36,689 bases of DNA from a bacterium (GTDB taxonomy: Bacteria > Oederibacteriota > JAAXVQ01 > JAUVAV01). Of the stretch, positions 1 to 36,689 are shown in pieces. Location: the NCBI GenBank assembly GCA_021108215.1, contig JAIORK010000005.1:1-36689 (forward strand), read 5' to 3'. Position numbers and translations under genes: made by a program. The notes under the pieces are model-generated. The model made no database searches. It was not told the DNA's origin and worked only from the letters and a program-made list of their open reading frames with translations. Numbering within the stretch: the stretch's first letter is position 1; each line of letters starts with the position of its first letter.

Positions 1-3
1 TCA

Positions 4-201
4 GTTTTTAAAAGTGTATTCGCAAAGCGAAAATTTTAGAGCAGCAGAAAGCAGATCAGCAATATCTGCTGCGGTCTACTGCTCTACTGCTCTACTGCTC
101 TGCTGTTCTGCTGTTCTGCTGTTCTGCTGTTCTGTTGTTCTGTTGTTCTACTGTTCGGTTTTTAGAAGTGTATTCGCAAAGCGAAAATTTTAGAGCAGCA
201 G
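4..201. repeat. Two 44-bp direct repeats flanking an 8-bp tandem array
   Basis: The segment 4-47 recurs at 158-201 with one mismatch. Each copy contains the small dyad TTCGC-AAA-GCGAA and ends in GAGCAGCAG. Between them, 76-155 is ten uninterrupted 8-bp units that drift from CTACTGCT to CTGCTGTT to CTGTTGTT. A further hairpin (AGCAGAT at 50-56 with ATCTGCT at 64-70) lies just before the array. The GAGCAGCAG segments are partly complementary to the array, so the strand could fold back. No gene is visible here. The element starts at the window edge and may extend further left. Confidence 0.85.
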
Positions 202-245
202 AGCAGCAGAGCTGTCTCGCTGACGCTCGACAATGAGGTGTTCTT

Positions 246-662
246 ATGCGTGAAATCTACAGCCGCTTTGCAGTTGCCTATCTGGCCGGTGCGCTCGGTG
301 GATTGGCCTATGCCTTGACAGCGTGGCTCTGTGATCAATGGCAGCTGTTTGAGTTGCTCTCTGTAAAAATGAGCGTTTTAAATTTGACATGGCCCTATTT
401 GGCGGAAAGAATTCTTAAAGGGTCGCTTTGGGCCCTGCTGTTGGTTTTGGTCGGGCCTTTTTTCAAGGCGCGTGGTGCCTTGCTCGGGCTGATTTTAAGT
501 CTGCTTCCGAGCGCCTATGTTTTGTTTATTTATTATCCTGCACATCATCTCGGGATTTTTGGATTTTCCAAAGGTATGTTGACCTTTCTTTTTGTCTTGC
601 TTTTCAATGCTGCCTGGGGTTTTATCGCGGGCGGTATTTATGCGCGTCACTACCGTGTTTGA
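246..662 (+). CDS. Small four-helix membrane protein, unknown function
   Basis: I do not recognise a family for this 138-residue protein. Four hydrophobic stretches, roughly residues 8-28, 57-76, 77-97 and 108-132, suggest a four-pass inner-membrane protein. The second and third are separated only by a short basic turn (FFKARG). The chain ends in a short basic tail (YARHYRV). The ATG start is preceded by GAGGTG at a normal distance. The next gene starts 30 bp downstream on the same strand, so the two are probably co-transcribed. An overlapping ORF in another frame (428-742) is a shadow. Confidence 0.7.
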   Translation: MREIYSRFAVAYLAGALGGLAYALTAWLCDQWQLFELLSVKMSVLNLTWPYLAERILKGSLWALLLVLVGPFFKARGALLGLILSLLPSAYVLFIYYPAHHLGIFGFSKGMLTFLFVLLFNAAWGFIAGGIYARHYRV

Positions 663-692
663 TTTGGACATCTGAAAGAAAGGGGACTATCC

Positions 693-935
693 ATGCAACT
701 CGTATTGGTGAAAATCGCCGCCCGCAGTTCAAAAGCAGTTAAAATCCAAGAGGTGTTGACCAAGCATGGTTGTAGCATTCAAATGCGTCTTGGCATGCAT
801 GAGGCGGCTGGAGACAGCTGTGCCGAAGATGGTTTGATTATTTTGAAAATCACTCCAGGCCAGGAGGTGGTCAACAACCTGACTGCGGATCTTCAGGCAG
901 TGGGAGATGTCGAGGTCAAGGCTGTCTTGCTTTAA
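693..935 (+). CDS. Small ACT-like protein, TM1266-type regulator domain
   Basis: This 80-residue protein matches the pattern of the TM1266 / iron-only hydrogenase system regulator family, a small ACT-like ferredoxin fold. It has a first beta strand (LVLVKIAA), a helix ending near the Cys of KHGCSI, the segment IQMRLGMHE, then GLIILKI, and a C-terminal helix-strand unit (NNLTADLQAVGDVEVKAV). Family members are thought to be small ligand-binding or regulatory domains. No hydrogenase gene is visible here, so the name is structural rather than functional. AAAGGGG lies about 8 bases before the ATG. It probably forms a two-gene unit with the membrane protein upstream. Confidence 0.6.
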   Translation: MQLVLVKIAARSSKAVKIQEVLTKHGCSIQMRLGMHEAAGDSCAEDGLIILKITPGQEVVNNLTADLQAVGDVEVKAVLL

Positions 936-1013
936 TAGGCGATCGTGAATTTTCCGGCTTTAACTGCGTGACATGAGTGGGAAAGCATTATTGGAAGCAG
1001 GTTGAGCCGGGGA

Positions 1014-1036
1014 CAGTTTGTTTGAGAGACAAACTG
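1014..1036 (+). other. 8-bp stem hairpin in the 936-1130 gap
   Basis: CAGTTTGT (1014-1021) and ACAAACTG (1029-1036) form a perfect 8-bp stem with a 7-base loop. No T run follows directly, so it is not a convincing intrinsic terminator. The rest of the 195-bp gap shows no recognisable riboswitch or RNA gene. Confidence 0.4.
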
Positions 1037-1130
1037 CGGGATGGCAATGAATTTTTATTTTTAGCCGGGCTTCATTACGGAAAGGTTTGCGCCGAAGCTA
1101 TCTTCATTACAAAGTGAAGGCGGTGCACCG

Positions 1131-1835
1131 ATGCCAGGCATACATAGACCCGGTGAACGTATTGGATCATGGGATGATAAGCTGGATGGGAATTTTGCGC
1201 AGGTCGCGTCTGAGCGCCAACCGGATTATGCAAGAATATTAAACCTGCTCAGACCGCGGGTAGGCGAGACATTACTTGATGTAGGCTCAGGCAGTGGCAA
1301 ACTTCTTTCGGCTGCTGTGAAGCTGGGTCTGGACCCGACCGGAATTGAAGATACGCCGGAAGCTGCGGCAATCAGTCAGAAAACCGCCCCCGAAGCCAAG
1401 GTTGTCGTGGGGAGTGAAATCGAGCTTCCTTTTGAGGATAATCAGTTTGATCTGGTGACGGCGATGGATTTGATTGAGTATTTTCCCGAACCGTCAGAGG
1501 GACTTCATGAAATTCACCGTATTCTTAAACTGGGCGGCCGTGCCTGCCTGGTGTTGGGGAATGCGGAGTTTATCGGCAAAAAGGAAGATCGTTATGCGAT
1601 ATCGCCTTTTGACGATCCTGCGTCACTGTTTTTATCACTCAAAGAGTGGCGGGTTTTGTTAGCCGACGAAGGGCTTAGCATTGTCGCGATTCAGCCCAAT
1701 TTACCGCAGTCCAGAATGCCGGTTTCACGTAATCCTGTGATAGGAAAAATATCTGCTTTTTTTATCCGTCTTTTTTTGGTTCTTATGCCCACCAAATGGA
1801 GCTATCAATTTATTTGTACCTGTTACAAGGATTAG
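1131..1835 (+). CDS. Class I SAM-dependent methyltransferase
   Basis: The 234-residue protein has a class I methyltransferase core. Motif I is LLDVGSGSGK (residues 48-57), the acidic end of strand 2 is E73-D74, motif IV is FDLVTAMDLIEYF (106-118), and the post-motif segment ILKLGG is at 131-136. It looks like the Methyltransf_11 type. The C-terminal 40 residues contain a hydrophobic stretch (AFFIRLFLVLM) that could lie on the membrane. The substrate cannot be read from the sequence; polyisoprenoid, lipid or sugar targets are all possible. GAAGG lies about 10 bases before the ATG. The gene ends 90 bp before the pseudouridine synthase start. Confidence 0.8.
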   Translation: MPGIHRPGERIGSWDDKLDGNFAQVASERQPDYARILNLLRPRVGETLLDVGSGSGKLLSAAVKLGLDPTGIEDTPEAAAISQKTAPEAKVVVGSEIELPFEDNQFDLVTAMDLIEYFPEPSEGLHEIHRILKLGGRACLVLGNAEFIGKKEDRYAISPFDDPASLFLSLKEWRVLLADEGLSIVAIQPNLPQSRMPVSRNPVIGKISAFFIRLFLVLMPTKWSYQFICTCYKD

Positions 1836-1862
1836 GTTTTCCTCCACCGGAGCATGGCTTTT

Positions 1863-1892
1863 TTGTGAACATCCAAGCGACTATGCTACAAT
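1863..1892 (+). promoter_or_regulatory. Candidate extended -10 promoter for the pseudouridine synthase
   Basis: TTGTGA (1863-1868), an 18-base spacer and TACAAT (1887-1892), with TG one base before the -10. It would start transcription near 1899, leaving a leader of about 26 bases that holds the AGGAG of the next gene. TGC directly before the -10 hexamer recurs at 10399 and 19814. Confidence 0.5.
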
Positions 1893-1924
1893 CCATTGGA
1901 ATACGATCCATCAGGAGTGATGCA

Positions 1925-2485
1925 ATGTCGCGCAAGAAATCCGATGACTATCTATGGCTGGCAATGAACAAGCCGGCAGAAGCAACCACGACACGCAAGG
2001 AAGATTGGGGGCGGCGCACTGTGTATGATTTGTTGCCCAAGGGTATCCCGCGTGTGGAAGCGGTCGGGCGTTTGGACCGCGCCAGCACCGGTTTGTTGCT
2101 TTTTACCAATGATTTTAAAAGTGCGCAGGAACTGTTGGATCCTGAGAACGCAATTTCGCGCGTTTATCAGGTGGTGACGGACAAACCACTGCCGCAAGAG
2201 GCGCTGACAACTTTGTCAGAGGGCTTGGTTTTAAAGGGAGGGACAGTCTGTTTGCCGGTGAAGGTCCGGAAAAGCAACACTCCTGCTTCAGGCCGGTCCT
2301 ACCTTTTTACACTGCGCGAAGGAAAATACCGCGAAGTAAGACGTTTGGTCATGCATTTCGGGCGTAAAGTCCGGGGGCTGCATCGTCTCTCTTTTGGTCC
2401 GGTTTTATTGGATCAGATTAAATCCGGTCAGGTCAGGCCGCTGGCCCTTTGGGAGGTCAGTCGACTCCTTAAAATGGCACGATAA
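1925..2485 (+). CDS. RNA pseudouridine synthase, RsuA/RluB/RluE/RluF family (RluE-like)
   Basis: The 186-residue protein isomerises uridine to pseudouridine in rRNA. The catalytic motif GRLDRASTGLLL puts the catalytic Asp at residue 51. Further family segments are LWLAMNKP (10-17), SRVYQVV, and GKYREVRRLVMHFG near the C-terminus. It lacks the N-terminal S4 domain of RsuA, RluB and RluF, which fits RluE best. I use the ATG at 1925 because AGGAG lies 7 bases upstream; the frame is open back to 1796, but that stretch overlaps the methyltransferase and encodes nothing family-like. The exact target uridine is inferred only by analogy. Confidence 0.88.
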   Translation: MSRKKSDDYLWLAMNKPAEATTTRKEDWGRRTVYDLLPKGIPRVEAVGRLDRASTGLLLFTNDFKSAQELLDPENAISRVYQVVTDKPLPQEALTTLSEGLVLKGGTVCLPVKVRKSNTPASGRSYLFTLREGKYREVRRLVMHFGRKVRGLHRLSFGPVLLDQIKSGQVRPLALWEVSRLLKMAR

Positions 2486-2632
2486 AAATCTGCGGGCTTA
2501 ATATGCATTATATATATATATAATTTGGCCGCTCATATCCATACTTGATGCCCCGACCGGAAGTGTTATTATTTTTGGGACGCTGTGCAGCCCAGCGTGT
2601 TCGCGCCGGCACGATAATCACATCTTTTACCC

Positions 2633-2662
2633 TTGACGATGATTCTTTTCTTAGTGTATCAT
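2633..2662 (+). promoter_or_regulatory. Candidate promoter for tRNA-Val
   Basis: TTGACG (2633-2638), an 18-base spacer and TATCAT (2657-2662) face the tRNA, giving a start near 2669 and a 5' leader of about 67 bases. Further upstream, 2508-2523 is a TA dinucleotide run. Confidence 0.45.
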
Positions 2663-2735
2663 TCCCCTCTAATTTGAAGCCTTGGTTGGCGCCGGCGAAG
2701 CAAAAAGCGCATGTTTTTACCGGGGATTTATTTTT

Positions 2736-2812
2736 GGGCGGATAACTCAGTTGGTTAGAGTGCCACCTTCACATGGTGGAAGTCGAAGGTTCGAGTCCTT
2801 TTTCGCCTACCA
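2736..2812 (+). tRNA. tRNA-Val (anticodon CAC), CCA encoded
   Basis: The 77 bases fold as a complete cloverleaf. The acceptor stem is GGGCGGA with TTCGCCT, the D stem is ACTC with GAGT, and the anticodon stem is CCACC with GGTGG around loop TTCACAT (anticodon CAC, reads GTG). The variable loop has five bases, and the T arm is GAAGG-TTCGAGT-CCTTT. Discriminator A and the 3' CCA are encoded. The terminal pair 1-72 is G-U and a second G-U occurs at 6-67, so the acceptor stem is weaker than usual. It stands alone between protein genes. Confidence 0.92.
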
Positions 2813-2820
2813 ATTACGAT

Positions 2821-2841
2821 AACGGCATTTTTTCCGTTTTT
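2821..2841 (+). terminator. Weak intrinsic terminator after tRNA-Val
   Basis: AACGG (2821-2825) pairs with CCGTT (2834-2838), followed by a short T run to 2841. The stem is only five pairs, so the call is tentative; position just after the tRNA is the main support. Confidence 0.35.
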
Positions 2842-2865
2842 GAATATTATTTCAAATAAGTTACA

Positions 2866-2898
2866 GTTATTTTCCGAAGTTTCATCTGCGGAAATAAC
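2866..2898 (+). promoter_or_regulatory. Leader hairpin just upstream of the envelope operon
   Basis: The segment 2866-2876 pairs with 2889-2898, giving ten base pairs with one bulged T and a 12-base loop. Its 3' edge abuts AGGAG (2899-2903), the ribosome site of the alternative upstream start at 2913. It could affect translation or mRNA stability of the first gene. I found no match to a known riboswitch. Confidence 0.4.
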
Positions 2899-2939
2899 AG
2901 GAGCGTGTCGCAATGGACCGTATCAAAGGAGGCGTCCTC

Positions 2940-3674
2940 ATGGACGAAACGATGTCAGAAAGTACTCAGACGATAAAAATCCAGCTCCACGCCTTGATGC
3001 AATTGCAGGAGGTGGATGATAAGCTCAATCAACGCCGCGCCCAGATCAAAGCCATTGATGTCAAAATCAAGGATGAAGATAAAACCCTGACCCATCAGAG
3101 TTTCTTGTTGGATGAACGCAAGCAGGAAATTGAAACAATCACGAAAGACCGGCGTGAAGCTGAAGTGACGGTGAAACAAAAACAGGAAGAATCCCAAAAA
3201 TTGGGTGGTCAGCTGTTTGATGTGAAAACCAATGAAGCCTATAGTACGTTGCAAAAAGAAATTTCTCAGAAAAAACAGGATGCCGGGCTTTTAGAGGAGC
3301 GCATCATTGAAATGATGGTGGCTGAAGATGAGATGAAACTTAAGCTGAAAGAAGCGGAGGAGGCCCTCAAAGAGGGCGAAGAGCAGGTGGCTGCCAAACA
3401 GGCTGAACAGCATAAGGGGATTAAGGACTTGGAAAGTGAAATCGAATCATTTAAAACACAATGGGAATCCGTTGCGACAAAAGTCCAACCCGATTACCTG
3501 GATCTTTATAAGCGGTTGCTTAAAAATAAAGCGGGCAGCGCCATGGCAAAAATTGAAAATGATATTTGCACCGGTTGCCGCCTTGCCATCCGTCCGCAAG
3601 CAAGCATTGAATTGAGAAAATACCGCTCTTTACTTTTTTGCGACAATTGCGCACGCATTCTTTACGTGGATTAA
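2940..3674 (+). CDS. Coiled-coil protein with C-terminal C4 zinc ribbon (DUF164 / CdsZ-like)
   Basis: Residues 10 to about 190 of this 244-residue protein are a long charged alpha-helical hairpin rich in Lys, Glu and Gln. The C-terminus is a zinc ribbon with CxxC pairs at residues 210/213 and 234/237. This is the zf-RING_7 / DUF164 layout seen in CdsZ and HP0958-type proteins, which act as nucleic-acid-binding or chaperone-like adaptors. I prefer the ATG at 2940 because a near-perfect Shine-Dalgarno (AAAGGAGG, 2925-2932) lies 7 bases before it. An in-frame ATG at 2913 with its own AGGAG would add nine residues. Its stop overlaps the kdsD start by one base (TAATG), so it heads the operon. Confidence 0.85.
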   Translation: MDETMSESTQTIKIQLHALMQLQEVDDKLNQRRAQIKAIDVKIKDEDKTLTHQSFLLDERKQEIETITKDRREAEVTVKQKQEESQKLGGQLFDVKTNEAYSTLQKEISQKKQDAGLLEERIIEMMVAEDEMKLKLKEAEEALKEGEEQVAAKQAEQHKGIKDLESEIESFKTQWESVATKVQPDYLDLYKRLLKNKAGSAMAKIENDICTGCRLAIRPQASIELRKYRSLLFCDNCARILYVD

Positions 3675-4657
3675 TGACAACCCGTCAGACCGCAAACTCA
3701 CCGATTATCCAAGACGCCCGACGTGTGCTTAAAATCGAGGCCAAAGCTGTCGCCAACCTTGTCAATCAGATCGGTGTCGAATTCGAACAAGCTATTGAAA
3801 AAATATTTTCCTGCCAAGGACGCGTGGTGGTATGCGGGTTGGGAAAATCAGGCGTGATCGGCCAAAAAATTGCCGCCACCCTGGCCTCGACCGGAACGCC
3901 GTCCATTTTCATGCATGCCTCGGAAGCGATCCATGGAGATCTCGGGATGTTGGTTTCCCATGATGTTGTTATCGGTATTTCCAATTCCGGCGAAACCGGG
4001 GAGCTGGTGCGTCTCATACCCTATATGAAGCGCCTGGGTATTTTTTTAATTGCCATGACCGGTAACTTACAGAGTTCTTTGGCGAGGAATGCTGATGTGA
4101 CCCTCAATGTCAATGTCAAAGAGGAAGCCTGTCCGCATGGATTGGCTCCGACCGCCAGCACGACTGCGGTCCTTGCCATGGGGGATGCGTTGGCGGTAAC
4201 CCTCATGAACCGTCGTGGTTTTAAACCGGATGATTTTTCCAGGCTTCATCCGGGCGGGGAGTTGGGCAAACGCTTCATCAAAATCCGCGATATTATGCAT
4301 AAGGGCAACGCTATTCCGAAGGTTGCACGCCAGGCCGGCCTGGAAAGCGCAGTTTATGAAATGACCCGGAAACGATTTGGCTGTGTCGGCGTGGTGGATA
4401 ATAAAGGGAAACTTGTCGGGATTTTTACAGATGGTGACCTGCGTCGCTTGGTGGGTAAGGATACGTCGCTTACTAAATATAAAGCCGGTCAAGTCATGAC
4501 GGCTCGGCCGATTGTTCTGCGCGAGGATGAACTTGCAATCAAAGCGGTACGTGTTATGCAGGATAAACGGATTTTTGTTTTAATGGTTGTGAATACCCAA
4601 AAACAGTTGATTGGTGTCGTGCATTTTCTTGATTTGTTTGATGCCGGGGTAGTCTGA
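3674..4657 (+). CDS. kdsD: D-arabinose 5-phosphate isomerase (KdsD/KpsF/GutQ family)
   Basis: The enzyme interconverts ribulose 5-phosphate and arabinose 5-phosphate, the first step to Kdo. The 327-residue length matches the family. An N-terminal SIS domain spans about residues 40-180, with GLGKSG near 54-59, the segment HASEAIHGDLG, and SNSGETGE. The conserved HPGGELGK follows, then two CBS domains (about 215-270 and 280-327). The ATG at 3674 overlaps the previous stop by one base, and the gene's own stop overlaps the kdsC start (TGATG). The frame is open further upstream, but that part lies inside the preceding gene. Placement beside kdsC favours the LPS isozyme. Confidence 0.95.
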   Translation: MTTRQTANSPIIQDARRVLKIEAKAVANLVNQIGVEFEQAIEKIFSCQGRVVVCGLGKSGVIGQKIAATLASTGTPSIFMHASEAIHGDLGMLVSHDVVIGISNSGETGELVRLIPYMKRLGIFLIAMTGNLQSSLARNADVTLNVNVKEEACPHGLAPTASTTAVLAMGDALAVTLMNRRGFKPDDFSRLHPGGELGKRFIKIRDIMHKGNAIPKVARQAGLESAVYEMTRKRFGCVGVVDNKGKLVGIFTDGDLRRLVGKDTSLTKYKAGQVMTARPIVLREDELAIKAVRVMQDKRIFVLMVVNTQKQLIGVVHFLDLFDAGVV

Positions 4658-5208
4658 TGCTGACCCGGGCCGCATTGACAGCACGTTTGAAGACGATCCG
4701 GTTTTTGGTCGCGGATGTCGATGGTGTTTTGACGGATGGCGGTATTGTGATTGATAATTTAGGTCACGAGAGTAAGTGTTTCGCTGTTACGGATGGGTTG
4801 GGTCTGGCATTGGCACGCTTGGGAGGTCTCCAGACCGCATTTCTTTCTGCGCGGGAGAGCAAGGTTGTCACCCTGCGTGCGCAGGAATGCGGGGTTTCTT
4901 TTGTCATGCAGGGAAAAAAGCAAAAAGGTACGGCGTTTGATGCTTTGTGTCTTCAGGCCGGAGTGAAACCTGCTGCGGTGTTATACATGGGGGATGATTT
5001 GCTGGATATGCCTGTTTTTGAAAAAGCCGGACTTGCGATTGCAGTCGCCAATGCGGCCCCGGAAGTCAAGGCGGCGGCACATTTTATTACAAAAAGGCAG
5101 GGCGGTCAGGGCGCGGTCCGTGAGGTCGTGGAACGCCTGTTAAAAGCCCAGGGTATTTGGCCGCGTGTTTTGGAACAACTGTTGAGACGTGATGCGGCAA
5201 AAAATTAA
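4657..5208 (+). CDS. kdsC: 3-deoxy-D-manno-octulosonate 8-phosphate phosphatase
   Basis: This HAD-superfamily phosphatase removes phosphate from Kdo 8-phosphate. The nucleophile motif DVDGVLTDGG gives Asp20 and Asp22. The GDDLLD motif (112-117) supplies the Mg-binding aspartates. The C-terminal segment RQGGQGAVREVVERLL is typical of KdsC, and there is no large cap domain. At 183 residues it is of normal size for a tetrameric C0-type HAD. The start overlaps the kdsD stop by one base, and the 3' end overlaps the acyltransferase gene by about 17 bases. KdsA and KdsB are not in the window and must be elsewhere. Confidence 0.95.
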   Translation: MLTRAALTARLKTIRFLVADVDGVLTDGGIVIDNLGHESKCFAVTDGLGLALARLGGLQTAFLSARESKVVTLRAQECGVSFVMQGKKQKGTAFDALCLQAGVKPAAVLYMGDDLLDMPVFEKAGLAIAVANAAPEVKAAAHFITKRQGGQGAVREVVERLLKAQGIWPRVLEQLLRRDAAKN

Positions 5209-6097
5209 AAATACCCTTATCTATTTATTTTTGCGGGGGATGATTTTCGTGGTGGCACTTATCCCCCATCCCTTGGCCAAAGCAATCGGCCGGTTTTTAG
5301 GCGCACGTTTTTACGACTGGGTCCCCAAGGAACGCAATCGGGCTTTGCAGAATTTCGAACAGGCTTATCCGGATATGACCACTGCGGTCCGGTCCGGCTT
5401 GGTTAGAGATGTTTTCGTGAACCTGGGACAAAATGCCCTGGAATTGTTTGAAATGCTCTCTTACACCACGGCCAGGATTATCCGGCTGGTGGAAGGGGTG
5501 GAGGGTGCGGAACATATGCAAAGCGCGCTGGCCAAAGGTAAAGGTGTTTTGTGTCTGACCGGTCATCTGGGCAATTGGGAAATTTTACCGGTTTATATGT
5601 ATCATATGGGATGGCCGGCCGCAGTGGTTGCGCAGGTGCTGTATGATCAGCGGTTGGATACACTTTTAAATGAATTTCGCGGAAAACATAACGTCCAGGT
5701 CATCAAACGCAGCAAAGTAACCAGTGAAATTATCCGTAGTCTGCGGCGCAATATGTTGCTGGGAATTTTAAATGATCAGGATACAGGCGTGGATTCCCGC
5801 TTTGCACCTTTTTACGGCAAACCGGCAAAAACACCGGTAGGCATATTTCGTCTGGCCAGGAAAATCGGGACGCCGGTCGTGCCGGTTTTTATCACACGCC
5901 AAGCCAATGGCCGGCATAAAATTTACATCGAACCGGCGTTGGATTTTCAAGTGAGTGATAATGAAGAAAAAGATTTGCAAGCCTGTGCACTTGCCGGGAA
6001 TCTGGCAATTGAAAAATATGTCCGGCTTTTCCCGGAACAATGGGTTTGGTTTCATAGGCGGTGGAAAAGCCGTCCGGAAGGTGAGGCGGATGCCTGA
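5192..6097 (+). CDS. Lysophospholipid/lipid A acyltransferase, LpxL-LpxM (HtrB) family
   Basis: The 301-residue protein has the lipid A acyltransferase layout. It begins with a hydrophobic anchor (about residues 8-26). The catalytic HX4E motif lies in TGHLGNWE (His125, Glu130). The segment LGILNDQD and a typical C-terminus (EQWVWFHRRWKSRP) follow. It should transfer a secondary acyl chain to a Kdo-lipid A-type acceptor at the cytoplasmic face of the inner membrane. I chose the ATG at 5192; a GTG one codon upstream is also in frame. The start lies inside kdsC, so translation is probably coupled. The acyl donor and exact position on lipid A cannot be read from the sequence. Confidence 0.88.
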   Translation: MRQKIKNTLIYLFLRGMIFVVALIPHPLAKAIGRFLGARFYDWVPKERNRALQNFEQAYPDMTTAVRSGLVRDVFVNLGQNALELFEMLSYTTARIIRLVEGVEGAEHMQSALAKGKGVLCLTGHLGNWEILPVYMYHMGWPAAVVAQVLYDQRLDTLLNEFRGKHNVQVIKRSKVTSEIIRSLRRNMLLGILNDQDTGVDSRFAPFYGKPAKTPVGIFRLARKIGTPVVPVFITRQANGRHKIYIEPALDFQVSDNEEKDLQACALAGNLAIEKYVRLFPEQWVWFHRRWKSRPEGEADA

Positions 6098-6686
6098 TCA
6101 GCAGAAGTGGTTTGTATCTGTAGCGGGATGTTGCATGCTATGTATGCTCTGTATTTTTGCCGGTTGCCGTCAGGCACCTCCGGCTGTGCGTTTGGCTGCC
6201 ATTACAGGACACGATGAACCAACCATGCTCTTTGAAGGTTTTCGTATGGTCTCGACGAAGCTGCAAACAATTGAATGGGAGTTTGTGGCCCGGTCCGCCC
6301 AAATATTTGAAAAAATTAACTTGGCCAAAGCACAGGATGTCAAGGTGGTCTATTGGCGGCAAGAAAAGATTATGTCCACTTTGACTGCTGAGCGTGGCGT
6401 CATTGAGACCGGGACGAATAATATGCGGGCTGAAAAAAATGTTGTCATGGTTTCTCATGAAGGTATCCGTCTGTATACGGACCAATTATACTGGGACCAT
6501 GAACATGAGAAAATTTATACGGATTTGCCGGTTAGGGTTGTGCGTGAAACCAGCGTTTTAACCGGTGTTGGTCTTCGCTCAGACAGCGAGCTCAAGCATA
6601 TTGAGGTGCTTTCCGATGTGAATATTCAAATCGAATCAGTCAAAGATCTGGAGAATGCTGTGAAAGAAAAAAATACCGGGGAGTAA
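6090..6686 (+). CDS. lptC: LptC-like LPS export protein, putative lipoprotein
   Basis: The 198-residue protein begins with a hydrophobic segment ending in a lipobox (CIFAGC). The rest reads as a beta-rich LptC domain, including KVVYWRQEKIMSTLTAERGVIE, NNMRAEKNVVMVSHEGIRLYT and EKIYTDLPVRVVRE. LptC links the LptBFG transporter to LptA across the periplasm. The ATG at 6090 overlaps the acyltransferase stop by eight bases and has GTGAGG ahead of it. Longer in-frame starts would run into the previous gene. Proteobacterial LptC has a membrane helix; the lipobox here suggests acyl anchoring instead. Position between an lpxL-like gene and lptA-lptB strongly supports the call. Confidence 0.82.
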   Translation: MPDQQKWFVSVAGCCMLCMLCIFAGCRQAPPAVRLAAITGHDEPTMLFEGFRMVSTKLQTIEWEFVARSAQIFEKINLAKAQDVKVVYWRQEKIMSTLTAERGVIETGTNNMRAEKNVVMVSHEGIRLYTDQLYWDHEHEKIYTDLPVRVVRETSVLTGVGLRSDSELKHIEVLSDVNIQIESVKDLENAVKEKNTGE

Positions 6687-6688
6687 GC

Positions 6689-7474
6689 ATGCGTATTAAT
6701 CGTTTTTTACCCATAATTACCATCTGTTTATTGATGTCGGCCTGCGCGACCCAGCAGATCGTTGAGCTGACCAAAGATACCAAAGTTCAAATTCCCCGGA
6801 AAAAAAGCCAGGAAAAGAAGGTTGTCCAGGCGAAACAGGAACGGTTACAGGAACCGAATCTGGATCAGCCTGCCCGGATTACTTCCGACCGCATGCAATA
6901 TCGTGAGCAAGGCCGGGTGACGGTTTTTAAGGGCAAGGTATGCGTGAATCAGGTGGATGCCTGGCTTTTTTCACCCTATTTGGAAGTGCGGTCTGAAAAG
7001 GGAATGGCGTATGCCCGTCAAGGTGTCCGGTTAATTGATCACGGCCGCGGGGTGACGGCAACCGCCCGGGAAATGGACTACAACCGTGATATGACCCATG
7101 TGATATTGCGCGATACAGTTGCGATTACGTCCCACGATGATGCGGGTGAAACCTTGAAAATGTATTGTGACCGTATGCGCTGGAATGAAAACCAGGACGC
7201 TGCTGTCGCGGACGGGCATGTGATTGTTCATTACAAGGATACGACAGCGACCGCCCATACGATGACCTATCACCGTCTGAAAAAGATGATGGTTTTGTCC
7301 GGTGAAAAAGCCAAACAAGCAAGACATCCCCGGGTTTTGCAGGGGACCAACACAATTACCGGTGAACTCATTACCATGCATATCAAGGATCGTGTGTATG
7401 AGGTGGAAGGGTCGGCCAAGGCCATTGTGCTTCCCGAATCCGCGCAGGCGAAGGTAACGGAGAGAAAACCATGA
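6689..7474 (+). CDS. lptA: LptA/OstA-like periplasmic LPS bridge protein with lipobox
   Basis: The 261-residue protein carries repeated OstA-type beta strands from about residue 65 on: [19 protein letters not shown], then [32 protein letters not shown] and [19 protein letters not shown]. In LptA such strands form the beta-jellyroll groove that carries LPS across the periplasm. The N-terminus is a signal peptide with a lipobox (LMSAC), so the protein is predicted to be lipidated, whereas classical LptA is soluble. A Lys/Glu/Gln-rich linker (about residues 35-60) separates the lipid anchor from the jellyroll. GGGGAG precedes the ATG, two bases after the lptC stop. The stop overlaps the lptB start (ATGA). 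Confidence 0.85.
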
Positions 7475-8250
7475 CAACCAAAATAGCGGCTTTGAAGAAA
7501 GAGTTGGTAGGACCGCATGCTTTACTGACGGATAATTTGGTTAAAATATATAAGAAAAAACGGGTGGTCAATGAAGTGAATGTGGAGGTGAAGCGCGGAG
7601 AAATTGTGGGTCTGCTAGGACCCAATGGCGCAGGCAAGACCACAACATTTTATATGGTGGTCGGTATGATTCAGCCGGAGATGGGAAGGATTTTGCTTAA
7701 AAATGCGGAGAATGAAACGATTGAGATTACGGATCAACCGATGTATAAACGTGCCCGCCTGGGGATTTCATATCTCTCGCAGGAGTCGTCTGTTTTTCGG
7801 AAATTGACGGTGGAGGAAAATCTTCTGGCTATTTTAGAAACCCAGAATCTGGGCAAAGTGGAGCAGGGAAAAAGGCTCACCAAACTCCTGGAAGAATTAA
7901 ATATTTCCCATCTGCGTAAACAAAAGGCGTATACCTTGTCGGGCGGCGAGCGCCGCCGCTTGGAGATTACCCGTGCGCTGGTGATTGATCCTGCGTTTAT
8001 TTTGCTGGATGAGCCCTTCGTGGGGGTTGATCCGATCGCGGTTTTGGATATCCAAAACATCATCCGGCAACTGAAAAAACGCGGGATTGGGATCATGATC
8101 ACGGATCACAATGTGCGCGAAACGCTTTCCATTACCGACCGGGCCTATATTTTGTACGAGGGCAAGATTCTGCTTTCCGGGTCCGCCAAAAAACTGGCGA
8201 CCAGCAAAAAAGCCAAAGAAATTTATCTGGGCGAAAAATTTACACTTTAA
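7471..8250 (+). CDS. lptB: LPS export ABC transporter ATPase LptB
   Basis: The 259-residue ATPase powers LPS extraction by LptFG. Visible motifs are Walker A GPNGAGKT (50-57), Q-loop [12 protein letters not shown] with the LptB-type [13 protein letters not shown] segment, ABC signature LSGGE (156-160), Walker B FILLDEP (Asp180, Glu181), and the H-loop His213 in TDHNV. The family ending is visible as [11 protein letters not shown]. An N-terminal extension of about 15 residues is longer than in E. coli. The start overlaps lptA by four bases. LptF, LptG and LptD are not in this window. Confidence 0.96.
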
Positions 8251-8282
8251 AACTCTATCAAAATATAAAAGAAAAAGCATAG

Positions 8283-8401
8283 CCACAGATTGCACAGATG
8301 CACACAGATTATAAAAACATAAAATTTTTTCATGTTTTTGATTTTCATATTTTTTAATCATTTTAAAGCTTTTAATCTGCGGAAATCTGTGGAATCTGTG
8401 G
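8283..8401. repeat. Intergenic imperfect inverted repeat (CCACAGATT type)
   Basis: The left arm 8283-8310 consists of iterated (C)CACAGAT units and the right arm 8374-8401 of their complement (AATCTG, AATCTGTGG). They enclose an A/T-rich centre with its own perfect 8-bp dyad (8313-8320 with 8332-8339). The whole could form one long stem after lptB. A degenerate relative lies at 26785-26862. Elements of this style recur between genes in many environmental genomes. Confidence 0.7.
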
Positions 8402-8435
8402 TGAAATAGTTTAGAGAAAGAGATATAAATGGGAT

Positions 8436-8469
8436 TTGACTGGTCTTGAGATCGTGATTTTGCTATCTT
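8436..8469 (+). promoter_or_regulatory. Weak candidate promoter for the 8504 gene
   Basis: TGC-TATCTT (8461-8469) resembles the extended -10 seen elsewhere in the window. TTGACT (8436-8441) lies upstream but at 22 bases, too far for a normal -35. GTGAGG near 8491 would be the ribosome site. Confidence 0.3.
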
Positions 8470-8503
8470 GGAGCAGAAGAAAAAATATAGGTGAGGCCCG
8501 CCA

Positions 8504-10267
8504 TTGAAACTTTCAAGAGTTGTTTCTGTTTTTTTTCTGAGTATCTTCCTCTTTAGCAGTGCTGCCGAAGCGGTATGGCAGACCGTGACCATTGGCAGCG
8601 GTTTCAGTGATTATAATGATGTGACCGTAACCGCCGGTAGGAACGGTTCGTCAACCATGTATCTCTATGGAGCAAGTGATGATAATGAAATTCACGAGTT
8701 TTATTGGAACGGAATCGGGTGGGAAGATAATACCATTGCGGATACATCAGTGAGTAATTATATGGGAGTGGCGGTCGGTTCCGGCCGGAATAATGGTATG
8801 GTATATATCTATGGCAGCAATGAGGATGACCGTATTCATGAGTTTTATTATAACGGCACCGGTTGGGGCCGGACATCCACCACGGATGACGCCAGTAATT
8901 ACAACCGGATGGTGGTTGGACCGGGACGCGATACTGCAACCCATTACCTTTATGGCGGCAATGATGATAATTTAATTGTTGAGTATTACTGGAACGGTTT
9001 GTTCTATAATGCTGAGTTTACAGCTGCAGAATCCGGGGATATGTGGGAACCTGTGATCGGCAATGGCCGCAATGACGGGACCAACCGCCTTTATTGCGCC
9101 TGTAGAGATACTCACGTCTATGAGTATACCCATAATGGTGCGGACTGGGACCAGGTGGATATGGGCACACTCATTGATGACGGTTATGCCATGGCGCTCG
9201 GTGCAGGTCGCAATGGTAATACGCTCAATTCGATTTATGCCGGCGACCGGGACGGTGTGATACAGGAATTCCGCCGGAACGGGAGCGACTGGGACCAAAT
9301 TAATATGGGCGGTCCGGGTATCAATGATATCGCTTGTTATGGTGTTGCCATCGGGGATGGCCGCAATGACGGCGTGATCCGGGTTTATGGAGGTTTCGGT
9401 AACGGCACAACGTACGAGTATTTGTGGAATGGGACCAGTTGGAGCGCGGCCTCGCTGGGTGATACCGGTGGTGTATTAAACGGCATGGCATTGGGTATGG
9501 GGCGGCAGAGTGACGGCATCAATTCTGTTTTTGTCAGTTCTGATGATAATGTAATTTATGAGTATGTTTGGTTTACCGAGACACCCACCCCGAGTCCTTC
9601 ACCAACCGATACGCCGGTCAATTCGCCTACCATAACCCCAACTCCCAGTATAACCCCAACGGTGACGATCAGTCCGACATCAACCATCACATCGACATTT
9701 ACCCCCTCAGCCACAATTACATCTACATTCACTCAGACCGTAACCTTTACCCAGACCTTGACAGCGACCATTTCGCCGACGTCCACGATTTCACCGACCA
9801 ATACCTATTCTCCCACGATCACGGTAACCCCAACGCGAACGGTGACCTATACAGCAACCCCTTCGCCGACGATTACCCTGACAATGACCGCTTCGCCGAC
9901 AATGACGGTTACCCAGACCAGCACAGCCTCGCCAACCTATACAGTGTCACCGACCATTACGCAGACTTCAACCCCGAATTTGGCAGCCGAGGACTTATCC
10001 AATGTCATTGTGTATCCCAACCCCTACCGGGGAGATGTTAATTTGCGCGGGGAAATTATCCTTTTTAATCTGCCTGACCGGGCTATGATCCGGTTCTACA
10101 CGGTTGACGGCAGGAAGGTAAAAGAAATAGTCAAGGATGACCCGGGAAACCGGGTGGTTTGGAATATGACCAATGAGAATGGCGCGGATGTCGCTTCCGG
10201 TGTTTATATTTATATTATCAAGACCATTCGTGAAGAACGCAAGGGCAAGGTGGTTATATTGAAGTAG
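8504..10267 (+). CDS. Secreted seven-repeat beta-propeller protein with Thr/Pro linker and FlgD-like C-terminal domain
   Basis: The 587-residue protein starts with a TTG codon and a signal peptide (about residues 1-23). Residues about 33-350 are seven repeats of some 47 residues. Each has a glycine-rich GxGRNDG turn, a short strand ending in YG, an acidic turn, and EYYWNGxxW, which suggests a seven-bladed propeller resembling lectin or FG-GAP-like folds. Residues about 357-490 are a Thr/Pro/Ser linker. Residues about 491-587 form a FlgD-Ig-like domain with VYPNPYRG, FYTVDGRKVKE, GVYIYIIK and a basic end (KGKVVILK). Such domains often sit at the ends of exported or surface proteins. Ligand and export route are unknown. 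Confidence 0.8.
   Translation: MKLSRVVSVFFLSIFLFSSAAEAVWQTVTIGSGFSDYNDVTVTAGRNGSSTMYLYGASDDNEIHEFYWNGIGWEDNTIADTSVSNYMGVAVGSGRNNGMVYIYGSNEDDRIHEFYYNGTGWGRTSTTDDASNYNRMVVGPGRDTATHYLYGGNDDNLIVEYYWNGLFYNAEFTAAESGDMWEPVIGNGRNDGTNRLYCACRDTHVYEYTHNGADWDQVDMGTLIDDGYAMALGAGRNGNTLNSIYAGDRDGVIQEFRRNGSDWDQINMGGPGINDIACYGVAIGDGRNDGVIRVYGGFGNGTTYEYLWNGTSWSAASLGDTGGVLNGMALGMGRQSDGINSVFVSSDDNVIYEYVWFTETPTPSPSPTDTPVNSPTITPTPSITPTVTISPTSTITSTFTPSATITSTFTQTVTFTQTLTATISPTSTISPTNTYSPTITVTPTRTVTYTATPSPTITLTMTASPTMTVTQTSTASPTYTVSPTITQTSTPNLAAEDLSNVIVYPNPYRGDVNLRGEIILFNLPDRAMIRFYTVDGRKVKEIVKDDPGNRVVWNMTNENGADVASGVYIYIIKTIREERKGKVVILK
9583..9975 (+). repeat. Low-complexity Thr/Pro coding tract
   Basis: About 390 bp encode a run dominated by Thr, Pro, Ser and Ile in short PT/ST units (for example TPTPSITPTVTIS). 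At DNA level it is rich in ACC, ACG, CCG and CCC codons in short irregular repeats, a likely site of length variation. An open frame at 9568-10041 is only a shadow of this tract. Confidence 0.85.
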
Positions 10268-10269
10268 GG

Positions 10270-10285
10270 AACGGTCATGACCGTT
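10270..10285 (+). terminator. Palindrome just after the secreted propeller gene
   Basis: AACGGTCATGACCGTT is a perfect 16-bp palindrome three bases after the stop. No T run follows, so it may be an mRNA-end hairpin or an operator rather than a classical terminator. Confidence 0.35.
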
Positions 10286-10398
10286 TCCGGCAATAAAATT
10301 TATATACCACGGATGGTATGTTTTACTGTTAGTACCGGCAAATATTGTGTTTTTCTGCTTTGAAAATACACTTTTATCTAGACCCGGTCTTTATTCCA

Positions 10399-10407
10399 TG
10401 CTACTAT
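10399..10407 (+). promoter_or_regulatory. Extended -10 directly before the M23 peptidase gene
   Basis: TGC-TACTAT (10399-10407) lies so close to the ATG at 10414 that transcription would start at or next to the start codon. No Shine-Dalgarno is present before that ATG. Confidence 0.35.
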
Positions 10408-10413
10408 TCGTTC

Positions 10414-11493
10414 ATGAATTTAAAAATATTTATTCGTTCATTTTTAATCTTTTTCCGGCCTATGCGCTGGATGCTTTTTTTTGGTATTGCCGGCGCAGCC
10501 TTTGTTTTTACGATTGCAACCGCAATGGTGCAACCGGCCGGAATTGTAACCGCCCCATCACTTTCCCAAGTGGAATCAGCTCGACATTATTTTGCACCTG
10601 AGCGTCTTCAGGCTTTTTCCGGAAATGATTTTAATCTGATACCTGATCTGGTTGATTTTCTTGATCAACTGGAAAATAGCCTGCGCATGGCTGCGCCGGA
10701 AGCATCAGAGCTTGAAGACCTCTATGCAGAGTATACCCGGTTTACTAATCCTAACTTTGTAACCTTTGATATTTATACGATTCAGCGGGGGGATAATTAC
10801 TGGAAAATCGCCAAACAACATGGGTATACCATTGATTCCATTGTGGGATGCAATCCTCATTTGGGTAAGGTAGTCTGCTATGTCCGCCAGCGGGTGTTGC
10901 TGCCTTCCCGCGGCGGGTCATTACACCTCGTGCGTGCGGAGGAAACATTGACATCAATTGCACTGGACTATGCGGTGACCAAAGAGATCATTTTGGAGGC
11001 CAATCTGATTGATCCGCAATGGGGTGTTATCCCCGGCATGTGGTTGTTTATCTCCGGTGCCAAACCGAGATATTTGTCTGAGGACATGCAAAAGCAGTAC
11101 AATCAACGCGCCTTGTTTCGCTCGCCCCTGGCCGGACGGTATTCTTCCTTTTTTGGAAACCGGATTCACCCGGTGTTGGGTTTTTCGAAATTTCATAATG
11201 GCGTGGACATTGCCTGCCCCATGAATACCTGGGTGGGCGCGGCAGCCGCAGGAAAAGTCATTGCCGCAGGTAAAGGCGGTGCGATCGGAACGTATATTAA
11301 GATTGATCACGGTAATGGCTACAAAACTCTGTATGGTCATCTGAACAAAATTCATGTAAGCCGAGGCCGGCAGGTCAGCCGGGGACAGTTGATCGGCCGG
11401 GCCGGGGCCACAGGCAGGGTCACCGGACCGCATCTGCATTTTACAATTTATAAAAACGGCCGCGTAGTTAACCCGATGGATTATTTGTGGTAA
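10414..11493 (+). CDS. LysM-domain M23 family metallopeptidase
   Basis: The 359-residue protein should act on peptidoglycan in the periplasm or regulate it (EnvC/NlpD-like). Residues about 18-38 are a membrane anchor or uncleaved signal. Two LysM-like units follow: YTIQRGDNYWKIAKQHGYTI (121-140) and HLVRAEETLTSIALDYAVTK (171-190). The M23 domain (about 236-357) retains the zinc ligands His261 and Asp265 (HNGVD) and His342 (GPHLHF), with His309 in YGHL, so it is probably catalytic. I chose the ATG at 10414, giving a basic-hydrophobic N-terminus; the frame is open to 10345. No ribosome site precedes it. aroQ begins 19 bp downstream. Confidence 0.88.
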   Translation: MNLKIFIRSFLIFFRPMRWMLFFGIAGAAFVFTIATAMVQPAGIVTAPSLSQVESARHYFAPERLQAFSGNDFNLIPDLVDFLDQLENSLRMAAPEASELEDLYAEYTRFTNPNFVTFDIYTIQRGDNYWKIAKQHGYTIDSIVGCNPHLGKVVCYVRQRVLLPSRGGSLHLVRAEETLTSIALDYAVTKEIILEANLIDPQWGVIPGMWLFISGAKPRYLSEDMQKQYNQRALFRSPLAGRYSSFFGNRIHPVLGFSKFHNGVDIACPMNTWVGAAAAGKVIAAGKGGAIGTYIKIDHGNGYKTLYGHLNKIHVSRGRQVSRGQLIGRAGATGRVTGPHLHFTIYKNGRVVNPMDYLW

Positions 11494-11512
11494 ACCGGAT
11501 CGAGGAGGAATA

Positions 11513-11950
11513 GTGCCGAATATACTCGTGATACATGGTCCGAATTTAAACCTGATTGGAAAACGTGAACCGGATATCTATGGTTCGGAAAACCTTGAGG
11601 CGATGAACCGGCGAATGGAAATAGCGGCCAAGGAACTTTTGTTGGGTCTGAAAATTATCCAGGAAAACCATGAAGGTAAAATAGTGGAAGCCATTCAGAC
11701 CGCGCCGGAGTGGGCGCATTGCATCATTATCAATCCGGCAGCGTATACACATACCTCGGTCGCGATTTTAGACGCTTTAAAGGCTGTTGCCATTCCGTCA
11801 ATTGAAGTCCATCTTTCCAATGTTTATGCGCGCGAGGATTTTCGGCACCACTCATATATTGCAGGTACGGTAAAGGGGAGAATTATGGGCTTTGGCGCAG
11901 ACTCTTATTTACTCGCCCTGCGCGCGGCCAAATCTATTTTGAATCCATAA
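11513..11950 (+). CDS. aroQ: Type II 3-dehydroquinate dehydratase
   Basis: This enzyme dehydrates 3-dehydroquinate in the shikimate pathway. The start is GTG with an excellent ribosome site (GAGGAGG) at normal spacing. The N-terminal motif HGPNLNLIGKREPDIYG includes the catalytic Tyr23. IINPAAYTHTSVAI contains His80, and EVHLSNVYAREDFRHHS contains His100 and the following arginines. The 145-residue length is normal for this dodecameric enzyme. It lies between a cell-wall peptidase and the Wzy-like giant, seven bases before the latter, and is probably co-transcribed by position rather than by shared function. Confidence 0.96.
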   Translation: MPNILVIHGPNLNLIGKREPDIYGSENLEAMNRRMEIAAKELLLGLKIIQENHEGKIVEAIQTAPEWAHCIIINPAAYTHTSVAILDALKAVAIPSIEVHLSNVYAREDFRHHSYIAGTVKGRIMGFGADSYLLALRAAKSILNP

Positions 11951-11957
11951 AGGACTT

Positions 11958-14900
11958 ATGAGAAATTTATTGCTTAGCCACTGGTATCCTAGGTGGATGA
12001 GTCAAAAGCTGTATTGGGGTCTGGCAATCCTGGTTGGATTGTTGGTTTGCTTTCCTGCTTTTTTAGCAGGGAAGGCAGCGGCGGTGCTTGTTTTGGGAAC
12101 GCTTCTGCTGGGCGTTTTTGCCTGGTTGCTGCTGGCGTTTGATCAGGACCGGTTTTCCCAAATGGGTTTCGGGCCGGCCTTACTCCTGTTTTTATTTATT
12201 TCGATTATCACTGTGATGGCATCTACAGATCCGGCTTCCAGTATTAATCCCTTTTCTACAGAAATCAGTATGCTGCTTGTATTTTTACTCGCGTATCTCC
12301 TGGCCCGGCAGATGCGTACAGTCAGACCGGTATTGGCCGGTTTGTTGGGGTTGGGGATTATTTTGGCGGCGTATGGTTTTTTACAGCATATTCAGGGGAT
12401 GCTGGATACCTATCAACACTTTTTCGGTCAAACGCCTCCGGAAAACAGGGTGGAGCAGGAAATTGCCAACCGTTTGCTCTCGCGCCGGGCATTTTCTTTG
12501 TTTACCTATCCCAATCTTTTGGCAGGATTTATTGCTTTGTTATTACCTTTGGGATTCTCGTTTATGCTGACCACCCGGCGCCGTGGACTGGGGTGGCTCT
12601 GGGGTGCCGGGGTTGTCGTGATGGTGATGGGTCTTTATGTTACCGGATCTGTCGGAGGCTGGCTGGCGGCGGTTGCCGGGATCGGTATGTTTTTTTTCCT
12701 GATACAGAGAAAAATTTTTCAGGACAAAAAAACAGCCATGCCCTGGTCGGTTTGGATTGCCGGTGCACTTCTCGCAGTAAGCGGCGCGGTGATTTTGATT
12801 TTGGTTCGCAATCCTGAGAGCTTTTTCAATGATATCATCACACGTTTGGCCAACTGGGGAAGTGCATTTCGCATGGGTTGGGACCACAGTCTTACAGGTG
12901 TCGGTCCGGGACTGTTCGGTGTGGTCTTCCCGGACTATCAAACCGAGAACGGTTATTATGTCCGCTATGCACATAATTTTCTTCTTCAGCGATTTTCCGA
13001 GACCGGGCTTTTGGGTCTGACCGCATTGCTGTGGTTTTTATTTACGCTCACCCGTCAGGCCTGTCAAAGTTTTGGCCGGGAGATGATGACCAACCAACGG
13101 TTGTATATTATTGCTGTTTTTTCCGGTGTGACCGCTGTTTTTTTGCATGCCTGTATTGATCTTGATCTTAATTTTGTAAAAACCAGCGTACTCTTTTGGT
13201 TTTTACTGGGCAGCGGGTTGGGGTTGGTTGCACCGAAAAAAAATACGGCAGAGCCTATTCAGATTCCGTACGAACGTTTGCTTCGTCTGGGTCTGGCCGG
13301 TATCGGTGTGATGGTATTATGGAAGGGCGGGAAAAGTCTGCCGGTCGAGGGCCTTTTATATATTGGTACCGGGTTGCTTTTGGTCCTCTTTTTTATTGGC
13401 CGGACGGATAACTACGCTTCCTGGTGGCAGCTGATGAAACGAATTCCTTTGCGTTGGCCTTTGAGTATTTTCATGGTGTGGGCGATTCTTTCCGCCATGG
13501 TCTCGCTTCATCCGGCTGGTGCAATTCCAGGGATGACCCTGGCCGCTTCGGGGCTGCTACTTTACATGTTGACTGTTTTGACGCCGCGTACGGGTCATTA
13601 TTTAATACGGACCGCCGGGGCGGCGGCAGTGATTATTGCTTTGGTGGCGCTGAGTCAAATGATTTTTCAACCCGGCATGCGTGTGGATGTGCAGTGGCCT
13701 AATCCGAATTTGCTGGCTGCATTTTTTGCCATGGGTTTGCTGGTCAATATAATCACTCTTATTTTTAGTGCGCGGACCAATGCAGAGAGAATGGGTTCGG
13801 CCTTGGGTGTGCTGATTGTGTTTTTTGCCATGCTGGCAACAGGGTCTATGGGGGCTGTTTTAAATAGTATTGCCGGTTTGGGTGTGATCTTGTTCTGGAT
13901 AAAAGTGCGTAAACCGCGGTATTTTAAATTCGTTGCGCTGGTCTTTGGCTTGTTCCTGATTCTGGCGATTGTGCTGCCTTTTCAGACCGGCGGACGCCTG
14001 CTTGATTTGAAAGGCTATAAGGCTCAAACCTATGAGCGTGTCCAAATTTTAAAATCGTCATCCCGGATGATTTTTCATCGGCCCGTGACCGGGTTCGGTC
14101 CGGGAAATTTCAGTCAGGCTTTTGAACGCTATAGCTTTCCCAATATCCGGGGATTGTCCCGTTTTGGAAAAATTGCGCAGTTCGCGCACAATGAACCAAT
14201 TCAACTGATGGTCGTGACCGGTATTCCGGGCGGTTTGCTGCTGGTTTGGATCAGCTGGATTTTACTCATTCATTTCCGGCGTCAGAGCCGGGCGCCGGTT
14301 CCTTTGGAAGGAACCGTGGACGCCTCCGAGCAGGTATCCAGAATCGCCGCTTGGAGCGTTTTGGCAGGTGCTGCGGTGCATGGGTTGGTGGATTTTAATT
14401 GGCATCTTCCCGGATTATTTATCTGGTATATGATGCTTCTGGGGATTGCCGTTGCACCCATGAGCCGGTGGCGCACGGAAGAGAATATTTCACTGCTCGA
14501 CATCGGCGCATGGCGCAGCCGGCTTGGCAAACTGTGCTGCCAGCCATTTCCGGTTCTTTTGGTGCTGGTTGTGATAGCCATTAGTCTGGCATCGATTCGT
14601 CCTTTGGTCAGTCACTACTTGCAAAATCTTGGTGAGGCGCAGCGCTATAAGCAAGATCTCAAAGCTGCTGACCGGGAATTTCAACGTGCGTTATCGGTCC
14701 ATCCTTTATCATCCAAGGCGTATGATGCTTTGGGTCAAATCCGGGTTGATTTTTACGCCATGGTTGGTTCTGAGACCTGGTTCCGGCTTTCCGACTGGGC
14801 TTTTCAGAAAGCGTATGATCTCAATGGTATGAATGCCTATATTCATCGCCATATGGGAGGTCTGTATAAATTAAAAGCAGCTAAATCTTTGGGTGAAGAA

Positions 14901-15368
14901 AAAGCAGAATACTATGATAGGGCGGAACGGCAATATCTTTTGGGAATTGAAAAAGCGCCGCAAAAAGCATTACTCTATTTTGAATTGGGCAATCTTCTGC
15001 GCGATGCCGGGCGCATGGATTCAGCTGAACGTGCCTGGCGGGAGGCAATTGCGCTGGAGCCCAATTATGCAGCTGCGCACAGTAATTTAGGTGTCGCCCT
15101 GGAGATTCGCGATGAACTGATTGATGCGGAAAAAAGTTATAGGCGTGCTTTGGATGTGAAGGTTTTTGCAGCGGGTGCTGAGGGGAAATATGAATTGGAG
15201 CTGCTCACACTCAACTGGGCAGTGGTGCACTCGAATTTGGGACATTTGTATGAACAGCAGGCCCGCTGGATTGAGGCCTATACCGAATATAAAAAAGTTC
15301 TGGTTTTAGAGCCGGAGAATGCTTTGGCACAAAAACGTCTGGAAAATCTACAAAGAATCTTACCATGA
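11958..15368 (+). CDS. Double O-antigen ligase/polymerase-like membrane protein with C-terminal TPRs
   Basis: The 1136-residue protein looks like two Wzy_C/WaaL-type modules in tandem. Module 1 (about residues 20-430) has TYPNLLAGF near 178, GVGPGLFGVVFPDY near 314, YAHNFLLQRFSETGLLG near 335 and HACIDLDLNF near 396. Module 2 (about 480-830) repeats the order: NPNLLAAFF near 581, GFGPGNFSQAFERY near 711, FAHNEPIQLMVVTGIPGG near 742 and HGLVDFNW near 807. The periplasmic loop preceding the AHN segment is where such enzymes act. From about 880 to the end are TPR-like units (for example AYDALGQ, YFELGNLLRDAGRMDSAERAW, AHSNLGVALE). It should polymerise or transfer a lipid-linked glycan. The stop overlaps the sigma gene (ATGA). 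Confidence 0.82.
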   Translation: MRNLLLSHWYPRWMSQKLYWGLAILVGLLVCFPAFLAGKAAAVLVLGTLLLGVFAWLLLAFDQDRFSQMGFGPALLLFLFISIITVMASTDPASSINPFSTEISMLLVFLLAYLLARQMRTVRPVLAGLLGLGIILAAYGFLQHIQGMLDTYQHFFGQTPPENRVEQEIANRLLSRRAFSLFTYPNLLAGFIALLLPLGFSFMLTTRRRGLGWLWGAGVVVMVMGLYVTGSVGGWLAAVAGIGMFFFLIQRKIFQDKKTAMPWSVWIAGALLAVSGAVILILVRNPESFFNDIITRLANWGSAFRMGWDHSLTGVGPGLFGVVFPDYQTENGYYVRYAHNFLLQRFSETGLLGLTALLWFLFTLTRQACQSFGREMMTNQRLYIIAVFSGVTAVFLHACIDLDLNFVKTSVLFWFLLGSGLGLVAPKKNTAEPIQIPYERLLRLGLAGIGVMVLWKGGKSLPVEGLLYIGTGLLLVLFFIGRTDNYASWWQLMKRIPLRWPLSIFMVWAILSAMVSLHPAGAIPGMTLAASGLLLYMLTVLTPRTGHYLIRTAGAAAVIIALVALSQMIFQPGMRVDVQWPNPNLLAAFFAMGLLVNIITLIFSARTNAERMGSALGVLIVFFAMLATGSMGAVLNSIAGLGVILFWIKVRKPRYFKFVALVFGLFLILAIVLPFQTGGRLLDLKGYKAQTYERVQILKSSSRMIFHRPVTGFGPGNFSQAFERYSFPNIRGLSRFGKIAQFAHNEPIQLMVVTGIPGGLLLVWISWILLIHFRRQSRAPVPLEGTVDASEQVSRIAAWSVLAGAAVHGLVDFNWHLPGLFIWYMMLLGIAVAPMSRWRTEENISLLDIGAWRSRLGKLCCQPFPVLLVLVVIAISLASIRPLVSHYLQNLGEAQRYKQDLKAADREFQRALSVHPLSSKAYDALGQIRVDFYAMVGSETWFRLSDWAFQKAYDLNGMNAYIHRHMGGLYKLKAAKSLGEEKAEYYDRAERQYLLGIEKAPQKALLYFELGNLLRDAGRMDSAERAWREAIALEPNYAAAHSNLGVALEIRDELIDAEKSYRRALDVKVFAAGAEGKYELELLTLNWAVVHSNLGHLYEQQARWIEAYTEYKKVLVLEPENALAQKRLENLQRILP

Positions 15369-15988
15369 CACGGGAACCCCATCACCACGACTCCAGTCTA
15401 AATTTAGGGCAAGCAAATGATCGTAAATTGATTGATCAAACACTATCCGGCCACAATGAGGCCTTTGATGTCTTGGTCACACGTTATCGGGATCGTATCT
15501 ATTCGCTGGCATATCATATGCTTTCAAATGCTGAAGAGGCCCAGGATATTGCACAGGAAGTCTTTGTCCGGGCGTATAAAAACCTGTCGAAATTCCGGCA
15601 TGAATCAAGTTTTTATACGTGGCTTTACCGTATTGCGGTCAATATTGTTTATACCCAGGCCAAAAAAGCATCGCGTCGGCGGGAACTTTATGATCAGGCA
15701 TTTAAGGATCTGAGGATGAAACCGGGAAAAATGCCTGAGACACCGGAAGGGTTGGCACAGTTAGAGGAGTTGAAAGAAATGATTCTAAGGGCGATTAGAC
15801 AACTTGATCCGCGTTTCCGTCAGGTGCTGATTTTAAAGGAAATTGAAGGGCATGATGTCTCTGAGGTGGCAAAGATGCTTAAGCTGCCGCAAGGGACGGT
15901 TAAATCGAGATTATACCGCGCCCGGGAAGATTTAAGACATATTATCCAGTCCTGGAAAGCGTATTCGTCGGAGGGCACGACTGAATGA
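15365..15988 (+). CDS. ECF RNA polymerase sigma factor (RpoE/SigW type)
   Basis: The 207-residue protein has region 2 (about 35-105), with AFDVLVTRYRDRIYSLAYHM, DIAQEVFVRAY and the DNA-melting segment FYTWLYRIAVN. After an acidic linker comes region 4 (about 145-198), with DPRFRQVLILKEIEGHDVSEVA and the helix-turn-helix GTVKSRLYRARE. Extra N-terminal residues include HHH. Region 3 is absent, as expected for ECF. It starts inside the Wzy-TPR stop and its own stop overlaps the anti-sigma start (ATGA), so the three are translationally coupled. Its targets are not evident; the coupling suggests an envelope or glycan stress regulon. Confidence 0.93.
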   Translation: MTREPHHHDSSLNLGQANDRKLIDQTLSGHNEAFDVLVTRYRDRIYSLAYHMLSNAEEAQDIAQEVFVRAYKNLSKFRHESSFYTWLYRIAVNIVYTQAKKASRRRELYDQAFKDLRMKPGKMPETPEGLAQLEELKEMILRAIRQLDPRFRQVLILKEIEGHDVSEVAKMLKLPQGTVKSRLYRAREDLRHIIQSWKAYSSEGTTE

Positions 15989-17031
15989 AGTGCGATAAAC
16001 GGCAACAAAAAATTAGTCGATATGTTTTACAAATACTGTCGCCGAAAGAGATGTCGGAGCTGGAGGCGCATTTGAGTCGCTGTCCGGCCTGTTGGGGGCA
16101 ATTGGAACAGGAAAAGGCAATTCAGAATGCGATCAATGGCATGGGTTCTGTTTCTGCGCCGGATGGGTTTAATCAGGCTGTTTGGCGAAAAATCAATACA
16201 CCTGTCTACACACCTGAATTGAAAAATAGGTTTAAATGGCTGCCCGTGACTGCCGGCGCGATGGCGCTGGCAACTGCGGTATTTGCAGTGGTGGCTTACC
16301 GGGTATTCATTTCACCCCAGGTGCGGCCGGTTGAATCCAAGACGGTTGTTTCCCTGGAAAAGGGAACGGTGCAGTCTGCGGACGCGGTTTTTTGTGAAGG
16401 GGTTGCGGCAAAAACCATTGTGGGTGAAAAGATTGAAAAAAAAATAAAAATAACCAAACAATTCCTTCCAAAAGAAGACGTGAAAATAGAGGTGACTGCC
16501 GCTGAACAAATTCGGATTGATTCATCCACGGTGGTGCTTACACCTGGCGTACCGGTTGCGGGAAGTTTTGTAAGAGGACCGGCCAAAGATGCGCGTACTG
16601 ACCAAACGGGGAAACCTGCGTTTCAAAGGCCGGAGAAGTTATCACATCAACCGGCAGGATCGATACCCGCATCCGAACCAATAAGGCGCAGCGCAGCAAG
16701 TAGCGGGACACCGCAAATTGCCGATAGTGCAACGTTGGTATCGGCGATTCGCCACGTACGGATTTATAATAATAAAATACATAGCAACCGTGGAGAAAAA
16801 GTCAGACTGGAATTTACCATGGTCTTACCCGGCCGCGTATCAGCCGGAGTTTTTTCTAAAGAAGGGCGTTTGGTAAAAGATCTTATGGACCGGCAGCTTG
16901 CGTCGGGAGAACAGCATCTCGAATGGGATGGCACAGACCGGCACGGACAGAAAAGCGCCAGCGGTATTTATATACTGGTTCTAAGTGGTGATATTGAAAC
17001 CCGCCGGTTTAAACTGGTGGTCGTGAAGTAG
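15985..17031 (+). CDS. Transmembrane anti-sigma factor with ZAS zinc finger and FlgD-like extracytoplasmic domain
   Basis: The 348-residue protein has a cytoplasmic ZAS (zf-HC2) motif: Cys3, His29, Cys33 and Cys36 in HLSRCPAC. This fits binding and inhibition of the coupled ECF sigma factor. A single membrane helix spans about 85-109. The extracytoplasmic part has a Lys/Val-rich stretch, a Pro/Ser/Ala linker (about 195-250) and a C-terminal FlgD-Ig-like domain (about 255-348) with AGVFSKEGRLVKD, EWDGTDRHGQ, SGIYILVLS and the end FKLVVVK. The two secreted propeller proteins end in the same type of domain. FlgD-like domains are not the usual sensor part of anti-sigma factors. No site-1 protease gene is in the window. 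Confidence 0.87.
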   Translation: MKCDKRQQKISRYVLQILSPKEMSELEAHLSRCPACWGQLEQEKAIQNAINGMGSVSAPDGFNQAVWRKINTPVYTPELKNRFKWLPVTAGAMALATAVFAVVAYRVFISPQVRPVESKTVVSLEKGTVQSADAVFCEGVAAKTIVGEKIEKKIKITKQFLPKEDVKIEVTAAEQIRIDSSTVVLTPGVPVAGSFVRGPAKDARTDQTGKPAFQRPEKLSHQPAGSIPASEPIRRSAASSGTPQIADSATLVSAIRHVRIYNNKIHSNRGEKVRLEFTMVLPGRVSAGVFSKEGRLVKDLMDRQLASGEQHLEWDGTDRHGQKSASGIYILVLSGDIETRRFKLVVVK

Positions 17032-17436
17032 GTTTGCTGCGGAAGTTGTCATCTCCCGCAAAGAATCCAATCAGTTGTGCTCGTCGCAAAGTCCCGTGCT
17101 TTCGATCAGGGAATTGAATAAAAGGAAGCGTGCCCCTCCGGTTAATCTGCAAACATATTTCTCCGAATATCCGGGTACTCATCTTAATAGCTCGACCTGG
17201 CTATTGTGTGGTTTTTGCAGCATCACATGGGCCGGACCTTTGTGCATTGTTTCTCTTTTTTGCTGTAAAGGGTCCTTCTGAATAGTACGGGGACGTGAAA
17301 ATAACAGCCTACAATGATCCGCCGGGCTGCTAAAGAGCCGGCCAGGCCATACCCATGCAGCGCATTCATTCAACAATACACAAAAGTCTGATCACAACGT
17401 ACAAAGAATCCGGATTTTCATGTTTTTTCGGAGAGA
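17032..17436. other. Intergenic gap between convergent genes, no clear content
   Basis: About 400 bp separate the anti-sigma gene from the convergent minus-strand membrane gene. I see a small dyad, AATAGC (17186-17191) with GCTATT (17200-17205), and a 10-bp palindrome AATCCGGATT near 17408, neither followed by a strong T run. A 68-codon open frame (17075-17281) has no ribosome site and no recognisable features. No RNA gene is evident. Confidence 0.5.
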
Positions 17437-19416
17437 TTATTTCAACTCATGGATTAATTGAATGGCATCCATCCAGGCAGGCCAGGCTTTAAGCGCTTTT
17501 TGTGCCCATTGATAGGCTTCCCTACGGCGGTGGGGATCAGATTTGATTGTTTCCGCCAGCATGTAGGCGGTACGGGCGAACATTTTATTTCTACCGCGGG
17601 GGAAGTGTTTAAGCGCTTTGCGGAACATCTGTTCGGCATTTTGATATTGTTTGTTCTGCAGGGCCAAAACACCTAGATTGTACCAGGCACCGGAGTGGTT
17701 CGGTGCGCGGTCAATGACCGCTTGGAATGCCTGTTCAGCAAGTTTTGGGTCATTGGTTTTTAAATAAAGCTCCCCCATAAAGAAGCGGGGTAAAAATGCT
17801 TGCGAAGTAATTTCCGCCGCCCGTTTCGCTTCCTGCAATGCCAATACCGGTCTGGCAGGGTTGAAATACGGTGATTTCTTGGGGTCGATGGCATAGTATT
17901 GGAAAAATTTAAGCAAGGAGTCATTTTGAGGGTCCTTGCGAACATATAAAAGGCAATTGTCATCCCAGTAGACCAGCGCCCATTTTCCGGATTTCCAGAG
18001 TGCCTGATAAAGTTTGATGTCATTTTTCGGCGAGATCAGGATTCCCTGAATATTATGGTGATCTAATAAGGGGATACAATGCCGGGGATCACCCCAGATC
18101 ATTTTCCTGTAATCGGAATAAAGTTTTTCCCCGAAAGAGGGGAACCGGCCGTCAATAAAAATTTGGATCCTGCCATGTGTCATCCAACCGGTATAACCGC
18201 CCCAGATGTCATGGGTCAACAAACGTCCCTGGATCGGATGTTTCAGCAACCAGTCCAATCCCCGGGCAGGGTACATGTGGGTCATTTCCCCGAACCGGAA
18301 AGCGCGGCCTGTCAGTGCGGCAACACCGAGTAGTATTATGACAAGCGCACTCCCTGCCAGTAAGGCCCGGTTACGAAAAATGCCGGAGAGCTTTTGCATG
18401 GGAAACATGCGCTGCCAAAGAAACCGGAGATTGGCTGCCAAAGGCGGCATGGCGGCAATAAGAAAAAGCGGCATATTGCGATACGACTTTATGGCTAAAT
18501 AAGAGAAAGCCGCCATGGGAATGAGGTCGACCAAACGTGTTTTACGGATGGCCGCCAATTGGCTGAACCAGACGGCTCCCAGGATAAAAAAGAAAAAAGG
18601 CTCCTGCGCAAATTTCGGCGGTGCCCACTCAGTAAGGAATTTCATGAAATCATGACTGCTGGTTGTCGTAATAACAAAATGATAGATGGAAAATCCAATC
18701 GGGTTGAGCGCGCCGGCCAGTAAAGTCACGCTTGATATCATGCCGATATGCAGCAGACGTTTGCGAAACTGCGGTTGACGGGTCCGCCAATAGTGGAAAA
18801 GGTCATCTAGAAATTGGGCACCTAAAAACCCGAAAATAACCACAAATCCCGGGTGACAATTCGCCCAGGGAATGGTGAGCAGCGGGATGATCCAAAGGCG
18901 CCGGGCAGATGCCTGTGTCTGTTCGGCCCGGGCATTCCGGTATTGGTCGAGTAAGATCAAGATGAAGGGCAGCAGCAGGTAGGTGATAACATAGGGGCGT
19001 TCAGGCATAATACGGTTCATGGGTGCCAAAACAGTCAGACCCAACAGCAGGGCGGTCAGACCCAGGTTTCGCCAGCGGGAATAAATCAGCCGGCCAAGAA
19101 AGAAAAGCGCCGCAGTCATGGCAATTGCTTTGAGGATGATTAAAAGGTTATACCCGCCGAGTTGATATGTCAGATAGATACCCGCACGGAACAGAACTTC
19201 AACCCGTTCCAGCGGTTTGTCCGGGATTGTATATCCAAAGGGTTCTTTATCTACCTGGAAGTGGTTTTCCACCCAAAAGCGGCCGTCGCGCAGGTGGATA
19301 TAGACATCCGGGTCCCCCAAGGGATGGATGAGCAGGCCAATTGCCAGCAGCAGCAGGGAGATGACGAATATACGTGTTGGCCACGTAAGATTTTGGGGTT
19401 GAGGCACAGGCTCCAA
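17437..19416 (-). CDS. Polytopic membrane protein with C-terminal TPRs (GT-C-like)
   Basis: The 659-residue protein has about ten hydrophobic helices between residues 15 and 370, an extracytoplasmic region and C-terminal TPR units (about 545-659, for example AWYNLGVLALQNKQYQNAEQMFRKAL). The first loop carries DPDVYIHLRDGRFWVE followed by a basic-proline segment, in the place where GT-C glycosyltransferases keep an acidic motif. WANCHPGFVV further on is a recurrent signature of large uncharacterised membrane families. I call it GT-C-like without a substrate. The TTG start at 19416 is preceded by AGGAG (19425-19429) with eight bases spacing; upstream in-frame TTG at 19464 is less likely. It is the only minus-strand gene in the window. 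Confidence 0.65.
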   Translation of the reverse strand: MEPVPQPQNLTWPTRIFVISLLLLAIGLLIHPLGDPDVYIHLRDGRFWVENHFQVDKEPFGYTIPDKPLERVEVLFRAGIYLTYQLGGYNLLIILKAIAMTAALFFLGRLIYSRWRNLGLTALLLGLTVLAPMNRIMPERPYVITYLLLPFILILLDQYRNARAEQTQASARRLWIIPLLTIPWANCHPGFVVIFGFLGAQFLDDLFHYWRTRQPQFRKRLLHIGMISSVTLLAGALNPIGFSIYHFVITTTSSHDFMKFLTEWAPPKFAQEPFFFFILGAVWFSQLAAIRKTRLVDLIPMAAFSYLAIKSYRNMPLFLIAAMPPLAANLRFLWQRMFPMQKLSGIFRNRALLAGSALVIILLGVAALTGRAFRFGEMTHMYPARGLDWLLKHPIQGRLLTHDIWGGYTGWMTHGRIQIFIDGRFPSFGEKLYSDYRKMIWGDPRHCIPLLDHHNIQGILISPKNDIKLYQALWKSGKWALVYWDDNCLLYVRKDPQNDSLLKFFQYYAIDPKKSPYFNPARPVLALQEAKRAAEITSQAFLPRFFMGELYLKTNDPKLAEQAFQAVIDRAPNHSGAWYNLGVLALQNKQYQNAEQMFRKALKHFPRGRNKMFARTAYMLAETIKSDPHRRREAYQWAQKALKAWPAWMDAIQLIHELK

Positions 19417-19449
19417 TGGTAATACTCCTAAACAATTTTTCCAGTTTAG

Positions 19450-19478
19450 CCAATACCATAGCAAATAATATCGTGCAA
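19450..19478 (-). promoter_or_regulatory. Candidate promoter for the minus-strand membrane protein
   Basis: On the minus strand, TTGCAC (19478-19473), a 17-base spacer and TATTGG (19455-19450) precede the gene. The start would fall near 19443, giving a leader of about 27 bases that contains AGGAG. Confidence 0.4.
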
Positions 19479-19480
19479 TG

Positions 19481-19508
19481 CACCTGTATACTTGCAGGTG
19501 GGGGGGGG
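19481..19508. promoter_or_regulatory. Dyad plus nine-G tract upstream of the minus-strand promoter
   Basis: CACCTG (19481-19486) and CAGGTG (19495-19500) form a dyad with an 8-base centre, directly upstream of the candidate -35. It runs into a tract of nine G (19500-19508). The dyad is operator-like, and the homopolymer is a potential slippage site. Confidence 0.45.
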
Positions 19509-19561
19509 ATGTTTCGGTCTTTAGATGTCGGCTTTAAGGGGAAAAAATATATATCCTGTGT

Positions 19562-19705
19562 AAGCATTCCCGGTAAGTATTAATTTTGTTCATTCGAAAA
19601 TGAAAATCCGTATGATTCACAGTAAATGCTGTTTGACGAATAGTTGTGCTTATCTCTTTATATCGTATCTCGTATGAACAAAATTAATACTTACCGGGAA
19701 TGCTT
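19562..19705. repeat. 144-bp element with perfect 32-bp inverted repeats and an internal promoter
   Basis: The arms 19562-19593 and 19674-19705 are exact reverse complements over 32 bp, enclosing an 80-bp centre. No short direct duplication is visible outside the arms. The element lies between a minus-strand membrane gene and the plus-strand glycan locus, in a 458-bp divergent region. A promoter-like pair inside the centre points right (19633-19662). The structure would fit an invertible promoter, a MITE-like element or a transcribed hairpin; no recombinase or transposase is adjacent. Confidence 0.85.
19633..19662 (+). promoter_or_regulatory. Promoter-like sequence inside the inverted-repeat element
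   Basis: TTGACG (19633-19638), an 18-base spacer and TTTATA (19657-19662), directed toward the SDR gene at 19875. Inversion of the element would turn it toward the minus-strand gene. Confidence 0.45.
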
Positions 19706-19813
19706 GTACCGGACTTGAATCCACTGCCATAGAATTAATCCGGTGTCGGCTGCTGTGAGTAACATGCTTAGGAAGAAAAGAGACAAAAAAAATATCGAAT
19801 CGGTCGTGAATTA

Positions 19814-19822
19814 TGCTATAAA
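19814..19822 (+). promoter_or_regulatory. Extended -10 promoter for the glycan locus
   Basis: TGC-TATAAA (19814-19822) with A-rich upstream DNA gives a start near 19829 and a leader of about 46 bases ending in AGGAG before the ATG at 19875. The -35 is poor, as is common for extended -10 promoters. Confidence 0.45.
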
Positions 19823-19874
19823 AATAGGAGTTTTCAGTTGGAAATATGAATAAAATCATCCTAGGAGTAAATAC

Positions 19875-20837
19875 ATGCGAATATTAGTTGCCGGTGGTGC
19901 CGGTTTCATTGGATCTCATCTGTGCGAGCGTCTTTTACAGATGAAGCATGACGTGATTGCTTTGGATAATTTGAAAACCGGATCCATGGCAAATATCCGG
20001 GAAGCTCAAAAATCCAAGCGTTTCCAATTTATAAAAGGAGATGTCCGTACCCCGCTGCGGATTAAGGTTGATTATATTTTTAATTTGGCATCTTATGCCT
20101 CGCCGCCCTATTATCAAAAATGGTCGATTGAGACTCTGATGAGTAACGCGCTGGGCGGTTATCATTTGCTGGAGTTGGCCAGGCAGCAAAAAGCGAAATA
20201 TCTTTTCGCCAGTACCTCCGAGATATACGGCGATCCGCTCAAACATCCCCAGCAAGAGACGGATTGGGGCAATGTGAACCCCAATGGTATTCGGGCATGC
20301 TACGATGAGGCTAAGCGTTTTGGTGAGGCCATTACAATGGAGTTTTATAGAAAGCATAAGTTAAATGCGCGGATTGTTCGGATATTCAATACCTACGGAC
20401 CCCGGCTGCAAAAAGACGACGGCCGGGTGGTTTCTAATTTTATCAATCAGGCTTTGGCCGGGAAACCCCTGACGATTTACGGGGATGGAAAACAAACACG
20501 CAGCTTTTGTTTTGTTACTGATTTGGTCGATGGGATTGTTCGGGTGGCATTTAAACCGCGGACAAACGGTCAGGTATTCAATTTGGGAAATCCAAATGAG
20601 TTCACGATTGCTGAGGCTGCGGATATGGTTGAGGAGTTAATCGGGAAGTCCCTGACCACTATTAAAAAACCATTGCCGCAAGACGATCCGCGAAGACGGC
20701 GTCCGGATATTTCCAAGGCACACCGGATTTTGGGATGGGCACCGAAAATTCCGCTCCGTGAAGGTCTTATCAAAACAATCGAGTGGTATCGGCTGGAACG
20801 GAACAAAGGAAAAAACAAAAAACGCTCATCCAAATAA
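19875..20837 (+). CDS. uxs: NAD-dependent SDR, UDP-glucuronate decarboxylase (UXS)-like
   Basis: The 320-residue extended SDR has the NAD-binding motif GGAGFIGS (7-14), the catalytic STS (113-115) and YxxxK (Tyr143, Lys147). Several UXS hallmarks are present: LASYASPPYYQKW, STSEIYGDPLKHPQ, GNVNPNGIRACYDEAKR, RIFNTYGPR and DGRVVSNFINQAL. UXS converts UDP-glucuronate to UDP-xylose, which would supply pentose for the surface glycan; related 4,6-dehydratases and epimerases cannot be fully excluded. CTAGGAG lies about 6 bases before the ATG. It is the first gene of the locus, and the next gene starts about 35 bases after its stop. Confidence 0.88.
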   Translation: MRILVAGGAGFIGSHLCERLLQMKHDVIALDNLKTGSMANIREAQKSKRFQFIKGDVRTPLRIKVDYIFNLASYASPPYYQKWSIETLMSNALGGYHLLELARQQKAKYLFASTSEIYGDPLKHPQQETDWGNVNPNGIRACYDEAKRFGEAITMEFYRKHKLNARIVRIFNTYGPRLQKDDGRVVSNFINQALAGKPLTIYGDGKQTRSFCFVTDLVDGIVRVAFKPRTNGQVFNLGNPNEFTIAEAADMVEELIGKSLTTIKKPLPQDDPRRRRPDISKAHRILGWAPKIPLREGLIKTIEWYRLERNKGKNKKRSSK

Positions 20838-20872
20838 GGTGTTCGGTTGTGATGATTTGGAGGGAACGCGAC

Positions 20873-21979
20873 GTGCGATTCAGGACTGATTGCCGCCATT
20901 GGCGGGGGGACAAACCGTGTGTTCAAAATCGTTTGTGCGAAGGCTGCCAGGCATTTGAAAAGTTGGGCCCGCGAATATTGATCATTAAACTGGGCGCACG
21001 CGGGGATGTTCTGCGAACCACGCCTTTGATTGAAGGTCTCAGAAAAAAATATCCTGATGCCAATATAACCTGGTTGACGGCACCTGAATCAGTTGAAATA
21101 CTTTACCAGCTCCCGGGCGTCGACCGTCTCATTGCCTTGGATGCCGGCAGCGTCATGGAAATGCTTTCCAGGACATTTGAATATTGTATCTGTCTTGACA
21201 AAGAACCCTGGGCCACAGGTCTGGCTGAAAAAATTCAGGCCACGCAAAAATTCGGCTGGGGCATGGCACCTGACGGTGTGGGGACACCCCGGGCGTTTAA
21301 TCCGGAAGCCGGGTATTCATTGGCACTGGGCGTGAGCGATGATCTGAAATTTCGTCAAAATCAGAAAAGTTATATGGAAATTATTTTTGAAGCCGTTGGG
21401 TTGAAATACGCGCAAGAACCCTATCAGCTTATTTTGACTGACGCTGACCGGCAAAAGTGCCGGGAGTTTTTAAAGCACCAAAATTTAGATAAAAGCCGTC
21501 CCATTTTAGGTCTTTTCACCGGCTGCGGACCGGCCTTTGAAAGAAAACGTTGGACGGAAAATAATTTTGCCCAATTGATCCGTCGGGTTAAGCAAGAACA
21601 CGACGTGGAGATACTCTTGCTGGGGGGACATGCAGAAAGAGAGATCAATCAGCGGATCAAAGTTATGGCCGGGGAAAAAGTAATGGACACGTACGGCGAG
21701 CATACTTTGCGGGAATTTGCCGGATTTATTGAAGCGTGTCATACAGTGGTTACCGGAGATACATTGGCCTTGCATATAGCATTGGCCATGCAACGTCCGA
21801 CGGTTTGTCTTTTTGGACCTACGTGTCATCAGGAAATTGATATGTTTGGCTTGGGCGAGAAAATTGTTTCAACACTGGACTGCTCGCCGTGTTATCAAAA
21901 GACGTGTGATAAAAAACCGACCTGTATGGAAACCCTTTCAGTCAATCAGGTCCGGCAGGCATTGGGGAAATTATGGTAG
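20873..21979 (+). CDS. Glycosyltransferase family 9 (heptosyltransferase-like) with N-terminal Cys cluster
   Basis: The 368-residue protein has the GT9 fold: ILIIKLGARGDVLRTTPLIEGLRKKYP at the N-terminal lobe, then LFTGCGPAFERKRWTENNFAQLI, ILLLGGHAEREIN, and VVTGDTLALHIALAMQRPTVCLFGPT with the conserved sugar-nucleotide pocket. It should add a heptose or similar sugar to a lipid-linked core. Four cysteines sit before the fold (Cys7, 16, 22, 25 in the chosen numbering), and a Cys-rich tail follows (CSPCYQKTCDKKPTC), suggesting a bound metal. I chose the GTG at 20873 because GGAGGG lies about 8 bases before it; the frame is open upstream into the SDR gene. Confidence 0.85.
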   Translation: MRFRTDCRHWRGDKPCVQNRLCEGCQAFEKLGPRILIIKLGARGDVLRTTPLIEGLRKKYPDANITWLTAPESVEILYQLPGVDRLIALDAGSVMEMLSRTFEYCICLDKEPWATGLAEKIQATQKFGWGMAPDGVGTPRAFNPEAGYSLALGVSDDLKFRQNQKSYMEIIFEAVGLKYAQEPYQLILTDADRQKCREFLKHQNLDKSRPILGLFTGCGPAFERKRWTENNFAQLIRRVKQEHDVEILLLGGHAEREINQRIKVMAGEKVMDTYGEHTLREFAGFIEACHTVVTGDTLALHIALAMQRPTVCLFGPTCHQEIDMFGLGEKIVSTLDCSPCYQKTCDKKPTCMETLSVNQVRQALGKLW

Positions 21980-22794
21980 CCGCTGTTGGGAAGAAACCCG
22001 CGCAACCCAAGGCAGCAAAGCGTTCCATGACTAAAAAACATCCTCATGTGTTTGTTATGATACCCACCTATAATGAAAAGGCAAATATTATCCGCTTGCT
22101 TGAAAATATTGAGGCACTTGGAATTCCCAACCTTGCAATTGTCGTTGTCGATGATTGTTCGCCGGATGGGACCGGAAAATTGGTGGACCGGTTTGCGAAA
22201 AAGAAGAAAAACATCCATGCGGTCCACCGGGTGCATGAACGGGGGCGGGGGACGGCGGGTATCGCCGGTTTTAAGTATGCCCTGGCACATAAGGCGGACA
22301 TGGTGATTGAGATGGATGCGGATTTTTCACATCATCCGCGTTATATACCGGATATGATTAAGGCGGCCAAGCAGTGTGATGTTGTGGTGGGCTCGCGTTT
22401 TGTTCAGGGAGGCCGGGACCTTGACCGGGGAATGAGCCGGCATTTGATCACCCGCATGGCGAATTTTTATATTCGCCGGGTTTTGAAAATCACCGATGTC
22501 CATGATTGTACCTCCGGCTACCGGCTTTTTAAGCGCAGTGTGCTGGAAAGCATCAAGATGGACAATACGGTTTCTCTTGGACCTTCAATTGTGCAGGAAC
22601 TTCTTTATAAGGCCACCCAGAAAGGGTATCGCGCCAAAGAAATCCCCATTGTGTTTGTTGATCGCCGGGAAGGAAAATCAACATTTAACTGGCGCATCAT
22701 GGTACAGAGTTTTTTAATGACATTGATTTTAAAATTTCTTTTCTCCAGTCTGCGGCGAGTCGAGATTCATGAAAAAAAATCAAAAAACCAATAA
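21973..22794 (+). CDS. Glycosyltransferase family 2, polyprenol-phosphate mannosyltransferase-like
   Basis: The 273-residue enzyme resembles Dpm1-type polyprenol monophosphomannose synthases. It has FVMIPTYNEKANI, VVVDDCSPDGTG (Asp60-Asp61), EMDADFSHHP with the DxD motif (115-117), VVGSRFVQGG and HDCTSGYRLFKR. The end lacks large membrane domains but has one hydrophobic stretch (SFLMTLILKFLFSSL). Such enzymes load a sugar onto a lipid carrier, which then serves membrane GT-C transferases; three GT-C-like proteins lie downstream. The ATG at 21973 overlaps the GT9 stop by seven bases. A later start at 22027 is possible since the first 18 residues are a variable basic tail. Confidence 0.88.
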   Translation: MVAAVGKKPAQPKAAKRSMTKKHPHVFVMIPTYNEKANIIRLLENIEALGIPNLAIVVVDDCSPDGTGKLVDRFAKKKKNIHAVHRVHERGRGTAGIAGFKYALAHKADMVIEMDADFSHHPRYIPDMIKAAKQCDVVVGSRFVQGGRDLDRGMSRHLITRMANFYIRRVLKITDVHDCTSGYRLFKRSVLESIKMDNTVSLGPSIVQELLYKATQKGYRAKEIPIVFVDRREGKSTFNWRIMVQSFLMTLILKFLFSSLRRVEIHEKKSKNQ

Positions 22795-23707
22795 ATCAGA
22801 GACACCCAACCCCTATCGTGCTAGCGCGAACATGATGGACGTAAGTCCATCGGTGAAGCGAGGGAAAATATCGCCGGAGGCGAACATCTCTCGACAAACA
22901 TACCACGGGCGTAAGCCCGTGAATGTTTATCCGCAGGGATTTGTGTTCGGGCAGGGTGAGGCCGATCCCAAGGCGCTTTCTTTGTCCGGTCTGAAAATTG
23001 CCCGCGCGTTGCAGGCACTTGGGCCGGTGAAAGGGTGTGTGCTCGAATTGGGCTGCGGCGGCGGCCAGTACTTGCGCGCGTTGCAGCGCTACCGGCCGGA
23101 TCTGGAATTATTCGCAGTGGACCTTGATGCTCAGGCAGTGGCTGCAGTCAATACCATCCCGCAGGTTACCTGCATGCCTGCCGATGTAAGTGCGCTGCCT
23201 TTTGAGGACCACCAATTCCAAGCCGTGATGGGATTTGATATTCTAGAGCATGTGGATGATCCCGGAAAAGTATTACGCGAGGCGGTCAGAGTGTTGCAGC
23301 CCGGCGGTCTGCTGCATCTTTACGTGCCTTGTGAGGGGAATCCGGGTACGGTTTATGTAAAAAAAGGGCATGCCTGCAAAGCCGAATTTGGCGGGCATCA
23401 GCAGCAATACACAACAGATGGTTTGGCGGCATTGATTGAAAAAAATGGTTTTGATCGTGTTGAAATACGTTATGCCGATTATTGGCTGACACAGCAATTT
23501 GATTATGCTTTTTTTAGCCGGTTGGCGAAAAGCGCCCATCCGGAATCACTCTGGGCGGCGCAAGCGCTGCGTCAAGGCGGGGGCTTGCAGGGCTGGGTGC
23601 TCCGACAGATTCGGCGAGCGCTTTCCGTACTGGCCTGGCTGGAAGGGACACTGCGTACAGGTCCGCAGGGTGCCATGGGGGTGCATGTGACAGCCAGGAA
23701 GAGATGA
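22769..23707 (+). CDS. Class I SAM-dependent methyltransferase with repeat-derived N-terminus
   Basis: The 312-residue protein carries VLELGCGGGQYL (91-102), the acidic Asp118 (AVDLD), LPFEDHQFQAVMGFDILEHVDDP (143-165) and VLQPGGLLHLYVP. A C-terminal domain of unknown role contains YWLTQQFDYAFF. The first 50 or so residues are encoded by DNA packed with three palindromes (22835-22921) and look unrelated to the family, so the true start could be later, for example the GTG at 22919. As written, the ATG at 22769 overlaps the GT2 gene by 26 bases. It probably methylates a sugar or lipid in this locus; the substrate is not deducible. Confidence 0.8.
   Translation: MKKNQKTNKSETPNPYRASANMMDVSPSVKRGKISPEANISRQTYHGRKPVNVYPQGFVFGQGEADPKALSLSGLKIARALQALGPVKGCVLELGCGGGQYLRALQRYRPDLELFAVDLDAQAVAAVNTIPQVTCMPADVSALPFEDHQFQAVMGFDILEHVDDPGKVLREAVRVLQPGGLLHLYVPCEGNPGTVYVKKGHACKAEFGGHQQQYTTDGLAALIEKNGFDRVEIRYADYWLTQQFDYAFFSRLAKSAHPESLWAAQALRQGGGLQGWVLRQIRRALSVLAWLEGTLRTGPQGAMGVHVTARKR
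22835..22921. repeat. Three REP-like palindromes inside a methyltransferase reading frame
   Basis: ATGGAC-GTAA-GTCCAT (22835-22850), TCGCC-GGA-GGCGA (22871-22883) and CACGGGC-GTAA-GCCCGTG (22904-22921). Two have the same GTAA loop. Such repeated hairpins resemble REP elements, and a truncated RAYT transposase lies 1 kb downstream. The insertion keeps the reading frame open. Confidence 0.7.
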
Positions 23708-23751
23708 ATAATTTGGTATTTTTGTCATGCCGTCCGGCAGTCCCAAAGGCG

Positions 23752-23780
23752 TTGACATTTGATTTTTGAATAAAAATAAT
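23752..23780 (+). promoter_or_regulatory. Near-consensus promoter upstream of the RAYT remnant
   Basis: TTGACA (23752-23757), a 17-base spacer and AATAAT (23775-23780). It is the closest match to the sigma-70 consensus in the window. It could drive the transposase remnant or the radical SAM gene beyond it. Confidence 0.5.
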
Positions 23781-23796
23781 TATATATAACATATTT

Positions 23797-23819
23797 ACGA
23801 TAATCGTTTATTAAACGAT
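23797..23819. promoter_or_regulatory. Overlapping palindromes downstream of the 23752 promoter
   Basis: ACGAT-A-ATCGT (23797-23807) overlaps ATCGTTTATTAAACGAT (23803-23819). Both are perfect odd palindromes and share the CGATAA half-site. Placed just after the presumed transcription start, they look like an operator or a small mRNA hairpin. Confidence 0.4.
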
Positions 23820-23895
23820 AACGGTAAAATAAAAGACAATGATGCACATGAGGTCGGCGTGTTGGATGCCATAGCGGAAGGACGAAATAATAGAA

Positions 23896-24249
23896 ATGAA
23901 ATATAACCGCACGGTTTACCATCGTCGTTCCATTCGTTTGCCAGGATACGATTATTCATCCGCTGGTGCATATTTTGTCACGATATGCGCGCAGAATAGG
24001 GAATGTTTTTTTGGGGATATTATGGATGGCAAGATGAACCGGAATGATGCGGGCAATATGATTGATAAATGTTGGAATGAATTAGTCAGTAGATTTTCCG
24101 GTATTGAATTGGATGAGTATGTCATTATGCCGAATCATTTTCATGGAATAATAATCGTAGGGGCAACCCTGGAGGTTGCCCGTCAGGGGAACGAGATGAT
24201 TCCAAACGGCACGAACAGGGCAGGCACAAGGCCTGCCCCTATAAATTAA
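23896..24249 (+). pseudogene. Truncated REP-associated tyrosine transposase (RAYT, Y1/HUH)
   Basis: The 117-residue frame begins like a RAYT: RTVYHRRSIRLPGYDYSSAGAYFVTICAQNRECFFG, then ELDEYVIMPNHFHGIIIVG with the HxH metal-binding motif of HUH nucleases. Shortly after this motif the frame enters a palindromic repeat and stops. The helix with the catalytic tyrosine is missing, so it cannot be an active single-strand transposase. Full relatives are around 180-240 residues. It is preceded by a strong promoter-like sequence and followed 30 bp later by the radical SAM gene, which it may separate from the upstream part of the operon. Confidence 0.82.
24160..24240. repeat. Pair of RAYT-linked palindromes
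   Basis: GGGCAACC-CTGGA-GGTTGCCC (about 24162-24182) and GGGCAGGC-ACAA-GGCCTGCCC (about 24218-24238) lie at the 3' end of the truncated transposase frame. Such GC-rich hairpins with short loops are the usual partners or substrates of RAYT enzymes. Confidence 0.75.
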
Positions 24250-24279
24250 TATAAATTCTACAACTGTAAAGGAAAAGTA

Positions 24280-25677
24280 ATGAGCAGAGTTCTCCTTTTA
24301 AATCCACCGGGCAGCAAAAATTATATCCGTGATTATTTTTGTTCGAAACTTTCGAAAGCCAATTATATCTCGCCGCCAATCGTGCTGCTGATGCTTTCCG
24401 GTATTGTCGGCCGGGAGCATGAGGTTGGCGTCTTAGATGCCATCGTGGAGGGTCTGTCTTTTGATGCCGCGTTGGCACGGATTAAGTCTTTCCAACCGGA
24501 TACGGTGATTACCCTGGTCGGGGCAGCTTCCTGGGACGAGGACCGCCAATTTTTGAAGCAACTCAAGCAGCACCTGCCGGTTGATATTATTGCCAATGGC
24601 GATCTGCTGTTGGAAGATGCACCGGTCCGTTTTAACGAGGCACCGGAGATGGATGCGGCCTTGCTTGATTTTGGGTCGGTGGAGATACTTCAATTGCTGG
24701 GTGCGAGAAACGGTGAACCGATTGATAATACTCTCTACCGTTTTTCCGGATCTTTGGTGATTGGGAAGCGGACAAAACATGCCGGTGTTTTTGACATTCC
24801 CGTGCCGCAGCATGACTTGTTTCCTCTGCGGCAATACCGTTTTCCCTTTATGGTGGGGTATCCCATGAGTGCGATGCTGACAGACTACGGCTGTCCCTTC
24901 CAATGCACTTTTTGTGTGATTCCCGGACTGGGATTTGGTCTGCGTCCGGTACCTTCGGTGTTGGAGGAACTGAGACAGGTGAAGGCATTGGGTGTGAAGG
25001 AGATTTTTTTTCTTGATCAAACCTTCGGAGTCCGGTCTGACCGGACGCGCAAATTGTGCCGGGGCATGGTGGAACAAAAAGGGGTCGTTCACTGGTCCTG
25101 TTTTTCGCGGGCGGATGTCCTGGACCGGGAGATGCTGCAATTGATGAAGCAGGCCGGTTGTCATACCATTATCTTTGGTGTGGAAAGCGGGTCGGATGCG
25201 ACCCTGGCCCAATACAATAAAAAAATGCAGATTGATAAAATCAGAGAAACCCTTGCACAATGCCGTCAGGTCGGAATTCGGGTGGCGGCAACCTTCATGC
25301 TGGGATTGCCGGGCGAGGACGAATTCGGTGCGCGCCGGACGATACAATTGGCACTTGATCTGCCGCTGGATTATGTGGCGTTTAATGTCGCCATTCCGCG
25401 TGCCGGAACAACCTTGCGTGCCCAGGAAATTGAGGCAGGGCTGATTGATGCTTCGGTGCATACCATGGACCAGTCCGGGATTGACGGTGCGGTCGGCACG
25501 CGTGAGCTTTCTGCAAAAAAAATTATGGCGTTGCGACGCGAGGCGTTGCGGAGATTTTATTTGCGGCCCGGCTATCTTTTGCGCAGGCTTTTCACCCTCC
25601 GTTCCTGGGTTGATCTGAAAACACAAGTGCGCGACGGAGTGGGCGTGATTGCCGATGCGATGGGGATGGGGAAATGA
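24280..25677 (+). CDS. B12-binding-like/radical SAM protein
   Basis: The 465-residue protein has an N-terminal domain (about 1-170) shaped like a cobalamin-binding fold: RVLLLNPP, SPPIVLLMLSGIV, VGVLDAIVEG and FQPDTVITLVG. I do not see the DxHxxG cobalamin motif. The radical SAM domain contains CPFQCTFC (Cys205, 209, 212) for the 4Fe-4S cluster, then FFLDQTFGV, FGVESGSD and FMLGLPGEDEFG. This architecture is common in polysaccharide and lipid loci, where members perform methylations or rearrangements. The product is unknown. AAAGGA lies shortly before the ATG. Two long fold-backs follow the stop. Confidence 0.88.
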   Translation: MSRVLLLNPPGSKNYIRDYFCSKLSKANYISPPIVLLMLSGIVGREHEVGVLDAIVEGLSFDAALARIKSFQPDTVITLVGAASWDEDRQFLKQLKQHLPVDIIANGDLLLEDAPVRFNEAPEMDAALLDFGSVEILQLLGARNGEPIDNTLYRFSGSLVIGKRTKHAGVFDIPVPQHDLFPLRQYRFPFMVGYPMSAMLTDYGCPFQCTFCVIPGLGFGLRPVPSVLEELRQVKALGVKEIFFLDQTFGVRSDRTRKLCRGMVEQKGVVHWSCFSRADVLDREMLQLMKQAGCHTIIFGVESGSDATLAQYNKKMQIDKIRETLAQCRQVGIRVAATFMLGLPGEDEFGARRTIQLALDLPLDYVAFNVAIPRAGTTLRAQEIEAGLIDASVHTMDQSGIDGAVGTRELSAKKIMALRREALRRFYLRPGYLLRRLFTLRSWVDLKTQVRDGVGVIADAMGMGK

Positions 25678-25685
25678 GGCTGTTA

Positions 25686-25807
25686 TTCTTGGCGTTGTTT
25701 TCAACTTTAGGAAACGAAAATTCTCTGATGCGATTAAGTGTGCAGCTTGGTTTAGGGTTGTTTTGCGGCGAAGGCTTCGATCCTAAAGTTGAAAACAACG
25801 CCAAGAA
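25686..25807. repeat. Fold-back element with perfect 27-bp arms
   Basis: 25686-25712 and 25781-25807 are exact reverse complements with a 68-bp centre. It begins nine bases after the radical SAM stop. No T run follows, so it is not a standard terminator. The arms share no obvious sequence with the other two long fold-backs of the window. Confidence 0.85.
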
Positions 25808-25830
25808 CGACATACGTTGTTAAGCGTGGG

Positions 25831-25962
25831 AAACAGGGTGTGCTCTTTTTACCCATCCGAATGACGATATTAAGTCGTGGCAGAACTGAAGGTCGAGCAG
25901 CATAAACTACAATGGATCAGGTCTTTTCGATTTCGGGTGGGTAAAAAGAGCATACCCTGTTT
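25831..25962. repeat. Fold-back element with 31-bp arms, two wobble mismatches
   Basis: 25831-25861 and 25932-25962 pair over 31 positions with two mismatches, both of which become G-U pairs in plus-strand RNA (they would be A-C on the other strand). The centre is 70 bp. It starts 24 bases after the previous fold-back and ends 26 bases before the methyltransferase start, so the two elements fill the 310-bp gap. Confidence 0.85.
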
Positions 25963-25987
25963 TCTAATAAGTGTTTGGAAGGGTACG

Positions 25988-26776
25988 ATGGATAAACAAA
26001 TTTATCAGGATTTGGCGAAATCAGGCAGCGGGTACTGGTGGAACCAGGGGCGGGAGCACCTGGTGACCGGGCTGTTTGAAAAATATAGCAAAAAAAAAGT
26101 CGCGTATGATCATTCTTTGAAAATTTTTGATATTGGTTGTGCCGCCGGCGGAACCCTGTTTTATCTTTCCAAATGGGGTGATGTATGGGGACTGGATGCT
26201 GCTCCGGATGCGCTCGAACTCTGTCAAGCCTGGGGCATCCGGCAGGACCGGCTTTTGCTGGGAGATGCGGAAAAAATGACAGTCGTCAGTGATGCAAAAT
26301 TTGATCTGGTCACAGCGGTCGAAATTATTGAGCATCTGGACAATCCCTTGCGGGCAGTGTCTGAGATTTTTCGAGTCCTGAAGCCGGGCGGGATTCTCAT
26401 CATTACCGTGCCGGCAGACATGCGGTTGTGGAGCGAACGGGATGTTCGGCTGGAGCACCGTCGGCGCTATACGGTTTCCCAACTGGTTGACCAGGTCAGT
26501 CAGTCTGAGTTTGAGATCTTGAAAGCCTCCTATGCCAATGCTTTTTATTACTGGCCTTACCGGTTTCTCCTGTGGATGCGGCGGAAAAAAAGCGGGGTCG
26601 ATGTTCCTCGGGTCAAGACCAATACCTATGATGCCAATCCTTTTATGAGCGGTTTGTTTGTCTGGCTGCTCAAATTGGAGACATGGTGGATTTTACATAG
26701 CCGGTTACCCTGGGGTGTTTCTGCGGTCTGTGTATGCAGGAAAAAAGCGGTGTCCGGTACGAAGGCAAAGGCGTAA
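25988..26776 (+). CDS. Class I SAM-dependent methyltransferase
   Basis: The 262-residue protein has motif I FDIGCAAGGTLFYLS (47-61), the acidic Asp70 (WGLDAAPDA), LLGDAEKM, FDLVTAVEIIEHLDNP (105-120) and the post-motif VLKPGGILIITVPA. C-terminal segments such as RRRYTVSQLVDQV and a hydrophobic tail (FMSGLFVWLLKLE) resemble methyltransferases found in glycan loci. I chose the ATG at 25988 because GGAAGG precedes it. The frame is open to 25877, but that stretch is encoded by the fold-back element. The substrate is unknown; a sugar or lipid-linked precursor is plausible. Confidence 0.85.
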   Translation: MDKQIYQDLAKSGSGYWWNQGREHLVTGLFEKYSKKKVAYDHSLKIFDIGCAAGGTLFYLSKWGDVWGLDAAPDALELCQAWGIRQDRLLLGDAEKMTVVSDAKFDLVTAVEIIEHLDNPLRAVSEIFRVLKPGGILIITVPADMRLWSERDVRLEHRRRYTVSQLVDQVSQSEFEILKASYANAFYYWPYRFLLWMRRKKSGVDVPRVKTNTYDANPFMSGLFVWLLKLETWWILHSRLPWGVSAVCVCRKKAVSGTKAKA

Positions 26777-26784
26777 AGGAAATA

Positions 26785-26862
26785 GCCGTAGATTGACACT
26801 GATTATCATAATTTAAAAAAGTTTAAATGTTTTTAAAGATTTAAACAGGGGGAATCAGTGTT
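26785..26862. repeat. Degenerate relative of the CCACAGATT intergenic repeat
   Basis: ACACTGATT (26796-26804) pairs with AATCAGTGT (26853-26861), and inside it GTTTAAAT (26821-26828) pairs with ATTTAAAC (26839-26846). The left edge (TAGCCGTAGATTGACACTG) resembles the left arm at 8281. It fills part of the 203-bp gap before the next gene; nothing else is evident there. Confidence 0.55.
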
Positions 26863-26979
26863 CGGAAGCGGCAGTGCCGGGTGTTTAGATAAAGCGGCAG
26901 GGCTGCGGAAGAAAAATAGACTGAACGGGTAAAACAGGGGCAGGTACTGTTTTTGCATCTGGAAGGATGAGGAGAGAGA

Positions 26980-29250
26980 ATGACAATCGGAGTATTTATT
27001 CTACAGTTTACAGTCGCGATAATAATCCTGGCAATGGCCGTTTATGTGCCGGGCCGGTTTTTGGTTCGTTGGCTCAGATTGGATTTGGATGTTTTGGAAC
27101 ATCTGGCAGCCAGTCTGGTGGGTGGGGCCGGTTTGTTGACATTGATTTACTGGAGCCTTTCCATGCTCAAGGTTGGTTTTTTACTCTGGGTGTATGTTTT
27201 GGTCGTTCTTGGGTTTGAAAGTTTTTATGCTTACCGGGATTACCAAAAACAAAAAAGTTTTATCCCCGACCCGGGGGTGCCCCGTCCCGAAGTTTTTAAA
27301 GACCACTGGCTGCTCGGCGTGTTGATGCTGGGCGGCATGCTGGCACAGTCCCGCTTTGCTGCATTGACCGGCTGGCAGGGAGCGGAAGGGATTCGGCTGT
27401 TGGCCTGGCATGCCCATGATGCACCTTGGCATATTTTTAATCTTTACCAATTAAGTCACGCGTTTCCGCCGGAAATGCCCGGATTTAGCGGTCATTTGCT
27501 GAAAAATTATCATATGTTTTCGGATCTTCTTTGGGGTGCGGTTTTACGGCTGGCCCCCCTTGATCCATGGCATTGCTATTTCCGGGTGGCACCGCTTTTT
27601 TATTCCGCACTTTTGACCCTGACCACGTTTGTGGCGGCACGGCGCTGGTCCGGAAAAAAACCTGTGGGATATTTGGCAGCCGCCATGACGGTTTTTTGTT
27701 CCAATTTTGGTTATGTCATGCCGTTGTTATTTGGGGCAGACAAATATTTTTTATGGGAATCGGTTTTTTGGGTGCAGCCGCCGTTGACCAACATTTTTAA
27801 TCCGGGGGTTTCATCTGCGTTTGCTTTTTTGATGCTGGGAGTATGGGCGTTGACAGGATGGATGCAGGAGAAAAAGCAGTGGGGTTATCTGGTGCTGCTG
27901 GCATTATTTTGGGGTGTTTTGCCGGGATTTAAAGTTTATCCCGGGGTCTTGGTGGTTGCCGGTCTTTTTGTTTCAGGTGCTGTATTACTCGTTTTTCAAC
28001 GTAATTGGAAACAGTGGATTGCATTGGCGGCGCTTTTACCTTTATTCCTGTTTGTTTTTTTGCCGCCCAATTTGCATGCGCCTTCTTTAATCCGCTTTTT
28101 ACCGGGATTCAATCTGGCAGCCATGCTGGTTGCACCTGACCGGATGATGCTTATGAGTTCGACCCAATTGAAGCTCCTCTTTGCACAAAGACCGGGACTG
28201 GTGGCGCTCATCATGGCGGGACTGGCACTGGTGTTTCTTATCGGGAACCTTGGCGTCCGTGCCGTCGGGATGGTTCCCATGCTGCGGACGGTTTTTTCTC
28301 CCCGGCGTGCGGATCCTATTCTGGTTTTTATCACGGTGGTGATAGGCGGGGCATTGGCGGCACCGATACTGTTTGTTCAAAAAGGTGTTCAATGGAATAC
28401 GATACAGTTTTTCTATTTTGCCGTGCTGCTGTCGGCATTGCCGGCAGCCAGTCAGTTTTGGAAGTGGATTGCAGCGTTGAAACGGGACTGGCAACTTTTT
28501 TGGGTCTGTATTTTTTTTGGTTTGGGAATTCCGGGAAGCATCCAGGCCTGGTGGGTGATTGATTTTCATTATCAAAGCAGTGCCGCCGTTTGTGAAGGTG
28601 CAGCCTGGCTGCGTACCAACACCGATCCGGCTGAAACAATTTTACGTCCCTTGCCGGATGCATTGATGACCGAGGAAGGGTATGCCTACTGGCTTCGCTC
28701 GCAGGAGCGGGGCAAGATGACATCACTCGGGCAATGGCAAACCGAGGCAGCGTCCCTGGCGGCCGAGGATCCCGAACCGGACAAATCACCGGCGATTGTC
28801 AACGTGCCTGAAACTGTGATGTCCCATACTACCGGGAATTCGATGGTTGCGGCATCCTTGCCGGCTGCCCGGGGCACTACCCTGGTGGGGAAAGAGAACA
28901 GTGCTCATAGGATGGAAAACGAGGGACCCCGGGATGGGATGGAGGCATGGGAGCGGACCGATGTGGCGGCGATAGCCGGTTTGGCATTGCGAAATACCTA
29001 TTTGGAAGATACGGTTTCCTCACAAATTATGGGGTTCCCGGTTGCCAAACGGGTCGCGGCGGTCCGGGATTTTTATGCAGTTAAAGACGTGGTGGAAGCA
29101 CGTGAATTTCTTGAGAAAGAAAACATTACTTATGTTATTCTGTATAGCGATAGGGTACTGCCGTTTAAACCGGAGGGTGTGCCGTTGAAAAAAGTTTTTG
29201 AAAACAGTGCGATGGTGATCTATAAACACGTCTATCAGGAGGGATGGTGA
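26980..29250 (+). CDS. Large GT-C-like membrane glycosyltransferase candidate
   Basis: The 756-residue protein has a dozen or more hydrophobic helices. After the first helices comes a loop with HAHDAPWHIFNLYQLSHAFPPEMPGFSG and NYHMFSDLLWGAVLR, the acidic-histidine pattern seen in uncharacterised GT-C families that use polyprenol-phosphate sugars. The last quarter is soluble and contains an unusually polar insert of about 65 residues (near 600-665) rich in Glu, Pro, Ser and Gly. A short alpha/beta segment (EFLEKENITYVILYSDRVLPF) follows. GAGGAG lies before the ATG. The end overlaps the next gene. The acceptor and sugar are unknown; the GT2 upstream could make the donor. Confidence 0.72.
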   Translation: MTIGVFILQFTVAIIILAMAVYVPGRFLVRWLRLDLDVLEHLAASLVGGAGLLTLIYWSLSMLKVGFLLWVYVLVVLGFESFYAYRDYQKQKSFIPDPGVPRPEVFKDHWLLGVLMLGGMLAQSRFAALTGWQGAEGIRLLAWHAHDAPWHIFNLYQLSHAFPPEMPGFSGHLLKNYHMFSDLLWGAVLRLAPLDPWHCYFRVAPLFYSALLTLTTFVAARRWSGKKPVGYLAAAMTVFCSNFGYVMPLLFGADKYFLWESVFWVQPPLTNIFNPGVSSAFAFLMLGVWALTGWMQEKKQWGYLVLLALFWGVLPGFKVYPGVLVVAGLFVSGAVLLVFQRNWKQWIALAALLPLFLFVFLPPNLHAPSLIRFLPGFNLAAMLVAPDRMMLMSSTQLKLLFAQRPGLVALIMAGLALVFLIGNLGVRAVGMVPMLRTVFSPRRADPILVFITVVIGGALAAPILFVQKGVQWNTIQFFYFAVLLSALPAASQFWKWIAALKRDWQLFWVCIFFGLGIPGSIQAWWVIDFHYQSSAAVCEGAAWLRTNTDPAETILRPLPDALMTEEGYAYWLRSQERGKMTSLGQWQTEAASLAAEDPEPDKSPAIVNVPETVMSHTTGNSMVAASLPAARGTTLVGKENSAHRMENEGPRDGMEAWERTDVAAIAGLALRNTYLEDTVSSQIMGFPVAKRVAAVRDFYAVKDVVEAREFLEKENITYVILYSDRVLPFKPEGVPLKKVFENSAMVIYKHVYQEGW

Positions 29251-31130
29251 CGGTAATGACGCAACGCCTCCGGCAATGGCTGGTACCGGTGTGCATTGGC
29301 CTCCAAATTATAAGTCTCGCAGTATGGTGGGAATGGTTCAATACCTTTGCTTTCGGGACAGGAACGCTCGGCGGCGGCATTGTTAAATTTTTTCTGCTTA
29401 GCGGTTTTTTTGCATTTTGGGCATTTAAATTACCGGGCATCATGGAAAGAAAATTTGGATGTGACCGGGAGACCTATCTGGAGAAAGATGCACTGGCCGG
29501 GTTACCGTTGGCGGGTCTTTTGCTTATCATTCCGTTTGCCAAATCGCTGGGGCCGGCAGCCAAAATTTTCACTTTTCAATTGTTCGGATATGTCTGGATG
29601 CCTTGGTGGATGAAAAGCTATGTTATTTCATCAGAGGCGAAGCTGGTCTTGGTGGTTGCCGGGATTTTTATTTTAGGGGCCATGGTTTTAAAAATTCGGG
29701 TTTTGCTCCAAACGCTGTATCAATCCGCTTTTGAAAAAATCAGTGTAAAGCGGTTGTTTTGGTTCGGATTTTTAATTTATATTATGCTTTTAAGCTGGCC
29801 CGCCTGTACGCAAGCGCCGCAAGCGGGGGAGATTTCCCACTGGTTGGTGACCCAATCGCTGGCATTGGATGGTGCATTTCATGTGGACGGCGTTTTGGGC
29901 CGGGCGGATTACTACCAGTTTTATCCCCTGCAAAAAATAATTTATAGAGGTTATACCGATAGTCTTGGCCGGCTGTTTTTACCCGTGGCACCGGGCATGC
30001 CGCTTTTGTATATCACCTTTTTTTTAATGCAGGGCCGTTGGCTGTTGGCGGTTCTGGCCATGCTCTTTGCAGCCGGTGCGGCGTCACAATTATTCGGGTT
30101 TTGTCGTGAACAGGATTTTTCACATAAAACCAGCTTTTGGGTATGGCTGGTCACGCTTTTCAGCGCACCGTTGATGCTATACGGTTATCAGCAAACCGAG
30201 GTGACGGCAGGTGCTTTTTTTCTGATTTTTGCGTTACGGAATATTTTTAGGATTCGTAAACAAAGTCCCTCCGAGAGTATGACGTCTGCCTCAATCGCGG
30301 CACTGGCGGCCGGTTTAATGCTTTTAGGAGGTATTCGTTTTTTAATTCCGGCATTGTTTCTCATCCTGTTTTTAGCCTGTCAGCTGTTTGTAAAAAAACG
30401 CATGGTCCAGTTGCTTATCGCCGGTCTGGTGCTGCTGGTACCGTTGGCGTTCACCGGCTGGTACTACGCGGTTATTTATAAATTTTTCCTTACGCATATG
30501 CCATACAAGTTTTATTGGCCCTGGGAATTGAGCGGCTGGCTCAATCTTATGGCGGTTTTCTTTGACCGCTATGCCGGTATGGTATGGCACGCACCTATCT
30601 GGATTGTCGGATTGGCCGGGACGTTTTGGATGGCTAAAACCCGCGGAATATTTTTGTCAGCCATTGTGTTTTTTTCTTTTATAACCGGATTGATTACAGC
30701 TATGATTTTTCCGGATGCCTGGGGAGAAGGATCGAGTTTTCACCGGTTTGTAGCCCCCATGACCCCGCTGTTGGGCCTCGGATTGGCGGCTTTTCTGGAA
30801 GCCATCGGATCAAGCGCAATCTGGCGCAAACGGCTGTACTGGATCAGTATGTGGGGTGTAGGCATTGTTTTACTGCAAACCGTCTTTCCTTTTTTTGCCA
30901 CCGAGGCCGTGCGGCTGCGGCTGGGCCTTCATTTTCAACCTTTGGGATGGATTTATGGCGTGCTGCCATCCTTCAAAGGCCGGGTGATTATGCTTGAAAT
31001 GCTAGTGGGCGCGATACTGATGATTGCCCTGGGATATGCTGTTTTCCGATTAGTCGGCTGCTTAAAAAAACTCCGGCAAGATACATTCATACCGCAACCA
31101 GATGAAAAACCCAAACCCCGTATTGTCTAG
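29247..31130 (+). CDS. Polytopic GT-C-like membrane protein
   Basis: The 627-residue protein has about a dozen helices. A loop after the fifth or sixth helix reads EISHWLVTQSLALDGAFHVDG and later LGRLFLPVAPGMPLLYITFF. This matches the position of the GDEPHYLLIAESL and KHFPALPLLLAPLY motifs of the 31845 protein, so the two look like distant relatives. I chose the GTG at 29247, which overlaps the previous stop (GTGA) and lies four bases after AGGAGG; ATG at 29244 and 29256 are alternatives. The last nine residues (DEKPKPRIV plus the stop region) lie in a sequence duplicated 743 bp downstream. Confidence 0.68.
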   Translation: MTVMTQRLRQWLVPVCIGLQIISLAVWWEWFNTFAFGTGTLGGGIVKFFLLSGFFAFWAFKLPGIMERKFGCDRETYLEKDALAGLPLAGLLLIIPFAKSLGPAAKIFTFQLFGYVWMPWWMKSYVISSEAKLVLVVAGIFILGAMVLKIRVLLQTLYQSAFEKISVKRLFWFGFLIYIMLLSWPACTQAPQAGEISHWLVTQSLALDGAFHVDGVLGRADYYQFYPLQKIIYRGYTDSLGRLFLPVAPGMPLLYITFFLMQGRWLLAVLAMLFAAGAASQLFGFCREQDFSHKTSFWVWLVTLFSAPLMLYGYQQTEVTAGAFFLIFALRNIFRIRKQSPSESMTSASIAALAAGLMLLGGIRFLIPALFLILFLACQLFVKKRMVQLLIAGLVLLVPLAFTGWYYAVIYKFFLTHMPYKFYWPWELSGWLNLMAVFFDRYAGMVWHAPIWIVGLAGTFWMAKTRGIFLSAIVFFSFITGLITAMIFPDAWGEGSSFHRFVAPMTPLLGLGLAAFLEAIGSSAIWRKRLYWISMWGVGIVLLQTVFPFFATEAVRLRLGLHFQPLGWIYGVLPSFKGRVIMLEMLVGAILMIALGYAVFRLVGCLKKLRQDTFIPQPDEKPKPRIV

Positions 31131-31134
31131 TCGC
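31102..31134 (+). repeat. Left copy of a 33-bp direct repeat
   Basis: It matches 31845-31877 at 31 of 33 positions. This copy is the 3' end of the 29247 gene, including its TAG stop. The right copy is the 5' end of the 31845 gene. The nucleotidyltransferase/HEPN pair lies between. Confidence 0.9.
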
Positions 31135-31275
31135 GGAAGAAATTGGATCGGATAAATTTCAAAATCGGCATGGGATATCTCGTGCTCAGGTATTCTTTTA
31201 TTATTGACGTGAATATTTTATTTGATTATCATTAATTTATTGTTGATGTATTGATTTTTAAAAGTTTTACGGGTG

Positions 31276-31596
31276 ATGGAAATGGGATACAGGAATAAAA
31301 TCGATTTAATAAAAAAGCGATTAATTAAGGAAATTTCTCCGGAAAGTATTTATATCTTTGGCTCCTATGCCCACGGTACTGAGAATCCGGACAGTGATCT
31401 TGATTTTTTAGTTATATGGGATACACCCTTGCCGGCACATAAGCGCAATGTACTATTGAGCGGTTTTTTTTCTGATAGAAATTTCCCGCTGGATATTTTT
31501 GCTTTTACCCGGAAGGAAGCGGAAGCATTTCGGGACATTCCCGGCAGTATGGTCTACGAAGCTGTTCAGAATGGCAAAATGATCTATGGACAATAA
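31276..31596 (+). CDS. Minimal nucleotidyltransferase (MNT, MntA-like)
   Basis: The 106-residue protein has the minimal NTase signature GSYAHGTENPDSDLDFLV (Gly29-Ser30, Asp41, Asp43), the GSx10DxD pattern of the MNT/DNA polymerase beta fold. A third acidic residue is likely Asp in FPLDIFAF. MNT proteins pair with HEPN partners as toxin-antitoxin systems, with the MNT able to AMPylate and silence the HEPN toxin. Here the HEPN-type gene follows with an 11-base overlap. I chose the ATG at 31276; GTG at 31273 and ATG at 31282 are also in frame. The ribosome site is weak. The gene interrupts a run of GT-C-like genes. Confidence 0.88.
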   Translation: MEMGYRNKIDLIKKRLIKEISPESIYIFGSYAHGTENPDSDLDFLVIWDTPLPAHKRNVLLSGFFSDRNFPLDIFAFTRKEAEAFRDIPGSMVYEAVQNGKMIYGQ

Positions 31597-31873
31597 AAAT
31601 CAGCTGGTTAAATTATGGTTTACTAAAGCTGAGCACGATTTGATGACGATTACTAATAACCTGGTTAACAAATCGGAGCCTTTAACCGATATTTGTTGTT
31701 TTCATGCACAACAAGCGATTGAAAAAATGCTGAAGGGTGCATTGGTTTTTTTTGGTAAGCATGTTACCAAAACCCATGATTTGATATATTTGGTTAATCA
31801 ACTTCACGAATACATTCCGGAATTACAGCAATATAATAATCAATATGAAAAACTCAGACCCCGTATTGTCTAG
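31586..31873 (+). CDS. HEPN-domain protein, C-terminally truncated
   Basis: The 95-residue protein matches the HEPN family N-terminal part: LWFTKAEHDLMTITNNLV, then CCFHAQQAIEKMLKGALVFFGKHVTKTHDLIYLVNQL. Members are usually about 120-135 residues and continue with a helix around an Arg-Tyr-Pro segment; here the chain ends soon after YIPELQQYNN. The last residues (YEKLRPRIV) and the stop codon are read from the right copy of the 33-bp repeat, and nearly match the tail of the 29247 protein (DEKPKPRIV). I see no RX4-6H ribonuclease motif, so nuclease activity is doubtful. Its end overlaps the next gene by 29 bases. Confidence 0.82.
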   Translation: MDNKNQLVKLWFTKAEHDLMTITNNLVNKSEPLTDICCFHAQQAIEKMLKGALVFFGKHVTKTHDLIYLVNQLHEYIPELQQYNNQYEKLRPRIV

Positions 31874-31877
31874 TCGC
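31845..31877 (+). repeat. Right copy of the 33-bp direct repeat
   Basis: It matches 31102-31134 with two differences (positions 10 and 13). It encodes both the last residues and stop of the HEPN frame and, in another frame, the first eleven residues of the 31845 protein. Confidence 0.9.
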
Positions 31878-33674
31878 CATTTTGCCTGGTTTAAATATGC
31901 CGGCGGATTGGGTCTGGGACTCTATCTTGCCGGATTTGTCGGGTTGAATGATTCCGGGTTCCTTCTGCCGGTTCAATTGCCCCCATGGCGCTGGCTGTTG
32001 ATTTGTTTGGGTGCCGGTTTGGTCGCGGCATTTATCAGCCACGGGATCTCACTCTGGTTTTTACAGCGTTATTGCGGTATGGAAAAATCACGTGCTGTTC
32101 GTGCGGCCGCGTTTTTTGATCTGGCATGGATGGTGTTGCCGCTCGGTTTGCTTTTTTACCCTGTCATGCTGCATGTGGGTTCAACCTTACAGATGGATGT
32201 TTTGGGAAAAATTTTTATCCTCGCAACCAATCAGTATATACAACTGCCCGCTGGCGGCTACCTTTACCTGCTTTGGGCCGGACCCTGGATTTTATTGCCC
32301 GTTTTTTTAAAAGCAGTGTATGGGGTGCGCTTTTATTTACACTATTATTCCAGCAGGAAAATCGAACCACCGGTGAATATCTTGCGGCTTTTTTTTATGG
32401 CAGTTCTTTTTTATGGATTGCTCGGAGCCTGGGCCACAACGATCTATCCGCCTACCGGTGATGAGCCGCATTATCTTTTGATTGCCGAAAGTTTGATTCA
32501 CGATCATGATATTGATTTGCAAAATAATATGCTTAATAAAGATTTTCGGAAATTTTATCCGGGTCAAGAACTTGATTTTCATGGAATCGCCTTGGCAGGA
32601 AAACCCGGGATTTCAAAACATTTCCCTGCATTGCCGCTTCTGCTGGCGCCGCTTTATGCCTTGTTGGGGCTGGGCGGCGCAGTGCTGTTTATGATTTTAA
32701 CTGCGTCAGGTATTACGGTTTGTCTTTACGGGTTGGCGCGCCAATGGGGTCAATCACGTCAGGAGGCATTGCTGGTTTGGCTTGTGGGGATGCTCAGCGT
32801 ACCGCTGGGAGTTTATTATAACTTGATTTATCCGGAACTGCCCGCAGTGCTGCTGCTTTTACTGGGTCTGCTGTCCTGGCGAAGAGGGGGAGAGGCTGGG
32901 ATTTGGGGACTGGTCCTTGCGGTGGCAGTGCTGCCCTGGTTGTATCCCAAATATATACCCCAGACGCTGGTGCTGTTTGTACTTTTTTTAATGATGCCGG
33001 GTGTGTTTACTAAACACCGGATTATGCCGGGACTGGTCCTGCTGACATCAGGTGCGCTTTATGGGATGTTTTATTTTAATTTTTACGGGTTTGGTATCAG
33101 CGGCAATCCCTACGGGACTCTTGCATGGCCGGTTTCCTGGCAGGGGTTACGCAATGCCTTGGGACTTTTAGTGGACCGTGATTTTGGCATTGTTGCGACT
33201 GCTCCGTTTTTTTTATTGAGTGTTCTCGGTTGGTATCAATTTAAAAGGGAACAGAAACGAATCGCGATTGTTCTGGCAATTATTTTTATCACCCAATATT
33301 TATTGTATACAGTTTTTGACGATTTTACCGGCAGTGCGGCAGTGTTTTCCCGGCAAATGTTGCTGGGATGTCTGCCTTTACTGCCGTTGGTCATGCCCGG
33401 CTGGACGTTAGCCAAAAAAAACGGCGGGTGGGTAAAAACGACAGCAGTGTTTTTGATCGGGGTCAGCATGTTTTTAGCCTGGATCACCACTGCCTGGCCG
33501 TTTTTACGTTATCTCTCACCGAAATTAGTATTGTGGGAGAAAATAGGATTTGTGCCATCGGTTTTTCCCAGTATGATTGTTGATCCGGGATGGCAGGAAA
33601 TTATTTGGGCAGGTGTCTGGGTTATTATATTTGTAATTTTTTTTCGATATGCAAGCCCGAGGAACGACAGATAA
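31845..33674 (+). CDS. GT-C-like membrane glycosyltransferase candidate
   Basis: The 609-residue protein has about twelve helices. The first large outer loop carries YPPTGDEPHYLLIAESLIHDHDIDL, an acidic GDEPxY motif typical of membrane mannosyltransferase-like families, followed by KHFPALPLLLAPLYALLG. It would use a polyprenol-linked sugar at the outer face of the inner membrane. The ATG at 31845 lies inside the right copy of the 33-bp repeat, and no clear ribosome site precedes it, so translation may depend on coupling to the overlapping upstream frame. A basic tail ends the protein. Confidence 0.72.
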   Translation: MKNSDPVLSSRHFAWFKYAGGLGLGLYLAGFVGLNDSGFLLPVQLPPWRWLLICLGAGLVAAFISHGISLWFLQRYCGMEKSRAVRAAAFFDLAWMVLPLGLLFYPVMLHVGSTLQMDVLGKIFILATNQYIQLPAGGYLYLLWAGPWILLPVFLKAVYGVRFYLHYYSSRKIEPPVNILRLFFMAVLFYGLLGAWATTIYPPTGDEPHYLLIAESLIHDHDIDLQNNMLNKDFRKFYPGQELDFHGIALAGKPGISKHFPALPLLLAPLYALLGLGGAVLFMILTASGITVCLYGLARQWGQSRQEALLVWLVGMLSVPLGVYYNLIYPELPAVLLLLLGLLSWRRGGEAGIWGLVLAVAVLPWLYPKYIPQTLVLFVLFLMMPGVFTKHRIMPGLVLLTSGALYGMFYFNFYGFGISGNPYGTLAWPVSWQGLRNALGLLVDRDFGIVATAPFFLLSVLGWYQFKREQKRIAIVLAIIFITQYLLYTVFDDFTGSAAVFSRQMLLGCLPLLPLVMPGWTLAKKNGGWVKTTAVFLIGVSMFLAWITTAWPFLRYLSPKLVLWEKIGFVPSVFPSMIVDPGWQEIIWAGVWVIIFVIFFRYASPRNDR

Positions 33675-33685
33675 AAAATCTGTTT
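33667..33685 (+). terminator. Small hairpin at the end of the glycan locus
   Basis: ACAGAT (33667-33672) and ATCTGT (33678-33683) with an AAAAA loop, followed by TT. The stop codon of the 31845 gene lies within it. The stem is short and A/T-rich and the T run is minimal, so this is a weak terminator at best. Confidence 0.4.
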
Positions 33686-33858
33686 GTAATTGATTTTATG
33701 TTTTTAAATATAAGTATCGTCACGTAGAGGCAAACAATTATGGCCTATTAAAATTGAAATGCTTCTATAATGTTTTTTTAAAAAATATGTAATTTTTTTT
33801 TATGATATTAGTCAAATTATTATGATAATCGTTCGGCAATAAAGGGGGGCTCAGACGT

Positions 33859-36636
33859 ATGAAAAAAATTGTTAATATAACATGGTTGGGAATTGTTGGG
33901 TTGTTCATGGTGTTTTCGTCGGTGAATGCATTTGTCACCAACCAGGAAGCTAACATTGTTGTCGGGCAGGCCAGTATGACCAGCAATACATCCGGGACCA
34001 GTGCAAATAAAATGGCGAATCCAACAGGGATTTATTGTGATGATAACAATTTATATGTTGCTGATATGTCCAATAATCGTGTCCTGGTTTTTGGAAGTAT
34101 TCCGACTAGTAATGGTGCAAATGCCAATTGGGTGTTGGGTCAACCGAATATGAATGAAGGAACAGCAAATAATGGTGGCGTGGGATTGACTACGTTATTC
34201 AATCCTAAAAGTGTATGCAGTGATGGTACGAAAGTAATTGTGGCGGATTCCGGGAATAATCGGGTGTTGATTTACAATACGGTTCCAACTGCCAATGGTG
34301 TAGCTGCCGACGTTGTTATCGGGCAAACTGATGGAACATCCAATTTGCCTAATCGGGGCAGCACGTGCAGTTCTAATACACTGAATCAACCTACGGCAGT
34401 TTGTTTGTATAACGGAAAACTGTTTATTGCTGATACAGGTAACAATCGTGTGCTGATTTATGATGCCATCCCGACCAGCCACGGGACAGCCGCTAGTGTT
34501 GTGGTTGGGCAAAGTGATTTTTCAAGCAGCGGGTCTTTGTGTGCGCAGAATAGAATGTATGCCCCGAATGGAGTATGGGTGGATGCCGGTAAAATATTTA
34601 TCTCGGATACCGGGAACAATCGGGTATTGGTATTCAACTCAATACCAAGTACTAATAATTCTGATGCTGACTATGTCCTAGGACAAGCAACATTCAGTAC
34701 AAATAGTGCAGGTCATAGCCAACAAGGATTGTATGCAACCATCAAGCTGTTTGCGGCGGATGATAAACTTTATGTTGGCGACACACTGAATCACCGTGTT
34801 GTGATATTTGATACATCCTCGCTTGCGGATAATCAACCGGCCGAAACGGTCATCGGTCAGATTGGTTTTGATCAATGGAGTAGTGGTGTTTCAGCTACAA
34901 AACTATCAAATCCGTCGGGGGTGTGTATATACGCCGAAAAATTGTTGGTTGCTGATTATGGGAACCATCGTGTCCTGATATTTGATGACGGATTTGCTGA
35001 TGTGACCCAGGTTTACCCCAATCATGGAGTTCATGACAAAACAGTGGAAGTCACGCTTTCGGGTAAATCTGTCCACAATATTACCGGAGCTAAATTGGTC
35101 AATGGAGCGGAAAGCATGACGGCGTTTAATTTCAATCATATTGATAATAATAAGCTGACTTGTTTGTTTTCTTTGACAGGCAATCCCGGCCGGTACACGC
35201 TTGAAGTGAATGTGGGCAGTATTGTCAACCAGTATAAAAATACGTTTTTGCTTCTGAACCAGAATGACACTAATTTTGATTGGAGAGTTGCAGCGATCGG
35301 GGAAATTCCAGTTCCGTCAATTGCAGGAATATATTACGGGATCGTTGTCGCTGATAATGACAATGACGGACAGCAAGAGATTACAGTTGCAGGGCGCTAT
35401 ACACAGTTAACGAATTTTAATTATTTTACTGATCACTGGTCACAGGACTTCATCCCGGCCAATCCTACTGGAAATTATTTTAGTAGTATTGTTGTAGGTG
35501 ATCCGGATAATGATAAGAAAAACGATGTATATGCTGTTGCCATTAATGGCAGCTATAACATCTCGCAGTATGTTTTTCCAGGCTGGACCGGCACGACGAT
35601 TGGTAATGGCAATGAGAAATTATATGATTTGGCTTATGGGGATGGAGACAATGACGGTTTGATTAATCTTTATGTTGGATGTGATAATGGCGAACTCTAT
35701 CAATTGACGTATGACGCCGGATGGGGCCAGACAACAGTTACTGCTTTCGGTTCGCGTATCAATGCAGTGGTGGTGGGTGATGGTAACAGTGACAATGATT
35801 ATGAAGTCTACAGTGCCAACGCTAATTACCATATTTATCAATATGTCTATAATGGGACTGCCTGGGAAACCACAGATATTGGTTCCGGTGCAGGTGAAAT
35901 GCAGGGTGTAGCTGTAGGGGATGGGAACAGAGACAGCCAGATGGAGGTTTACGGTACCAACAAGGACGGTAAAGTATATCAATTCAAATGGGTGGTTTCT
36001 TCCTGGGATAAGATCGAAGTGGCTGATTTTGGCATTGGTTTAAATGATGTGAAGGTCAATGATGCGGACAATGACGGCCAGGATGAGATATATGTCACCA
36101 CAGATGATGGCCGGTTATTCCAATGCAGCTATGCAAACAGTCAATGGTCTGGTCTGGAAATTGGCAATGTGGGTTCCAATATCTATAAGATAGCCATCGG
36201 AGACGGTGACAATGACAATTCTTTTGAAATATACGGTATTGCGGCGGATAACAATGTTTATCAATTTAAGACATGGAGTGCGCCCACACCCACACCGACC
36301 GCGACTGTGACTGCAACGCCTATGGCTTTGGACGGATTTGACGGCCGGATTATCAGTAAAAGATACATATATGCCGCTCCCAATCCCATTCGCGGCACAG
36401 TGGCAAAATTGCACTATATTTTAAAGGAACCGGCAAGTGTTGAGATGAAGATTTTCACTACATCCAACCAATTGGTCGTTTCATATAATATGGATCATTT
36501 TAATTCAGGACATTTTGTTAAGGAATGGCCGTGTGCCAATATATCCAATGGCGTTTATTTGATGATGATAACAGCAACCAGCAAGGTTGATGGTACCAAA
36601 GAAAGGGTGATCAAAAAGATTGCCTTGGTGAAATAG
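33859..36636 (+). CDS. Secreted protein: NHL propeller, TIG-like domain, seven-repeat propeller, FlgD-like C-terminal domain
   Basis: The 925-residue protein has a signal peptide (about 1-24). Six NHL-type repeats follow (about 25-375), each with NPTGIY-like and YVADxGNNRVLIYD segments. A TIG/IPT-like domain spans about 380-470 (VYPNHGVHDKTVEVTLSG). Residues about 490-810 are seven repeats with GDGDNDG acidic turns, EVYxxxxDGxVYQF and NGxxW, some possibly calcium-binding. A short linker (APTPTPTATVTATP) leads to a FlgD-like domain (about 825-925) with YAAPNPIRG, KIFTTSNQLV, GVYLMMITA and a basic end. The second propeller and tail parallel the 8504 protein. AAAGGGGGG precedes the ATG. Codons are more A/T-rich than in neighbours. 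The ligand is unknown. Confidence 0.82.
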   Translation: MKKIVNITWLGIVGLFMVFSSVNAFVTNQEANIVVGQASMTSNTSGTSANKMANPTGIYCDDNNLYVADMSNNRVLVFGSIPTSNGANANWVLGQPNMNEGTANNGGVGLTTLFNPKSVCSDGTKVIVADSGNNRVLIYNTVPTANGVAADVVIGQTDGTSNLPNRGSTCSSNTLNQPTAVCLYNGKLFIADTGNNRVLIYDAIPTSHGTAASVVVGQSDFSSSGSLCAQNRMYAPNGVWVDAGKIFISDTGNNRVLVFNSIPSTNNSDADYVLGQATFSTNSAGHSQQGLYATIKLFAADDKLYVGDTLNHRVVIFDTSSLADNQPAETVIGQIGFDQWSSGVSATKLSNPSGVCIYAEKLLVADYGNHRVLIFDDGFADVTQVYPNHGVHDKTVEVTLSGKSVHNITGAKLVNGAESMTAFNFNHIDNNKLTCLFSLTGNPGRYTLEVNVGSIVNQYKNTFLLLNQNDTNFDWRVAAIGEIPVPSIAGIYYGIVVADNDNDGQQEITVAGRYTQLTNFNYFTDHWSQDFIPANPTGNYFSSIVVGDPDNDKKNDVYAVAINGSYNISQYVFPGWTGTTIGNGNEKLYDLAYGDGDNDGLINLYVGCDNGELYQLTYDAGWGQTTVTAFGSRINAVVVGDGNSDNDYEVYSANANYHIYQYVYNGTAWETTDIGSGAGEMQGVAVGDGNRDSQMEVYGTNKDGKVYQFKWVVSSWDKIEVADFGIGLNDVKVNDADNDGQDEIYVTTDDGRLFQCSYANSQWSGLEIGNVGSNIYKIAIGDGDNDNSFEIYGIAADNNVYQFKTWSAPTPTPTATVTATPMALDGFDGRIISKRYIYAAPNPIRGTVAKLHYILKEPASVEMKIFTTSNQLVVSYNMDHFNSGHFVKEWPCANISNGVYLMMITATSKVDGTKERVIKKIALVK

Positions 36637-36687
36637 TGACTAATGTCACCCAGGGTCCTGGGGTAAAATAAGCATCCAGGGGGTGAC
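36636..36687 (+). terminator. Alternative hairpins after the last gene
   Basis: GTCACCC (36645-36651) can pair with GGGTGAC (36681-36687), enclosing a near-palindrome ACCCAGG-GT-CCTGGGG. Alternatively GTGAC (36636-36640) pairs with GTCAC (36645-36649). The window ends here, so whether a T run follows cannot be seen. Confidence 0.35.
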
Positions 36688-36689
36688 GT

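Follow-up and report, generated by a model that had tools for sequence, protein, structure and literature searches.

The window (the whole stretch of DNA that was analysed, 36,689 nucleotides) holds an MNT-HEPN toxin-antitoxin (TA) module that sits between two copies of the same 33 bp, at the junction of two putative glycosyltransferase genes, gt1 and gt2. We think it probable that a foreign piece of DNA carrying this module was added at the gt1/gt2 overlap, and that the event is one case of a recurrent mode of insertion based on recombination. The features concerned are the following.

26980-29250, + strand: gt0, upstream membrane gene (tblastn 41-63% identity, at all six relatives' loci)
29244-31130, + strand: gt1, putative glycosyltransferase of 628 aa (46% to the orthologue in the relative G002; weak NCBIfam match)
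31102-31134, + strand: repeat copy 1, 33 bp, end of gt1 including its stop and ancestral start of gt2
31135-31844, + strand: insert, 710 bp, 35% GC, terminal inverted repeats absent
31135-31272, + strand: AT-rich leader, 28% GC, presumed promoter region of the module
31273-31596, + strand: MNT antitoxin gene, intact, with a GSx10DxD motif (GSYAHGTENPDSDLD) read from the sequence
31586-31873, + strand: HEPN toxin gene, truncated at about profile position 81 of 117, stop from repeat copy 2
31845-31877, + strand: repeat copy 2, 33 bp, 31/33 identical, source of the HEPN stop and of the gt2 start codon
31845-33674, + strand: gt2, putative glycosyltransferase of 609 aa, start codon aligned with that of G002

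The insert and the empty junction

The two repeat copies match at 31 of 33 positions at a spacing of 743, just as the earlier note had described them with two differences, and a search of the whole 3.56-Mb genome with up to 3 mismatches returns these two occurrences only (control 0). Within the 2-kb region there is no second direct repeat of comparable quality, and the target sequence flanking the insert is unique in the genome on both sides. The C-terminus of gt1 and its TAG stop fall within copy 1, and gt2 starts with the ATG of copy 2. Between the copies, GC content is 35%, as against 47-48% in gt1 and gt2. The gene content of the insert is MNT and HEPN only, with no transposase, and its ends score 4.5 end to end as inverted repeats, against a shuffled mean of 5.3; the insert thus has neither of the two hallmarks of an insertion sequence or transposon.

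The context of this junction is conserved across the family, in that gt0 homologues adjoin gt1/gt2 homologues at the loci of all six nearest relatives. Only one of these, G002, has the order gt0-gt1-gt2. There, the gt1 stop TGA overlaps the gt2 ATG, the module is absent, and the gt2 start codon aligns with that of the window. A relative with an uninterrupted junction, which the earlier note had advised looking for, is thus present, and its picture of two overlapping genes holds at G002; its assignment of both to the GT-C class, on the other hand, is plausible only, since gt1 and gt2 have no Pfam match and, in NCBIfam, sub-cut-off matches to a putative glycosyltransferase family alone. A gt2 query against the genome-contig collection gave no related loci. 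Because the end of gt1 and the start of gt2 both remain in each repeat copy, the ancestral overlap in the window must have been longer than in G002, at about 29 bp. The simplest history is one in which the module was gained and the overlap duplicated in the process. Loss of the module in G002 stands beside it as a formal alternative, since the sole relative with an empty junction is kin at the family level only.

A separate observation concerns the other end of gt2. On a contig of another genome (L067, G006:C31), the closest relative of the window MNT lies directly downstream of a gt2 homologue and is paired with a full-length HEPN. We considered whether this reflects an ancestral linkage with gt2 and rejected it: the module occupies the opposite end of the gene, its identity is 37-38% and flanking repeats are absent, so that an independent insertion is more likely. 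Its place beside a gt2 homologue may be chance or a favoured neighbourhood.

The module and its shortened HEPN

The module has the layout of known MNT-HEPN systems (also HEPN/MNT, HepT/MntA or type VII), namely a two-gene operon with MNT first and a PF05168 HEPN-T toxin (PMC2701414, PMC3710099, PMC7641770); the MNT and HEPN frames overlap at 31586-31596. The first gene is a nucleotidyltransferase with matches to PF18765 (E 1.2e-10) and PF01909 (E 9.4e-10), and a sub-cut-off match to the NCBIfam MntA model (37 of 60 bits). The second departs from the known systems. Its ORF covers positions 1-81 of the 117 of PF05168, short of a complete HEPN-T domain, and comes to 95 aa, compared with 126-149 aa in most relatives, whose HEPN proteins go on with LTxYAVExRYP and a last helix. 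The window HEPN ends before this point, without the YAVExRYP segment and the last helices; the C-terminal helix is thus missing, as the earlier note had supposed. The catalytic Rx4-6H region (often with D for H) and the tyrosine proposed as the target of MNT lie in the C-terminal part (PMC3710099). Since this part is missing, the window HEPN is very probably non-toxic, to judge from its sequence. The truncation is a local accident, separate from the mode of insertion, since in other modules inserted alike HEPN is mostly full length. A HEPN query against viral contigs gave no match, and no link to phage was seen.

The right-hand end of the module deserves closer attention. The HEPN ORF ends in copy 2, in agreement with the proposal that its last residues and stop were taken from the duplicated copy. 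However, the HEPN profile alignment extends into the repeat-encoded residues, and the fit ends only after the Leu of YEKL. HEPN residue 90 is Leu in 38/42 relatives and corresponds in the window to this same Leu, which is encoded by CTC in copy 2 vs CCC in copy 1. The YEKL part of the proposal is thus to be qualified, in that 12-13 bp are perhaps HEPN's own. This is suggestive only, but it would make the right-hand join one at microhomology, with the first 12-13 bp of copy 2 contributed by HEPN and a real target duplication of 20-33 bp.

In the operon, gt1 is complete, the gt2 start is kept, and the stop of HEPN overlaps the start of gt2 as the gt1 stop had done. The duplicated stretch excludes the sequence upstream of the gt2 ATG, and for this reason gt2 may depend on ribosomes coming from the HEPN remnant. 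The truncated HEPN frame would then carry ribosomes across the gt2 start, a role formerly that of gt1, and such reliance would be a reason for the frame to persist. The module may be in decay, or it may be retained as an antitoxin or a translational coupler.

Modules between target copies across the phylum

The earlier note had raised the prospect that a duplication this long betrays a different mode of insertion, and had proposed looking for further modules with copies of the target on both sides. Such a search is strongly positive. In the phylum, 9/27 MNT loci have flanking direct repeats (score 22-137), against a control in which left and right flanks from different loci were paired and the score never exceeded 13. 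For HEPN, surveyed in a tight range of about 900 bp upstream and 600 bp downstream with a threshold score of at least 20, the count is 16/53 loci vs 6/500 random positions (Fisher p 2.5e-13). Target copies thus flank about 30% of the MNT-HEPN modules of the phylum (a quarter to a third), and the spacings between the copies cluster around the module size. Other families show the same arrangement: repeats of 72-286 bp (84-96%) flank 6/45 VapC loci, four of them within about 1.1 kb, and among ParE loci a score of 20 or more is reached by 4/25, including a REP-like one. Repeat length varies accordingly, from the 33 bp of the window to 22-286 bp at other TA loci. HEPN modules have as targets either gene ends (mutS, nrdJ, carA, gene/gene junctions) or a terminator, and VapC modules have gene 5' ends, 3' ends and one likely gene junction. 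The gene names used here and below (nifJ, mutS, nrdJ, carA, nuoN) are our own reading of the protein sequences.

One explanation that would empty these counts of meaning is that dispersed intergenic repeats, tandem gene duplications or assembly errors mimic target duplications. Single candidates did turn out this way. L175 and L092 are dispersed REP-like elements, and the 144-bp, 99% repeat of L085 is the C-terminal half of the MNT gene itself, pointing to duplication of the module; L085 was rejected for this reason, and the two REP-like loci were discounted together with L135 and L097, which have partial matches elsewhere. As an account of the set, however, we hold the explanation to be highly improbable. 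At least 12-13 of the 16 flanked HEPN loci have repeats that are not dispersed elements, most HEPN repeats match their own locus alone among the loci compared, and that of the window is confined to its locus. Furthermore, the copies carry substitutions, unlike the exact k-mer joins of an assembler, and relatives have empty sites.

Individual loci illustrate the pattern. First of all, G006:C84 repeats the architecture of the window: a 100-bp repeat (95%), consisting of a glycosyltransferase gene end with its stop and of the beginning of the following gene, has a full-length HEPN between its copies, and the same gene pair is adjacent and module-free in G003. Second, in a single genome, G027, the repeats are the last 120 bp of mutS through TAA (C106), the last 83 bp of nrdJ through TGA (C69) and the 3' end of carA, present three times (C59; L177, L309), with a DUF2283 gene in the first gap and MNT-HEPN in the second. 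In relatives, the mutS, nrdJ and carA sites are empty or differently occupied, the genes being without the G027 insert. Third, at G009:C18 the repeat of 161 bp (99%) takes in a tRNA's 5' part together with upstream sequence. Finally, the window's own genome has a terminator that was used by two different TA-like modules, as its three copies around them indicate.

8645-8693, 9761-9809 and 10781-10818, reverse complement of locus L308 (G000:C22): copies of the nifJ terminator

The order at this locus is a nifJ-like gene, an intrinsic terminator, a full-length MNT-HEPN module, the terminator again (49 bp at 98%), a second pair and a third copy of the terminator (38 bp at 100%). The second pair consists of a small protein and an HTH_3 protein and is RelE/HigB-HigA-like, although RelE-type models match its toxin only below their cut-offs.

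Serial modules at one site, as at the nifJ terminator and the carA 3' end, are array-like, and gene 3' ends and tRNA genes are classic integration sites. Both would fit a site-specific cassette system, whether integron attC, XerC/D dif module or tyrosine-recombinase island in a gene 3' end, with the repeats as its sites. On the other hand, the repeats of different loci have no common sequence or core, each being a copy of the local target; they occur at gene 5' ends and junctions too, and no integrase or recombinase gene was found in the inserts. The cassette-system explanation is mostly refuted by the absence of a shared site, and we regard it as very unlikely.

Two of these sites call for additional remarks. 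An extra REP-like piece of about 60 bp at G027:C59 is common to the two dead carA copies and absent from the true carA end, so that the fragment copied in the second duplication was dead by then. The mutS site was used a second time in a different genus, at G033:C39 (L230), where an AbiEii/DUF6036 nucleotidyltransferase gene separates mutS from a second, diverged mutS 3' end.

Copy divergence, the route of insertion and known systems

How the two copies of a target differ bears on how the second one arose. After duplication of a target and death of one copy, most changes should be nonsynonymous. The nrdJ copies, on the contrary, have 8 synonymous and 0 nonsynonymous differences, the mutS copies 15 and 6 (21 in total), and the copies of a helicase 5' end 12 and 7. 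The mutS copies, at 82.5% identity, have diverged to about the degree that separates G027 from its congener G030 (80%). For nrdJ and mutS, each copy would thus appear to have spent time in a working gene, which would mean that the module arrived together with a homologous gene end from another lineage. The synonymous-biased cases, read from the sequences, speak for recombination with donor DNA rather than for a plain duplication that then decayed. Elsewhere the signal is weak or absent (nuoN 8 synonymous and 8 nonsynonymous, L304 15 and 13, the glycosyltransferase end of L290 10 and 20), so that part of the set may have arisen by simple duplication and later drift. The two differences in the window are nonsynonymous in either frame and are uninformative on donor origin; neither this pair nor the near-identical pairs discriminate between the models.

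The main competitor of recombination is transposition, with an unknown recombinase acting in trans, a long and variable staggered cut, and fill-in that duplicates 20-160 bp of target. At many loci the repeats closely bracket the module alone, and near-identical pairs (161 bp at 99%, 90 bp at 99%, 49 bp at 98%) resemble fresh duplications. Some insertion sequence families, such as IS1634 and IS1549, likewise make long target duplications of variable length, but they do so with a transposase and terminal inverted repeats, and the inserts here have neither. Across 20 inserts there were no terminal inverted repeats above the shuffled expectation and no shared ends, the inserts are without a recombinase, and the nrdJ and mutS copies diverged like functional genes rather than a live and a dead one. 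We thus consider transposition unlikely.

Under the recombination-based mode that we prefer, bare TA modules would be added at gene ends and terminators and become flanked by long direct copies of the target. The donor would be a gene end plus module, either as a linear fragment or as a circle excised between repeats, and the donor gene end would pair with that of the recipient, leading to one homologous and one illegitimate join or to a single crossover, for which no transposase would be needed. Homology-facilitated illegitimate recombination and excised-circle single crossover are the candidate routes. For RecA-type recombination, 33 bp of homology is close to the minimum. Neither a donor with gene end plus module nor an excised circle was found. 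In the window, foreign DNA with MNT-HEPN would have been added at the 29-bp overlap of the two co-directional genes with nothing removed, leaving the overlap (20-33 bp) on either side and retaining the gt1 end and gt2 start. The right join would interrupt the HEPN gene, probably where HEPN and target have a short run of bases in common (ATGAAAAAC), severing the conserved C-terminal part of the toxin.

This kind of mode is already described, so that the supposition of a different insertion mode is supported by its recurrence in TA modules while the mode as such is not new. For restriction-modification systems, 'insertion with long target duplication' was reported by Nobusato et al. (2000) and Furuta et al. 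(2010), both cited by PMC3031569 and PMC3874152. In the account of these later papers, the shared features are a selfish two-gene defence or addiction unit, transposon-free, with long variable direct target repeats of about 100 bp. The signs are present here too, with a unique target on two sides, an empty site at family level, and variable length with no transposase or inverted repeats. By the same account, the present cases differ in that the unit is a TA module (MNT-HEPN, also VapBC), that the repeats copy conserved gene ends or terminators with serial insertions at one site, and that some copy pairs show synonymous divergence like that of donor and recipient. For TA modules themselves, the nearest precedent is in Microcystis aeruginosa, where a ParDE-like module behind the caspase homologue MaOC1 sits between two identical direct repeats of 152 bp, of which the first lies 14 bp past the gene's stop (PMC7935541). 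In the part of that paper available, this is a single case of another TA family, with an internal inverted repeat in the repeat, and is not generalised. MNT-HEPN modules are known to be mobile, with a recent insertion in the lysine operon of Thermus thermophilus HB8, and the survey of Makarova et al. 2009 describes this mobility; the term 'direct repeat' is absent from its searched text (PMC2701414). No systematic account of long target duplication for TA modules was found in the open literature, subscription papers being outside the search.

Solitary chromosomal TA modules have a patchy distribution although they are usually recombinase-free. A direct copy of a conserved gene end is a datable scar that gives access to insertion sites, donors and ages, and synonymous divergence between copies makes transposition and recombination testable against each other from sequence. 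If general, the mode would provide a single mechanism for the mobility of TA and restriction-modification systems and explain their harmless siting at gene ends. A wider reading, possible if somewhat doubtful to us, is that chromosomal TA modules from several families travel as bare cassettes without an integrase, via recombination at conserved gene ends and terminators. Each cassette would then bring the end of the gene in which it lands, the target gene would still work, and further modules could stack there, which would account for the movement of modules outside classical mobile elements.

VapC genes offer some further detail. Those at L304 (G009:C22), L293 (G027:C91) and L279 (G001:C57) have flanking direct repeats of 154-286 bp; their sources are a helicase-like gene (5' end), a nuoN-like gene (3' end) and the start of a further gene. 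PIN-domain (VapC-type) matches number 34 in G027 vs none in its congener G030 at the same threshold.
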